From NCBI GenBank assembly GCA_027006785.1, contig JALTFR010000047.1, positions 1-64,000 on the forward strand: a DNA stretch of 64,000 nucleotides, in the 5' to 3' direction. The stretch comes from Thermoplasmata archaeon (lineage in GTDB: Archaea; Thermoplasmatota; Thermoplasmata; WALJ01). This document shows positions 1 to 64,000 of the stretch, in pieces (the first letter of the stretch is position 1; every line of letters starts with the position of its first letter). The notes beneath the pieces are model-generated. The model was not told where the DNA came from, ran no database searches, and saw nothing but the letters and a program-made list of their open reading frames with translations. Position numbers and translations under genes: made by a program.

Positions 1-650
1 ACATACTAGATATCCATGTAAGAAAGTCAATAAAAACTGGAGAAGTTATAGGCTCGATTTTGAAAAGCAGAATAGGATCCTTAGAAAAGAACGATTTAGT
101 GGAACTAATGATTGCGGGCATTGATATTCATTTAAGAATTTTATCGTCATTTTTTGATATGCTAAAGAATGATGAGGCTAAAAATTACATTATAAATTTA
201 ATATCTAAAAAATTAGATGCCATAATAAAAGAAAAAAACAATGAAGATATGTCGCGGGAGGAAATGAGACGCTTGGCTGAAACCATATTTTGGAACTTGA
301 ACTTCATACTAGTTTTTGGTTTTATTAAAAAAGCTGTAAATGCGGTGGGTTCGGATAAGTTGGGAGAAATAATAGACCTTGCCAACAGAAAAATTAACAC
401 ACCCTCTTATTTTTTGATTAAACATGGTATTTATATGTGGTATATGAAGAATATAGATATCAAAACAATATCAAAAGAAATTAAAGACAAGAATTTTTCC
501 AATCTGTCCAAAAAAGTTATTAAGTTTATGATAATAGAACACGCGTATCTTCATCCAATTAACTATAAGGAAAGACAACAGATAATACAACAACTAAAAA
601 TTCCCTCAGACAGGATTCCGCGATACACACAAAGAAAAAAGATATTGTAA
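1..650 (+). CDS. hypothetical protein, 5'-truncated by window edge, AT-rich
   Basis: Reading frame is open from the window start (ILDIHVRKSIKTGEVIGSIL...) into the listed ORF 60..650; helical, no recognised motif. Confidence 0.6.
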   Translation, partial: ILDIHVRKSIKTGEVIGSILKSRIGSLEKNDLVELMIAGIDIHLRILSSFFDMLKNDEAKNYIINLISKKLDAIIKEKNNEDMSREEMRRLAETIFWNLNFILVFGFIKKAVNAVGSDKLGEIIDLANRKINTPSYFLIKHGIYMWYMKNIDIKTISKEIKDKNFSNLSKKVIKFMIIEHAYLHPINYKERQQIIQQLKIPSDRIPRYTQRKKIL

Positions 651-780
651 AACAATAAGTAGCGTGAAGAACTCTTTACTCGCTTTAACATAAGTGCTAT
701 CCGTATCCGATTAACCAACTCTCCGCTTTATTTTCCCTCCCTCTTCAAAACCTACATATACTCTCCCTCGATGATGTACT

Positions 781-1428
781 GTGATATGCGGAGCAGATGA
801 GGCGGGAAGAGGGCCAGTCATCGGGCCGATGGTGGTTGCCGCCGTAAAAGTGGATGACGATTCGTTTCTCAGGGAGATAGGCGTGAGGGACTCGAAGAAA
901 TGCACGCCTCAGAGAAGGGAGAGGCTGGCAAGGGAGATAATGGAGAACTGCGAGTATGCGCTGAAGGTGGTGGAGCCCGAGGAGATAGACCGGATGCGAG
1001 AGAGTATGACCATGAACGAGCTTGAGGTGAAGATATTCGCCGATGTCCTGAAGGAACTTTGCACCGACGGCTGTGAGATATTTCTGGATGCTGCTGATGT
1101 GAACGAAGAGCGCTTTGGAGAGGAGATAAAGGCCCTGCTCGGAATGGATGTGAAGGTCGTTGCGAAGCACGGGGGAGATGACATGTTCCCTGTGGTGTCC
1201 GCAGCATCCATAATCGCCAAGGTGCGCAGGGATGCCGAGATAGAGGAGATGAAAAAGGAGTTGGGCGAGATTGGGAGCGGCTATCCCTCTGACCCGATAA
1301 CGCAGGAGTTCCTGAGGAAATGGGTGAAGGAGCACGGCGACCTGCCGCCGCACACGCGCAGGTCTTGGAAGACGGCGAAGAAGGCCCTCGAAAGGGCAAA
1401 GATTAAGAAACTTGACGACTTCTTCTGA
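781..1428 (+). CDS. rnhB: ribonuclease HII
   Basis: GTG start; ICGADEAGRGPVIGPMVVAAV and later DSKK, AASIIAKVRRD motifs. Confidence 0.96.
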   Translation: MICGADEAGRGPVIGPMVVAAVKVDDDSFLREIGVRDSKKCTPQRRERLAREIMENCEYALKVVEPEEIDRMRESMTMNELEVKIFADVLKELCTDGCEIFLDAADVNEERFGEEIKALLGMDVKVVAKHGGDDMFPVVSAASIIAKVRRDAEIEEMKKELGEIGSGYPSDPITQEFLRKWVKEHGDLPPHTRRSWKTAKKALERAKIKKLDDFF

Positions 1429-1440
1429 GAAGGTGAAGAA

Positions 1441-1776
1441 ATGAGCGAGATCCGTGAACTCCTTGAGGATGCAATAAGAAGGTTCAATGAGAGAGTGGAC
1501 GAGGACGAGAAGCTGGCGAAGGAACTTGAAGGCGTGGAGCGCAGCATAGCCGTGAAAATAAGCGATGAAGGGGACTATCACTTCAACCTAAAGGATAAGC
1601 ATGCAACACCTCTGGAAGAGGGGGATGTGGACGCTGACATAGAGATCCTTACGGACAAGGAGACCTTTCTGGCGCTCTTCAAAAAGGAAATGGGGCCGAT
1701 GAAGGCCATAGCCACAAAGAAACTGAAGATAAACGCCTCCCTGCAGGACATGATAAGGATAAGGAAGTTCTTCTGA
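1441..1776 (+). CDS. SCP2 sterol-binding-like domain protein
   Basis: Short alpha/beta protein with SCP2-like pattern (DADIEILTDKETFLALFKKEMGPMKAIATKKLKI). Confidence 0.7.
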   Translation: MSEIRELLEDAIRRFNERVDEDEKLAKELEGVERSIAVKISDEGDYHFNLKDKHATPLEEGDVDADIEILTDKETFLALFKKEMGPMKAIATKKLKINASLQDMIRIRKFF

Positions 1777-1777
1777 C

Positions 1778-2299
1778 ATGATATACGAGTTCGAAGGGAA
1801 AAGGCCTGTGATCGGAAAGAGCTCCTATGTGGCGGAGAGCGCCGTTGTAATCGGAGATGTGGTCATCGGAGAGAGGTGCTTCATAGCCCCGGGAGCAATT
1901 ATAAGGGGAGATTACGGCTCAATAAGGATAGGCGATGGCACAGCCGTGGAGGACAATGCTGTCATCCATGCGAGGCCGGGGGAGACAACGGTCATTGGAA
2001 AGAGGGTTACAATAGGCCACGGTGCCATAGTACACACTCCGATCATTGAGAACAGTGCTGTCATCGGGATGGGCGCCATAGTCAGCGATTTCGCTCATGT
2101 GGGCGAATGGGCTGCGATAGGAGAGGGCGCTGTTGTCAGGAACCGGCAGGAAGTACCGCCCGAGAGCATAGCGGTAGGTGTGCCTGCAAAGATCATTGGA
2201 AAAGTTGATGGGGAGTATAAGGAGCAGTGGGAGCGCTTCAAATCCATCTATGAGAGATTGGCTGAAAAAAGGTATCCAAAAGGGTTGAAAAGGGTTTAG
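1778..2299 (+). CDS. gamma-carbonic anhydrase-like hexapeptide-repeat protein
   Basis: Left-handed beta-helix repeats; IRGDYGSIRIGDGTAVEDNAVIHARPG, IGHGAIVH, VGVPAKIIGK. Confidence 0.9.
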   Translation: MIYEFEGKRPVIGKSSYVAESAVVIGDVVIGERCFIAPGAIIRGDYGSIRIGDGTAVEDNAVIHARPGETTVIGKRVTIGHGAIVHTPIIENSAVIGMGAIVSDFAHVGEWAAIGEGAVVRNRQEVPPESIAVGVPAKIIGKVDGEYKEQWERFKSIYERLAEKRYPKGLKRV

Positions 2300-2700
2300 A
2301 ATCCTGGCCTTATCTTCTTCCTGCTTATCTTTATTCCACCGGGTGTGGCCATCAGTATGTTCTTGGCGATGCCCGCAACATCCCCACCCGTGTCCTTTGC
2401 CACGGACTTGAGCTCCCCGATGACCCTCTTGAGTTCGAGGTCGTCGTTTGCCATCATGGTGAAATCTATTATCAGGATATTGCCGTTGTAGAGTTCGTCT
2501 GTAAGGTCTGCAAGGTCTTCATATCCGTTTATCTCAGCCACTTTTACTATTGACCTTGCACCGCTGAGAGCGGCACCCTCATCCGGAAATTCCATCTCCG
2601 TGAGGTCTATGTACTCTCCAGCAGAGCCCTTATCATGCTCTCTTTTTGCCGGTATTGTCGGTATTATGTGCTTTGTTTTCTTCAGGAATCCGCCTACCAT
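2296..2700 (-). CDS. sepF: SepF-like cell division protein
   Basis: N-term GFLKKTK helix, YIDLTEMEF, NGNILIIDFTMMANDDLELKRVIGELKSVAKDTGGDVAGI. Confidence 0.88.
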   Translation of the reverse strand: MVGGFLKKTKHIIPTIPAKREHDKGSAGEYIDLTEMEFPDEGAALSGARSIVKVAEINGYEDLADLTDELYNGNILIIDFTMMANDDLELKRVIGELKSVAKDTGGDVAGIAKNILMATPGGIKISRKKIRPGF

Positions 2701-2879
2701 TTAGTGGCCTCCTTTCATTTCTTGCCTGCCCTATTGTTTTATAGAATAAAAACCTATCGCATAAGCTGACCTGTGAGATGGATTCTGTGCTTCCTTTTTT
2801 CCAGAAGGGCGAGCCATTCCTACCTTCCATAACTTAACGATATAGGATATAAATCTGAAAAACACGCCTGGGGCATCGT

Positions 2880-3503
2880 CTAACCCTTCTTCACATATCT
2901 TCTTCTTCCCTCTGCCTTTTCAAGCATGCGTAAAACATCAAAGCCTCCGTCCCATGATTCAGAATAGGCGGAGAATATCCTTTCAACAAGGTCTTCATCC
3001 CGGTAGTGAGCGCTCCGCCACCCTTCCTTAAGAACTCTAAGATCAGATGCCATCCTCTCCTTCTCCTTCGTTATCTCAGCGAGCCCGAAGTCTATGAGCG
3101 CTATGCGATCCCCGTCTATGAGCATGTTGGATGTGGTCAGGTCGCCATGAACAAGGCCCTTTGAATGCAGTGAAGCAACGGCCTTTCCTATCATCTCAGC
3201 GATCCTTTCCTTCTCATCGGACGGCATATCGTCCACGACATCCTTCACCCTCGGAAGGTCGAGGCATTCCATGGTTATGGCCATCTCCTGCATGTCTATG
3301 TCGTAGATGTACGGCGCTCTCACACCTGCCTGCTTCGCCCTGTGAAGCACCCTTGCCTCGGCCCTTGTCCTCTCGGCCCTTATGCGCCTGTCAAGTTCCT
3401 CTATCCTGTATCCCTTCGGTATCCTTCTCTTCACGATGACCTTTTTTCCAAACATGGTGCTTTCGTATATCTCGGCCTCTGCACCCCTTCGGATGAGCCT
3501 CAT
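2880..3503 (-). CDS. bud32: KEOPS complex kinase Bud32 (stand-alone)
   Basis: GAEAEIY, VIVKRRIPKGYR, HGDLTTSNML, IDFGLA motifs. Confidence 0.94.
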   Translation of the reverse strand: MRLIRRGAEAEIYESTMFGKKVIVKRRIPKGYRIEELDRRIRAERTRAEARVLHRAKQAGVRAPYIYDIDMQEMAITMECLDLPRVKDVVDDMPSDEKERIAEMIGKAVASLHSKGLVHGDLTTSNMLIDGDRIALIDFGLAEITKEKERMASDLRVLKEGWRSAHYRDEDLVERIFSAYSESWDGGFDVLRMLEKAEGRRRYVKKG

Positions 3504-5338
3504 AGGACTTCCTCTATCGCCTTCCTCAGTATCGCGCTCGCCTTCTTTCCGTCCAGTTTTCCCCTGACCTGAGCCATGAAGGGACCCATCAGCGGGCCCA
3601 TCGCACCCTGTCCCCTATCCTTCACGAAATCCATTCTTTCAGATACAAGGGCGCGGGCGATCTCCATGGCCTCATACTCGCTCATCATTCCCAATCCGGC
3701 CTTCTCTATGGCCTCGTCTATGGTCATTCCTTTCGCCATGTTGGAAAGCACCTGCTCCAGCCCTTCCTTTGAGAACCTGCCGTCCTTTAAGGCTTTGAAT
3801 GCATCCCTCAGTCCTTTCTCATCCACATCCCCGACCTCGGGAAGTATCTGGAGAAGAGCACGGACCGCAACCTTGGGCATCCCGTATTCGCAGAGGGCCT
3901 CGAATATGTCATCTTTTTCAGTATCCACAATCTGCTCGGCATCCTGCCTGCTTATCCCGTATTGCTTCACGAAGCGCTCCACCTTCTCTTCCCTGAGTTC
4001 CGGAACCTCTATGGAGTCCATCATCTCATCGTCTATATATATGGGCGGAACATCGGTCTCAGGGTACATCCTGGCCTTTCCGGGAAGAGGGCGGCTGTAC
4101 TTCGTTTTCCCCTCGCCTTTCGCATCCCTGGTCTCCTCTGGAACTCCTTTGAAGGCCATCTCGGCCCTCATCAGCACCATATCGAGCGCATCCCTCGCCG
4201 TGCCCTCTTTCTCTGCCACCAGCACGAAGGCATCCATCTCTCCGATTTTGAGAGCCTTCTTTACATTTTCAACCTCTTCCTCAGTGACTCCGTATGCGGG
4301 CAGTTCATCCGAATGGAATATTCCCTTAACTCCTACAACAGCTGCATACTGCGCGAACTCCGGCCCAAGCCTTCTCTCGCTCTCGCCCTCCTTCACTCCG
4401 AGAAGCCCTGCGAATCCGGGGAGCCTTATGGCCAGCACCTTTCCTCCCTTTTTCAGGGCATTCCTGATTATCTTCGATTCCGATGCCTCGAAGAGCCCTG
4501 TCAGGTCGTATATCTCGCGCTCCACCCCTGCATTCCTCTTTTTCAGTTCCTCAGCGACCTCTGTGAGCCTCAACTGGCGCTTGACCTCGTTCTCCACATA
4601 GAGCGGTATCAGATCGAGTTCCTGCACCCCTTTTATCTCTATCCTCGCACCGCCCCGTATCGATATGTTCAGGTCCTGCCTGATCGTACCCAGTCCTCTT
4701 TTCACCTTCTTGGTGGCCCTCAGGATCGAGCCGATGGTCTTCGCAGCGACCTTCGCCTCCTCGGGGCTTCTTATGTCCGGCGCTGTGGCTATCTCTATCA
4801 GCGGTATTCCCAGCCTGTCGAGGCGGTAGACCTTCTCGCCCTTTCTTCCACCTTCAACAGGCCTCGCAGAGTCCTCCTCAAGGCAGAATGTGGGTATCCG
4901 TATCCTTCTTCCGTTCACATCTATGTGGCCATCCAGCGCTATGAGCCCTGTCCTCTGGAACCCCGTGGTATTTGAGCCGTCTATCACCATCTTTCTCATG
5001 AAGTGTATCTCGCGGACCACCGAGGCATCGGTCATCTTCGCCACCGTGAGAACCGTCCTCAACGCCTCCTCATTGACCTCGTGCGGAGGCTCCTCATCCG
5101 CTTCCACAAGGCAGGTGTTGGCGCTCTGATACCTGAATGTCAGCCTTTTCCTGGCCTCCTGCAATGCAGCCCTATCAACCTCTCCCAGTTCGCTCTGCGT
5201 CGGCCTGAGCCTTCTCACGAACTCCTTTCCCACCTCATCCGTTAGCTCCGAAGGGCATGAGCAGAAGAGCTTGTGCGTCCTCAACTGCTGGTGTATCTCC
5301 AGCCCGACCATCAAGCCGAGCGCCTCGTAGTCCATCAT
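3500..5338 (-). CDS. gatE: Glu-tRNA(Gln) amidotransferase subunit E
   Basis: GLMVGLEIHQQL, archaeal GatE with AspRS-like insertion, C-term YqeY-like domain. Confidence 0.97.
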   Translation of the reverse strand: MMDYEALGLMVGLEIHQQLRTHKLFCSCPSELTDEVGKEFVRRLRPTQSELGEVDRAALQEARKRLTFRYQSANTCLVEADEEPPHEVNEEALRTVLTVAKMTDASVVREIHFMRKMVIDGSNTTGFQRTGLIALDGHIDVNGRRIRIPTFCLEEDSARPVEGGRKGEKVYRLDRLGIPLIEIATAPDIRSPEEAKVAAKTIGSILRATKKVKRGLGTIRQDLNISIRGGARIEIKGVQELDLIPLYVENEVKRQLRLTEVAEELKKRNAGVEREIYDLTGLFEASESKIIRNALKKGGKVLAIRLPGFAGLLGVKEGESERRLGPEFAQYAAVVGVKGIFHSDELPAYGVTEEEVENVKKALKIGEMDAFVLVAEKEGTARDALDMVLMRAEMAFKGVPEETRDAKGEGKTKYSRPLPGKARMYPETDVPPIYIDDEMMDSIEVPELREEKVERFVKQYGISRQDAEQIVDTEKDDIFEALCEYGMPKVAVRALLQILPEVGDVDEKGLRDAFKALKDGRFSKEGLEQVLSNMAKGMTIDEAIEKAGLGMMSEYEAMEIARALVSERMDFVKDRGQGAMGPLMGPFMAQVRGKLDGKKASAILRKAIEEVL

Positions 5339-6234
5339 TCCACCTCCGTTGTGACTATCACACCATCCTTCTTCACAATCATCGTATTTTCTCTCTGTGA
5401 CACCATGCCTTTCTTCGCATCCGCGAGGACCTCGTATGCGTGTATGTATCCCCTGCGGCTCAGCTGTTTCAGCAATTTCGGAGCATTCCTGTCTATCTCA
5501 TGGCACCAGCGCTCCGCAAAAGGCAGCCCTCCGAAGTTCTCGACTATCGCCTCGAAGAAGTCCCTCTGCTCCTCCTTTCTCGGCTTCGCGTTCTCGTCTA
5601 GAATCATATATATCCCTGGGTTGCCTGCGTTCTTGACATACCCCGCGCCGTCGGTAGCGAATGGCTCCACTGCGATGGCCATTCCCTCTTTTATCGTGCC
5701 CCGCTCAAGCCCTTTCACACTGGGAATGCTGAGGCCTGCATGCAGCCTGTAGTTCTCGAGAAGATGTCCTGTCAGGTTCTCTATGGGCCTGTATCCGAAC
5801 GAAGATATCACGCCTTCCACCGATGCCCCCACATCGTCCAGTTCAACCCCTGCGCGTATCACATCCATCGCCGTGTTGAGCCCTTCCTCTGACGCCCTTA
5901 TGAGCCTGAAATAGCGATTGCTTCCCACTTCGATGGTCCTTGAAGTGTCCCCGATGTATCCGTCAACATGCGCTCCCACATCCACCTTGACCAGATCCCC
6001 TGTCCTGAAACGCCTCTTGTCGTCATGCAGGGGAGTGTAATGCGCTGCCTCGTGGTTCACCGAGAGGTTCGCAGGAAATGCAGGCTTCGCTCCCTTCTCC
6101 CGTATGTAATTCTCTATGGCCTCGGCAACATCGTATGCCAGCGCTCCGTCCTTTATCATGGATATCCCGAACTCCCTTGCCTCAGCGGCTATTCTTCCGG
6201 CCTTCATGTACTTCTCCAGGGTATCAGCGTCCAT
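5335..6234 (-). CDS. map: methionine aminopeptidase (type II)
   Basis: Start set at MDADTLEKYMKAGRIAAEAREFG; VDVGAHVDGYIGDTSRT, FATDGAG. Confidence 0.93.
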   Translation of the reverse strand: MDADTLEKYMKAGRIAAEAREFGISMIKDGALAYDVAEAIENYIREKGAKPAFPANLSVNHEAAHYTPLHDDKRRFRTGDLVKVDVGAHVDGYIGDTSRTIEVGSNRYFRLIRASEEGLNTAMDVIRAGVELDDVGASVEGVISSFGYRPIENLTGHLLENYRLHAGLSIPSVKGLERGTIKEGMAIAVEPFATDGAGYVKNAGNPGIYMILDENAKPRKEEQRDFFEAIVENFGGLPFAERWCHEIDRNAPKLLKQLSRRGYIHAYEVLADAKKGMVSQRENTMIVKKDGVIVTTEVE

Positions 6235-6304
6235 CGAGCTGCGATGGGGCTGCGAGTATAAAGGTTTGCGGCATATCTTTTTATCCCTTAAAGGATGGAG
6301 CATC

Positions 6305-7342
6305 GTGAAAGTTGTATTCAGAGACCTGAGGAACGGCGAGATAAAGCTGAGGGTTGAGACCGAGGACGACCTCTGGCACCTGTACAACATAGTCCGGCCC
6401 GACGACCTTGTCTTCGCCCTGACACAGCGCAGAGAGGAGAAGGCATCGGACAAGATACGGGCTGAAAGGGGAGAGAAAAGAACGATGAGGCTGGGAATCA
6501 GGGTCGAAAAGGTTGAGTTCCACGAGTTCACCGACAGGTTGCGCATCCTCGGGGTGATAGAGCATGGCCCTCAGGACATCGGGAAATACCATACCCTGAA
6601 CATAGGTGTCGGCTCTGAGCTCTCCATCATCAAGGAGAGATGGGGCAGGGGCGAGCTTTCAAGGATAGATGAGGCGGAGAAGAGCACCGAAAGGCCTCTC
6701 ATGACATTTCTGACAATGGAGGACAACGAGGCCGAGATATTCGTTCTGCGGGAGTACGGGATGAAGAGGATCGCGACCGTTTCTTTCTCAGGCCTTGGAA
6801 AGCAGTACGGCTCATCCAAAAAGGAGGATTACTTCAACGAGGTCTGGAAGGCCCTGAAGGAGTCTTACAAGGACGGAGTGCTCATGATAATCGGCCCGGG
6901 ATTCACTAAGGAGGAGTTCGCTGCCTGGCTCAGGGAGAAGGACCCATCGCTGATGAGGAACGCGCACATCTACGGTGCGGCGCACGGCGGAGGTGCCGGA
7001 ATAAACGAGGTGATGAAGAAGGCAGGTGCCGAGGTCCTTGATGGATTCACGCTCACGAAGGAAACACAGGATGTGGAGCGCCTCTTCACCGAGATATCCA
7101 AGAACGGTGCCGCCGCATATGGAAAGGAGGATGTGAAGGAGTTCCTGAAGATGGGGGCGGTTGAAAAACTCCTGATATTGAGCAAGATAATGCGGAGCGG
7201 AGAGGGTGAGGAACTTCTGAGGCTGGCGGAGGAGACCGGTGCCAGCGTTTCGGTCATAAGCGAGTACGGAGAGCCTGGAAAAAGGCTGGAGTCCATAGGA
7301 GGAGTGGCCGCGATACTCCGCTATGTTCCACGCAATTCCTGA
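6305..7342 (+). CDS. pelA: Pelota, mRNA surveillance/ribosome rescue factor
   Basis: GTG start at KVVFRDLRNGEIKLRVETEDDLWHLYNIV; eRF1-like domains 2 and 3. Confidence 0.95.
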   Translation: MKVVFRDLRNGEIKLRVETEDDLWHLYNIVRPDDLVFALTQRREEKASDKIRAERGEKRTMRLGIRVEKVEFHEFTDRLRILGVIEHGPQDIGKYHTLNIGVGSELSIIKERWGRGELSRIDEAEKSTERPLMTFLTMEDNEAEIFVLREYGMKRIATVSFSGLGKQYGSSKKEDYFNEVWKALKESYKDGVLMIIGPGFTKEEFAAWLREKDPSLMRNAHIYGAAHGGGAGINEVMKKAGAEVLDGFTLTKETQDVERLFTEISKNGAAAYGKEDVKEFLKMGAVEKLLILSKIMRSGEGEELLRLAEETGASVSVISEYGEPGKRLESIGGVAAILRYVPRNS

Positions 7343-7391
7343 GCAATGTTTATTTAGAGGGGGAAAGTGAGGGTATTCAGAAGGCGTAGCC

Positions 7392-8195
7392 ATGGACATA
7401 CTCCTGATTGGCAGCGGAAACATAGGGCATGTTCTGCTTGAGAATATCGAAAGAATGCCGGAAATAGAGAGAGTATATGTCTTCGACATCATAGAGCATG
7501 CCGCAAGAGATATGGAGAAGGAGTTTCAAAAGGCTGTTTTCACCAAGGACGTGCGCTCTGCCATGAAAGACTCAGATCTCGTTATTGAGGCAGCATCACA
7601 CTCTGCAGTGAGAGAATATGGTCCGGAAGCCCTGAGAATGGGAAAGGACCTTATGATAATGAGCGTGGGAGCGCTCTCCGACGAATCACTTAGAAAAGAA
7701 CTTTTTTCCCTCGCTTCGCACAACCGTGGAAGGATATATGCTCCCTCTGGAGCTGTCTTCGGAACCTCTGGGCTCGGTGCTGCGTCCATGGCAGGGATAG
7801 ATGAAGTTGTTCTGGAGACGACAAAACCTCCTGCGGGCCTCAGAAATGTTGATTACCTGAAGAAAAAGGGAATAGATGTTAATTCGATAACTGAGAGAAC
7901 GCTGGTATTCGAAGGAGGTGCAGAGGAGGCTGCTAAAGCATTTCCGAAGAATGTGAATGTCTCGGCCACTCTGAGCCTGGCAGGGATAGGCTTCAATAGG
8001 ACGAAGGTCAGGGTCTTCGTTGACCCGGATATCGAGAGAAACACCCACATCGTCAGGATAAAGGGAGATTTCGGTGAGGCGCTCTGCAGGGTTGAGAATG
8101 TGCCCTCCTCCAATCCCGGAACCAGCTATCTGGCAGCCCTGTCCGCAGTTGCCACGCTGAGGAAGATAGTCAGCGGGATATGGATAGGGGTGTAG
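7392..8195 (+). CDS. nadX: L-aspartate dehydrogenase-like (NAD biosynthesis)
   Basis: GSGNIG Rossmann motif; SGAVFGTSGLGAASMAGIDEVVLETTKPP. Confidence 0.88.
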   Translation: MDILLIGSGNIGHVLLENIERMPEIERVYVFDIIEHAARDMEKEFQKAVFTKDVRSAMKDSDLVIEAASHSAVREYGPEALRMGKDLMIMSVGALSDESLRKELFSLASHNRGRIYAPSGAVFGTSGLGAASMAGIDEVVLETTKPPAGLRNVDYLKKKGIDVNSITERTLVFEGGAEEAAKAFPKNVNVSATLSLAGIGFNRTKVRVFVDPDIERNTHIVRIKGDFGEALCRVENVPSSNPGTSYLAALSAVATLRKIVSGIWIGV

Positions 8196-8280
8196 CGGGT
8201 AAATCTTTTATAATGCGATGGTGTGCGTTCCAAAAGGAGAGCATGTTTGCTCCAAGAAACCAAACCCGTTAAGTCAAAAA

Positions 8281-8364
8281 GCCGAGGTAGTCTAGTCTGG
8301 TACGGCGCGAGCCTGGAAAGCTCGTGGGCATTCGCCCTCGGGAGTTCAAATCTCCCCCTCGGCG
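8281..8364 (+). tRNA. tRNA-Ser(GGA)
   Basis: Acceptor GCCGAGG/CCTCGGC, anticodon loop ctGGAaa, long variable arm, GGGAGTTCAAATCTCCC T-arm. Confidence 0.95.
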
Positions 8365-8386
8365 TTCCCTCGCTTCGCTCAGTCGC

Positions 8387-8434
8387 GCCGAGGGTTGCTC
8401 GCAAAGGCGTAACTTTGCTCGCTCCCCCTCGGCG
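8387..8434 (+). pseudogene. tRNA-Ser remnant: acceptor stem kept, body replaced by a hairpin
   Basis: GCCGAGGG ... CTCCCCCTCGGCG reproduces the acceptor strands of the adjacent tRNA-Ser; interior GCAAAG-gcgtaa-CTTTGC hairpin. Confidence 0.6.
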
Positions 8435-8451
8435 CTGTGTATTATTTCAGC

Positions 8452-9126
8452 TTACATCTGTTCCTGTCCACAATACGGGCATTTTTTAGTTCCGGGTGGT
8501 ATCGGTCGGTCACAGCGAATACAATGTCCCTTGGCTCTCCTTTCCATGATTGCTTTTCTTCTGTTCTCCATGAGTTCCGGGTACTCTTCAAGAACTTTCA
8601 TTGCAGCGGCATCGGGTTCAAAAATGGATAAACTCCCTGCTATGCCGAAATATGACAACACGGAAACCATAGCAAAGAAAAGTGTGTTGATTATCAAATC
8701 TCTAACTGGGATTTCCGGAGAATATGAGATGTACATAGTGAAAATGAACAGCCCCACCCCCACTGCGATTCCTATAGGGATTCCTATTTTCGTGTAATTT
8801 GTGTGGTCCACCTCAAAAACACGTAATTTGCTTCCACAAACAGGGCAAGTATCCATATGAACATCCAATACTTCAAATCTGAAGCCTTCTCTGTTGGTGA
8901 ATTGATGGCAATGCTCACAGTAATAGAGTTTCGGCGTTTTATCACCGCCCTTCGTTCTCATCTGACATGTTGTGCATGTTCTCAATCCTAATTGACATTG
9001 TTCCTCGCCGGATGGCGTGAGCGCATATAATGTTTGTTTGAATTTATATCTTTCGATTGGTGGGGGCCCCTTCTGTGATGAAAAGATTAAATAAAGAAAG
9101 ATGGGTGGGAGAGCGCTCCGACCCAT
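8452..9126 (-). CDS. zinc-ribbon membrane protein (two TM, N- and C-terminal CxxC pairs)
   Basis: CTTCQ, YYCEHC, TCPVCGSK, CIRCDRPIPPGTKKCPYCG; two hydrophobic segments; start uncertain because it abuts tRNA-Leu. Confidence 0.75.
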   Translation of the reverse strand: MGRSALPPIFLYLIFSSQKGPPPIERYKFKQTLYALTPSGEEQCQLGLRTCTTCQMRTKGGDKTPKLYYCEHCHQFTNREGFRFEVLDVHMDTCPVCGSKLRVFEVDHTNYTKIGIPIGIAVGVGLFIFTMYISYSPEIPVRDLIINTLFFAMVSVLSYFGIAGSLSIFEPDAAAMKVLEEYPELMENRRKAIMERRAKGHCIRCDRPIPPGTKKCPYCGQEQM

Positions 9127-9129
9127 TAT

Positions 9130-9212
9130 GCAGGGGTAGCCAAGTCTGGAAACGGCGCAGGACTTAAGATCCTGTCCTCAGCGGTTCGGGGGTTCAAATC
9201 CCTCCCCCTGCA
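9130..9212 (+). tRNA. tRNA-Leu(TAA)
   Basis: GCAGGGG/CCCCTGC acceptor, loop ctTAAga, long variable arm, GGGGGTTCAAATCCCTCC. Confidence 0.95.
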
Positions 9213-9283
9213 CATTACAGTTGATTTCTTTGCTTTCGCAGTGCCGAGAAAAGAAAAAATAAGAGATTGGGTTTTAATGGGTT

Positions 9284-10645
9284 TCACGCCACATTTATTC
9301 CGTCCACGAGGACATGGGGCATTATGAAGGACATTCCGCTGATATCTCCTGTTACCGGCCTGCGCTCCCTGCTGACAGCGATAATCCCTTTCAGAAGGTC
9401 GGTGCTGTTCGTGCCTATCATTGCCGATGCGACAGGGTACTTTATCTCGCCGCCCTCCACATAGAAGAGCGTTGGCGAGTTAACAGAAATGTCTCCTGTA
9501 ACTGCATTGGCTGTGTGAGCACCCAGCACGCTGTATACTATGACGCCCCTGTCCATCTCGGATACGAGGGCATCGAAGTCCTTTGCCTCAGGAAATTCTA
9601 GGGCTATGTTGCGGGCAACCGTCTCGGGCGGTGTAGAATCCCTTGGGGACTTGAACCTGGCCCCGCTCCTCATTCCGTTCCCGGTCTGCTCAGCCCCGAA
9701 CTCAGCGGCGCTTATGCTGTCGTACATGAATCCCGCAAGGTTCCCGTCCTCGATGAGCGCCAGTTTCCTTGAGACTCCTCCTTCGTCGTCCGATGGCGCG
9801 GTGTACATTCCCATGGGGTTCAGCTGGTCGTCGTAGAGCGAAAGCCCTTTCACAGCCACCTGCTCACCGAGCATCTCTGGCCTGTAAACGCTCTCTCCCC
9901 TGTGGGCCCTGTTGCCATAGAGCTGTGGAACAGTGGTGTACTCTATCAGGCTGGCGAATGTCCTGGGATGGAACAATATCTTCATCTTCCCGGGCTTCTC
10001 CAGTTTTCCTGCGCCCTGGGTGTCAAGCGCTCTCTGTCCGGCCTCTTTCCCCACCTCGTTGAAGTCTATGTCCTTCATGTGCGAGACCCTGAATGCTGTT
10101 CCGTTGGAGACAGTCTTATCCGGAAGGACCGCGTATATCCCGCCTCCGATGCTGCTCTCCTTTCCCTCTGCATATACTCCATGCGAGTTATAGACATAGT
10201 ACTCGGTGTATCCGTATCCGAGACCGCCGCCTGCCACCACCATCTTCTCGTGGAGGAGCGCGGATTCGAACATCTCCTTCGTCATGCGCAGGGCCTCTTC
10301 GGGGTCCATATTGGCCACATCGTCGCTGTATATCCCATCCACCACGGGGAAGGAGTCATCCTTCAGGAATGAATAACCCTCCACATTCTTTCCCAGTTTA
10401 GACAGTTTCAGAGCGCTCTCTATCGCCTTTTCGGTGTTCTCCTCCGAGAAGTAACTGAAGCCTATCCTTCCGTCCTTCAGCACCCTTATAGCGTATCCCG
10501 TGGATGCTCCGCCGCCGCCGAAGTCAATCTGGTTGTTCTCAACGCTTATCTCGGTCTCTGTCCCTCTGAGGAAGAATACCTCCGCCTCGTCAGCGCCCAT
10601 GCGCTCTGCAATCTTTATGATGTCCTCAGGTTCCATCTCATGCAC
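9284..10645 (-). CDS. tldE: TldD/PmbA family protein (TldE-like)
   Basis: Paired with TldD; ENNQIDFGGGGASTGYAIRVLKDGRIGFSYF. Confidence 0.9.
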   Translation of the reverse strand: MHEMEPEDIIKIAERMGADEAEVFFLRGTETEISVENNQIDFGGGGASTGYAIRVLKDGRIGFSYFSEENTEKAIESALKLSKLGKNVEGYSFLKDDSFPVVDGIYSDDVANMDPEEALRMTKEMFESALLHEKMVVAGGGLGYGYTEYYVYNSHGVYAEGKESSIGGGIYAVLPDKTVSNGTAFRVSHMKDIDFNEVGKEAGQRALDTQGAGKLEKPGKMKILFHPRTFASLIEYTTVPQLYGNRAHRGESVYRPEMLGEQVAVKGLSLYDDQLNPMGMYTAPSDDEGGVSRKLALIEDGNLAGFMYDSISAAEFGAEQTGNGMRSGARFKSPRDSTPPETVARNIALEFPEAKDFDALVSEMDRGVIVYSVLGAHTANAVTGDISVNSPTLFYVEGGEIKYPVASAMIGTNSTDLLKGIIAVSRERRPVTGDISGMSFIMPHVLVDGINVA

Positions 10646-12020
10646 CCCCTACATTGGCTTCCTTTATCCTGATGTGTGGGCCTCCGTCGCTCACCGGCAC
10701 CCACTGCCCCTTTCCGCATGAGCCGGGATGCCCGAACCTGAAGTCGTTGCCCACCGCATCTATGCTCTTCAGTATCTCAAGGGTCCTGCCTCCGAATGAA
10801 ACATCCTTCAGCGGCTTGGTTATCTCTCCGTTCTCTATCAGGAACGCCTCCTGAGCGCTGAACTGGAAGGTTCCCTTTCCTGTATCCACCTGTCCGCCCC
10901 TGCTTCCCTTCGCATATATTCCCAGTTTTATGTCCTCAACAAGCTCCTCAAATGAGTGGTCGCCGTTGTCTATGAATGTGTTGCTCATCCTCACCAGCGG
11001 GCGATACGCTATGCTCTCGGCCCTTGCGCTCCCGTTGGGTTCCATTCCCAGCTTGAAGGCGGTCTCCCTGCTCAGCAGGTATGTCTTCAGGACTCCATTC
11101 TCCACGAGAACCTTCTTTCTCGCCTTGACCCCTTCGTCGTCGTACGGGAACGACCCATACACATTCGCTCTTGTCGGGTCGTCTATTATCGTCACCACCT
11201 CGGAGCCGACCATCTCTCCTATCATCCCTTCAAGGCATGAATCCCCTGCAAGAACAAGGTCGGCCTCGGTTGCATGGCCGAGCGCTTCGTGCGCGAACAC
11301 TCCCGTCAGGTCCGGGTCTGATATGACAGGCATGAGCCCGCTCGGGCTCTTCTCTGCATGCAGCAGCCTTACAGCGCTCTCCGCGCCCTCCACCGCGTTC
11401 TCTATCGGGTCCTGGCCAGTCTGCTCGAAGACCTCGAATCCTCCCGTGCCCCCTGCAGACACAACAAGGCTGGATATGTTGGAGCCGTCCTTTGCCACCA
11501 GCGATGCCCTGACATATGTTCGGGTGACCTGAGTTCTCACATCCGAGCCATCTGTGTTCACAAGCCTCTGGTACAGGGTCTTGTCCGCATATCCTGCGCT
11601 CACCGTCTTTATTCCCTGAACCTCTTTGGCCCTTGTCACCATATCTCTGAGAAGTTCGTGCTTTTCCTTTATGCCCGTGCTCATCGGGTCCTTCTTAGGC
11701 TGCCATATCACCGTGTCCGTGACAACAGGCACATCCGCCATCCCGGTCTTCCTCTCTCCCATCTGAGATGTTGCCTTTGCAAGTTTGAACGCTGTTTCAA
11801 GGGCGTTCAGCAGGGATGCCTCGCTCATGTCGTGCGTGGAGTAGAAGCCCCATGCTCCGTTATAGAGCACCCTTATTCCCATTCCCTCGCTCTCTCCGAA
11901 TATGGCCTTCTCAACCTGAGAGTCCTTCAGTTCAAGCGATGTTCCCGATACCCGGGCTGTCCTTATGTCGCAGTAATCGGCGCCCATGTCGAGCGCCTTT
12001 CTTATCAGTTCCTCTTCCAA
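10638..12020 (-). CDS. tldD: TldD metalloprotease
   Basis: FAHEALGHATEADLV (HExxxH); GSARAESIAYRPLVRMSNTFI. Confidence 0.95.
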   Translation of the reverse strand: MEEELIRKALDMGADYCDIRTARVSGTSLELKDSQVEKAIFGESEGMGIRVLYNGAWGFYSTHDMSEASLLNALETAFKLAKATSQMGERKTGMADVPVVTDTVIWQPKKDPMSTGIKEKHELLRDMVTRAKEVQGIKTVSAGYADKTLYQRLVNTDGSDVRTQVTRTYVRASLVAKDGSNISSLVVSAGGTGGFEVFEQTGQDPIENAVEGAESAVRLLHAEKSPSGLMPVISDPDLTGVFAHEALGHATEADLVLAGDSCLEGMIGEMVGSEVVTIIDDPTRANVYGSFPYDDEGVKARKKVLVENGVLKTYLLSRETAFKLGMEPNGSARAESIAYRPLVRMSNTFIDNGDHSFEELVEDIKLGIYAKGSRGGQVDTGKGTFQFSAQEAFLIENGEITKPLKDVSFGGRTLEILKSIDAVGNDFRFGHPGSCGKGQWVPVSDGGPHIRIKEANVGGA

Positions 12021-12084
12021 TCTATCACCATCCTCTGTTCATTATTGCTCTATTTGACACTGTTGTTCCACTTCTGTGCCTGTA

Positions 12085-12405
12085 AGTGCCAGGCCAGCCG
12101 GGATCGACGCTCGGCACGCCTCCGGTTGACCCCGGGACCTTCTCGGCCCCGCAACCCCGGGAGCGTCGATAGTCCACGGTAGGGCTGCTCCCTTCCGGGC
12201 CTGACCCGGTTTCCGCGGCAAAGGCAGGACGCCTGCCCTCCGGCAGACATGCCATGCCACCTTCGGCCCCCCGGGACAGAACCTCATAGTCGGCCACGGG
12301 ACCGGAGGAATGACCGGATACGCCTCTCCCGGCCGTCACCCCCGCGTATAGGCGATTTCGGGTAACAGGGGACGCCTAGCCCCCCGGTCAAGCCTGGCGC
12401 TCTAA
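12085..12405 (-). ncRNA. ffs: archaeal SRP 7S RNA
   Basis: Minus strand contains the helix 8 signature GGTCAGGCCCGGAAGGGAGCAGCC and 5' domain GGCGTCCCCTGTTACCCGAAATCGCC; ends approximate. Confidence 0.95.
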
Positions 12406-12446
12406 CAGTCAGAGACTCCTATTTAAGCCTCACCCTCGGGTTGTTC

Positions 12447-13574
12447 TCATATCCCCTGCACCGCTTCCCTCACCCTGCGCATGGCCTCCATTATGTTCTC
12501 CTTTGAGTTGGCGTACGAGAACCTTATGTGGCCCTCTCCGGCCCTTCCGAATGCGCTCCCCGGAGATGAGAGAACCCCGTGCTTGAGCAGGAGCATGGAA
12601 AGTTCCTCAGAGCTCATGTCGAAATCAAATGATGGAAGGACATAGAAGGCCCCCCTCGGCGTGTGGGTGTGGAATCCATCTATTGAGTTCAGTTCCTTGA
12701 CAATGACATCCCTTCTCTCCCTGAATGCGCTCACCATCTCCTCTATGTAGTACTGGGAGTGTAGCATGGCCGCCAGAGCGCCGTACTGTATCGGTGTCGG
12801 CGGGCATGCCACCGTGTAGTAGTGCATCTTGGATATCGCCTTCATAAGCTCCTTGTCAGGTGATGCCGCGTATCCTATCCTCCACCCTGTCATTGCGAAT
12901 GTCTTCGAGAATGAATTGATGTGCACCACATTCTCAGCATGGCTGAGAAATGATGTGAATGCCCCATCATAGACCATTTCATCGTAGACCTCGTCCGCTA
13001 TTATCGTGAACCCGTTGTCCTGCGATAGTTCGCTTATGGCCTTAACTGTGCTCTCTGAAAATACGCCTCCCGTGGGGTTTCCCGGGGAGTTTATCACCAT
13101 TCCCTTCGTCTTCGGGCCTATGAGCGACTTCAATTCCTCTATCTCCGGTTCGAAGCGGTTCTCCTCCTTCAGGGTATAATACACCGGCTTTGCGCCTGCT
13201 ATCGTGGTGTGTGCGGGATAGAGAACGAATCCAGGGTCAGGTATGAGCACCTCATCTCCTTCCTGAAAGAGGCTCTGGAATGTGCTCATGAGAGCCTCGG
13301 TGGCGCTCGATGTAACTATCACATTATCCTTCTGAAGAGAGGTGTCGTATCTGTGCAGGCGCTCCGCTATTGCCTCCCTGAGCTCGGGTATTCCTGCAGT
13401 GGGCCCGTACTTGTTCTTCCCCTCCTCCATTGCCCTTCTAACCCCTTCTATCGCTTCCTTCGGCGGCTGGAAATCAGGCTCCCCCAGCCCGAGGTTTATG
13501 GAATCCGATGTCGCCATCTCGAACAGCTTTCTTATGCCGGACAGTTGTATGGAATCTACCCTTCTGGAGGTCAT
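12447..13574 (-). CDS. PLP-dependent aminotransferase class I/II
   Basis: NSPGNPTGGVFS, ADEVYDEMVYDG, SFSKTFAMTGWRIGY. Confidence 0.95.
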   Translation of the reverse strand: MTSRRVDSIQLSGIRKLFEMATSDSINLGLGEPDFQPPKEAIEGVRRAMEEGKNKYGPTAGIPELREAIAERLHRYDTSLQKDNVIVTSSATEALMSTFQSLFQEGDEVLIPDPGFVLYPAHTTIAGAKPVYYTLKEENRFEPEIEELKSLIGPKTKGMVINSPGNPTGGVFSESTVKAISELSQDNGFTIIADEVYDEMVYDGAFTSFLSHAENVVHINSFSKTFAMTGWRIGYAASPDKELMKAISKMHYYTVACPPTPIQYGALAAMLHSQYYIEEMVSAFRERRDVIVKELNSIDGFHTHTPRGAFYVLPSFDFDMSSEELSMLLLKHGVLSSPGSAFGRAGEGHIRFSYANSKENIMEAMRRVREAVQGI

Positions 13575-13596
13575 GGCCAGCCATAGCACACGTGAT

Positions 13597-13953
13597 TTAA
13601 CCTTTTCCGGTCCTGTCATCGAACATTATGGCGGCCTGTGCATGCATAACTCCGCCTATTTTCAGGACGTTTTCCTTATCAACCCAGCCCATCTCCATAG
13701 CGATGGAAACGGAGCGCTCTCCCACAAGGTTAAGAATGGTGGCCCTTTGAAGATGGATTTTCAGCCCCTCCTCCTTCACAAGAACTCCGCCGTAAAAATC
13801 CCGGTAAACCTTCAGAGACAGCTCGCCTTCCGTGAAGGTTTCATCTATGAGTTCGGCATCACAGACAGCCAGTACTATGTCCCTTCCGGCAGGGTGCAGT
13901 TTCACCCAGTACTCAGATTCTGAGCTTTCTATATTTCTCCGGGCTTGGCTCAT
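13597..13953 (-). CDS. DUF424 family protein
   Basis: EYWVKLHPAGRDIVLAVCDAELIDETFTEGELSLKVYRDFYGG pattern. Confidence 0.7.
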   Translation of the reverse strand: MSQARRNIESSESEYWVKLHPAGRDIVLAVCDAELIDETFTEGELSLKVYRDFYGGVLVKEEGLKIHLQRATILNLVGERSVSIAMEMGWVDKENVLKIGGVMHAQAAIMFDDRTGKG

Positions 13954-15994
13954 AAATGCTTCCACCATCGTTCTTTATCTTGTCTATCGTCTCCCTGAGC
14001 TGCATCTCGGAGATTCCTTTCGGGCTCAGTATCTCGTAAAGTTCCCTGAATGTTATCTGTTCCTTCTCTTTGAAGAGCTCCTCCATGGTCTCCCAGACCG
14101 TCCTCCTTATCGCTCTTTTACTGGAACTCTCCCCGGTTATCTGAGAATCCACATCGTCATGAAGCACGTCTTCAAGATATGCTCGCATGAGAGCTATTGC
14201 AACCTCTGCATCCTTCTCGTCCGCTTCTTCGCTCAGACGCACCCTTGCGCTCGCTTCTGTCATACGGACCAGCGCCTCCAGATGCCTTGCTGTTATGCTT
14301 ACAATGCTCTTCTTCGTGCCTTTTTTGCGCGTTTTAAGGTAGTAATCCTCTATCTTCTTTATTGCTCCGTCCGTCATTATCGGGTTCAACCTCTTGGCGT
14401 ATGAGACGTATTTTTTCATGAGGTCGGGGTCTATCTTCGATATGTGACTCTCAATAGACTCGTCACTCCGGTCGTTCTTCAGTTTCTCCCCGATTCTGTG
14501 GCCTTTCAATATGTGCTCCGCTATGTTCTTGTCCCTCTTCGGGTCCTGCACATCCAGCATTATGAACATAAGGTCAAAACGGGACATGAGCGGAGGCGGG
14601 AGATTGACCTCCTCTATGAGTGAATCCGAGTTCTGAGAAAAGCGCCCGAGCTTGGGGTTCGCAGCTCCTAGGAGGGCGCATCTAGACTTCAATGTCGCTG
14701 AAATACCTGCCTTTACCACGGTTATGGTCTGCTGTTCCATTGCCTCGTGCATGCTTGACCTGTCCTCGTTGCTCATCTTATCCATCTCATCTATGCAGGC
14801 TATTCCTCCATCAGCCATGACGAGCGCTCCCGCTTCCAGAGTCCATCTCCCGTCGCCCCCTTCATCCTTGACTGCCGCTGCGGTGAGTCCTGCCGCAGAT
14901 GCGGACTTTCCTGAGGCATATACGCCCCTTGGAGAGAGCTTACTGATGTATTTCAGCATCTGTGACTTGGCAGTTCCCGGATCACCCACCAGAAGTATGT
15001 GGATGTCCCCCCTTATGTGCGTGCCATCGGGCATCTCTTTGGCCACCCCTCCGAACAACTGAAGGGCAAGGGCCTTCTTTATCTTATCATGGCCATAGAC
15101 CGTCGGAGCTATGGAATGCGCAACATCCTCTATTGCCGTATCGCTCTTGGCTATGGCTTCAATCTTCTCTATGTCCTCCTCGCTGGGCTCTATGTCGCTG
15201 TATTCCTTGTTCTCCTTCTCCACATAGTTTACTTTGAAAATGAAATCAAAGGTTGTGGACTTTATGTTACCTCTGGCCCTGGGAACGGCGTCCAGTATCC
15301 CGTAAAGTATTACCCTGTCACCGGGAGCAAGCTGACCTGCCATATCGTCCTCCGCCAGCGCCACTATCCTCTGGGGCTGCTGACCTCCTTCAAGCTTCTC
15401 AGGGAGTTCCTGCACCTCCAGCCTCTCTTCATCAACAAAGACAGATCTGCTCATAACCAGCTTGAAACTCGTCTCGTTCTTTGACAGCCCGCATTCCGGA
15501 TTCGGACAGTGCAATGGCTCAGTTAACCTGTTGCCCTCCTGCTTCCTCATCTGAACATATCCGCATTTCGCACACTTGTATGCGGCCACTATGAGCTTTG
15601 GCCTGACCTCGCTGGCTTTTTTGACCATTCCGTCCAGAACTACGAAACGACCCACATCGGAGCTTCGAAGGTAACGTATGGACGTCCTCCATCTCTCTCC
15701 GAAATTGAAGAACCTTGCATGTATTCTCCTGGGAATTGCGGCCTCCATGTCCTCTCCGATCTGCTGCTTTATGCGCTCTTCGAGCGCCTCCTCAGCAGAC
15801 CTTATGACCTGCTCCGGGTCCTCGATCAGCAGTTCTATTATGTCCGGGTCAAATTCACTCAGTTCTCTCTGGTCTATAATTATGCTCTTCTTCCCTTGCT
15901 CCCCTGAAATGATGTCCGCTATCTGTGCGGAATACTCGTCCTTTTCGTAGAATTTCAGGAATCGGTCGATGAGTTCCTTGTTCTCCGTCACCAT
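13913..15994 (-). CDS. mcm: minichromosome maintenance helicase
   Basis: GDPGTAKSQMLKYISKLSPRGVYASGK, IDEMDKM, FDLMFIMLD; zinc-finger CAKCGY...CPNPECG. Confidence 0.98.
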   Translation of the reverse strand: MVTENKELIDRFLKFYEKDEYSAQIADIISGEQGKKSIIIDQRELSEFDPDIIELLIEDPEQVIRSAEEALEERIKQQIGEDMEAAIPRRIHARFFNFGERWRTSIRYLRSSDVGRFVVLDGMVKKASEVRPKLIVAAYKCAKCGYVQMRKQEGNRLTEPLHCPNPECGLSKNETSFKLVMSRSVFVDEERLEVQELPEKLEGGQQPQRIVALAEDDMAGQLAPGDRVILYGILDAVPRARGNIKSTTFDFIFKVNYVEKENKEYSDIEPSEEDIEKIEAIAKSDTAIEDVAHSIAPTVYGHDKIKKALALQLFGGVAKEMPDGTHIRGDIHILLVGDPGTAKSQMLKYISKLSPRGVYASGKSASAAGLTAAAVKDEGGDGRWTLEAGALVMADGGIACIDEMDKMSNEDRSSMHEAMEQQTITVVKAGISATLKSRCALLGAANPKLGRFSQNSDSLIEEVNLPPPLMSRFDLMFIMLDVQDPKRDKNIAEHILKGHRIGEKLKNDRSDESIESHISKIDPDLMKKYVSYAKRLNPIMTDGAIKKIEDYYLKTRKKGTKKSIVSITARHLEALVRMTEASARVRLSEEADEKDAEVAIALMRAYLEDVLHDDVDSQITGESSSKRAIRRTVWETMEELFKEKEQITFRELYEILSPKGISEMQLRETIDKIKNDGGSIYEPSPEKYRKLRI

Positions 15995-16069
15995 GTTCCT
16001 TCCTCGTGGGAAGCAAAGGTAAAATGGAGCGGAATATAAGCCTTCTGTCTGACAATTAAAATATAAAAG

Positions 16070-16142
16070 TGCTCCCGTCGGGATTTGAACCCGAGTCGCC
16101 GGCTCGAAAGGCCGGCATGATTGGCCGCTACACTACGGGAGC
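16070..16142 (-). tRNA. tRNA-Glu(TTC)
   Basis: Reverse complement GCTCCCGTAGTGTAGCGGCCAATCATGCCGGCCTTTCGAGCCGGCGACTCGGGTTCAAATCCCGACGGGAGC. Confidence 0.95.
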
Positions 16143-16326
16143 TTTTTGCTTTCTTAAAGTGGGTTGGAGGAGAGCAGGAAAGACACTGGATTTCTTTGAG
16201 ATGCCTGGGTCTCGAGACTGCAGAACCCTTATCATTATTAAGGCCTCGAGTGTGCATGTTATTCGGTTTTTTATTTCAATCTTTCGGTCGTGTAAGCGGG
16301 AAAAGTATTAATTCAGGAGGGCATGT

Positions 16327-17352
16327 ATGTTCATGGGCGTTAACCTCTCCGCCATAATCCCGGCGGAAAAGAAGAAGATGAAGGATTTCATGGGATGGAG
16401 CGTTGCGATAGACGCTTACAACACCGTATACCAGTTCATATCCATAATCCGCCAGCCGGACGGGACACCTCTTGTGGACAGGATGGGCAGGATAACCTCC
16501 CATCTTTCAGGGATACTCTACCGGACTACGAATCTCATGGAGGCCGGGATACAGCCGGTCTATGTCTTCGATGGAAAGCCTGACGAACTGAAAAAGGACA
16601 CGATAGCGCAGAGAAAAGCCGCAAAGGAGAAAGCACAGGCCGCGTACGAGAAGGCGATAGAGGAAGGGGACATGGAAACGGCTAGGATGAAAGCGCAGCA
16701 GACCTCGAAACTGACATGGGAAATGGTGGATGAGGCGAAAAGGCTGCTGGACATGATGGGCGTCCCCTATGTTCAGGCACCGTCCGAGGGCGAGGCACAG
16801 GCCAGTTACATGGCGATGAAAGGGGCTGTGAGGGCTGCTGCATCCCAAGACTTCGATTCCCTTCTATTCGGCGCTCCCCTGCTGATACGCAACCTTACCA
16901 TCACGGGAAGGCGAAAGCTTCCGAGGAAGCAGATATACATAGATATCGTGCCTGAACTGATATCTCTTGAGAAATCCCTGAAAGTGCTGGGAATAAGCAG
17001 AGCGCAGCTCGTTGATGTGGCACTCATGGTAGGCACGGACTTTAACCCAGGAGTTAAGGGCATAGGCCCGAAAAAAGGTCTGAAACTGATACAGAAGCAC
17101 GGCACCCTCGAGGCAGTGATGAAGGAAAAGGGCTTTGAGGTGCCGAACTACGAGAGGATAAGGGATATATTTCTGAACCCGCAGGTGACCGACGATTTTG
17201 AACTCTCGTGGAAAGGGCCCGACGAGGAGGCCATAGTCTCCTATCTGTGCAAGGAGAGGGATTTCTCCGAGAACAGGGTGCGCTCCACCGTCAAGCGCAT
17301 GGAGAAGGCAAGGATGAACGCCAGCCAGACCACACTGGATGCCTGGTTCTAA
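16327..17352 (+). CDS. fen: flap endonuclease 1
   Basis: DAYNTVYQF, VYVFDGKPDELK, APSEGEAQASYM, GTDFNPGVKGIGPKKGLKLI, C-term QTTLDAWF PIP box. Confidence 0.97.
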   Translation: MFMGVNLSAIIPAEKKKMKDFMGWSVAIDAYNTVYQFISIIRQPDGTPLVDRMGRITSHLSGILYRTTNLMEAGIQPVYVFDGKPDELKKDTIAQRKAAKEKAQAAYEKAIEEGDMETARMKAQQTSKLTWEMVDEAKRLLDMMGVPYVQAPSEGEAQASYMAMKGAVRAAASQDFDSLLFGAPLLIRNLTITGRRKLPRKQIYIDIVPELISLEKSLKVLGISRAQLVDVALMVGTDFNPGVKGIGPKKGLKLIQKHGTLEAVMKEKGFEVPNYERIRDIFLNPQVTDDFELSWKGPDEEAIVSYLCKERDFSENRVRSTVKRMEKARMNASQTTLDAWF

Positions 17353-17807
17353 TCCTCATCGGTATCCGGTTCCATTCCGTGCTCTATAAGGAACTCGTTG
17401 TGCCTGTCTATTCTCCGCATCTCGAAGACATAGAGGCCACCCATGACAAGGATGAGGAGCGCCATGGCCACCATGCTCTGCCAGTGTATGGACTCAAGGT
17501 CCGTGACTATGAGGAGTTCCTTCACTATTGCGAGCACGCCTATCTCCACCACATTCTTCATGCTCACATGGTGATGGAGCAGGTACATGGCGATTATCTC
17601 GAAAAGCTCGAAGAATATCAGGATGAGCACTATGCCCTGCAGGACCGACTCAACATCGAATCCCGTGAGTATCTCCTCTGCAAGTACGATGACAAGGTAT
17701 ATCACATAGACCATAGCGAGGGCACCCACCGCTATGACCACCATGTCAAATATGTTGCTCAACCACCGCATCAAGACCTTCTCGGTTCTGCTGAACTCCC
17801 TTTGCAT
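17349..17807 (-). CDS. PsiE-like membrane protein
   Basis: Four hydrophobic segments with FFELFEIIAMYLLHHHVSMKNVVEIGVLAIVKELLI. Confidence 0.75.
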   Translation of the reverse strand: MQREFSRTEKVLMRWLSNIFDMVVIAVGALAMVYVIYLVIVLAEEILTGFDVESVLQGIVLILIFFELFEIIAMYLLHHHVSMKNVVEIGVLAIVKELLIVTDLESIHWQSMVAMALLILVMGGLYVFEMRRIDRHNEFLIEHGMEPDTDED

Positions 17808-17837
17808 GTCTGCACCTCTGTGTGCATCGGCTCTCTG

Positions 17838-18434
17838 TTAAAAAGATTTGTGGTGAAGGAATATCGCCACCGTTCCTTTTCTGACCTTCACAGTGGCATC
17901 TCTTTCGGATATATTGGATATCCCGCTCACATCCATTAGAACACCGTCGAACCCGTATTTGAACCCTCTCAGGCTCAGTTCCGCGCTCTCCCCCATGGGC
18001 ACGACCGAGACCCTCCTTCCCTCCGGTATTTCCCTGTTCTCCCCTTCCTTCACCGTAAATATCTCCATCTCCGGCTCCAGAATACTTATGGGAACAGGCG
18101 AGAAGAGCATCATCCGTATGTTCTCCATCACATGGTCCATCTGCCTTGATAGAGCGCAGGTCAGGGTTATGTCATCCGCCCCTCTCTCAACTGCGGCCTT
18201 TATCGCAAGATATCCGTCCGTGTGGTCCTTCTCAGGGTCGTATGTGATCGTTTCCGTGCTCGGAGGTATGCCGTCTATGGAATCCATATCTCCCACGACA
18301 ACGCATGGGTTCAGGCCTGCGTTGAGGTAGTGCCTGTACCCTCCATCAGAGGCGATCAAGGCTCTCCCGATGCTCAGTTCCCTCAGGAACTCGTATGAGG
18401 GGCAATCTCCGTTCAGGACTATGAGCGCTCTCAT
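17838..18434 (-). CDS. thiamine pyrophosphokinase-like protein
   Basis: ASDGG, VVGDMDSI, YDPEKDHTDGYLAI motifs; start at MRALIVLNGD. Confidence 0.85.
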   Translation of the reverse strand: MRALIVLNGDCPSYEFLRELSIGRALIASDGGYRHYLNAGLNPCVVVGDMDSIDGIPPSTETITYDPEKDHTDGYLAIKAAVERGADDITLTCALSRQMDHVMENIRMMLFSPVPISILEPEMEIFTVKEGENREIPEGRRVSVVPMGESAELSLRGFKYGFDGVLMDVSGISNISERDATVKVRKGTVAIFLHHKSF

Positions 18435-19240
18435 TCCACCATCTCCGATACGGTCATCACCCTTGATGCCGCTTCCGTGGCACTTCTTCCAAGTATGTAG
18501 GCACACGGCTCCCTTCCGAAGCCTCCTTCGTCTATTATCGCATCCTCCTTCAGCCCTGCAAGCTCTATGGCGGTGCCTATCTCATCGCTGTAGAGTATGT
18601 TCACCACTGCCCGAACATCCTTCCTTTCCTGCATGACCTCGAGAAGTTTTCCTGCAAGATGCCTGCTGGCGCCGAACTCAGGATGCGTAAGGGCAACGAG
18701 CTTCCCCCTTATCTCAACCATCCTCCCCGGTATCGCCACTATCTCATTCGGGCCTCTCGCTCCTTCTATGGCCCTCGCGATGTTCACCCTTACTTCTGGA
18801 ATGAGGGCCAAGTTCATGTTCTCCAACATGCGTATCGCGTTCTCAACATCCCGTATCGCCTCGGAGCGCTCTCCTGCCTCCTCTGTTCCCCTGATGTTCA
18901 TGCAGACCCTGCAGTCCTCCACCTTATGCACGCTGCAGAACCTTCCGCTCTCCCTCATCCTGAAACAGGAGCGACAGAATGCCTCCGTCAGTTCAGCCCT
19001 GCTCTTTCCCGCGCTTATGCCATCAGCAAGCTCCCTTGCCATCTCGAATATGTAGCTCTCGACCGGCCCTCCCATGACCCTGGGCTCCATCTTCAGATAC
19101 TTGCTTACCATTGCCTGTGTTACCTGCAAAGCCTCCGCTATCTCGTTCTGGCCCATTCCCCTGTCTTTGAGTATCAGGGCGGCCCTTCTCCTGACCTCAG
19201 GTAGAACCACGCGGTTTATGTCCGCACAGGGTGGTATCAT
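18431..19240 (-). CDS. thiR: ThiR-like regulator: HTH domain fused to ThiN-type domain
   Basis: N-terminal HTH (MGQNEIAEALQVTQAMVSKYL), central Cys cluster, C-term ThiN-like FGREPCAYILGRSATE. Confidence 0.8.
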   Translation of the reverse strand: MIPPCADINRVVLPEVRRRAALILKDRGMGQNEIAEALQVTQAMVSKYLKMEPRVMGGPVESYIFEMARELADGISAGKSRAELTEAFCRSCFRMRESGRFCSVHKVEDCRVCMNIRGTEEAGERSEAIRDVENAIRMLENMNLALIPEVRVNIARAIEGARGPNEIVAIPGRMVEIRGKLVALTHPEFGASRHLAGKLLEVMQERKDVRAVVNILYSDEIGTAIELAGLKEDAIIDEGGFGREPCAYILGRSATEAASRVMTVSEMVE

Positions 19241-19269
19241 AGCAGGACAATAGGAAACTATATTTTAAG

Positions 19270-20205
19270 ATGAGCGCATGGGCTCTCATGAAGGTGAAGG
19301 ACCTCGGGGAGTTCGGGCTCATCGAGGAACTGGCAAAGATGATTGGAAAGGAGTACATCGGAGACGATGCGGCCGTTGTGCGTGGGAAAGATGGGAGGAT
19401 ATTGCTCTATTCCTCGGACATGCTGGTGGAAGGTGTGCATTTTTTACCTGAATGGCACCCTCCATTCAAACTTGGCAGAAAGGCCATGTGCTCCAATGTC
19501 TCGGACATCGCGGCAATGGGAGGTGTTGCAGAATATGCGCTTGTCTCCATCGCTGTTCCCGAGAACACGGAACTCGGGTGGGTGAAGGATCTTTACAGAG
19601 GGATTGCAGATACAGGAGTGCCCATCATCGGCGGGGATACCGTGCGTGGGAAGGAAGTTGTCATCAGCATAAGCATCATCGGAAGTACGGATGAAGAGCA
19701 TCTGACGACCCGTTCCGGTGCGAAGGTTGGAGACCATGTCCTTGTCAGCGGCCCATTGGGCGCCTCGAGGGCAGGGCTTGAAGTGCTGAAAAGAGGCATG
19801 GAAGGATATGCAGAGGCTGTTGAAAAGCACCTCGACCCGGGTTGCAGGTCGGACATCGGCCATGAGGTCGGTGCCATTGCGAATTCCATGATAGACATCA
19901 GCGATGGGCTTGCGTCTGAGATACGGCATATCGCAGAGATGAGCGGCGTGGGTGCAGAACTGTATGCGGAAGAGATACCCATACATCCCTCCGCCGTTAA
20001 GGTCTCGGAGGCTCTTGGAATGGACGCGCTCCGCATCGCCCTTGAGAGCGGAGAGGAGTACGAACTTCTCTTCACGGTTCCGGAGGAAAGGCTTGAAGAG
20101 GCCCGGAAATATGGAACGGTCATCGGAAGGATTGTGGACGGCGGAGTGTATCTGGTCAGGGACGGAAAAAGAGAGGATATCGGAAAGGGATGGGTGCAGT
20201 TCTGA
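19270..20205 (+). CDS. thiL: thiamine-monophosphate kinase
   Basis: LGEFGLIEELAK, IGDDAAVV, SDIAAMGG, IGGDTVRG, DISDGLASEIRHIAE. Confidence 0.96.
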   Translation: MSAWALMKVKDLGEFGLIEELAKMIGKEYIGDDAAVVRGKDGRILLYSSDMLVEGVHFLPEWHPPFKLGRKAMCSNVSDIAAMGGVAEYALVSIAVPENTELGWVKDLYRGIADTGVPIIGGDTVRGKEVVISISIIGSTDEEHLTTRSGAKVGDHVLVSGPLGASRAGLEVLKRGMEGYAEAVEKHLDPGCRSDIGHEVGAIANSMIDISDGLASEIRHIAEMSGVGAELYAEEIPIHPSAVKVSEALGMDALRIALESGEEYELLFTVPEERLEEARKYGTVIGRIVDGGVYLVRDGKREDIGKGWVQF

Positions 20206-20242
20206 TGAAAAAGAATATTACGGGCAGAGCGATGGCGATGGC

Positions 20243-20893
20243 GTGAAACCCTCTCACCTGATGATGCTCAAGGAACTGGCACTCCTCGGTGCATTGCATT
20301 CGCAGGTATCCGTCAGTTCAAGGGAGCTCGGAGAAAGTCTCGGGATAAGTCAGCAGAGCGCCTCCAGAATGCTCAGGGAATTGAGAGACGAAGGCATGGT
20401 GGAGATTTCCAGAGGAAGGCGGACATGGGTCATCATAGGTCCTGCTGGCAGGAATATCCTCATGGAAGAATACTCGGATTACCGCCGCATCTTCGAATCC
20501 TCGGAACCGGTGATAAAGGGAAGGGTGGAGAGCGGGCTCGGAGAGGGAAGCTACTATCTCTCGAAGAAGGGGTATGTGGAACAGATAAGGGAAAAACTGG
20601 GTTTCACTCCTTATCCGGGCACCCTGAACCTCAGGCTTGATACGAGAGAGATGGCGAAGTACCGGGCTCTCCTTGACGATGCGCTCGTCCTGTCCGGTTT
20701 TACCTCGGAGGGTAGGACCTTCGGGGATGTCCTCGCAGTGCCTGCAAAAATAGACAATGTGCGCTGTGCCGTTATAACTCCGAAAAGAAGCCATTACTCC
20801 GATGTGGTGGAAGTCATCTCGCCGGTATGCCTCAGAGAGGCATTCACTCTGTCCAATGGGGATAGCGTGGAAATCATCCTTGAAAGCCCTTAG
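20243..20893 (+). CDS. ribK: CTP-dependent riboflavin kinase with N-terminal HTH
   Basis: GSYYLSKKGYVEQIREKLGFTPYPGTLNLRL, C-term DSVEIIL; GTG start inferred. Confidence 0.92.
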   Translation: MKPSHLMMLKELALLGALHSQVSVSSRELGESLGISQQSASRMLRELRDEGMVEISRGRRTWVIIGPAGRNILMEEYSDYRRIFESSEPVIKGRVESGLGEGSYYLSKKGYVEQIREKLGFTPYPGTLNLRLDTREMAKYRALLDDALVLSGFTSEGRTFGDVLAVPAKIDNVRCAVITPKRSHYSDVVEVISPVCLREAFTLSNGDSVEIILESP

Positions 20894-20934
20894 GCCACCT
20901 TATGGCTGCCCTGCCGTCCCTCTTCTGAAAGGAG

Positions 20935-22308
20935 CTATATCTCGTTAAGGTCGGCTCCGCATGCCCTGCATATCTCGGCATCGGATTCGTTTACCTCACC
21001 GCACACCGGGCAGACCTTGCCCTCCTTTTCCTTCTTCTTTTTACCTTTATTTCCGGAATCGGGCTTTTGCACTTTTTTATCAGATTCGGGGGGTTTTTGG
21101 GGTTCTTCCTGCTTTTCCGCATCTTCTTCGGCTTCGGGTTCTGGTTCGGGTTCTGGTTCCGGTGGAGGTTCCTGTTCTCCCTCAGGCTCTGCTTCTGGTT
21201 CTTCAGGCTCTTCCTGCTTTTCCGCATCTTCTTCGGCTTCGGGTTCTGGTTCGGGTTCTGGTTCCGGTGCGGGTGCCGGCTCAACAACAACATTCACGCT
21301 TACACTCTCATTCTCAGGAAAATCGTATTCCTCGCCTTCATCTTCGTCCTCTTCCGGTTCCGGGTTTTTCATGATCTTCGGCTCTTCCTTTTCCTCGTCG
21401 TCCTCATCCTCGTCCTCGTCTTCCTCAATTATTATACTCTTCTTGGTTCCCGCCTTTGGAATGACCGAGCCGTTTATCGCAACATTGGCGCCTGTGGAGA
21501 GCGCTCCGTAGTACTCGACATTCTCCTCCACGGTCACGCCCTCATCCAGAATGACATCTCCTCCTGCGGATATGCTCTGCACGCTCCCTCCCTTTCCTAT
21601 CTTGACCTTCCCATCAGCTACGAGTTCCTCTACCCTGCATCTCGGGTTCATGGTTATGTCGCCTTTGGCCGCAAGGTCTCCGGCAACTTCCGTTCCGGTA
21701 CCGAGCTTTATGGAGCCTTCGGTCTGTATGCTACCCTGTATTACGCAGCGGCTTCCCATCACCACATATCCCTTGGCAACTATATCTCCGTCAACGATGA
21801 CCCTCTTTCCGAGCTTTACCCCCATATCTGTCTCTATACTGCCCTTTATCTCGGTGTTGTCCGGGATTATAATGTCACCACCGTGTATGAGGAGCGCGGT
21901 CTCCATGGAACTCTCTCTGAGTTTTCTCTGGGTTCGGGTGTAATTCTCCTTAAGGCCGTTCAAATCCTCCTGACACTTCAAAAGCCTCTGATTCAGCTCC
22001 TTTATCCTTGCCTCTCTTTTCCTCAATTCTCCCTCATCGACGCCTGATGGCACAGGTTTCGATTCAAGTCTCTTCTGAAGATATTTTATCCTGTTCTTAA
22101 GCTTTCTGATCTCCTCGTCCTTCTCCTTTATGCGCTCCCACTTCTCCTTGAGCATGGCCTTCTTTTCCTGTTCCTGCCGCTTTATCTCCCTTCTGTAACG
22201 GGTCTCATTCTCCTTTGATTTCTTAAGCTGGGCGCTGCAGGCCCTGTGCTTCTTTTGGAGATTCAGGTATCTTTGCTTAAGGTTCTGATAATCCGACTGC
22301 GTGGCCAT
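20935..22308 (-). CDS. coiled-coil / bactofilin-like beta-helix / acidic Pro-Glu linker / zinc-ribbon protein
   Basis: Long N-term coiled coil; GSIETDMGVKLGKRVIVDGDIVAKGYVVMGSRCVIQGSIQTEGSIKLGTGTEVAGDLAAKGDI repeats; PEPEPEPEAEEDAEKQEEP repeats; CPVCGEVNESDAEICRACG. Confidence 0.8.
   Translation of the reverse strand: MATQSDYQNLKQRYLNLQKKHRACSAQLKKSKENETRYRREIKRQEQEKKAMLKEKWERIKEKDEEIRKLKNRIKYLQKRLESKPVPSGVDEGELRKREARIKELNQRLLKCQEDLNGLKENYTRTQRKLRESSMETALLIHGGDIIIPDNTEIKGSIETDMGVKLGKRVIVDGDIVAKGYVVMGSRCVIQGSIQTEGSIKLGTGTEVAGDLAAKGDITMNPRCRVEELVADGKVKIGKGGSVQSISAGGDVILDEGVTVEENVEYYGALSTGANVAINGSVIPKAGTKKSIIIEEDEDEDEDDEEKEEPKIMKNPEPEEDEDEGEEYDFPENESVSVNVVVEPAPAPEPEPEPEPEAEEDAEKQEEPEEPEAEPEGEQEPPPEPEPEPEPEAEEDAEKQEEPQKPPESDKKVQKPDSGNKGKKKKEKEGKVCPVCGEVNESDAEICRACGADLNEI
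21104..21268. repeat. internal direct repeat of about 60 bp (105 bp offset) within the acidic linker
   Basis: tcttcctgcttttccgcatcttcttcggcttcgggttctggttcgggttctggttccggtg present at 21104 and 21209. Confidence 0.9.
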
Positions 22309-22414
22309 GCTCTTTCACCTCGACAGCCCCCAATCTTATATAGTCTATTTAATGGTTGCCCTGAAAAGAGGGTTGCAGCCAAACTTTAAATCCCCGATAT
22401 TTTTAGGCTGAAGC

Positions 22415-24592
22415 ATGTCAGGAGAGCGCATATTCATCGGTGCCGCATGGCCGTATGCCAACGGAGAGGTCCATGTGGGCCACATCGCGGGATGCTATCT
22501 CGGAGCGGACATCTTCGCCAGGTATCAGAGGATGAAGGGGAACGAGGTGCTCATGGTCTCGGGCTCGGACCAGCACGGCACACCCATCACTGTAACGGCC
22601 GAGAAGGAAGGAGTGAGCCCGGAGGACATAGCCGAGAGGTACCATGAGATGAACGCGAAGGCGATGGAAAGGCTGGGAATCTCCTTCGACCTTTACACCA
22701 AGACCCACACCGAGCATCACGAGAAAGTGGTGCAGGAGTTCTTCCTCGACCTGCTTGACAAGGGGCTCATAGACAGGAAGAGCACCGAGGAGGCATACTG
22801 CCCGAAATGCGAGCGCTTCCTTCCTGACAGATATGTGGAGGGCACCTGCCCGCACTGTGGATACGAGCACGCGAGGGGAGACCAGTGCGACGAGTGCGGA
22901 AAGACCCTTGACCCGAAGGACCTGATAAACCCAAGGTGCAAGCTCTGCGGCACAACTCCGATATTCAAGGAGACCGAGCATTTCTTCCTGAGGCTGAGCG
23001 CTCTCCAGGATGACCTTATGAAGTTCATAGAAGAAAAAGGGCACCTGTGGAGGCCGGGGGTTCTCAAGTTCACGAAGAACTGGCTTGAATCGGGTCTGCA
23101 TGACAGGGCGATAACCAGGGATATCTCATGGGGAATACCCGTTCCGGTTGAGGGCTTCGAGGACAAGCGCATATATGTCTGGTTCGAGGCGGTGATAGGC
23201 TATTACTCCGCATCCAGGCTCTGGGCTAAGGAAAAAGGAGGCGACTGGGAAAAGTTCTGGAAGGAGGATGCGAAGCACTACTACTTCATGGGAAAGGACA
23301 ACATACCGTTCCACACGATAATCTGGCCTGCAATGCTCATCGGAAGGGGGATGAAGACCCCTGATCATGTTGTGGCCAACAACTACCTGAGGTTCAGCGG
23401 CCAGCAGTTCTCAAAAAGTCGGGGTATAACCCTTGGAATAAACGAGGTGCTGGACGCCTACGATGTGAGCGCTCTCCGCTACTACCTGACCAGCATAATG
23501 CCCGAGAACCATGACACCGACTTCGACTGGCAGGACTTCGCTGCCAGGAACAACTCGGAACTTCTGGCCAAGTACGGAAACTTCATACACCGTGTGATAT
23601 CTTTCACAGCGGACAAGTTCGGCGAGGTACCGCCTGCAGATCCCGATGAGAAGGACGAGGAATTCCTGAAGAAGATAGAGGGGTATCTGAATGAGGTCCA
23701 GGAGCATCTGGAAAGGACGGAGATGAAGGATGGCCTGAGCTCAATGATGAAGATAGCGATGGCAGGGAACAGGTACATGATGGAGCGCGCTCCCTGGAAG
23801 GAACTGAAGAGCGATAAGGAGCGGGCGGGCACAACAATGAATGTCCTGCTCAGAGTTGTTAAGGCCCTTGCGATAGCCTCCTATCCCTTCATACCCCATG
23901 CAGCCGAGAAGACCTGGGATTACCTTGGAATGGAGGGCAGCATAGAGGAGCATGGCTTTGAGGGAGCGCTGGAACCCCTTGAGACCGGAAAGAAGATGGA
24001 GAAGCACAGCCCGATGTTCTCCAAGATCGTCATAGAGGAGGAGAAACAGCCTCTGGAGGGTCTGGACCTCAGGGTCGGGCGTGTGGAGGAGGTGAAGGAG
24101 CATCCGGATGCGGACAAACTCTATGTCCTTCGTGTGAACCTCGGAAAGGAGACAAGGCAACTTGTGGCGGGTCTGAAGAAGTACTACTCACCCGAGGAAC
24201 TCAACGGGAAGAAGATAATAGTGGTGGCCAACCTCGAGCCCGCAAAGCTGAGGGGGCAGTTGTCTCAGGGAATGCTGCTTGCCGCAGACCACGATGAAAG
24301 GGTTGCCTGCCTGACGACCGATGTTGAGCCCGGAACGCAGGTGGATGGAACAGCACCTGCGAAGAAACTGAAGTACCAGAAGTTCGCAGAGAACATCATA
24401 ATGGTGGGCACCATCAGGGACGGAAAGTTCATCGGCGATAAAGAATATGAGGCGCTCTTCCCCGGCGAAATCGAGGATTATGAAGGCCCGGCAGGAGCGA
24501 TAATCAGGGACAGCAGGGCGGTGGTGCTGAGCGCAGGAGGGAAGATAATAGCGCCGGATAAGGAGATGCCGGATGGAGCGAAGGTGAGATAA
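22415..24592 (+). CDS. metG: methionyl-tRNA synthetase with C-terminal tRNA-binding domain
   Basis: AAWPYANGEVHVGHIAG, KSRG, zinc-binding CPKCERF...CPHCGYEH; C-term LDLRVGRVEEVKEHPDADKLYVLRVNLG. Confidence 0.98.
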   Translation: MSGERIFIGAAWPYANGEVHVGHIAGCYLGADIFARYQRMKGNEVLMVSGSDQHGTPITVTAEKEGVSPEDIAERYHEMNAKAMERLGISFDLYTKTHTEHHEKVVQEFFLDLLDKGLIDRKSTEEAYCPKCERFLPDRYVEGTCPHCGYEHARGDQCDECGKTLDPKDLINPRCKLCGTTPIFKETEHFFLRLSALQDDLMKFIEEKGHLWRPGVLKFTKNWLESGLHDRAITRDISWGIPVPVEGFEDKRIYVWFEAVIGYYSASRLWAKEKGGDWEKFWKEDAKHYYFMGKDNIPFHTIIWPAMLIGRGMKTPDHVVANNYLRFSGQQFSKSRGITLGINEVLDAYDVSALRYYLTSIMPENHDTDFDWQDFAARNNSELLAKYGNFIHRVISFTADKFGEVPPADPDEKDEEFLKKIEGYLNEVQEHLERTEMKDGLSSMMKIAMAGNRYMMERAPWKELKSDKERAGTTMNVLLRVVKALAIASYPFIPHAAEKTWDYLGMEGSIEEHGFEGALEPLETGKKMEKHSPMFSKIVIEEEKQPLEGLDLRVGRVEEVKEHPDADKLYVLRVNLGKETRQLVAGLKKYYSPEELNGKKIIVVANLEPAKLRGQLSQGMLLAADHDERVACLTTDVEPGTQVDGTAPAKKLKYQKFAENIIMVGTIRDGKFIGDKEYEALFPGEIEDYEGPAGAIIRDSRAVVLSAGGKIIAPDKEMPDGAKVR

Positions 24593-24594
24593 AC

Positions 24595-24670
24595 ACTTTA
24601 CCATTCCTCAACTTCACTTCAATTTTTCTCCGACCAAAGTTAAACTCAAGTTCAATTCTGGTAAAGTTAA
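24595..24670. promoter_or_regulatory. candidate operator/promoter of the DUF4143 ATPase
   Basis: Inverted repeat ACTTTACCA (24595) / TGGTAAAGT (24659), repeated AAAGTTAA words, TATA-like ttaatatac before ATG. Confidence 0.5.
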
Positions 24671-24687
24671 TATACCTCTGTATCTCA

Positions 24688-25872
24688 TTGGTGATTATGT
24701 ATGTGAGGCGGGACCTTGAAGAGCGCTTCCTGAGAGTGTCCGAACATTATGGGATTGCAGCCCTCGTTGGTCCGAGGCAGTCCGGAAAGACCACGATGCT
24801 TAAAAACCTCATGAAAGGCATGGATGCGTCGTATGTTCTCTTCGATGACCCGGATGCGAGGGCCATATTTGAGGAGGATGTGAAGAAATTCAGGACACAG
24901 TATATGGAAGGGCATGAGCTTACGGTACTGGACGAGGTTCAGTACTGCAAAGATGCAGGAAGCAAACTGAAATATCTCGCAGATACCGGCTCAAAGATAT
25001 GGATGACATCCTCCTCCGAAGTGCTTCTTGGAAAAGAGGCCCTGTCCTATCTCGTGGGAAGGGTGGCGATCCTTCGCCTTTATCCCTTCAGCATAAACGA
25101 GTTCCTCAGGGCGAAGGGGCAGAAGGTCCTGAATCCACAGATACTGCGGAGGCATGTGTGGGAACATATGTCCTACGGTGGATTTCCCGGGGTCGTTCTG
25201 ACCGATAGCGTTGAAATGAAAAGGACCGTGCTCGCTAACCTGCAGGAGACCATGCTTATCAAGGATGTTTCAAGGACATTCTCAATAGATAACATGGGTG
25301 CCCTAGAGAGATTGACACGGTATCTGGCGCTTAACGCGGGTGCCATAATCTCGTACTCAAAGCTTTCAGATGACCTGAAGATATCCTTCCAGACCCTGAA
25401 GAAGTACCTGGATGCTCTCGTTAAAAGCTATATCATAGTTGATGTACCCCCCTTCTTCAGCAATAGGAGCAGGGAGATAAGCAAGCAGCCCAAGATGTAC
25501 TTTCTTGATACTGGCCTGAGAAATGCCACAGTTGGCCGCTATCCCCTGGAGCCAGAAGGCAGGCTTTTCGAGAACTATGTGCTTTCGGAACTGGTCAAAA
25601 TGGGCTTCGAGCCCAGATACTGGAGAACGAAGTCGAAGGCAGAGGTTGATTTCGTGGTGGAAAAGGAGGGGGAAATCGTGCCTGTGGAGGTCAAGATAAA
25701 TGCCGACCTCTCGAGAATAGAGCGGGGGCTGCGCTCCTTCATCGAGAAATACGAGCCTGAGAGGGCTTTAGTGGTCTCATATAAGGGAGATAAGGGAATC
25801 GTGGATATGAACGGAACAGAGCTCGTATTCACGGATATCCTTGGGCTGTGGGATATGCTGGGAGATATGTAA
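24688..25872 (+). CDS. AAA ATPase with DUF4143-type C-terminal domain
   Basis: GPRQSGKTTMLKNL, LDEVQ, YWRTKSKAEVDFVVEKEGEIVPVEVKI. Confidence 0.9.
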   Translation: MVIMYVRRDLEERFLRVSEHYGIAALVGPRQSGKTTMLKNLMKGMDASYVLFDDPDARAIFEEDVKKFRTQYMEGHELTVLDEVQYCKDAGSKLKYLADTGSKIWMTSSSEVLLGKEALSYLVGRVAILRLYPFSINEFLRAKGQKVLNPQILRRHVWEHMSYGGFPGVVLTDSVEMKRTVLANLQETMLIKDVSRTFSIDNMGALERLTRYLALNAGAIISYSKLSDDLKISFQTLKKYLDALVKSYIIVDVPPFFSNRSREISKQPKMYFLDTGLRNATVGRYPLEPEGRLFENYVLSELVKMGFEPRYWRTKSKAEVDFVVEKEGEIVPVEVKINADLSRIERGLRSFIEKYEPERALVVSYKGDKGIVDMNGTELVFTDILGLWDMLGDM

Positions 25873-25915
25873 GCAGATAGAGGGAACCATGACTGGAATC
25901 CCTCAAATGCCCCGC

Positions 25916-26110
25916 TTATCTCCACCTCTTTCCCCTTGCCTTCCATTCCCTCTGCGCTACATATACGGGATAGACGAACAGCAGGATGGCCAGAAATTGA
26001 GCGAGGTAGTTCAGCAATACGCTGGGATATCTCATCGAAGCATATAGGGTTATGAGGGTGAGCGCAAGCAGGCCAACCAGTATCGTGTAAAATCGCATGT
26101 CCTCACTCAT
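25916..26110 (-). CDS. small membrane protein
   Basis: 64 aa, two hydrophobic helices; overlaps the upstream gene by a few bp. Confidence 0.55.
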   Translation of the reverse strand: MSEDMRFYTILVGLLALTLITLYASMRYPSVLLNYLAQFLAILLFVYPVYVAQREWKARGKRWR

Positions 26111-26615
26111 CCTTCCATTCCTCCTCTTTCAGTATAACTGCTGCTTCTTCAAATGTTTTCGCGGAAACATATGTGAAGAACAAATCGAAAATCACGATCC
26201 ACCACAACCATGCATAGTTATCCGGCCAGCCCATGAAATGGAACAATACGAATAACGTGGGAGCCGCAAAAAGGACCACCAAACCCGAGATTGCGAGGCC
26301 TGCCACCCATCCACCATACCTCATTGTGAGTTTCATTCCCAGCTTTCCGCCTCGCAAATCCTTCAGTCTTATCGGTTCTTCCAGTTCTTCCTTGGTGAAC
26401 TTTTTGGCCACTCTTTTAGCATTGCCTACAGCATTGCCTACTGATTTTTCATACATCCTGTAGAGACTGTAGGTTAGGGCGACAAGAAGTAGAATCAAAC
26501 TCAGGCATGTTCCTGTCACGGACAAAAAGTGTAGCGACAGAAAAAGGAGGACGATTGCCAGCAGAATGATTCCCGTGGAAATGATGTCGGAACTATCAAT
26601 CTCGCTGAACTTCAT
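26103..26615 (-). CDS. membrane protein, paralog of the 26646..27155 product
   Basis: Shared FTKEELEEPIRLKDLRGGKLGMKLTMRYG and SAKTFEEAAVIL motifs. Confidence 0.75.
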   Translation of the reverse strand: MKFSEIDSSDIISTGIILLAIVLLFLSLHFLSVTGTCLSLILLLVALTYSLYRMYEKSVGNAVGNAKRVAKKFTKEELEEPIRLKDLRGGKLGMKLTMRYGGWVAGLAISGLVVLFAAPTLFVLFHFMGWPDNYAWLWWIVIFDLFFTYVSAKTFEEAAVILKEEEWKDE

Positions 26616-26645
26616 TTCCCTCCCTCCTGCTCTCTTTTCAGATTC

Positions 26646-27155
26646 TCATTCATCATTCCGTCCCTCCGCTTCGATTATCGCTGCCGCTTCGTTGAAGGTC
26701 TTTGCAGAAAAATATGCAGTTTCCATCCATATTACTAACATGAAAACCCAAAAATAGCTGTCCGGGCCGTCAATGAAATAGAACAGCACGAACAACAAAG
26801 GGACTGCGAGAAGAGTCCCCACGCCCACGGTTGCTAGGGCTGCCACATAAGGCCCGTGTCTTATTGTGAGTTTCATGCCTGCCTTCCATCCTCTGAGGTC
26901 GTTCAACCTTATCGGTTCTTTCAGTTCCTCTTTGGTGAATTCTCTGGCAATGTTCTTCGCATTGTGTCTTATCCTTTCCTTGGTACTGTAAGGATTGCGA
27001 TACCACGCATAAAGGCCGGCGACGAAAAATAGAATTGAACTCACGCATATTCCGGCCAGAAAGTCAAAGTACGCCGAGAGAAAGAAGACAAGAAGGATTG
27101 TCAGAAAAACCGCTCCGAAAACGATGACCGCTCTGTCTGTCCCATTGTGCTTCAT
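26646..27155 (-). CDS. membrane protein, paralog of the 26103..26615 product
   Basis: FTKEELKEPIRLNDLRGWKAGMKLTIRHG, SAKTFNEAAAII. Confidence 0.75.
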   Translation of the reverse strand: MKHNGTDRAVIVFGAVFLTILLVFFLSAYFDFLAGICVSSILFFVAGLYAWYRNPYSTKERIRHNAKNIAREFTKEELKEPIRLNDLRGWKAGMKLTIRHGPYVAALATVGVGTLLAVPLLFVLFYFIDGPDSYFWVFMLVIWMETAYFSAKTFNEAAAIIEAEGRNDE

Positions 27156-27691
27156 TTCCCTCCCTCCTGCTCGCTCCTCTCCTTTTCAAGTATCCGGAGA
27201 GCGCGTTCGTATGTCCTTTTCTTTAAATAGATTGTCAGCGAATAATTTATTATAAACAACACGATCATGATTGTGGCGGGTTCGTATATGGCCTCCACTC
27301 CTTGCAGATATAGACCTATGAAGAATGTTGCTATGAAGGGCGAAGAATATATGAAAAATAGTATCAGACATGCTTTTTTGACCCCTATTCGCGGAACCAC
27401 GGAACTTATGTCGGCGTGCAGAAGGTAATCCTTCCATCTGATCGGGTCACCCGGATTCCTTTCCTTCATCTTCTTGGCCATGTCATAGACCTCGTACTCC
27501 GGGCGGAGCGAACCGCCGAAAATGAGGATGATGAATGCCACCATAAGAATGAATATTACTATAAGGGATACCAGACAGAACAGGCTTCCCCATCCAAAGA
27601 ACATTGGAAGAAGTATGACCAGAATTATCGCCGCTATGGCGAGCGCCTTCAGGTTCTCCCTCATCTTGGGTGATTTCCATTTTCCAGCCAT
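27152..27691 (-). CDS. membrane protein, more distant family member
   Basis: Similar TM layout, PGDPIRWKDYLLH, KKRTYERALRILE; 4-bp overlap with next gene. Confidence 0.7.
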   Translation of the reverse strand: MAGKWKSPKMRENLKALAIAAIILVILLPMFFGWGSLFCLVSLIVIFILMVAFIILIFGGSLRPEYEVYDMAKKMKERNPGDPIRWKDYLLHADISSVVPRIGVKKACLILFFIYSSPFIATFFIGLYLQGVEAIYEPATIMIVLFIINYSLTIYLKKRTYERALRILEKERSEQEGGK

Positions 27692-27748
27692 CGTGCATAT
27701 ATTGAAATAGTATTTTTAAATCTTTCTTCCATCACCTATTTCTACTCC

Positions 27749-28762
27749 ATGCGATTCATTCCCGTGATAGAGATAGACGGTTCAATGGGCGAGGGCGGAG
27801 GCCAGATACTCAGGAACGCTCTCTCCCTTTCCCTTATCCTGAACGAGCCCGTTCGGATAACTAAGATAAGGGCGAAGAGGCCGAAGCCGGGTCTGAAACC
27901 ACAGCATCTGACATCGGTCAGAGCGCTCTCCGATATCGGGAATGCTGAGGTGAAAGGAGCGAAGATGGGTTCCATCGATCTTGAGTTCACACCCTCCGGG
28001 ATAAATGGAGGCGAGTATGTCTTCGATACGGGCACGGCTGGAAGCATAACCCTCATGATACAGGCGATCCTGCCCCCTCTTCTGATGGCCCCATCTCCTT
28101 CTGAGGTACTTCTGAAGGGAGGCACTGATGTGAAGTGGTCTCCTCCTGCCGATTATGCGAAGAATGTCTTTCTGAGCGCTCTATCCCGCATGGGCGCCCG
28201 TGTTGAAATGGAGGTTCTGAAAAGAGGTTATTACCCGAAGGGAGGCGGCGAGGTTCTGCTGAAGGTCTGGCCCTCGAAACTGCGCTCCCTTGAGCTCGTG
28301 GGCTCCTGGCCCTCAGAGGTGGATGGCATCGTGCACTGCTCCGGCCTTCCCGAGCATGTGCCTTCGAGGATAAGGAAAGCCTCTTTGAAGGAACTGATAG
28401 ACATTGAAACGAAGATATCCATTTCCTGTTCCGAATCCCTCTCTCCCGGCACTGGCATAGTTCTCCGGTCATCCGGAGATGACCATGTGATAGGCGCTGA
28501 CGCATTGGGTGAAAGAGGCCTGCCCTCAGAAAAGGTGGGGGAGAGCGCTGCGCTCCGCCTGAAGAAATCCTTTGGATACGGCGTTGACGAGCATCTTGCG
28601 GACCAGTTACTTATCTATCTCTCAATGGCAGGGGGAAGAATTGAGGCTCCTGTTATCAGTTCTCACACGGAAACAGGGATGGAACTGATATCCATGATGA
28701 CGGGCGGAGAGTTCGAGGTGCATGAGGAGGACGGGTTCGTCATAGAGGCGAAAAAGGCTTAA
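27749..28762 (+). CDS. rtcA: RNA 3'-terminal phosphate cyclase
   Basis: IDGSMGEGGGQILRNALSLS, RPKPGLKPQHLTSV, TAGSITLMIQ, YYPKGGGEV. Confidence 0.97.
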   Translation: MRFIPVIEIDGSMGEGGGQILRNALSLSLILNEPVRITKIRAKRPKPGLKPQHLTSVRALSDIGNAEVKGAKMGSIDLEFTPSGINGGEYVFDTGTAGSITLMIQAILPPLLMAPSPSEVLLKGGTDVKWSPPADYAKNVFLSALSRMGARVEMEVLKRGYYPKGGGEVLLKVWPSKLRSLELVGSWPSEVDGIVHCSGLPEHVPSRIRKASLKELIDIETKISISCSESLSPGTGIVLRSSGDDHVIGADALGERGLPSEKVGESAALRLKKSFGYGVDEHLADQLLIYLSMAGGRIEAPVISSHTETGMELISMMTGGEFEVHEEDGFVIEAKKA

Positions 28763-28935
28763 ATGGAGCCTCGCATTCCGGTATGCCGCGATGATGACAA
28801 TTCGTGAAGCTGAAAGATGATGACTGATGGGCGAACTGAGCGGCTTTATACCCTCTTTCCCGGGTTTTTGCAGGAAATAGCGCTGGGCGATTCTCTTCAA
28901 AAAGTTTATATACTATACGAAAGTATGAGTTTTAC

Positions 28936-28969
28936 TCCCAAACATGAAAAGGTTCGCTTTTTCGTGGGA
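28936..28969 (+). promoter_or_regulatory. stem-loop in 5' UTR of the RRM gene
   Basis: TCCCA-aa-CATGAAAAG-gttcg-CTTTTTCGTGGGA inverted repeat just upstream of the ATG; TATA-like gtttatatact upstream. Confidence 0.5.
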
Positions 28970-28983
28970 AAGGAAGTGAGAAA

Positions 28984-29229
28984 ATGGATATATACGTAGG
29001 AAATCTGTCATACGACGCAACAGAAGATGACCTCAAGAAGGTCTTTGAAGAGTTTGGAGAGATCGAAGCCGTGAAAATAATAACGGATAGATACTCCGGA
29101 AGGTCCAAGGGATTCGGATTCGTTACAATGTCTAACGAGGAAGAGGCCAGGGCCGCAATAGATGCCCTCAACGGAAAAGAGATGATGGGCAGAGAGATCA
29201 AGGTCAATGAAGCAAGACCCAGAATGTAA
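28984..29229 (+). CDS. single-RRM RNA-binding protein
   Basis: RNP2 DIYVGNLSYDATEDDL and RNP1 RSKGFGFVTM. Confidence 0.95.
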   Translation: MDIYVGNLSYDATEDDLKKVFEEFGEIEAVKIITDRYSGRSKGFGFVTMSNEEEARAAIDALNGKEMMGREIKVNEARPRM

Positions 29230-29333
29230 TTCTGGTTTCATTTCCCGAGATTACTGAAAACCCTTTAATTTCATTCCTTATTTTCCCTGTGCTTTTTCCT
29301 CAAAAACCTCTGGCTGGAGCTGTTATGAGGGTC

Positions 29334-29363
29334 TCATTTGAGTGCACTCAATCTCTCAAATGA
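29334..29363. repeat. perfect 9-bp inverted repeat in intergenic region
   Basis: TCATTTGAG ... CTCAAATGA. Confidence 0.6.
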
Positions 29364-29463
29364 TCTTTCTTGATTTTTCAGACATGTCCGGATATGGAGA
29401 GTTGAAGAGCCCTTCCCTGTGATGGCGTCTCCGAGATCCAGAAAAATCTTCCGGGCTTCCATG

Positions 29464-29602
29464 CTCAAGATTTAAAAGTCACATGACATTGCCGCACAGA
29501 AGGCCGGGATAGCCAAGTCAGGTCAACACGCACTTTCCTTCGGAAAGGCTTGCTCGCAGAATTCCTGCGAAATTCTGCTCGAGGCGGCAGACTCAAGATT
29601 TA
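29464..29602 (+). pseudogene. partial tRNA-Leu copy with promoter and a hairpin insert in the D-loop
   Basis: ctcaagatttaaaag and cacagaaggccgggatagccaagtcaggtcaa repeated with a constant 128-bp offset from the intact gene; 54-bp hairpin insert, then aggcggcagactcaagatt. Confidence 0.8.
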
Positions 29603-29630
29603 AAAGCGAGAATATGTTTCCACACAGAAG

Positions 29631-29714
29631 GCCGGGATAGCCAAGTCAGGTCAAAGGCGGCAGACTCAAGATCTGTTCCTCAGTGGTTCGCCGGTTCAAA
29701 TCCGGCTCCCGGCA
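29631..29714 (+). tRNA. tRNA-Leu(CAA)
   Basis: GCCGGGA/TCCCGGC acceptor; gcaga-ctCAAga-tctgt anticodon arm; GCCGGTTCAAATCCGGC. Confidence 0.94.
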
Positions 29715-29729
29715 CTTTGTTCTATCTTA

Positions 29730-30719
29730 TCATTCCATATGGCCATAGGATGCCAGCGCCTCTATCAGGATGTTGTGCCTTTTCTGCTGTATGAAACGGT
29801 TGTTCACTATGACATCCAGGACATCCACCTTCCTGCCCTCTGCAGTGTACTGGAGCGCTCTCTTTGTTAGAAAAAATGCTGTGGGGTCGTTGTTAAAGCT
29901 CTTAGAGTCTATCAGAGTGGCCTCAGCACAGCCCTTTACCCATTCTATGATGTGCCTGGGGTATGCCACCTCACGAGCAGTTCCCTCCGTGCATACCTCG
30001 ACTTCATCCTTCAACAGCCCTATGAACGGGGTGTTGTTCTCGAATATGGCTATCGGCCTCTGCTCCTGGAACCTCGCAACTCTCAGAAGAAGGGCGAAGG
30101 ACTTCCCAGATATCTTTTCCTTCTCCATCCTGCTTGCACACATCTCCGCAAAGTGTATCATGTTTCCCTGATCTCTCTTTATCAAGACCGTGTCCTCGCT
30201 TATGCCTTCAAGGTCGCTGAGAAGTATGTTTCTCTCCCTGAGACCCTCCGTTATGGGTACAAATATGAATATCGTGTTTCTGTCCTCAACCGAGCTATTT
30301 ACTACAGAATAAACCAGCATATCCATCCATCTTGAGCCCTCCCTTTCCTTGGAATACTCCGCAGGTGCACCGATCTCATCCCTTCCCTCCACCCCCAGAT
30401 CCACCTTTGCCTTTATGGTCTCCATGTTGAAAAGCTGCTTCTTTATGAATGGCTCTGCCAGTTTTATCTGCCATTCAAGGTTCTCAAGCCTGATGGAAAG
30501 GTCTGCCAGGGCCCGGGAATGGCTCTGTTCGCGCTCTTCATACTTTTTTTTCTCCTTTTTCAGGCGCTCCACTTCGTCTTCAAGCTCCTTCCTGCCCATT
30601 ATCGAAAGCGGAACTAAAATCGGGATACCTGTAAGTATATATGAGAGAAGGGCGACTACCAGTATGAGCATGGCATATGTGACATACGCGACATACGCGG
30701 GCCTAAAGCCTGAACTCAT
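29730..30719 (-). CDS. membrane-anchored coiled-coil protein of unknown function
   Basis: N-term TM (YAMLILVVALLSYILTGIPILV), coiled coil, globular C-terminus; start MSSGFRPAY; overlaps 3' end of the TPR gene. Confidence 0.75.
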   Translation of the reverse strand: MSSGFRPAYVAYVTYAMLILVVALLSYILTGIPILVPLSIMGRKELEDEVERLKKEKKKYEEREQSHSRALADLSIRLENLEWQIKLAEPFIKKQLFNMETIKAKVDLGVEGRDEIGAPAEYSKEREGSRWMDMLVYSVVNSSVEDRNTIFIFVPITEGLRERNILLSDLEGISEDTVLIKRDQGNMIHFAEMCASRMEKEKISGKSFALLLRVARFQEQRPIAIFENNTPFIGLLKDEVEVCTEGTAREVAYPRHIIEWVKGCAEATLIDSKSFNNDPTAFFLTKRALQYTAEGRKVDVLDVIVNNRFIQQKRHNILIEALASYGHME

Positions 30720-33700
30720 CGTCCTCCTCCGGTGCCGCATTTTCCCTGCCCTCTTCCAGCAGGGCTGCAAGAAGTTCGTCGTCCTTTTTGCCTTTCTCGG
30801 CATCATCCTCTACGGGCTTTTTCTTCGGCTGCCGGGCCTCTTTCACCTCCTTCTTTTCCTTTGTGCCTCCCTTTTTCTTCTCAGGATGCAGGGGCTTTCC
30901 ACAGTATGGGCAGTAATCGTGGGTGGCCTCGCATTCGGGGCACATGGATACTCCGCAGTCGTGCATATATTCGGTCAGCTTTCCGCAGAACACACAGTGC
31001 TCGTCATCAAGGTCTATGTCCTCCTTTCTCAGGAATCTTGATTCCGACAGGGCTTTTTTCTGGTGTGCTGAGAGTTCCTCCGGGCTGACCCTCATCTCCT
31101 CATAGCTCTCTCCGTCGAAGACCTTCATCGCGGCCAGCACCTGTCTCGCACGATAGGGGCCGACATTCAGATGTTCCATTATGCTGTAAAGGTCCCTCTG
31201 CTCGGGCGGCAGAGACAGTGCCTCTTTGACGAGCTCCTCCACCGACCTCTCGTCCGTATCTGCGCTAATATCCATCCTGTTGACCTCTGCGATATACTGT
31301 ACGATTCTTTTTGCGGATTTAAGATCCATATCTGGATATGTGGCGACCACATCGGATAGCCTTATTCCGCTGCGCTCCAGCCCTCTTCTGTTTCTTTTCA
31401 GAGCATGAAGGATAAGGTCTCTAGAATAGCGCTCGTATCTTTCGATGTTCCGGTCAGAGAGAGAGGAGAATGAGAAAGTCTCGTTTTGCTCTATGTATTC
31501 CGTTACCTCGTCTATACTGTTAAGCGGTACACCGCAATACTTGAAAATCTCCTCCTTGCTTGGCGCCCTTCCTCTTTCATACTCGAATTTAAGGACCTTT
31601 CTGGCATATTCGTCTATCTTTCTCCTGTGCTTTTCCTTTCTGGCGGCTTCCATGGCCTCACTGGCCTCCGTATAATTCGGGTCAATGGAGAGGGCGTTTT
31701 TGTAGCTCCTTATCGCATTATCGAATCTTTGCATATTTGAAAGCAGGTCTCCTTTGGCCTTCCATATCTCCTTTTCCGACCTTTTCAGTCCGAGAGCATA
31801 GTCATAGCACTTCAGTGCCTCGCTGTTCCTCCCGGCACTTTGAAGGGCCTGCCCCCTGTACTTCCATGCATCGGGGTCATCTCTGTTTATCTTGATGGCG
31901 TGCTCGAAGGCCGACGCTGCCCTTTCGTATTCCTTTATTTTCATCAAGGCAGTTCCATAGGCCTTCCAGAGGCCTGCATCGTCGGATTTCAGTCTTGTTG
32001 CCTTTGCATAGACCTTTACAGCTTCGCCCCATCTTTCTATTTCTGAGTATATCTCTCCTGCGAGCGCCCAGTATTCCGCCTTATTCCTGTCCTTGCTTAT
32101 GGCCTTTTTAAGGGCCCTCAATGCATCTTCGTGGACCCCTGCACGATAAAGAAGATCTGCTTTGGTATAGAGAAGCCCGTGGTCCTCATCATCTATTCCA
32201 AGTGCCCGGTCTATTGCTTCCAGGGCCTCTTCATTCATACCCAGTTTCTGCAGTGAGTTGGCGAGGTTTACCCAGTATTCCTTTTTGTCCCTCTCTATCT
32301 CCACTGCAGCTCTGAACTCTGCAGCAGCACCTTCATAATCCACTATGGCCATAAGTGATTTTCCTCTTTTATTGTGTGTTTCTGCCCTTTCAGCCAGTTG
32401 CAGAGCCCGACTGTAGGCCTCTGCTGCTTCATCGCTTTTTCCGAGTTTCTCCAGAGTGTCTCCAAGCAGCTCCCACATTTCATGATCCTCTTTGTCCAGC
32501 GTCAGGAGCTTTTTCAGGTGCTTTACGGCCGATTCATTTTCTCCGGCCTCTATCTCAGCTATTGCCAGGTCTTTCCATGTTTCGCTGTTGTTCGGGTCCA
32601 TCTTAAGTATGGCCCTGCAGTACTCCATGACCTTTTTGTTATCCTTCATCTTCTTTACGAGCTCCTTTGCCTCTATCCACGCGAGTATGTCCTTCGGGTC
32701 AAGTTTAAGGGCCTTTCTGTATGCCAGATACGCATCGTCATAATCTCCCAATTCAACACATGCCCTTGCCTTCTCCACCCATGCATCCCTGTCCTTAACA
32801 TCCAGATCCAGAATTCGGTCACACGTCCTCTTTACTTCGGCATAATCTCCAAGCGCCTTTGCCACATCTTTCTTCTTTCTCAGGAGTTCTGTGTCTTTCG
32901 GGTCCATCCTGAGTGCTTCTTTGTATGCCTTCATTGCCTCTTCCAGCTTCCCCATCTTCTCAAGACTGTCTCCCATCCGCATGTACGCAAATCTGTTCTT
33001 TCTATTGTAAAGTATGGCCTTTTCGAATGAGACCACCGCGTCCGCGTGTCTCTCAAGGGTGGCCATGACACAGCCTCTTCCATACCATGCGTCCGCATCC
33101 TTGGGCATTAGCTTGATGGCTCTTTCATATGCTATTAAGGCCTCTTCATATCGGCCAAGAGCCTCTAGCACCGCTCCTTTGCTGTACCATATGCTGCCGT
33201 CCTTTCCATCGCGTCTGAGTGCCTCTTCATACGAGTTCAGAGCTTCCTCCAGCAATCCCATCCTCTGCTCCACACCTCCCTTTGCCTTCCATAGCTTTGA
33301 GTGGTCGCGAATCTCGAGTGCGGCCCTGTAATCCTCGAGCGCTTCCTCGTCCCGTCCGAGAGCCTCCAGAAGTTTTCCTCGGTGATAGAGAGCGTCTGCA
33401 TTATCCTCTTTCGGAGGCAGAGCTATTGCCTTCCCGTAGGCCTCCACCGCCTCTTCTTTCCTATCCATGCGCTCCAGAGCATATGCACGGTCATAATGCG
33501 TGGATTTGTCCTGCGGATCTATGTTTATTATGGCATCGCAGATCTGCACCACTTCAGGATATCTCTTGAGCTTTTTCAGGCATTCTTTCCTCCTGACAAG
33601 CGCTTTCAGATGGTCCGGTTCAATCTCTATGGCACGAGCATAGGCTTTGTCAGCCATGGAATATTTTCCTGTCTTCTCCAGAGCCACCCCCCTGTCGTAC

Positions 33701-34959
33701 CATGATTCCGCATCCTTCGGGTCCTTTTTGAGTATTCTTCCGGTTATCTCAATTATGGCGGGGTAGTCCTTCATCTTTTTCAGGCATTCCTTCTCTCTCT
33801 TAAGGGCCGGAATGCTGTTTTTGGCGTATTTTGCGGCTTTTTCATAGGCTTTTACCGCTTCCCCATACTTCCTGAGTTTCTCCAGCGCATAGCCTCTGTC
33901 ATACCATGCTTCGCCGTCTGAGGGGTCAATCTTCAAAAGCCGGCCTGAGACCTCTACTATGGCCCCGTAATCACCGAGTTTCTTCAGCGCATCTTTCTTT
34001 CTGGATAGTGCTTTGGTGCTCCTGGCTTTTAGTCCTATAGCCCGGTCATATGCCTCCACTGCAAGTCTGTATTCCTTCATGCTGTAATATATCTCTCCAA
34101 TATAGAAATATGTCCCCGCGTCGTTCTTTATGAAACTGGATGCCTTTTCAAGGGCCTCCAGTGCCTCGGAATATCTCTTCATCTCATAGAGAACTATGCC
34201 CTTGTGCTTCCATAGAAGGCCATTCGTCGGGTCAGAATTCAGGGCTTTGTTGAAGGCGGCTAGGGCTCCAGTGTAATCCCCTATCAACTGCAGGGTTATG
34301 CCCTTCTGCATAAGCGCTTCTTTGTAAGACGATTTTCTCATGAGCGCTTCATCAAATGCATGTACTGCCTCTCTCGGTCTGTCGAGTTTGTTCAGGGCCA
34401 TTCCTTTCTTGGTCCACCATACAGGAGAGTCGTTTATTTTCAGTATTCTATCGTATATCTCTATGTTGAGCGGGTCAGCATCGTTTCCGCGATAATATGC
34501 ATCAAGGGCCTTTTTTTCATCCTTTGCCCGGAGGTGCGCATCTCCCAGCTCCATCCATGCCACAGAGTCTCTGGGCCTGAGCTTCACGATCCTCGCATAA
34601 GCCTTTATGGCCTCCTGATGCCTCCCCATTCCGTCATATATCTCCGCCAATCTGTGCCAGTGCTCCGATGAACGAGGGGTCAATTTCGTACCGGACAGAT
34701 ATGCTTTTATTGCCTCTTTCCTTGCACCAGTTCCCTTAAGAAAGTCTCCAAGCTTCAGATAGAACTCCGAGAACTCCTCTTTATCTCTGATTTCCCCAAG
34801 CTCTTTAAGCATCTCTCTTATTTCATCCAGTTCCTCCTGTACCTTTGTGTCCTCTCCTTTATCATAGTATTCCTCGGCCTTTTCGAGAGATTTGTTGCAT
34901 TTAGCGAGGGTTCTTTTCTCTTTATCAAGCAGGGAGTCGAAAATGCTCATTATCGTCAC
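30703..34959 (-). CDS. giant TPR-repeat protein with C-terminal zinc ribbon and charged tail
   Basis: Tandem TPR units (AWYDRGxALExLxKYxEAxxAYxKA) across about 1100 aa; CVFCGKLTEYMHDCGVSMCPECEATHDYCPYCG. Confidence 0.95.
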   Translation of the reverse strand: MTIMSIFDSLLDKEKRTLAKCNKSLEKAEEYYDKGEDTKVQEELDEIREMLKELGEIRDKEEFSEFYLKLGDFLKGTGARKEAIKAYLSGTKLTPRSSEHWHRLAEIYDGMGRHQEAIKAYARIVKLRPRDSVAWMELGDAHLRAKDEKKALDAYYRGNDADPLNIEIYDRILKINDSPVWWTKKGMALNKLDRPREAVHAFDEALMRKSSYKEALMQKGITLQLIGDYTGALAAFNKALNSDPTNGLLWKHKGIVLYEMKRYSEALEALEKASSFIKNDAGTYFYIGEIYYSMKEYRLAVEAYDRAIGLKARSTKALSRKKDALKKLGDYGAIVEVSGRLLKIDPSDGEAWYDRGYALEKLRKYGEAVKAYEKAAKYAKNSIPALKREKECLKKMKDYPAIIEITGRILKKDPKDAESWYDRGVALEKTGKYSMADKAYARAIEIEPDHLKALVRRKECLKKLKRYPEVVQICDAIINIDPQDKSTHYDRAYALERMDRKEEAVEAYGKAIALPPKEDNADALYHRGKLLEALGRDEEALEDYRAALEIRDHSKLWKAKGGVEQRMGLLEEALNSYEEALRRDGKDGSIWYSKGAVLEALGRYEEALIAYERAIKLMPKDADAWYGRGCVMATLERHADAVVSFEKAILYNRKNRFAYMRMGDSLEKMGKLEEAMKAYKEALRMDPKDTELLRKKKDVAKALGDYAEVKRTCDRILDLDVKDRDAWVEKARACVELGDYDDAYLAYRKALKLDPKDILAWIEAKELVKKMKDNKKVMEYCRAILKMDPNNSETWKDLAIAEIEAGENESAVKHLKKLLTLDKEDHEMWELLGDTLEKLGKSDEAAEAYSRALQLAERAETHNKRGKSLMAIVDYEGAAAEFRAAVEIERDKKEYWVNLANSLQKLGMNEEALEAIDRALGIDDEDHGLLYTKADLLYRAGVHEDALRALKKAISKDRNKAEYWALAGEIYSEIERWGEAVKVYAKATRLKSDDAGLWKAYGTALMKIKEYERAASAFEHAIKINRDDPDAWKYRGQALQSAGRNSEALKCYDYALGLKRSEKEIWKAKGDLLSNMQRFDNAIRSYKNALSIDPNYTEASEAMEAARKEKHRRKIDEYARKVLKFEYERGRAPSKEEIFKYCGVPLNSIDEVTEYIEQNETFSFSSLSDRNIERYERYSRDLILHALKRNRRGLERSGIRLSDVVATYPDMDLKSAKRIVQYIAEVNRMDISADTDERSVEELVKEALSLPPEQRDLYSIMEHLNVGPYRARQVLAAMKVFDGESYEEMRVSPEELSAHQKKALSESRFLRKEDIDLDDEHCVFCGKLTEYMHDCGVSMCPECEATHDYCPYCGKPLHPEKKKGGTKEKKEVKEARQPKKKPVEDDAEKGKKDDELLAALLEEGRENAAPEEDDEFRL

Positions 34960-35114
34960 CGGCAGAAGAGCATCGGTTATAGACTTATAAAGAATTCGGT
35001 TGAAAATGTAAGCTCTCAGCCCCTCTTATTTCATCCCTCTAAAGCCGCTTTCTCCTCACTGATCTACTTTTTTCATTCTGAAAACCTATTTAAACATGAT
35101 GCAATTTACTGGCA

Positions 35115-36287
35115 ATGAGCGCCCGAAAGCGGACCAATAAGCCTTTTCTCAGACGTGCACACAAAAAATGGCGCAGGTTCATGAGGAAGGCTAAAAAACG
35201 GAGATTCTGGCCGATATACGGCTCTCTTATCTTTATCCTGTTCTGGGCTCTCGTTTCGCCCGCCTCTTTCTCCGATTTCGTGTGGAGATACTTCTGGGGA
35301 CCCATAGTGGCAGATGCCTGCGGTCATCCTGTTGGCGGAATACACGAGGGATATAATGCTATCAATACGCTTGTCTACGGAACGCTGGTCATTGCCCTCA
35401 TATACTACGGGTGGAAGGGCATAAAGCGTCATATCATCTATGTGGATTCCGACACCGTAGTGGCCCTGCTTCCGCTCATCTTTGTGGGTGCGCTCTCCCG
35501 TGTCCTTGAGGATGCCGGGTCCTACAGCATACCGGAGGCATATTTCTTCATTTCACCGATAATTTACCTGTGGATAGGTTTTCTTGCCCTCTTCTTCCTT
35601 CTGTTCGCACATTTTCTTGAGAAAAGAGAGAGATATGATGCCATGGTTCTCGGGCCGATAATATATCCCTTCATTCTCAAATTCCTGTGGTATTTCATGG
35701 AAAATCGTATCTCCGGAAGCGACCTCGTCTTCTTCATAGTTCTGAGCGTTCTATTCATGCTCTTCCACTTCTTTATGATAAGAAAGAAGGGCTATGACAC
35801 GGTCAGTTCGGTATTTCTCTACTCCATGTACGTCCTTAGCTTCTTCGTCTATTACTCTTTCGATGTGTTTCATTCGCTTCCGAATCCATCGGCTCTCGTC
35901 ATAATACCACTTATCGCTCTGGCAGTGAGCGCGTTTATGGGAATGTTTTCCAGACTCCGGTTCATACCCGATTATTTCTCAGAGCGCATGAACCTTATGA
36001 TCCTCTTCTCACACAGCCTTGACGGAGCAGCGACGTGGATAGGTGTGGACTACTACGGGTACGGGGAAAAACATGTCCTTGCAGGGATGCTCATAGGTTC
36101 TTTCGGAGGCTTTTCTTTCTTCCTTTCGAAGCTTCTGCTTTCCATAATTGTCATCTATCTTGTGGACCACAGCTTCAAAAAAGAGCTCAGAGACCCGACT
36201 CTTTCCGGGTTGATAAAGTTCACGATAATATTCTTAGGTCTCGGGCCGGGGCTAAGAGATATGCTGCGTATAGCTCTTGGAGTATAA
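35115..36287 (+). CDS. DUF63 family multi-TM protein
   Basis: FVWRYFWGPIVADA...GIHEGYNAINTLVYG, LEDAGSY, HSLDGAATWIGVDYYGYGEKHVL. Confidence 0.88.
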   Translation: MSARKRTNKPFLRRAHKKWRRFMRKAKKRRFWPIYGSLIFILFWALVSPASFSDFVWRYFWGPIVADACGHPVGGIHEGYNAINTLVYGTLVIALIYYGWKGIKRHIIYVDSDTVVALLPLIFVGALSRVLEDAGSYSIPEAYFFISPIIYLWIGFLALFFLLFAHFLEKRERYDAMVLGPIIYPFILKFLWYFMENRISGSDLVFFIVLSVLFMLFHFFMIRKKGYDTVSSVFLYSMYVLSFFVYYSFDVFHSLPNPSALVIIPLIALAVSAFMGMFSRLRFIPDYFSERMNLMILFSHSLDGAATWIGVDYYGYGEKHVLAGMLIGSFGGFSFFLSKLLLSIIVIYLVDHSFKKELRDPTLSGLIKFTIIFLGLGPGLRDMLRIALGV

Positions 36288-36358
36288 GTTCTCCATTCTT
36301 TGGTCATCCAGAGCTCTGATCTCGCCCGCCTCATCCTCGATGCTTCTCGTTTCTTTCT

Positions 36359-37600
36359 TTACCTTCTCCTGTATCTGGAATAAGATGCGACAACCGCAAC
36401 CAATGCTATGGTTCCTGCCTCCACCATCATGCCAGCGACCAGCCAAGGGGGTGTGGCATCTGTCCTCCTGAAATCCGAGGGAATGAAATAAGTCCCGTTG
36501 AATAGCATGGATATGACGGTGCTGTTATTGTGCCCGCACATAATTCCGCGAACTCCGTAAAAGCCTTTCATTCCTTCGAGCTGCCATATCTCAGTTCCTG
36601 AGCCGGTCATCAGATCGGGATAAGTGCTGTTCTTTCCATCCTCCAGACAGTATCTTTCCGCACCGAGTCCTGCCCTGTATTCTCCCCCGATGGTTATTCT
36701 CTGCATATGTCCATATATCGGCATGGACCTCTCCATCTCCGTGGTACCGTTCACTTCCATAAATCGGGGCGAAGAGGTTGTGATATTGATGAGATACTCT
36801 CTCCCGGTGCCTCGATGATACACACCAAGAAAGGCCTGTATCATGAGCTTGGAATCGGGAAATGCCCAGTTCCATCTGTCTATGCTGCATGAAACCGCAG
36901 ATGATAGCTCCAGATTGTGTCCTTCCACATCTGTATATTCTTCCGTGCCTTCCGGAACCGTTTTTGTCTCTATCTTCTCATGCGTGTGTGTCTCTGAGAT
37001 GTTCATTACGAAAGATAGCCTTATGTTCTCTGCAGCTCTGCCGCCCTTATATTCCTCCATCTTTCCACTGTATCTATTCCATCGCAGGTCCTGCACCGGC
37101 CCTCTCTTCGCAAAGGTGTAAACAAGGCTGGTTGTGTGCCCGTCCGACTCTTCATGGTGTGAGATCCTCCATGTTGTGTTCATCGTGAAGCCCCCCACAG
37201 GTATGTCTTTACCCAGAAGATGATAATTATAACCATCAGAGGTTCCATCAAAACGAGAGTTGTTGTTCACATCCCGGTACTCGATTATTCGGTATATTCC
37301 AAAAAGAAATTCGTCTTCGGAATAGCAGTAGTCTCTGGACATTACCCTCCTGCCGTCCGTTGTCTCGTTGATTTCTTCAATGCGCGGGCCACTTATGGAT
37401 ATGACCGGCGAAGAGTTTCCACTCTGCCCTTTCACTACGGCAATCCTTGCTCCCCTGGCTTCCACGAAATCTTCCGTGACATTTACTAGAATCCCGTTCC
37501 CCTCAAATTTCATGGGGTGGATTATCTCCACCCCGGAAACGGGCATAAGGGCAGTAAGAATTATTGCTACAGCAAGGAGCGTGCTTAATAGGGGCTTCAC
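36359..37600 (-). CDS. secreted, C-terminally membrane-anchored surface protein
   Basis: N-term signal peptide, Asn-rich ectodomain, C-term TM followed by RYRRR. Confidence 0.7.
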   Translation of the reverse strand: MKPLLSTLLAVAIILTALMPVSGVEIIHPMKFEGNGILVNVTEDFVEARGARIAVVKGQSGNSSPVISISGPRIEEINETTDGRRVMSRDYCYSEDEFLFGIYRIIEYRDVNNNSRFDGTSDGYNYHLLGKDIPVGGFTMNTTWRISHHEESDGHTTSLVYTFAKRGPVQDLRWNRYSGKMEEYKGGRAAENIRLSFVMNISETHTHEKIETKTVPEGTEEYTDVEGHNLELSSAVSCSIDRWNWAFPDSKLMIQAFLGVYHRGTGREYLINITTSSPRFMEVNGTTEMERSMPIYGHMQRITIGGEYRAGLGAERYCLEDGKNSTYPDLMTGSGTEIWQLEGMKGFYGVRGIMCGHNNSTVISMLFNGTYFIPSDFRRTDATPPWLVAGMMVEAGTIALVAVVASYSRYRRR

Positions 37601-37724
37601 AGCCTGTTATCCTGCGCTCCCTACTTATACTTTCCGTGGAAAAGCTTTATATCCCTCCCGGCTGGGTTAGATTTTAATATGTGCACCATATCGCCGAATA
37701 CACCTGATTGACAGGTGTCCACAT

Positions 37725-37797
37725 GCAGGCGTGATCTAGCTGGTTAGGATTAGGGCCTTCCAAGCCCTCTGCCCGGGTTCGAATCCCGGCGCCTACT
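37725..37797 (+). tRNA. tRNA-Gly(TCC)
   Basis: agggc-ctTCCaa-gccct; CCGGGTTCGAATCCCGG; acceptor has one C:A mismatch (GCAGGCG/CGCCTAC). Confidence 0.85.
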
Positions 37798-37948
37798 GCC
37801 CAATTCGACCCGCATGGTCATTGAGACCAAGGTTGTGACGACACCCCGTAAAAACGAGATTCCGAGGGTTTCGTTGCCACGGCGCCTGCACCGGTGCAAT
37901 GGGTCCAAAGTAATGGAAAACCATTATTGTGTTCGCTTAAAACATGCT

Positions 37949-38194
37949 GCCACTGTGGCTTAGCGGCGAGCTCTTTCTTTGTGCTCGCTTCGCTGGCTCA
38001 CCCTCCAAAGAAAGACATCACACGAGGAGTAACGCCTCCGAGTGCGTGACTCCCGCAGGAAGTCACTGATGAGAAAGAACACGACCTTTTCGGAGAAAAG
38101 GTCTGGTCGCACGGGCGTAACCATGCTCCATTCGGGTTCACCTGCTCGCTCGCAATATTCATTTAGTAGAAAGCCTTCATCCGCCCAACAGATT
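37949..38194 (+). pseudogene. 5' tRNA-Thr fragment followed by a hairpin-rich segment
   Basis: tgccactgtggcttagcgg identical to tRNA-Thr up to the D-loop, then multiple stem-loops. Confidence 0.65.
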
Positions 38195-38266
38195 GCCACT
38201 GTGGCTTAGCGGTATAGCGACGCCTTGGTAAGGCGTAGGTCGGGGGTTCGATTCCCCCCAGTGGCT
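38195..38266 (+). tRNA. tRNA-Thr(GGT)
   Basis: GCCACTG/CAGTGGC; acgcc-ttGGTaa-ggcgt; GGGGGTTCGATTCCCCC. Confidence 0.95.
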
Positions 38267-38397
38267 CTCTTCAATAAGCGGAGCGCCGCCGGTGTTTCCG
38301 AGGTGCGCTTTGCCTGAAGGGGTAAAGGGCACTTCATGATTCCGCCAGTGGCTCTCATAACAAACTCTCCCGACAAACCTTTTTTTTCTCTGCATGT

Positions 38398-38470
38398 GGG
38401 CCCGTGGGGTAGCTTGGCATCCTTGTGGCTTTGGGAGCCACTGACTCCGGTTCAAATCCGGGCGGGCCCA
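38398..38470 (+). tRNA. tRNA-Pro(TGG)
   Basis: GGGCCCG/CGGGCCC; gtggc-ttTGGga-gccac; CCGGTTCAAATCCGG. Confidence 0.95.
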
Positions 38471-38487
38471 TTCGGGCTTTTTTGCAC

Positions 38488-39396
38488 CTATTCCTTCGAC
38501 TCATGAGGCTTTAGTTCCATACATGCCAATATATGGTTTCTGAAAAAGTCATTGAAACCCGGTTTTTGAACAGGAGCATCGAATGAAGAGAACGCATCGC
38601 CCCACACATAAAGTGTGGTGTTAGATGTTATGTTTTTTACTACGATATAATCTCCTACCTCTATTTCTTTGTCCATTGAGTAATTCCTTTCTTTTTCTAT
38701 GTTTCCCAGAAACTCACCCTCGGCGGAGAACAGTTGAAGTTCCGGGTTCACCTCTGTCCATGAATCTTCGGATATTACTGTAAAAGTTACAGTGGACCAA
38801 GAGATGGGCGTGTTTGTAGGGAGAAACAAATCGTTCACCGCCATAATGAAACTACCGTTTCCAGTGTTGTTCACATCCAAGGATACAAAGGAAAAATGTC
38901 CCAACTCAATTGAGGTGATAAGATTCATCAATAGCTCTCTATTATAAACTGGGTCGATACATGAAAGACTATCAGAAGTGTCATTGCATCCTGTAATATG
39001 TCTTTCTGCATTCAATTTGAATTCTACTACATTGCCTTCTTTAAAATAATTACTTCTATCCCCTGAAAATATCAGAGGAAAATCTCCAGAACTTTCAAAA
39101 TAAACAACCGTATAAATATCTATATTGTCTAAGTAAACCATATAATTTCTACATTTTTCTACTTTTGGAACCGAAAATATGTTGGACCGAATAACTCTGT
39201 CTCGAATGTTGAATGTAGTATTGTCTGGAAGATCTCCATGTAGGGCCCCTTTTTTGATTGCCTCGTCTACCGTGAGATATCCTTCATCTTCTTCGCTATT
39301 GAAATAGAAGTACGTCACGGTTCCTGAAAGCAGGAGAACTGCCACAAGGGTTAGTGCTATTGCGACGGGTTTCTTTCTTTTACCACGAGCATCCAC
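38488..39396 (-). CDS. membrane-anchored extracytoplasmic protein
   Basis: N-term KRKKPVAIALTLVAVLLLSGTVTYFYF TM anchor; beta-rich ectodomain. Confidence 0.65.
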   Translation of the reverse strand: MDARGKRKKPVAIALTLVAVLLLSGTVTYFYFNSEEDEGYLTVDEAIKKGALHGDLPDNTTFNIRDRVIRSNIFSVPKVEKCRNYMVYLDNIDIYTVVYFESSGDFPLIFSGDRSNYFKEGNVVEFKLNAERHITGCNDTSDSLSCIDPVYNRELLMNLITSIELGHFSFVSLDVNNTGNGSFIMAVNDLFLPTNTPISWSTVTFTVISEDSWTEVNPELQLFSAEGEFLGNIEKERNYSMDKEIEVGDYIVVKNITSNTTLYVWGDAFSSFDAPVQKPGFNDFFRNHILACMELKPHESKE

Positions 39397-39436
39397 AAAA
39401 AGAAAATATCATCATGTCATTTAAGATTTTCGACAT

Positions 39437-39545
39437 GGGCGATGCCCGACCGGATTTGTTCAAACGAGCAAAACTTGTTTTGCGACCAAGCCTTCTAAAA
39501 GAAGGCGGACTCAGAACTATCGTTCCTCGGCAGGACTTCTGGAAC
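39437..39545 (+). pseudogene. decayed tRNA-Leu-like sequence with hairpin inserts
   Basis: gatgcccgaccgg...gttcaaa, two perfect hairpins, then ggcggactcagaactatcgttcctcggcaggacttc resembling Leu anticodon and variable arms. Confidence 0.45.
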
Positions 39546-39666
39546 GAAGTCTAAGGTTTGCTCAGCGGGCCCACTCGGCTTTTTCCGAGGCGATGGGCGA
39601 GGCGCGGACTTTGATTCTTTCCCAATCCTTTTTATACCGGGGAGCGCTCCACTTTCAGGTGATGCC

Positions 39667-39990
39667 TTGAAGGTAGAGAACGGAGATTATGTGGAGGTGA
39701 ACTACACCGGAAGGCTTGAGGATGGAAGGCTCTTCGATTCCTCAATAGAGGAGGTTGCGAAGGAGTCTATGTTCTACGACCCGAGCAGAGAGTATGAGCC
39801 ACTGGGTTTCGTTGTGGGCGAGGGGATGCTCATAGAGGGCTTTGAGAAGGGAGTGCTGGGCATGGAGCTCGGGGAGAAGAAGGAGATAAGGATACCTCCT
39901 GAGCAGGCATACGGAACATCGGGAGCTCACCCGCTGGCAGGAGAGACCCTCATATTCGAGATAGAGGTAGTGAAGATAGAGAAGGCCTGA
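39667..39990 (+). CDS. FKBP-type peptidyl-prolyl isomerase
   Basis: [38 protein letters not shown]. Confidence 0.93.
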
Positions 39991-39991
39991 T

Positions 39992-41212
39992 ATGAAGGAG
40001 ATGGGCATAAGAGAGCTTGCAAAATATCCTTTTCTAAGAGAAGCCCATGAGTTCGTTAAGGAAAGCGGTGTCTCTCTCGACGAGGTCCTGTCAGCCCCTC
40101 CTGAAAATAACCTGCCGCTTCAGGATGCGTGGAACCGCGTCTTCGGTGCCTTTGCCGGAAATATCGCCTTCATCCCGGGAGTCAGGGATGCGCTCTGGTC
40201 GATGCTTATAAAGAGATACCACGGAGAGGACATTGATGCAGGTGAGATAGAGCTTGCTGCCCGCTCCTCCGTGTCTGCCTATCTCTCGGCCGAAGAGGTC
40301 TATGTCCCCTCCTCGGAAGAGGCTCTTGAAGCAAGAATTCTCTCCTACCCTCTTGCAAGAATACTTGTCTCGTGCATCGGAGATAGACGGTTTATGAGGA
40401 GGTATGCTCTTAAAGAGGCCGAACTCTTCAGAAAACTGCTTCAATCCGATTTTGAGATTATGGGGGACTTCAGCTTCCTTCATGATGTGGGGAAAGAGCT
40501 CGGGTTGAACATAGAAATAAGCAGTGACCGTGCAGCGATGGACGTTGCAGGTTACGTCAAGAACACGGCTCAGATGAAGGACAGAAGAAAACACCTCCTG
40601 TTTCAGGATGTCAGAGGGGGCATGGTATATTTCACCCGCAGGCCGGGAGAAGAAGAGATGGCCTACATGTCCGTCATATTCCGCTCTTTTCAACAGGCCC
40701 TCCAGAACAGGCTTGATATGGAACTACCTCTTGATATCCCTGACGATATGTGCAGTGAGCTGTTCATACCCGTGAACCTTCTGGGCTTCGTAATAAATGA
40801 GAGGTATGATAACTACTCCATCGGAAAGCTCGGTGATGTTGAGACGGACAAGTTCCCTCCGTGCATGAAATGGCTGCTGGGAATGGCCAAAGAAGGGGTC
40901 AATCTGCCGCACAGCGGGCGCTTCGCACTAACTGCCTTCCTCAATAAAGTCGGTATGGAAATTGACGACATAGTGGCGGTTTTCTCGGCATCTCCGGATT
41001 TCAACGAGTCCATTACAAGGTATCAGGTCAAGCATATCGCTGGTGAGATATCCGGGACCGAGTACACGCCGCAGAAATGCAGTGTGATGGTGTCAGAGGG
41101 GCTCTGCCACAACCCTGATGAACTCTGCAAAAAGAAGTGGATGAACCACCCTCTCACCTATTATCGTGTGAAAAAAGAGGGTGAAAGAAGAAAAAGGAAA
41201 AGGAAGGGTTGA
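39992..41212 (+). CDS. priL: DNA primase large subunit
   Basis: LPHSGRFALTAFLNKVGM, YQVKHIAGE, C-term Cys pattern YTPQKCSVM...GLCHNPDELCKKKWMNHPLTYY. Confidence 0.93.
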   Translation: MKEMGIRELAKYPFLREAHEFVKESGVSLDEVLSAPPENNLPLQDAWNRVFGAFAGNIAFIPGVRDALWSMLIKRYHGEDIDAGEIELAARSSVSAYLSAEEVYVPSSEEALEARILSYPLARILVSCIGDRRFMRRYALKEAELFRKLLQSDFEIMGDFSFLHDVGKELGLNIEISSDRAAMDVAGYVKNTAQMKDRRKHLLFQDVRGGMVYFTRRPGEEEMAYMSVIFRSFQQALQNRLDMELPLDIPDDMCSELFIPVNLLGFVINERYDNYSIGKLGDVETDKFPPCMKWLLGMAKEGVNLPHSGRFALTAFLNKVGMEIDDIVAVFSASPDFNESITRYQVKHIAGEISGTEYTPQKCSVMVSEGLCHNPDELCKKKWMNHPLTYYRVKKEGERRKRKRKG

Positions 41213-41262
41213 TCCTGGGTTCCTGCCAGAACAGTATTAAATATGAAGTTCGACTCCGGCAT

Positions 41263-42249
41263 GTGCTTCTCTCGGACTTCGACTACGAACTGCCAAAGGA
41301 CCTCATAGCCCAGCAACCTGCTGAACCCAGGGACGCATCACGCCTTATGGTGCTTGACAAAGGCCTGGAGCACAGGATTTTCAGAGATTTGCTGGAATAT
41401 TTCTCTTCCGGGGATGTTATGGTGATAAACGATACCCGGGTACTGAAAGCCAGGATATTCGGAAGAAAGGATACGGGAGGCAGAATAGAGGCGCTCATCC
41501 TCAGACAGATAGAGGGCGATGTCTGGGAGGCGCTCGTCAAAGGCAGGATAAGGGAGGGCACGGTTCTGGACTTCTCGGGGCACACTGCTAGGGTTCTTAG
41601 AAAGGACGAGGGAAAGGCGGAACTCAGGTTCTCCGAGGATCCGAGGGCAATAATGGAGGAGCAGGGGATATACCCGCTGCCGCCCTATATCAAGGAATAC
41701 GATGGGGATCTGGAAAGATATCAGACGGTCTTCGCAGATAAGGACGGTGCCGTGGCCGCGCCGACGGCAGGCCTGCACTTCACTCCCGAACTCCTGAAAG
41801 AGATTGAAAAGAAAGGCGTGGACATCGTGAACATAACCCTGCATGTTGGCTGGGGAACATTCAAACCCGTGAAGGTGGAGAACATAGAGGAGCACAGGAT
41901 GGAAAAGGAGTGGTACGAGATAAGCAGAGATGCGGCGGAGCGCATAAACGGAAGGGAAGGGAGGTTGTTCGCAGTGGGAACCACATCCGTGAGAACGCTT
42001 GAGAGCGCTTCCGTGGACGGCGCTGTGCTTCCGGGCTCCGGGGAGACCGATCTGTTCATATATCCGGGATATGAGTTCAAAAGCGGTATGGACGCCCTTA
42101 TTACCAATTTCCACCTTCCGAAGAGCACACTATTGATGCTGGTGAGCGCCTTCGCAGGTCATGATAGGATAATGAATGCGTATCGCATCGCTGTTCGGGA
42201 GAGGTACAGGTTCTTTTCCTTCGGTGATGCTATGCTTATTTTTAGATGA
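41263..42249 (+). CDS. queA: S-adenosylmethionine:tRNA ribosyltransferase-isomerase
   Basis: FDYELPKDLIAQQPAEPRDASRLMVLD, PTAGLHFTPELL, HVGWGTFKPV, TNFHLPKSTLLMLVSAF. Confidence 0.97.
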   Translation: MLLSDFDYELPKDLIAQQPAEPRDASRLMVLDKGLEHRIFRDLLEYFSSGDVMVINDTRVLKARIFGRKDTGGRIEALILRQIEGDVWEALVKGRIREGTVLDFSGHTARVLRKDEGKAELRFSEDPRAIMEEQGIYPLPPYIKEYDGDLERYQTVFADKDGAVAAPTAGLHFTPELLKEIEKKGVDIVNITLHVGWGTFKPVKVENIEEHRMEKEWYEISRDAAERINGREGRLFAVGTTSVRTLESASVDGAVLPGSGETDLFIYPGYEFKSGMDALITNFHLPKSTLLMLVSAFAGHDRIMNAYRIAVRERYRFFSFGDAMLIFR

Positions 42250-42341
42250 CGTCATATTGTTTTTGACAGATGCGCTTTTAAAAGAAAGTTTTATTAAGTA
42301 AAAGGTAAATGCCTGAGTACCTATCGAAGGAGGACAGAAAT

Positions 42342-44534
42342 ATGAGAAAAAATTCAAAGGTGGCTTTGAGCCTGTTCATCGTGTTTGCGATGGTAGCGGT
42401 TGCTTTCTTCGTCACGCCGGTCAATGCTTTTGACCAGGTACATAAAAGAGTAGAGGTGGGTGCGACGAACCCTTCCTCCGTGACTTTTGAGGACATTGCA
42501 TGGAGACGAGGATATGGTGGAGAAGACCCGGAGAGCTATTCCTACGCCATTGCGGTTGGATACAAGGACAATGGCGGGGGAAGTATCAGCGGGGCCATCT
42601 ACAGATATGACCCGCAGAATCCGGGAAATCCCTGGATTGAGATCACTTATGGTAACAATGCAAATCAGAAATATTATGCTGTTGTGTACGACAACTATTC
42701 CATGTCAGATACCTTCTATGTCCTTGGAACTGACATCTCAACCTCCAAGGCTGTGTCCCTTAAAGTGGAGTCTGCAAACAGTGCGAGCCCTATTGTCTCC
42801 GATTTCAGCCCCGGCAGCGGAGCTTCGGTCTTCTACGGAGCTTACTTTGATGGCAGTATGGAAGATGGGGGGTCTCTCTTCGCAGTAGGAACCGACGGTT
42901 CAAATGGTGTCATAATGCATTGGAGCCCCGGCGGTGATGCTATATGGAACAGTGTCGCAAGCACCGGATCTGGAGACTCCCTGAGTGCTGTCACCTACGG
43001 AAACGGAAATCTCACGGTAGTTGGAAATAACTCCGGAGCAGGCTCTGCGGTTGCATACTTCTATTGTCTGACGAACAACACCCTTATGACCCTTAACGTT
43101 CCATCGGATGCCATGGACTTCCGTGATGTGGCATGGATGCCCTACAATCCGGGAAGCAATAGTGACAGATACGGTCTGATAGTTGGAAAGAACAGTTCGG
43201 GAGATGGCTTCGTGTGGGGAGTGTTCTCTGACAAGAGCTTTGCTAATGCCTTCGGACTTGCTCCGAACACCCCTGTTCTGAATGCTGTTTCATGGAACTG
43301 GAACGGTAGTTTCGCCATGATGGTCGGGGATTACGGAAGCATATACATGTACTATGACAAGGATGAAGGTGTGGTGGTTAACTGGACAGATAAGAGTTTC
43401 AACGGAGATCTGTTCGGTGTGGCCATAAAAGAGCCGGGTAGCCCGGGATATGGGCTTTCGGTTGGAAACAGTGCTTCTCCTATCATATCCTATCAGGTAT
43501 CTGATTCGAGCACCCACATAAGCGTTGATACCGCATACCCGCACATAACACGCGTTGAGTTCAGGGATCAGTCCAACGTCAACAGGGTTAACCAGCAGGT
43601 AGATGTCGGAGACACGTATTATTTCCTTGTTGACTCCTATTACAATGTGAGCGGGACGGATGAGTGGGGTAGCATTGATATCAGCATAAAGGCATGGTAT
43701 GACGGCAACTCAGAGATTATGTCGTTCAGCAACGCACCTGCAGGCGGGAACATAAGGTTTGAGATAGACTATGATGACGGTACCGGCTCATGGAACCTTG
43801 TTGAGCCTTCCACCGGAGAGATCGTGCTTGGTAGTGCCGGAACCCCCTATACCTACAAAGACGTAGACGGGAATATACACCATGTGGTGAGCATCAATAT
43901 GACCATCACACAGCAGATAAGATATGCTCCCGGAGACGGTTCCTGGGATGCGGCAACCAACAATCACATTGCCAGCGACGCTTTCAACGATGCAGATAGC
44001 TGGAACTTCAATGTGACCGTAGTGGACAGTAAACATCCTTCTGCGAAAGACTTCTGGTGTGATGAGTTCGGAATCTATGCATATACGGAGGTCGGTGCAC
44101 AGGACAACCCCGAAGGTGCTGGACCTCCGGGCAGTACCATATATCTCAATCGCCCCAGTAAGCTTATAGTGAAGAGCAACCTTCCGTACTATGTTACTGT
44201 CAATGTCACGGACCTGACCTCAACCTCCGGCCACAAGATAACAAGGGACAACATATATGTGCTCAATGCGAATGGTACTGACAACACTTCCGCTAACAGT
44301 GCGATCTACACATGGACCAATTTCCAAAACGGAGATCTTTTCGTCTGGGGAACCCCGGGCAGCCCTCCATCAACCATGCTGCCTGTTGACAACGGTCTTT
44401 ACACCGTGGGTGGCAAAGGAGTCTATGACACTGCCTCGTTCACACCTGTGGAATGGAAAGTGGTTGTTTCTACCAGCATCCCGGAGGACCATTTCCAGGC
44501 AACGATAACATACAACATCGGGTACAACTCGTAA
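42342..44534 (+). CDS. secreted surface protein with repetitive beta-propeller-like N-terminal half
   Basis: Signal peptide KVALSLFIVFAMVAVAFFVTPVNA; recurring G-x-DGSxG units; ribosome-binding-like aggagg upstream. Confidence 0.75.
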   Translation: MRKNSKVALSLFIVFAMVAVAFFVTPVNAFDQVHKRVEVGATNPSSVTFEDIAWRRGYGGEDPESYSYAIAVGYKDNGGGSISGAIYRYDPQNPGNPWIEITYGNNANQKYYAVVYDNYSMSDTFYVLGTDISTSKAVSLKVESANSASPIVSDFSPGSGASVFYGAYFDGSMEDGGSLFAVGTDGSNGVIMHWSPGGDAIWNSVASTGSGDSLSAVTYGNGNLTVVGNNSGAGSAVAYFYCLTNNTLMTLNVPSDAMDFRDVAWMPYNPGSNSDRYGLIVGKNSSGDGFVWGVFSDKSFANAFGLAPNTPVLNAVSWNWNGSFAMMVGDYGSIYMYYDKDEGVVVNWTDKSFNGDLFGVAIKEPGSPGYGLSVGNSASPIISYQVSDSSTHISVDTAYPHITRVEFRDQSNVNRVNQQVDVGDTYYFLVDSYYNVSGTDEWGSIDISIKAWYDGNSEIMSFSNAPAGGNIRFEIDYDDGTGSWNLVEPSTGEIVLGSAGTPYTYKDVDGNIHHVVSINMTITQQIRYAPGDGSWDAATNNHIASDAFNDADSWNFNVTVVDSKHPSAKDFWCDEFGIYAYTEVGAQDNPEGAGPPGSTIYLNRPSKLIVKSNLPYYVTVNVTDLTSTSGHKITRDNIYVLNANGTDNTSANSAIYTWTNFQNGDLFVWGTPGSPPSTMLPVDNGLYTVGGKGVYDTASFTPVEWKVVVSTSIPEDHFQATITYNIGYNS

Positions 44535-45698
<1,164 letters not shown>

Positions 45699-45885
45699 CA
45701 CTGCCAAACCCCTGCTCTGGCAAGAGCATTCATTCGATATTCGAAAACTGATATTATAGGGGATTGTGATAACAAAGAATATTTTCAAAGAAGAGAAAAT
45801 AAAGGGAAAAACGGTTTATTTCATTCCTGCTTGGGTGTGGGCCCTGATATATTCTGCCCCTGTCAGAAAGCCTTAAAATTTCCGT

Positions 45886-46902
45886 GTGTCCTGTGATTCC
45901 ATGAAAAGGATTTCTATGGAGCGCTCCGGAGGCGAGGACAGCATATGGACTTCATGTCATGATGAGACAGGAAAAGCGGTGCTTGTCGGGAGCCTGAAAA
46001 GAGACGGCAAATATGGCGTTATGATGAGGGGTGTGAGCGCATCCGGAGAGGTGTTGTGGGGGAAGATGCATGAACTCGAATGCCAGTGCGAGGTTAATGC
46101 CGTTGTTGCCGTTATAAGAGAGAAGAAAGGTTACCTTATGGGTGGTAACGCCTGCGGGACTCCGACGAAAGAAGGGGGCCGGGACTGGAAAGCCTATCTT
46201 CTCAGGACCGATGGGACGGGAAATCCTGTTATGGAAAGGTTCTGGGAACCGGGAGAGAACAGCGCCGTATATTCGGTGAAAGAACATGGAGAGGGCTTTA
46301 TCTGTGCCGGTGCAACTGAAAAAGACGAGGTGAAGTATGTGTTTATGACAAAAACGGATGACCTCCTAAGGTCTGTGGAAACCGTCCGTTTCGGTCCGTA
46401 TGAGAACACTATTGTCGGAGGTCTGTCCGAAAGCGTCCTCTCCTATTCCTTCATGCGTGACGGCAGATGGAGTGGTAAGGTCTTAGAATTCGATGAGGAT
46501 TTGAAAGAAAAAAGATCCCTTGCAGAACTCGATGGGCTCCAGATATACTCGTCTAACATCTTCGATGAAGGTATCTTCATATCGGGAGAAAGGGAAGGAA
46601 AGACGTATGTGGGAAAGGTTCTCCTCGAAGGAGATATTGTGGAATACCTAAAAGGCCCGGGCGTTATCACCTCAATCAAATCCTTCGATGGTTGTGCGCT
46701 CCTTGCCGGTGATCTGAAGGGGAATCCGTATGTCGCTATTCTGGACCGAGATATGAATATCGTGGAAGAACACAGAGAAACCGGGATTTCTGGATGGTTT
46801 GAAGATGTCTGCAGTCCGGATGGGAGACATCTCCTTGCAGTTGGATACTCTCTGAAGGACAGAGGCGCTCTCTCCGTGCTTCTTGAAAAAGAGAGCCTCT
46901 GA
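45886..46902 (+). CDS. beta-propeller-like protein
   Basis: Repeating beta-strand pattern, no signal peptide seen. Confidence 0.6.
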   Translation: MSCDSMKRISMERSGGEDSIWTSCHDETGKAVLVGSLKRDGKYGVMMRGVSASGEVLWGKMHELECQCEVNAVVAVIREKKGYLMGGNACGTPTKEGGRDWKAYLLRTDGTGNPVMERFWEPGENSAVYSVKEHGEGFICAGATEKDEVKYVFMTKTDDLLRSVETVRFGPYENTIVGGLSESVLSYSFMRDGRWSGKVLEFDEDLKEKRSLAELDGLQIYSSNIFDEGIFISGEREGKTYVGKVLLEGDIVEYLKGPGVITSIKSFDGCALLAGDLKGNPYVAILDRDMNIVEEHRETGISGWFEDVCSPDGRHLLAVGYSLKDRGALSVLLEKESL

Positions 46903-46914
46903 TTCCCGGATATG

Positions 46915-47289
46915 TCATTTACCGGGAGCGCTATATTCAACGCTTTTCACCTTCAGCTCGTAATTCCCCCATTCCTCATTATACCTTAGAGTGCCCGTCA
47001 CTGTTGCGCTCCCCTCCTGTATGGTTTCGTTACCGTAATATGTGCACCTGAGCGAGTAGTTGCCTTCTTTGAGGTAAAAGGTCGTGAGGTTTCCGTACTC
47101 CTTTATCCCGCTGATGTTGCCTTCAACCGTGATATCTTTGTTCAGGTATTTCTGAGGGTTCTTAAGTACCTGTGATGGCGTTAGGATCGGGTTCTGTGTC
47201 TCCATGCTGGCAGAGAGAGCGTAGAGCGCTGCCGTGCCGATTATCGCAACCGCTATGGCGAGGTAAAGGAGCTTTTCCCTCTTTTCCAC
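46915..47289 (-). CDS. membrane-anchored OB-fold (CcmE-like) protein
   Basis: N-term TM, then LTPSQVLKNPQKYLNKDITVEGNISGIKEYGNLTTFYLKEG. Confidence 0.6.
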   Translation of the reverse strand: MEKREKLLYLAIAVAIIGTAALYALSASMETQNPILTPSQVLKNPQKYLNKDITVEGNISGIKEYGNLTTFYLKEGNYSLRCTYYGNETIQEGSATVTGTLRYNEEWGNYELKVKSVEYSAPGK

Positions 47290-47356
47290 GATACTGCATC
47301 GGTTTGAGGTTTAAACACTTTCGGGAAGTTTTTTAAGCCTGAGGCGATGGGGGTGC

Positions 47357-48286
47357 ATGGACCTGAAACCTGTGAAGGACATTGAAATCCAGAAGGGGAT
47401 GAGCGCCGACGCCCTTGTGAGAGCGATGTACGAGGCCGGGGGATTCACGGCGAAGAACCTCGGAATCGGAGTGAACATACTTGAGAAGATGTTCAAGGAG
47501 GAGAAGATATTCAATTTCCTCTCATTTCCCGCATGCATTCTGGCGACTGGCACCAGAGGAGTCATTCTTGAGCTCGTGAAGAGAAAGCTTGTGCACGGCA
47601 TAATCACCACATGCGGAGCGCTGGACCACGACCTTGCGCGCTCCTGGGCCGACTACTACCACGGCACATTCTTCGCGGACGATGCCGAGCTCCATCAGGA
47701 AGGCATTAACAGGCTTGGGAATGTCTTCGTGCCCAACGAGTCCTACGGAATACCGCTGGAGGAGCATATGCAGCCCATACTTCAGGAGATATACGACTCC
47801 GGAGTGCGCGAGATATCCACGAAGGAACTTGCATGGGAGTTCGGGAAGCGCATGGACGAGCGCTCCTTCCTTTACTGGGCATGGAAGAACGAGATACCCG
47901 TCTTCATACCCGGAATAACCGACGGTGCCTTCGGCTCGCAGATATGGAGCTTCTGGCAGGACCACAAGGATTTTCATGTGAATCTGTTCAAGGACGAGCA
48001 GGACCTTGCGGATATAGTCTTCGTGGCAGAGAAGACCGGAGCGCTCATGATCGGCGGAGGGATATCAAAGCACCACACGATATGGTGGAACCAGTTCAGG
48101 GATGGCCTCGATTATGCGGTGTATGTGACCACTGCCGTTGAGTACGACGGTTCCCTTTCGGGTGCCAGGGTCAGGGAAGCCGTGTCCTGGGGAAAGGTCA
48201 GGGAGGATGCTGACTATGTCACCATAGATGGAGATGCCACGGTGCTTCTGCCCCTGATGATAGCCTCTGTTCTGGAGCGCCTCTGA
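47357..48286 (+). CDS. dys: deoxyhypusine synthase
   Basis: TTCGALDHDLARSW, WAWKNEIPVFIPGITDGAFGSQ, GGGISKHHTIW. Confidence 0.97.
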   Translation: MDLKPVKDIEIQKGMSADALVRAMYEAGGFTAKNLGIGVNILEKMFKEEKIFNFLSFPACILATGTRGVILELVKRKLVHGIITTCGALDHDLARSWADYYHGTFFADDAELHQEGINRLGNVFVPNESYGIPLEEHMQPILQEIYDSGVREISTKELAWEFGKRMDERSFLYWAWKNEIPVFIPGITDGAFGSQIWSFWQDHKDFHVNLFKDEQDLADIVFVAEKTGALMIGGGISKHHTIWWNQFRDGLDYAVYVTTAVEYDGSLSGARVREAVSWGKVREDADYVTIDGDATVLLPLMIASVLERL

Positions 48287-48324
48287 GGGCAATCTTTTTA
48301 ATACCCCTTCTTTCTCGTGGTAAT

Positions 48325-48486
48325 ATGAAGGACTGGATAATCTCTCTACTGGTGTGGCTCATACTGCCCGCTCTTCTTCTTGCGATAGTCATACCCTTCT
48401 ACTTCAACATATTCTGGGTGATGATGCTCTTCACCTGGCTGGGATTCGGCTTTTTCATCATCAATCCGAGCGCAGAGAGTCAGTGA
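48325..48486 (+). CDS. 53-aa membrane protein (below ORF-track cutoff)
   Basis: MKDWIISLLVWLILPALLLAIVIPFYFNIFWVMMLFTWLGFGFFIINPSAESQ*. Confidence 0.55.
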   Translation: MKDWIISLLVWLILPALLLAIVIPFYFNIFWVMMLFTWLGFGFFIINPSAESQ

Positions 48487-48547
48487 TTGCGTCCGCCCTG
48501 CCCCTTTGTACCAAAGAATATTTATGCATGATGTGAATCGGTATTCT

Positions 48548-49582
48548 ATGAATGAAAGAGGCCTTGCAGCCCTTCTCGTAGTGCTTCTCATATTCTCGCC
48601 TGGCTTAACAGTGGCCCTCGGAGATGAACAGGGTTCCGGAGGCTTATTTCCTGCTCCGTATCAGCCAATCTTTATTCCGGGCTATCTTTCATTCACATTT
48701 GACGGAGAAAAAGGCCTTATAGATAACATATCGCTGAACAATACGCTTCTCATCGAGAGCGTCGTTCTTCCATGCGAGTATCGTTTTGATGAGAACATGG
48801 CAGGATTTGAGGGTTCTTTCTCTTCTTCCGACTATGAAATAAGTTATAAAGCGAACGAGACACCATCCATAAGGATAACCGCCCTGAAAGATATGCACTG
48901 TTCAATCGGGTGGTCCGGAGCGCTACGGATATCCGATGGTGCTTTTGAGATATCCAGATACGGGTCTGTAGCTGTAATTGTGACTGACGGAGAGATGGAC
49001 AAATCAGGCAGTGTCTCTCTGGAAAAGGGAGATGTACTGATTATGAGGTTCTCTGGGACCTCCAACACTCCTGAGATGGACCTTATGAAGGCCCTTGCTC
49101 AATCCAGAATCGGAGCTGAAATCTCGGTCAGCGGCAATGAGTGGAGTTCCATGAATTACGATGAGATGAACGTCACAGCTCTGAAGATGAGACCCGGTCT
49201 CTGGTCCTTCAGGGTAAGTTCCTCAGACCATCGTGGAAAATGCCTCGTCTTTCATCTGAATGAAAGCTCGTCCGACAGTAAGATCTCTGTCATTGTGGAC
49301 GGGCATCCTGCAAAAATGGGCGGATATTATGACACTCTTTTTTCCTCCGGAAACTCAACCGTATGGAATATGACGGGCAAAAATGGCGAAAGAACGGTCT
49401 ATGTCTATACCCCGTCATTATCGGAGCACGTGATAAGCATCGAGGAAGAGAGGCCGGGTGCTCCTGCCGCAACGGTAACTCCTGCTGGCCCCCCTGCATC
49501 GGAAACTGTGTTCATACCGGTATTGCTGGCAATTGCGATATCTGCCGGTGCTCTTTTTGCTGCTATTCGGCGAAAGAGGTAG
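48548..49582 (+). CDS. secreted protein with C-terminal TM anchor
   Basis: Signal peptide NERGLAALLVVLLIFSPGLTVALG; C-term TVFIPVLLAIAISAGALFAAIRRKR. Confidence 0.7.
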   Translation: MNERGLAALLVVLLIFSPGLTVALGDEQGSGGLFPAPYQPIFIPGYLSFTFDGEKGLIDNISLNNTLLIESVVLPCEYRFDENMAGFEGSFSSSDYEISYKANETPSIRITALKDMHCSIGWSGALRISDGAFEISRYGSVAVIVTDGEMDKSGSVSLEKGDVLIMRFSGTSNTPEMDLMKALAQSRIGAEISVSGNEWSSMNYDEMNVTALKMRPGLWSFRVSSSDHRGKCLVFHLNESSSDSKISVIVDGHPAKMGGYYDTLFSSGNSTVWNMTGKNGERTVYVYTPSLSEHVISIEEERPGAPAATVTPAGPPASETVFIPVLLAIAISAGALFAAIRRKR

Positions 49583-49625
49583 GTCGTTATGGCATTTGCT
49601 GAATGAGTTTTAGCAAGATTTAAAA

Positions 49626-50087
49626 ATGATGTCTAATATTGTGTTTCATATGAAAGGATTTCCAAAACTGCATGTCTACCGGCGTTTCGGACAATATCCA
49701 GAGGCCTCTCTGACATTTGCTGTGTTTTTTCCACTGTTGGGTGTCGTAACAGGCGCGGAATACCGGTATGCACTCTCAAATTCCTGTCTTGTCTTCTTCT
49801 TGATAGAGCTCGCACTCTCTGTTATTGTGACCATGGACGCATATAGGAGGGGTTTGCCCGGCATAATGTGGGGATTCATCGCATTCGTGCTTCCCTATAT
49901 TGGTGTTCCGATATACCTCATTTACATCGTGGCTGGCGGCTATACGAGATTTCATGTAAAACGCGATCCTGCCGCAGAGGAAATAAAAAGGAAATGGCAG
50001 GATGAAGGAGAGCCAGTAAAAGAAGGCCCGCCCTTAACGGAGTCTGAAGATAAGAATGCTAATCTGAGCCCGTACATGAAGAGATAA
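49626..50087 (+). CDS. small multi-TM protein
   Basis: Three hydrophobic segments, charged C-terminal tail. Confidence 0.55.
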   Translation: MMSNIVFHMKGFPKLHVYRRFGQYPEASLTFAVFFPLLGVVTGAEYRYALSNSCLVFFLIELALSVIVTMDAYRRGLPGIMWGFIAFVLPYIGVPIYLIYIVAGGYTRFHVKRDPAAEEIKRKWQDEGEPVKEGPPLTESEDKNANLSPYMKR

Positions 50088-50189
50088 TAGATTCCGTGAT
50101 TTTCGAGATTTTGAGGGGTCTCCGCCCGACTCCAGGAATTTCGTCCTATCAGTAACAAAGCTTTAAAGTAATGAGCGCAATCTTTTCCC

Positions 50190-51758
50190 GTGAGCGCTCC
50201 TCAGATAGAATGGACCGAAAAGTACAGGCCAGAAAGGCTGGAAGAGATAATAGGTAACGAGCGTCAGAGAAAGAGGATGCTGCTCTGGGCGGAGGGTTGG
50301 ATGAGAGGGTGCCCTGCCGGTAAATGCGATAAGGGCTCGTTGAAGGACCCGATAATGGGGAAGAAAGCACTGCTACTTGCAGGCCCTCCTGGAATAGGAA
50401 AGACGACGAGCGCTCTTGCACTGGCGAATGAGATGGGTTGGGGCGTCATAGAGATGAACGCCTCGGATACGAGAAACTCGGATGCTGTCAGGGGCATAGC
50501 GCTCTCCGGTGCGATAACGCAGGGCTTCGCTGAGGATGGTTCCTATGTGCCTGTGGAAGACGGCAGCAGGAAACTTATAATCATAGACGAGGCTGACAAC
50601 CTCTCGGGGAATGCGGACAGGGGCGGAATAAAGGCGATCGTGGATGTGATAAAAAATACGATGCAGCCCGTTATCCTGATAGTCAATGACCTCTATGCCC
50701 TGCAGAAAAGGTCCTCCTTCTTCAAACCGAAAAAGAGCTCCCCTCTCGAGATCCTTTATTTCGAAAGACCCTCGGATTCCGAGGTGGAGGCCTTCCTCAA
50801 AAGGATAGTGGACTCTGAGGGGTTGGAAATGGATGCGGAAGTTCTGCGTGAGATCGCATTCCGTGCCTCCGGCGATGTAAGGGGCGCTATCAACGACCTT
50901 CATTCCTTTGCGTACTCAGATGTTGGTATCGAAGATGTGGTGGCAGCAGGCAGGCGGGACAGGGAACTGGACATGACGGAGGCCCTCAGGCAGCTCTATT
51001 ACTCCGCCAGCATACCGGAAGGGAGAAATTATCTTATGAGAATAGACGAACAGCCCTCCAACACGCTCCTGTGGCTGGACGAACTGGTACCGAAGATAGC
51101 GCCTAACTCCGTAGAGCTGGAAAGAAGCCTTGCCCATCTCAGTATGGCGGATGTGTATCTTTCAAGGGTCTTCAGACGGCAGCAGTACTCCCTCTGGAAG
51201 TATGCCACGGATGAGATGGCGGCCTCGATCGTTCTCATGAGGGATGCGGAAAATTTCCCGAAAAGGCTCTTTCCGATGTGGCTGGTTTCCATGAGCAGGA
51301 GCAGAGGGAACAGGAGCATAAGGCGCTCTCTGGCGATTAAACTTGCAAGACACCTTCATACCACAACGGACCGGGTTCTTCAGGATGTCCTCGTGGCCTT
51401 CGGTGTTCTCTTCAGAAAGGATAAGAGGTTCATGCTGGAGATGATATGGAGGCTCGGTCTCGATGAAAAGGAGGTGAATTTTCTACTTGGAGATGCGGCG
51501 ATGGCGAAATTTGCGGTTGAAAAGGCGTATTTCGGGAGAAAAAGAGGGAGTGAGGAGATATTCTCAGATGGGGGAGACCCCTCTATTTCCACTGGAAAAG
51601 GTTCGGAGCTCTCCGGGGAAGGTGGAGGAAAGGAAGATATAGAAGGTAAATACGAAGCTTCGGAGGATGGAAAAAGAGAGGCTGATAGACCGGATAATAG
51701 AAATAAGAAAAGCAGGGGCAAAAAAAGCATCCCTCCCAATCAGCAGACGCTGTTCTGA
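50190..51758 (+). CDS. rfcL: replication factor C large subunit
   Basis: WTEKYRPERLEEIIGNERQ, GPPGIGKTT, IIDEADNLSG; C-term KKSIPPNQQTLF (PIP-box-like). Confidence 0.96.
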   Translation: MSAPQIEWTEKYRPERLEEIIGNERQRKRMLLWAEGWMRGCPAGKCDKGSLKDPIMGKKALLLAGPPGIGKTTSALALANEMGWGVIEMNASDTRNSDAVRGIALSGAITQGFAEDGSYVPVEDGSRKLIIIDEADNLSGNADRGGIKAIVDVIKNTMQPVILIVNDLYALQKRSSFFKPKKSSPLEILYFERPSDSEVEAFLKRIVDSEGLEMDAEVLREIAFRASGDVRGAINDLHSFAYSDVGIEDVVAAGRRDRELDMTEALRQLYYSASIPEGRNYLMRIDEQPSNTLLWLDELVPKIAPNSVELERSLAHLSMADVYLSRVFRRQQYSLWKYATDEMAASIVLMRDAENFPKRLFPMWLVSMSRSRGNRSIRRSLAIKLARHLHTTTDRVLQDVLVAFGVLFRKDKRFMLEMIWRLGLDEKEVNFLLGDAAMAKFAVEKAYFGRKRGSEEIFSDGGDPSISTGKGSELSGEGGGKEDIEGKYEASEDGKREADRPDNRNKKSRGKKSIPPNQQTLF

Positions 51759-51985
51759 TGTTTTATCATAGGTGCTTTTGAGTCTGTGTTCATGTTGTGG
51801 TATGTTGTGATCGTTCTCTGATTTGCACTGCTGTCATAGTGCGTGAAGCTATTTTCATGTTGTGAATATTGGCCCCGACCATATCCGCTGTTTTCTCCGA
51901 GCGCTCCCTTATTGTATCTTCACTTTCACTCAACCCCTCTCATCACCTTTATAACCCATATCTGACATGGCTCTCCGGTGAGCAA

Positions 51986-52939
51986 ATGGACGATATAGAA
52001 CAACTACCCGGCGTGGGGCCTGCGACCGCCGATAAGCTAAAGGATGCAGGATACGACAGCCTGATGGCGATAGCCGTCGAGTCTCCGAAGACCCTTGCGG
52101 AGGTTGCGGAGATAGGAGAGAGCACCGCAGCGAAGATAATCAACGCAGCGAAGAAGGCCGCCGATATAGGCAACTTCGAGAGCGGGGCAAAGATAATGGA
52201 AAGGAGAAGGGAGATAAGGAAACTGACCACAGGCTCGGCAAATCTTGATGACCTTCTCGGAGGGGGTGTGGAGACAGAATCAATAACAGAGTTCTTCGGA
52301 GAGTTCGGCTCCGGAAAGACACAGGTCATGCACCAGCTGGCAGTTAACGCAACTCTGCCCGTGGAACATGGGGGTCTTGACGGAGAGGTGGCCATAATAG
52401 ACACAGAGAACACATTCAGGCCAGAGAGGATAATCCAGATGGTGGAGGGAGTGAACAAAAGGCTCAATCTGGACCTGACCCCGGACGATGTCCTTGCCAG
52501 AATACATGTTGCCAGGGCATACAACTCCAGCCACCAGATACTTCTAGGTGAGAAGCTCTTTGACATAGCGAAGGAGAGGGCCATAAGACTGGTGATAGTG
52601 GATTCTCTGACAGCGCACTTCAGGGCGGAATATGTCGGAAGGGGAGCGCTCGCCGAGAGGCAGCAACTACTTAACAGGCATATGCACAACCTTCTGAAGT
52701 TCGCCACACTGAACAGGGCCGCAATATGCGTTACCAATCAGGTGGCCGCAAAGCCGGATGCCTTCTTCGGAGACCCGACAAGGCCAATCGGAGGGCATAT
52801 AGTGGGCCATACTGCCACATTCAGAATATACCTGAGAAAGTCAAAGGGAGACAGAAGGGTCGCCAGACTTATAGATTCCCCGAGCCTTCCGGACGGTGAG
52901 GCCGTGATAAGGATAACAGAGGATGGGGTCACCGACTGA
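51986..52939 (+). CDS. radA: DNA repair and recombination protein RadA
   Basis: [59 protein letters not shown]. Confidence 0.98.
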
Positions 52940-53151
52940 ATTCAGTATATTTGCAACCGAAAGAGAGGCCGATTTCATGCTCTCGGATTTCACAAAAATC
53001 ACCGACTGATGGAGAATAACTATAAATGCCCATAAGTGAGAAGATTTAAATATAAATAAGGTAAAAAGATGCTTTTGATTGGCATGACGCCTAAGGAGCA
53101 GGTCCCGATCCATTCCCTCCTGAGCCCGGTGAAAAGATAGCTTGAATTTGT

Positions 53152-53322
53152 ATGACAGCTGAAAGAAGAGATCTTGAGGAAATAATCCTGAAGGAATACT
53201 GCAGGAAAAGGAGAGGTGAAGAAGAGGAAGGTTTGGATGGAATAAAACTCATCTCCGTAGGCATGATAATCATAGGTACAGCTATCATCCTCTACGCCAT
53301 ATTCCTTTACCTGAGACAATGA
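53152..53322 (+). CDS. 56-aa tail-anchored small protein (below ORF-track cutoff)
   Basis: MTAERRDLEEIILKEYCRKRRGEEEEGLDGIKLISVGMIIIGTAIILYAIFLYLRQ*. Confidence 0.5.
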   Translation: MTAERRDLEEIILKEYCRKRRGEEEEGLDGIKLISVGMIIIGTAIILYAIFLYLRQ

Positions 53323-53394
53323 TTAAGAACATGTCTGGGGAACAAAAAGTATATAGGTAAGAAGACAATAAGCCCCCATACTCCCAAGGAGGAA

Positions 53395-53676
53395 ATGATC
53401 ATGCTGGAAGAAATCTCAGAACTGATAGGGCTTCAGGTATACACATCCGATGGAATATACCTCGGAAATGTGGACAACATAGTAATAGACCTGGAGAACA
53501 GAAAGATAAACGGGCTCTTCATAGGAGATACGAATCCTCTTCTGGTTGAGGACTCGCTGCCTGTGAATGTGCCCTACAGGTGGGTGCAGTCTATCGGTGA
53601 TATAGTGCTTCTGCGCTATTTCCCAAAAAGGGTTTCCATGAAAAAAGGCTCGGAAAAGATTATGGAAACCTCTTAA
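53395..53676 (+). CDS. PRC-barrel domain protein
   Basis: ISELIGLQVYTSDGIYLGNVDNIVIDLENRKINGLFI. Confidence 0.85.
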   Translation: MIMLEEISELIGLQVYTSDGIYLGNVDNIVIDLENRKINGLFIGDTNPLLVEDSLPVNVPYRWVQSIGDIVLLRYFPKRVSMKKGSEKIMETS

Positions 53677-53695
53677 ATAACCAAGAGGCGGGACA

Positions 53696-54883
53696 TTGGG
53701 AAAGCTCTTTCACGGACACATAGAGAAAGATACTGTTATCGTTGAAGAGAGTGGGGAGGCCAGTGCGATCTATAACCGGAGCAGCACAGGTGAGATGGTA
53801 AAAGGAAAGCTTAGGCTCACAATGGTTGAGGCTTTCTATCTCATGAACGAAGGAAAGCTTGAGATTGACATATCAAAAAAGGACTTTCTTAACAGAGCGC
53901 TCTCCACACCTGATTTTCAGACCAGATATCTCGTCTACCGCGAGCTTAGGAAAAGGGGCTTTCTCATAAGGGATGATACCTTCATGTACATCTGGAGGGG
54001 TGGTGAGCAGAAAGAGAAGGGAGAGATGAGGGTCTATCCTCTGGATGAAAAGAACATCTTCGATTTCTCAAAGGTCTATGAGATGGCCGGTAAAGAGGAT
54101 GCAGATAAAGAGCATGAATATTACGGAATGGATGCAAAGTTCACAAAGAATGAAAGGAATAAGTCATGGCCGCCCAATACGCTCCAGCCGGATGGACATG
54201 CAGAGCTCACAAAGAACGAAAGAAATAGAAGAAATTCCACGGAAGGAACCATTGAATCATCAAAAAATACAAAAATCGAGAGGGAAAGTGAAGCGCTGAT
54301 ATTCGCAATAGTTGATGGTGATGGTGACGTGACCTATTACTCTATATCCCGCTATTTTCCTGAAGGCCCGCACAGGACCGTGATAAATGAAAAGGGTGAT
54401 GCCGTCCTTATGGACGATATGGGAATCATGCTGGATGCTTACGAGCCGTTCCACTCCTTTTTCTACGGAAAGAAGATGGACGACGCACTCTACCTCTCCA
54501 CTCTGGAATGCACATATCTGATGTCTAAAGAAGCGCTCCGCCTTACCGAGCATGGGAAGGAAGTTTCCTTGGATGAATTGCTGGAGAGGAGCGCTAAGAA
54601 GGACCCTGAGTTGATGGAGAAATTGAGGATCTATTCTGACCTCAGGGACAGAGGACTCATTGTGAGGACGGGTTTCAAGTACGGAACCCATTTCAGAGTG
54701 TATATGAAAGATGTGGAGCAGCATGCAAAATACCTTGCCCATGCGGTCCCTGAGAACTACAAAGGCACATGGCCCGAGATAAGCAGAGGTGTCAGGCTGG
54801 CCCACGGTGTCAAAAAGGAATTCCTGATGGCCGAAGCATCAAAGAAAGCAAGATACCTGAGGATAAAGAGGGTCAGGCTTTAG
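53696..54883 (+). CDS. endA: tRNA-splicing endonuclease, two-domain form
   Basis: Two EndA-like halves; catalytic half FKYGTHFRVYMKDVEQHAKYLAHAVPE...RLAHGVKKEFLMA. Confidence 0.92.
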   Translation: MGKLFHGHIEKDTVIVEESGEASAIYNRSSTGEMVKGKLRLTMVEAFYLMNEGKLEIDISKKDFLNRALSTPDFQTRYLVYRELRKRGFLIRDDTFMYIWRGGEQKEKGEMRVYPLDEKNIFDFSKVYEMAGKEDADKEHEYYGMDAKFTKNERNKSWPPNTLQPDGHAELTKNERNRRNSTEGTIESSKNTKIERESEALIFAIVDGDGDVTYYSISRYFPEGPHRTVINEKGDAVLMDDMGIMLDAYEPFHSFFYGKKMDDALYLSTLECTYLMSKEALRLTEHGKEVSLDELLERSAKKDPELMEKLRIYSDLRDRGLIVRTGFKYGTHFRVYMKDVEQHAKYLAHAVPENYKGTWPEISRGVRLAHGVKKEFLMAEASKKARYLRIKRVRL

Positions 54884-55731
54884 TCATTTGTTCTGCTTTT
54901 TACGGTCCGTCTGGCCATCAGTCCGCCAAGCCCGAGCCACAGAGATATTGTGGTAAATAGAAGAAGACCCGGGGAAAAACTGGTAATACATCCCTCACAG
55001 CTACAAGCGGAACCGACTAGGAACAATATTGAGAAAAGTAGGGTATACAATCCCCAGACGGTCAAAGAAAGTGAAAAATCGACCAGCCTTTCGGTCGCTT
55101 TTCCTCCTGTTATACTGAGAATAAGAGACTCCTCTGTAGGGAGCGTCAGTATTGCAATAAGAAAAAGAATGAAATAAAAGGCAAGCACATCTCCTACCCT
55201 GCCTCTGATGGAGGCTGTAGAGAAAAGGAGCAATAGAACAAATATAAAGGAAAGAATGATGTTGAGAGCAAGCACATACAGTTTTTCCCGCTCAAAGAGC
55301 TTCAACCCTTTCTTTTTTGCCATGAATGCCGCAGTAATGGTTGAAATGAGGAAACCAAACATAATAAAATAGTATCCATATTCTATGGACACATCTTCCG
55401 TCTCATTTCGTAGCATGTTGAGAGGAAATAATACGAAGACCAGGATGCCCAGCAAACCTATCGCCTCAATCCCGTAGTATCTTTTTGTGAAGAGGCAGAG
55501 AAAGCCACCCACCACAAGAGGAAGAACAAACACCACATAGAAATAGGAATCGAGAGTTGATATATATCCAATCTCATGATGGATGGTTATGGAAGAAGGA
55601 AGGAACACAAAGGAGAGTGTGAGCAAAAGGCCGGTCGAAATCAGCAATTTTCCGATTTTCTCTGTTTTCCGGCGTTCATCAGGCCTCGAAGGCTCGTCCT
55701 GAACGGTCAAATCCTCTGCATTCATACTCAC
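54880..55731 (-). CDS. multi-TM protein of unknown function
   Basis: Several hydrophobic segments. Confidence 0.6.
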   Translation of the reverse strand: MSMNAEDLTVQDEPSRPDERRKTEKIGKLLISTGLLLTLSFVFLPSSITIHHEIGYISTLDSYFYVVFVLPLVVGGFLCLFTKRYYGIEAIGLLGILVFVLFPLNMLRNETEDVSIEYGYYFIMFGFLISTITAAFMAKKKGLKLFEREKLYVLALNIILSFIFVLLLLFSTASIRGRVGDVLAFYFILFLIAILTLPTEESLILSITGGKATERLVDFSLSLTVWGLYTLLFSILFLVGSACSCEGCITSFSPGLLLFTTISLWLGLGGLMARRTVKSRTND

Positions 55732-55887
55732 ACATCCTGTGGCGATTCATCAATCAATATGCCCGGCGCTCTGTCAACGCAGGACGCAAAGAGCTTTGGT
55801 CACGCCGTCCTCGCGATTTGCGGATTTCATTTTCTTCCGTTTCCTCCTGCGCTTTCACATTGCCGTTCATGGCCCCGGTCTTTACGG

Positions 55888-57324
55888 CTACTCACTGTTT
55901 TTTATCTTCTCAATCTCCGCCTTAAGGTTCTTCTCCATTATGTCAAGATGGCGGTTCGTTGATTTGAGGATCATATCCACCTTCTTTTCGATCTCTGCCA
56001 CCTGCTTCTTCATGGACTCTATTTCATCCTTAACAGGTTCCATATCTGGAGCGCTCCCCTTCGCTGATGCCAGAGCGTCTATCTTCTCCCCAAGTTCGGA
56101 TGAGATTCCCGGAGCGCCTTTCATGGAGTTAAGGGATTCTATGTCAAGTGCATCCAGCTTCTTTCCGTATTCCTCCACCCTTTTCACCCTCTCCTCAAGC
56201 TCTCCGAGCATCTGGGTAACGGATGTCATCTCCTCGAACTCTCCGACAAGCCTGCGGAGTATGTCCATATCCTTTTTCATCTCCTCCTCGAGTTCCTTTA
56301 TAGAGAGCATCCTCTTCTGAAGGTCGTCTATCTGCGCCTGAAAATCACTTAATTCTTCTATGGAACTGAGTCTTCTCCTTATTTCGTCTATCTTTGCGGC
56401 CATGTTCCCTATGTCCTCAAGCTCCTTTATTGATTTGGACAGGCCTTCCGTGTCTATACTTTCGAGCTTCTTTGCGAGTTCCTCAACCTGTTCCTTGACA
56501 TCCAACCCTTCCAGCGCCTTTGAGATGTCGTCCTTCATTCCCTGGATTTCCTCAGAGACATGGGCCAGGTCCTTTATCTTGCTCATCTGGGCGACGGCCT
56601 CTTTCATCCCTTCAAGGTCGGCGGATATGCTCTTTATCGCCTCTATGCTGCTGGCAAGATCTTTAAGCGCTTCCATCGAGCCGTCAACTCCCGGAATCCT
56701 GGATATCTCGATACCTATTCTCTCATCGAGCGCTGCGATGTCCTCGCTCATCTCATCCAGTTTCATCGAGAGCTTTGTGATGCTCTCCTGGTTGTGTGAT
56801 ATTATCTTATAAGAATCAGCACCGTTCATGACTATGTTCTCTATGCTCTCGGACAATGAGTTTATCTTCTCTTCCATACCGGAGAGCGCGGGCTTCATGC
56901 TTTCCTCAACAAGCTCGGATATCTGTTTGTTCAACCCATCCTCCATTCCGGCAAGTCTTTCATCCATCATGGTGTTCAGTCCGCTCTTCAACTCTTCCAT
57001 GCTGTTCATCAGGAAGTCGCGCATCTCGATGAGCGCTCCCCTTTCTTCTTTCATAGCTTCCAAGACCTGCATGTTGAACCTGCTCTGTTTCTCTTCCATG
57101 CTTGATATTTCTGTGTAAAATTCCGTCTCAAGTTCATCAAATGCCTGAATCATGAGATAGACTATCCAGTGCTCCTTGCCCTTTATCTCCTTGAAATAGC
57201 TTTCGTCAACCTTTCTACGGCTCATTTTGCTTCCGGCAAGGTCTTTTACGCTCTTTACGAGCTTTTCTTTTACGCTATGAGGCGGCCCATCTTTCACAGT
57301 ATCCCGGCCCACAATAATACTCAT
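55888..57324 (-). CDS. long coiled-coil protein
   Basis: Heptad-like E/K/L/I/M pattern over most of its length. Confidence 0.8.
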   Translation of the reverse strand: MSIIVGRDTVKDGPPHSVKEKLVKSVKDLAGSKMSRRKVDESYFKEIKGKEHWIVYLMIQAFDELETEFYTEISSMEEKQSRFNMQVLEAMKEERGALIEMRDFLMNSMEELKSGLNTMMDERLAGMEDGLNKQISELVEESMKPALSGMEEKINSLSESIENIVMNGADSYKIISHNQESITKLSMKLDEMSEDIAALDERIGIEISRIPGVDGSMEALKDLASSIEAIKSISADLEGMKEAVAQMSKIKDLAHVSEEIQGMKDDISKALEGLDVKEQVEELAKKLESIDTEGLSKSIKELEDIGNMAAKIDEIRRRLSSIEELSDFQAQIDDLQKRMLSIKELEEEMKKDMDILRRLVGEFEEMTSVTQMLGELEERVKRVEEYGKKLDALDIESLNSMKGAPGISSELGEKIDALASAKGSAPDMEPVKDEIESMKKQVAEIEKKVDMILKSTNRHLDIMEKNLKAEIEKIKNSE

Positions 57325-57509
57325 TCTTTATAGACTTTTTGCGTAAAAAGTTACTCATCTGAAAAATAGAGGCAGGACTTCACATATGGAAGCAAAAAAC
57401 ATGAAAAAGACACCAAGAGAACATAAATTAAAAGACTATTGAGCGAAGGATTTGTAGACTGGGCTTTTATTATCAGAATAGAGAAGAGAGACTCACAGGG
57501 CGCTGCTCG

Positions 57510-57602
57510 GAGCATAAGAGACACAGTTTTACAGTCACGAATGCAGGCATAAAGACTGAGAGTATCTGGAGAGCATCTGTGAGGAAGAGCATAAGAGACA
57601 CA
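57510..57602. repeat. 16-bp direct repeat GAGCATAAGAGACACA, 77-bp offset
   Basis: Copies at 57510-57525 and 57587-57602 in a roughly 0.6-kb non-coding gap. Confidence 0.8.
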
Positions 57603-58030
57603 CTTTTCCAACCATACTCACAACAGAGTTCCAGTGGAAATAGAGGGGTCTCCCCCTTGAAAAGACAGGAACAATAGTGAGAAGTCACCATCTTATGGGA
57701 GATGTGCAAGAAAATTAGCCCGTCTCATCTGAAGATATCGAAGGAGCAAGAGAGCCCTTTGAAACCTGAAAGAGTACCAAAAGCCTCATTTATCATGCTG
57801 GCATGTTGAAAAGCATGATGGGGACGGCGCAATTCATTAATCAGAGATTCACAGGTCAGTATAGTAGCAGCACATCTCCGGACATTCAGAGAGTGTCACT
57901 TTTGCAACAACTTCAGGAAAAGAGTTACATATGCATTACAATTCTTCCATAGGAAATAGGAATGATTCATGGTAACAATCCTAAAACTCAGGCGAAAGTC
58001 TATAAACCACCACATATATATGAACATATC

Positions 58031-59017
58031 ATGAGTAAAACAGTCTCTGCATCAGACCTTGAAAAATACGCATACTGCCCGCTTAGCTGGTGGCTCAGCA
58101 GAGACCAGAGCGAGAGGAGCGAAGCGGAGATTGAAGGGAGTGAGAAGCACAGGAAGGAGGAGGGCAAGGTAAACGAGATAGCGATAAAGGAAAGGGAAAG
58201 TCAGAGGCTGGAAACGACGATACTTTTCTTTTCATTCATGGCCAGTACGATTTCCATATTCGGTATGATCCTATGGCTCCCTGATTCGAGGGTTATGTCG
58301 GCCATATTGCTTGTTGAGGCGCTCCTCTGGCTGATTTTTTCACTTTATTTCCTCACCATGCTGGAAAAGAGCAGGAAGAACAGAAATCTTCTGGAAAGGC
58401 TAACTGCCCTTACAGCAATAGGATCCATAGTTGTTGCGATATACTCCCTCGGATTTGTATTTCCAAAAAACACAAGTCTGGCAATGATAATGCAGATATC
58501 AGCTCTTGTCTGGTTGATGGTAGCAACGACCATATTATGGAAAGAGTCCCACATAGAACAGTATGTAAGAAAGCAGAGGAAAAAGTTAGACCTCCCCGAT
58601 GGAGTGATTGTCTATGTTGATATGGACAATGAGAGTTCAGAAGTTCTTGAGTCGGCCAAATATGGTTTGAGAGGAAGGCCTGACCACATAATAGAGAGGG
58701 ATGGATACTACATCCCGGTGGAGCTGAAGACCGGAAGGACGCCCAGGGGGCCGCTGTTCTCACACATCGTCCAGCTGGGCACATACGGGCTGATAATAGA
58801 GGACATAACGGGAAAGAGGCCGCCGTACGGCATATTGAAGTACCCTGAGAAGAGCTTTGAGATAGAGTTCACCGACGAACTGCGCGACATCGTATTGAAG
58901 AAAAGGGACGAACTTCTGAGGGATCTGGAGCGCGGCGAGGCCCATAGGAACCACCATAGGCCGGGAAAATGCAGGGCGTGTTCCAGAAGGAAGATATGCC
59001 CCGAGAGGCTGGATTAA
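58031..59017 (+). CDS. Cas4/RecB-like Fe-S PD-(D/E)xK nuclease with internal multi-TM insertion
   Basis: N-term SASDLEKYAYCPLSWWL; four hydrophobic segments; RGRPDHIIERDGYYIPVELKTGRTPRG; HIVQLGTYGLI; C-term CRACSRRKICPERL. Confidence 0.88.
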   Translation: MSKTVSASDLEKYAYCPLSWWLSRDQSERSEAEIEGSEKHRKEEGKVNEIAIKERESQRLETTILFFSFMASTISIFGMILWLPDSRVMSAILLVEALLWLIFSLYFLTMLEKSRKNRNLLERLTALTAIGSIVVAIYSLGFVFPKNTSLAMIMQISALVWLMVATTILWKESHIEQYVRKQRKKLDLPDGVIVYVDMDNESSEVLESAKYGLRGRPDHIIERDGYYIPVELKTGRTPRGPLFSHIVQLGTYGLIIEDITGKRPPYGILKYPEKSFEIEFTDELRDIVLKKRDELLRDLERGEAHRNHHRPGKCRACSRRKICPERLD

Positions 59018-59337
59018 TCCCTTTTCATCTCTTCCTTCAGTCCCTCGAGTTCCTTTCTTATCTCCTTCAATTCCTTCTTTATCTCGCTTATTCCTTCCAT
59101 GGTTCCCTCTTCAAAGGGGGTGAAGGTCTCGGAGGCCAGAGCCCGATGAGTTATCACTATGCCGAGAAATACCGCACCGACAACAGCAAGAAGAGCGATT
59201 ATTACAAGGACAAATACGAAAACCAGGAACTGGGCCATGGGGTCTATTCGAAAGACACCGGTCATTATCCCGATGGCAAGGGCGGCCAGGAATATGGCCA
59301 GAGCGAACCACACCCAGTATCTGTTTCTGGAGTTCAT
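59014..59337 (-). CDS. two-TM protein with C-terminal coiled coil
   Basis: Hydrophobic segments then ISEIKKELKEIRKELEGLKEEMKRD. Confidence 0.6.
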   Translation of the reverse strand: MNSRNRYWVWFALAIFLAALAIGIMTGVFRIDPMAQFLVFVFVLVIIALLAVVGAVFLGIVITHRALASETFTPFEEGTMEGISEIKKELKEIRKELEGLKEEMKRD

Positions 59338-59798
59338 TTCTTCGGCTCCGTTTTGGAGAGATACATCGTTGTTATAAAATATGTCGTTCCCTCAAGGTCT
59401 ATTCTATGGGTCCCGGATTGGTCTGTAACGGTGTATTCTGGAAGGGGCGGGTTCATAAGGACCGTTGCGTTGTAGTAATAGGTCTCAATATCGGAACCCT
59501 CTTCAGGAAGGTCGAGGACCGTTATGTTAAGCGTGAAATTCTCACTCTTCGTCAATGCAGTAGCCTGAAATGTTCTGTTCCTGTCATACAGAGTTCGGTT
59601 ATCCACCTTTATGACTATCCGCTCGTACCTGTAGTCCGACATGCCATGCACATATATGGCGAAGCCTTCACCATCCACATAATCCACTATGACCTTGGGA
59701 ATACGGGAGATTGGTGGCGGTGCAGGAGGATTCAGACAGCCGAGGCTGGCAACCACGAGCATCAACACAGCCAGCACTCCTAAATACCGCCAATCCAT
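59334..59798 (-). CDS. lipoprotein-like extracytoplasmic protein
   Basis: Lipobox-like VLMLVVASLGCLN; beta-rich domain. Confidence 0.6.
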   Translation of the reverse strand: MDWRYLGVLAVLMLVVASLGCLNPPAPPPISRIPKVIVDYVDGEGFAIYVHGMSDYRYERIVIKVDNRTLYDRNRTFQATALTKSENFTLNITVLDLPEEGSDIETYYYNATVLMNPPLPEYTVTDQSGTHRIDLEGTTYFITTMYLSKTEPKK

Positions 59799-59828
59799 AC
59801 ATGAGCATCGCAGGACTGGTATTTAAAA

Positions 59829-60533
59829 CTAGTCTTTGAGCGAATAGCTTACCACGACGCTCTGACGCTCTCTAAGGTCCTTCAGGTGAAGCAGTTCCAC
59901 CTCAGTTCCTTTTTCCCTCAAAAGATTTGCGATGCCCTCAAGGTGCGCATCACCCAGCACCGCCACGACCCTTCCGTAGCGCTCCGCCGCCGCACCTATC
60001 CTTTCGGACATATGCAGGTTCCTCTCATCTATCAGCAGGCGCTTTATGGTGGGGAACATCCTTCCGAGCTCCTCGATGTATGCTCCCTCATCCTCCTGAT
60101 ACCTCTTCATCTCGGCCTCCACGCTGGTCTTTTTTCTGGACGGAAGGAAGAGCGCTCCGAAGAACCTCAGTTTCTCGCGCCAGCCCATCTCCTTCATCAT
60201 CCTTTTGAAGAGAAGGGACACATCGTCATCCACGAGAAGAAGGGGAGCGCCTATCATTCGGGCCGCCTCGGCGGCCGCCAGCATCTCCTCCCCTGCCTGC
60301 ACTCCGTAGGCATCTCCAAGGGAATCCTGTATATTTGCCAGCCTGCGGTATATGAAGGGCAGCTCTTTCTTAGCCTCCTCGACCTCTTCTGGGTGGGTGA
60401 GCGCATAGTATCTGTTCCTGTCCAGTTCTATACAGACCGCGGACGGGGCTATGGAGAGTATCTGCTGCTTTATCAGGCCCTTGACATCGAAGACATGCGC
60501 CACGCCCAGCAGGTAGGCCCTGCCCTTTTCCAT
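59829..60533 (-). CDS. TraB family protein
   Basis: YLLGVAHVF, SIAPSAVCIELDRNRY, VAVLGDAHLEGI; start MEKGRAYLLG. Confidence 0.9.
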   Translation of the reverse strand: MEKGRAYLLGVAHVFDVKGLIKQQILSIAPSAVCIELDRNRYYALTHPEEVEEAKKELPFIYRRLANIQDSLGDAYGVQAGEEMLAAAEAARMIGAPLLLVDDDVSLLFKRMMKEMGWREKLRFFGALFLPSRKKTSVEAEMKRYQEDEGAYIEELGRMFPTIKRLLIDERNLHMSERIGAAAERYGRVVAVLGDAHLEGIANLLREKGTEVELLHLKDLRERQSVVVSYSLKD

Positions 60534-60579
60534 GAAAGAGCAACGAAGGCGATATATATAAGCGCTCCCTGCCAGTGCT

Positions 60580-61233
60580 GTGAAGTTAGTGGTATTTGAC
60601 ATGGACGGCGTGCTCACAGAGTACTTCAGTTCATGGGTATGGGTGCACGAGCACTTCGGAACGGACAACGACGAGTCCCTGCGCCTCTACATGGAGGGGA
60701 AGATAGACGACGAGGAGTTCATGAGAAGGGACATAGCGCTCTGGACATCCAGAAAGGAAGGGCTCACGGGAAAGCACCTTGAGGACATACTGGCGCAGGT
60801 GCCCATAAGGAAAGGAGCGAAGGAACTGGTGGACTGGCTCCACAGCAGGGGAGCGAAGACCGCCATAGTCAGCGGGGGCATAGACATCCTTGCCAATCGA
60901 ATAGGAAAGGAACTCGGAATGGACTATGTTTTCTCCAACATCGTGGAGGTTGACGAGGAAGGAAAGGTCACGGGCCGCGGGCTGTCAAGGGTCAAGTTGA
61001 AGGATAAGGCCGAAACGGTCCGCAAAATAAGGGGGGAACTGGGCATAGGTCCGGAGGACTGCGCTGCCGTGGGGGACACCAACATAGACGCATCCATGTT
61101 CACAGAATGCGGGCTTGGAATCGCCCTCAACCCGAAGGAGAGCGCAAGAAGCCTCATAGATGCGGCCGATGTGGTGATAAACGCCGATAGCCTGATGGAC
61201 ATAAGGCCATATCTGGAGACCCTATTCGACTGA
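60580..61233 (+). CDS. HAD superfamily phosphatase (phosphoserine phosphatase-like)
   Basis: VFDMDGVLTEY, AIVSGGIDILANRIGKELGMDYVFSN, AVGDTNIDASMF. Confidence 0.92.
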   Translation: MKLVVFDMDGVLTEYFSSWVWVHEHFGTDNDESLRLYMEGKIDDEEFMRRDIALWTSRKEGLTGKHLEDILAQVPIRKGAKELVDWLHSRGAKTAIVSGGIDILANRIGKELGMDYVFSNIVEVDEEGKVTGRGLSRVKLKDKAETVRKIRGELGIGPEDCAAVGDTNIDASMFTECGLGIALNPKESARSLIDAADVVINADSLMDIRPYLETLFD

Positions 61234-61316
61234 ATACGCTGAGAGAATTTCACGATTATGTTTTATTGAAAACACACGGGCGAAAAAGACTAAATAAGCA
61301 ATTCAATACACCTTGC

Positions 61317-61748
61317 ATGGTCTTTGAGCTGAGGGTGGTCGGAGACATGCCGCTGGAGGCGGAGTCCGACCTTGACACCGCCTTACGGCGCTTTCTGGAG
61401 CAGATAGGGTACATCGAAAGGGACAGCAGGGACAACATCGGGTTCCAGATATTCAGGAACTGCTTCGTTGAGAGGCCGGACAGGGTGTGGACCGCGGACG
61501 AGATCGCCCTCACAGTGAAGACCTCAAAGCCGACCGTTTATCGCTACATAAGGAAGTTGAAGAACATAGGGCTCATAGAGGAGGGGACAAGGAAGAAGGA
61601 GGGTGAGGCACCGAGGAAGGGATATATGCTCAGGTACGGCGACCTCGCAAGGGCATGGGTCTTCGTGGACTCCAATGTGAAGGTGGCCATGCAGAACTAC
61701 CAGCGCTCCGTGGAGCACATAGCGAAGCTTGCGAGAGATAGGAAATGA
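61317..61748 (+). CDS. HTH transcriptional regulator
   Basis: ADEIALTVKTSKPTVYRYIRKLKNIGLIEEG winged-helix pattern. Confidence 0.75.
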   Translation: MVFELRVVGDMPLEAESDLDTALRRFLEQIGYIERDSRDNIGFQIFRNCFVERPDRVWTADEIALTVKTSKPTVYRYIRKLKNIGLIEEGTRKKEGEAPRKGYMLRYGDLARAWVFVDSNVKVAMQNYQRSVEHIAKLARDRK

Positions 61749-61972
61749 GCCTAGAAGACAGGGCGATGAGGATAATAGCTGATGAGTATCCCATAACTCT
61801 GGAACAGTTATCTAGAGAACTTCATATATCCATCCGTCGCACCGAACTTCTTGTCAAAAGAATGGAGATGAAAGGCATCGTTACAAGGGAGATACTGCCG
61901 GACAAGGTTTATCTAAGGCTGAGCGATGCTGCTCTGAGGTCGATGATGACAAGAGGGTCAGCTGAGAGATGA
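61745..61972 (+). CDS. small winged-HTH protein
   Basis: YPITLEQLSRELHISIRRTELLVKRMEMKGIVTRE; 4-bp overlap with upstream HTH gene. Confidence 0.65.
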   Translation: MSLEDRAMRIIADEYPITLEQLSRELHISIRRTELLVKRMEMKGIVTREILPDKVYLRLSDAALRSMMTRGSAER

Positions 61973-62037
61973 TGAACCCTATGAGTGCTGAGACCTCTAA
62001 AAAAAGCAATAAAATGTAATGAAAAGGGTTTGAGGGC

Positions 62038-62238
62038 CTATCTGCGCCCACGCCCCATTCCTCTGCCCATTCCGCGGCTCTGGCCTCTTCCAGCACCTCT
62101 CGGCCCGGTTCCGGCACCCTCATCTATCCTTTGGATGCTGGAGGAACCGCATTTAGGGCAGGTCTTTTCGGTTCCTTTTCCGGTGCCATAGGGCTCTTCC
62201 CATTCGTGGCCACAGGAAAGGCAGCGAAACCTTCTCAT
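62038..62238 (-). CDS. zinc-ribbon protein with GRGMGRG tail
   Basis: RFRCLSCGHEWEEPYGTGKGTEKTCPKCGSSSIQRI then Gly/Arg/Met repeats. Confidence 0.75.
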   Translation of the reverse strand: MRRFRCLSCGHEWEEPYGTGKGTEKTCPKCGSSSIQRIDEGAGTGPRGAGRGQSRGMGRGMGRGRR

Positions 62239-62864
62239 TCCTCGCCCCTCAGTTCCTTCAGCCGGCGCTCTATGGCCTTCTTTTCATCTTCAAGGGCCTT
62301 TATCTCATCCTCTTTTCTGGGGGCAGGATAGTTCTGTACTGGGTATACCGCAGGGCCGTATCCTCCGCCGTAGCCCATACCATAACCCATTCCGTAGCCT
62401 CTTCCGTATCCCATGCCGCGCCCTCTTCCGCGGCCCATTCCTCTGCCCATTCCATAGCCTCCGCCGTAGCCCATACCATAACCGGGGCCGTAGGCCATCG
62501 CCGGAGCGGGCGCCACCGGAGGAACACTGGGGGACGAAGGTCCTGCCTTCTCGGCGCTCTTCACCGCATCCTCCACCCTTGTTCCGGGTGAGCTTATCAT
62601 GGATATTCCGGCCTGAGCCAGAAGCCCTGATGCATTGGGGCCGAAGTTACCTGCCACGATGGCCTGCACTCCCTCGTTTATTAGCACCTGTGCCGCCTGT
62701 ATCCCGGCACCTCCGCCTGCAGCTGCGGCAGGGTTCTGCATGACCCTGACATCCCTTACCTTTCCGTCCTCAATGTCCACGATGGTAAAGGTGGGCGCTC
62801 TGGCGAATACCTGTGAGACCACATCTTCAAGGCCTCCTGTGTTCGTTGCCACCGCTATCCTCAT
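62235..62864 (-). CDS. NifX/NifB-type dinitrogenase Fe-Mo cofactor domain protein with GYG repeat
   Basis: MRIAVATNTGGLEDVVSQVFARAPTFTIVDIEDGKV; GYGMGYGGGYGMGRGMGRGRGRG. Confidence 0.88.
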   Translation of the reverse strand: MRIAVATNTGGLEDVVSQVFARAPTFTIVDIEDGKVRDVRVMQNPAAAAGGGAGIQAAQVLINEGVQAIVAGNFGPNASGLLAQAGISMISSPGTRVEDAVKSAEKAGPSSPSVPPVAPAPAMAYGPGYGMGYGGGYGMGRGMGRGRGRGMGYGRGYGMGYGMGYGGGYGPAVYPVQNYPAPRKEDEIKALEDEKKAIERRLKELRGEE

Positions 62865-63193
62865 TCCTCATCCCTCCTGTACTGCTGGGCATAGTAGGGC
62901 CCGTACTGGTAAGGGTATGAGTACTGCGGGTACTGTCCTGTCCATCTCCAGCCCCTCGGAAGGCCTGTATACGGGCAGTATCCCATTGTGGCACCGTAGC
63001 CTCTTCCTCTGCCCATACCGTAGCCCATGCCATAGCCTCCTCCGTATCCTCTGCTGTAACCCGGCCCGTAGAGCCAGTTCCTGAACCTGTCCATCAGACC
63101 GTACCTGTATCCGTACGGGGCATAGGGTGCATAGCCCATCGCCGCCATTCCGCGGCCCATTCCTCTTCCGTATCCTCTCGGCATTTCAATCAC
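62861..63193 (-). CDS. GYG-rich DUF5320-like protein
   Basis: MPRGYGRGMGRGM...GYSRGYGGGYGMGYGMGRGRGYG. Confidence 0.65.
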   Translation of the reverse strand: MIEMPRGYGRGMGRGMAAMGYAPYAPYGYRYGLMDRFRNWLYGPGYSRGYGGGYGMGYGMGRGRGYGATMGYCPYTGLPRGWRWTGQYPQYSYPYQYGPYYAQQYRRDEE

Positions 63194-63218
63194 CTCAATA
63201 GTACTCTATTGCGAAGTA

Positions 63219-63551
63219 TTATTTAAGGTTTTCTCCAGAATTCACCACAACCGTGCCCTCTTCCTGATGTATCTCTATGGCCCAGCCCTTCGTCAATGCC
63301 TCCGAGACCTTCTTTCTGGCGCTCTGCAGGTCGTTCCACAGGGTCTTTCTGGACACGCCCATCTTCGCCGCTGCTTCATCCTGTGTCATCCCTTCAAGGT
63401 CCACGAGCCTCATGGCCTCAAGCTCGCTCAGCAGGAGGACGACCACAGGCGTTCTGCCCCAGGGCTGTCCGAGAGGGGCGAATATGCGCACGGACGGCTC
63501 TTGATAGACCCATCTCCTACCTCGTCCTCTTCCTCTCATTCCTCGTGGCAT
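63219..63551 (-). CDS. DUF134 family HTH protein
   Basis: ELEAMRLVDLEGMTQDEAAAKMGVSRKTLWNDLQSARKKVSEAL. Confidence 0.9.
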   Translation of the reverse strand: MPRGMRGRGRGRRWVYQEPSVRIFAPLGQPWGRTPVVVLLLSELEAMRLVDLEGMTQDEAAAKMGVSRKTLWNDLQSARKKVSEALTKGWAIEIHQEEGTVVVNSGENLK

Positions 63552-63627
63552 AATCTACCATATTGCGCATTATTACTTAAAGGTTCTTCGCAGAAAGATT
63601 TATGCACATAACGGAAGATAGAGGCAC

Positions 63628-63936
63628 ATGGACATCGCAGCCCTGATCTTTGCCTCGGCATCCCTGCCGATACTCGCATTCCATGCGGTCTGGTACAGGG
63701 AAGAGAGAGCGCTGGAGAGCGTTTATGGGATATTCTCGGGCATCTTCGCATTCTCGGGGGCGATAGTGGTGACATACGGATTTCCCGGATATCTCATCCT
63801 CCCGGTCACCTTCGGAATACTGGGGCTGGGAAGCATACACGCATACTTGAGGGAAAAGAAGGCAGGCAGGGCATTGAAGGCAGTGACATTCATCGCAGTA
63901 TCCGTGGGTGTACTTCTCATGGAGGTGTTCCTTTGA
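63628..63936 (+). CDS. small multi-TM protein
   Basis: Three hydrophobic segments; followed immediately by another TM ORF truncated at window end. Confidence 0.5.
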   Translation: MDIAALIFASASLPILAFHAVWYREERALESVYGIFSGIFAFSGAIVVTYGFPGYLILPVTFGILGLGSIHAYLREKKAGRALKAVTFIAVSVGVLLMEVFL

Positions 63937-64000
63937 ACAGGAAGAAGGTGGCGAGCGCCGTAATGGTGTATCTCATAGCTGCCGGGATATATCTTGCATT

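Follow-up and report, generated by a model that had tools for sequence, protein, structure and literature searches.

Mobile DNA often lands in tRNA genes, and the reason for this is still debated. Small palindromic repeats dispersed in a genome, such as the Rickettsia palindromic elements and the REP/BIME-type repeats, resemble the units described below in that respect; neither the targeting of tRNA loops nor the self-duplication of tRNA ends is a known feature of them. Archaeal elements that use a tyrosine recombinase to integrate into tRNA genes (SSV1, pTN3, pT26-2, and PYG1; PMC8371274, PMC9897764) restore an intact tRNA and leave a partial copy at the far end, with the junctions at or near loop edges and either the 5′ or the 3′ portion of the tRNA gene duplicated. 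According to a review, archaeal tyrosine integrases may cut at tRNA loop edges, pTN3-like integrases use the 5′ half of the tRNA gene, and integration restores an intact tRNA (PMC8371274). The mitochondrial double-hairpin or repetitive hairpin-forming elements of Allomyces and sponges are short, non-coding, multi-copy sequences with one or two hairpins, which are apparently mobile and often lie in gene spacers (PMC2800124). In the split and permuted tRNA genes of archaea, tRNA fragments have extra sequence at loop positions including 59/60 (PMC3218864).

The tRNA-Leu(CAA) locus described here has traits in common with all of these. It was found that this odd locus is one member of a family of double-hairpin units spread over many tRNA genes, at both their 5′ and 3′ ends.

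The tRNA-Leu(CAA) locus

The locus lies in the window, that is, the whole stretch of 64,000 nucleotides analysed, which belongs to an archaeal draft genome of 1.33 Mb in 49 contigs (G000); the archaeal SRP RNA and the sR3 RNA were found in this genome. As listed in Table 1, the putative promoter and the 5′ half of the tRNA-Leu(CAA) gene are duplicated, and the upstream copy has a hairpin insert at the D-loop. The repeats and the exact junctions bear out the first-pass annotation on this layout and on both hairpins of the insert. The insert is one nucleotide longer than the 54 bp given there, and its flanks are nucleotides 1-24 and 25-42 of the tRNA, with zero bases lost or gained. The 63-nt copies at 29464-29526 and 29592-29654 do have the reported offset of exactly 128 bp, but they are not exact duplicates throughout; at 86% identity overall, they agree fully over CTCAAGATTTAAAAG, their first 15 nt, and over the stretch CACAGAAGGCCGGGATAGCCAAGTCAGGTCAA, while about 16 nt in between have diverged. 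AGGCGGCAGACTCAAGAT is present twice, at 29582 and 29655. The 55-nt insert folds better than 198 of 200 shuffles; the fold of the whole partial copy is unremarkable against shuffles (z -0.5).

Just upstream of the locus, an ORF at 28984-29229 (+) encodes an 81-aa protein with a single RRM (Pfam RRM_1, E 5e-28), and it adjoins an RtcA gene (27749-28762). Proteins of the RRM type are uncommon in archaea.

Table 1. Features of the tRNA-Leu(CAA) locus and further double-hairpin units in the window
Feature	Position	Strand	Basis
3′-type cassette: unit immediately after tRNA-Ser(GGA), then a copy of the 3′ end of this tRNA	8363..8421	+	Covariance model, 31.6 bits; flanks
Box-A/TATA-like segment CTCAAGATTTAAAAG (putative promoter) preceding the partial copy	29464..29478	+	Direct repeat; TATA-like enrichment
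Partial copy, nt 1-24 of tRNA-Leu(CAA), identical to the intact gene	29503..29526	+	Sequence; direct repeat
55-nt double-hairpin unit at the 3′ edge of the D-loop, after tRNA nt 24 and before nt 25	29527..29581	+	Exact flanks; covariance model R1, 26.6 bits, E 1e-7 in the window; fold, z -2.9
Hairpin 1 of the unit, CTTTCC-TTC-GGAAAG	29533..29547	+	Sequence; fold
Hairpin 2 of the unit, CAGAATT-CCTGCGA-AATTCTG	29557..29577	+	Sequence; fold (pairing of the centroid fold; the minimum-energy fold takes a shifted stem); covariation across orthologous loci
Resumed partial copy up to the anticodon loop, tRNA nt 25-42 (AGGCGGCAGACTCAAGAT)	29582..29599	+	Direct repeat; exact flanks
Second CTCAAGATTTAAAAG, which overlaps the partial copy at its end; putative promoter of the intact gene	29592..29606	+	Direct repeat
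Intact tRNA-Leu(CAA)	29631..29715	+	ARAGORN; Rfam RF00005, 59 bits
Unit nested within a longer, hairpin-rich D-loop insert; the partial tRNA-Thr(GGT) copy (~37950-37967) with this insert precedes the intact tRNA-Thr at 38195	38080..38129	+	Covariance model, 52.7 bits; sequence
Unit in a 3′-type array at a distance of ~1 kb from tRNA-Pro; the T-arm-like TTTGAACAAATCCGG motif comes next on the same strand as the unit	39465..39507	-	Covariance model, 24.7 bits

Double-hairpin units and tRNA fragments in the family

Is the insert found elsewhere in the genome? In the search proposed in the first-pass annotation, the exact sequence matches nothing else because the stems vary; a structure (covariance) model was needed, which finds related units at many tRNA genes. 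The model of a unit of ~50 nt was built from 14 units. At E<=0.5 it has 38, 16, 12, 34, and 27 matches in the five genomes of the family, the weakest of which will include chance ones, the model E-values being rough. The unit was found in all five of these genomes, which are incomplete drafts (74-91% complete). It is non-coding, ~50-60 nt in length, and its consensus is CAC, hairpin 1, CTG[C/G]TCG, hairpin 2, and CTC[G/C]. Across units the stems are variable; what recurs is the linkers and, in many cases, the hairpin-2 loop (GGCGTnAC).

Of 400 surveyed genomes of the class, only the five have several strong matches, and 19 others have one or two weak ones. Real units do exist in three other families, and all are adjacent to a tRNA gene; those of L119 (family f10) and L125 (f11), from among these weak matches, are located at tRNA 5′ fragments, and that of L372 (f13), obtained from a separate pattern search, lies downstream of a tRNA-Leu. 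Many weak matches in family f9 (among L118-L137) were set aside, being in GC-rich-looking sequence and mostly without a tRNA gene nearby. A viral source of the units has no support, as three pattern scans of viral contigs gave either nothing or matches that lacked the remainder of the unit and lay in sequence of unrelated appearance.

In the genome of the window, the zones up to 400 bp from a tRNA gene make up ~2.6% of the sequence, and 30 of 31 units (E<0.01) start there. I examined the tRNA loci of the family genomes as excised stretches and found an adjacent fragment of the same tRNA (self-fragment) at 76 of 176 tRNA genes (~43%), a count of self-fragments, only some of which were checked for a unit. 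The gene's own 5′ end lies upstream in 48 cases and its own 3′ end lies downstream in 39. In contrast, only 3 of 58 tRNA genes in other families of the class have a self-fragment. When the flanks were swapped between isotypes, 1-4 of 176 genes scored, and thus a chance origin of the self-fragments is excluded.

The 5′ fragments end at nucleotide 13 (9 cases) or 18-27 (40 cases), with a few at 12-15 and three at 59-61, by the T-loop. None ends at 28-58, apart from one zero-length seed artefact; the search needed a 12-nt seed, and shorter fragments would be missed. In a simple and rough mapping of the D-loop, which left 15 cases unclassified, about half of the 5′ fragment ends lie at its edges (13/14 and 21/22) or at most 1 nt off, and some lie inside the loop. 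The 3′ fragments are mostly 13-18 nt in length, and they therefore start near the 3′ edge of the T-loop. In many tRNA copies the insertion is clean, with the left flank ending and the right flank resuming at adjacent tRNA nucleotides. Near-full-length copies of tRNA-Arg (G002 and G003) and tRNA-His (G001) have a unit in the T-loop and stand beside intact genes. The 5′ ends of the partial and the intact copies are 66-305 bp apart.

The same layout as in the window, with the insert at the same point and different hairpin sequences, was found at tRNA-Leu(CAA) in G001 and G004, which belong to another genus of the family; in G002 a partial Leu(CAA) copy is present too, and its insert is different. 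Units occur in both orientations. They form tandems within one tRNA copy (two and three units at tRNA-Gln) and are nested in other inserts (Arg and Thr), and whole cassettes form tandem arrays at Val(TAC) (2x73 bp), Thr(GGT) (2x66), Leu(GAG) (3x70), and Ile2/Met (2x114). Congeneric genomes differ at orthologous tRNA genes; a 5′ fragment of Ala(CGC) is present in G001 and G003 and absent in G002 and G004, the empty sites coming from incomplete drafts. In G003 and G004, units are also found within other dispersed repeats, away from tRNA genes.

Several related structures were observed. A second, longer type of hairpin-rich insert (CGAGCTCTTTCTTT..., with CTGGCTCACCCTCCAAAGAAAG) lies at 37950-38150 of the window, in the D-loop of the partial tRNA-Thr, where it encloses the nested unit; similar long inserts are present at Arg, Ala, Pro, Leu, and Ile-type tRNAs. 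GCGGGCCCA lies just beyond the unit near tRNA-Pro, at ~39567. In L044, L049, L050, L065, and others, the tRNA gene is followed by a YTCGCTTCGCTCRGTCG-like stretch and then by an inverted copy of its own 3′ end, with which the 3′ strand of the tRNA could pair. G003 (L218 and L219) has two copies of a 196-bp MITE-like repeat with 13-nt inverted ends (GTCGCCGACCTGA/TCAGGTCGGCGAC) and the same kind of hairpins. One gene (L052, 1856-1974, minus strand) was called by ARAGORN as tRNA-Ser(gga) with a 43-nt intron. It is probably a miscalled, intron-bearing tRNA-Ile, since its ends match tRNA-Ile(GAT) of G001.

Possible origins of the cassettes

How did the units come to lie in tRNA copies? I favour, with a probability of about 0.58, the view that they are miniature, gene-less, non-autonomous mobile cassettes whose insertion at the edges of tRNA loops yields an intact tRNA and a partial duplicate. 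Their movement is inferred from direct observations, namely the clustering at tRNA genes and at loop edges, the exact junctions, the arrays, the nesting, the two orientations, the presence or absence at orthologous loci, and the restriction mainly to one family. The cassettes would enter tRNA genes at around 13/14 and 21/22 of the D-arm and 60/61 of the T-arm. Each event would produce a partial tRNA end (a 5′ fragment upstream or a 3′ fragment downstream), a unit, and an adjacent intact gene, and thus the host would stay viable. The cassettes would then multiply in tandem, nest in each other, and exchange hairpins. In the preferred mechanism, a recombinase acting in trans would cut at the loop edges, and repair or duplication would restore the tRNA.

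Against mobile cassettes, no mobilising enzyme was tied to the units in the five genomes. No tyrosine recombinase above the cut-off was found in the genome of the window, though it is rich in units. Tyrosine recombinases are encoded on contigs with tRNA loci in G004 (C13 and C18) and G003 (C183); two of the genes (G004 C13 8064-8734 and G003 C183 273-932) adjoin tRNA-Arg(TCT) genes with partial copies; this tRNA may serve ordinary integrative elements as well. An integrase encoded within the cassette is ruled out because the 66-305 bp between the 5′ ends are too short. A retro-origin (SINE-like, tRNA-derived) was rejected, as no reverse transcriptase (RVT_1) was matched in the five genomes, 74-91% complete as they are. 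So was an IS200/IS605 origin (REP/PATE), as the Y1 (HUH) transposase (Y1_Tnp) is present in G001 and absent in the four others. No common tetranucleotide was seen by eye at the insertion flanks. In addition, it is not obvious how a cassette excised from one tRNA would enter another isotype, yet the fragments match their own tRNA. In many 5′ copies the following 15-25 nt of the tRNA are present as well, and thus simple integration at an identity block is insufficient without a prior tandem duplication.

It is conceivable, as a tentative extension, that the mobile cassettes form a new, structure-recognised class. A recombinase or a replication-linked process would insert variable-stem double hairpins at the loop edges of many isotypes, rebuild the intact tRNA, and stack the cassettes in tandem, somewhat as in an integron whose attachment sites were tRNA arms. 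Among open-licence papers, I found no report of this combined arrangement.

The main rival is a functional tRNA-derived RNA, which I regard as rather unlikely. The partial copies would be small RNA genes under selection, each consisting of a 5′ or 3′ part of a tRNA with double hairpins and its own box A, and their RNAs would, for example, regulate tRNA processing or tRNA-cutting toxins, or act as decoys. Compared with shuffles, the units do have far more stable folds (z -2.9 to -5.3 for six tested sequences), and pairing is kept while the stems change. In nine units at Leu(CAA), Arg(TCT), and Arg(CCT) across genomes, picked by locus and not by their stems, pairing holds in 96% of the pair cells, and for hairpin 2 in 100%, with compensatory, both-sided changes at all 5 pairs of the latter, and no shuffle reached the covariation score. 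An earlier, wider set, partly chosen by paired stems, gave similar covariation. TATA-like sequences lie upstream of 21 of 57 partial copies and 53 of 172 intact genes, which are similar proportions, against 8 of 151 random windows. These are candidate promoters, from which transcription of the truncated copies is possible. The Leu(CAA) arrangement is also common to two genera. However, the covariation could result either from selection on RNA or DNA structure or from palindrome repair by template switching, which could keep stems paired without selection. Moreover, the presence of the copies varies between congeneric species, the 3′ strands of the acceptor and anticodon stems are missing from most 5′ copies, the unrelated repeats of G003 and G004 contain units as well, and the unit matches no Rfam family.

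A mutational process without mobility is also improbable, and I rank it just behind the functional RNA. tRNA genes would be partially duplicated in tandem, template switching at tRNA stem-loops would insert, copy, and perfect the hairpins, and the arrays would grow by slippage. The partial tandem duplication in the window is indeed bounded by CTCAAGAT microhomology, fold-back copies of tRNA 3′ ends exist (e.g., Ala, Ser, and Leu), some tandem arrays are perfect, and this process would do without the mobilising enzyme that was not obvious in the genomes. Nevertheless, unrelated loci and different families share the linkers (CAC..., CTG[C/G]TCG, and CTC[G/C]) as well as the loop of hairpin 2, and thus a donor sequence was copied rather than hairpins arising anew. 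The units in dispersed elements distant from tRNA genes also argue against it.

Remnants of ordinary integrative elements (viruses or plasmids) with a tRNA-using tyrosine recombinase, whose leftover attachment-site arms would be the hairpins, are a poor explanation. Integration into a tRNA gene does leave one partial and one complete copy (PMC9897764), and the recombinase genes of G004 and G003 mentioned above are in line with this. On the other hand, dozens of loci and isotypes are affected, the gap between fragment and gene is tens to a few hundred bp, and one common double-hairpin unit is present, often in tandem; other families lack such remnants at this rate, and the recombinase is missing, at the cut-off used, from the genome of the window. 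Finally, an assembly or sequencing artefact is hardly credible, because, while the drafts consist of many contigs, some of which end inside such repeats (e.g., C141 of G001), the pattern is consistent in five genomes, and the long-read assembly error considered in the first-pass annotation is refuted by the separate assemblies of G001 and G004, which have the same arrangement with diverged hairpins.

Comparison with known systems

A lineage in which ~43% of the tRNA genes bear self-fragments, many with a common hairpin module and loop-edge junctions, may provide a natural record of repeated tRNA gene breakage and rebuilding. If the partial copies are transcribed, they would be an unusual archaeal source of tRNA-fragment RNAs. 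They are also a practical trap for tRNA annotation.

Unlike the Rickettsia palindromic elements and the REP/BIME repeats, the units have variable stems, and only the linkers and loops are kept. While the pieces of split and permuted tRNA genes are needed to make the tRNA (PMC3218864), an intact gene stands beside each fragment here; as the intact tRNA-Leu(CAA) adjoins its partial copy, the fragments are not the sole source of that tRNA. Like the tRNA-integrating archaeal elements, the cassettes are flanked by a partial and a restored intact tRNA, with junctions at the loop edges. In contrast to those elements (~9-23 kb in the examples), they measure tens to a few hundred bp, are gene-less and thus encode no integrase of their own, and share one common hairpin unit at many isotypes. 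The unit is a short, non-coding, multi-copy repeat with two hairpins, as are the mitochondrial double-hairpin elements. It differs from them in residing on archaeal chromosomes, at the edges of tRNA loops, together with a partial duplicate of the same tRNA, and in ordered tandem cassettes. The nearest analogues are the mitochondrial double-hairpin elements in form and the tRNA-integrating elements in logic.
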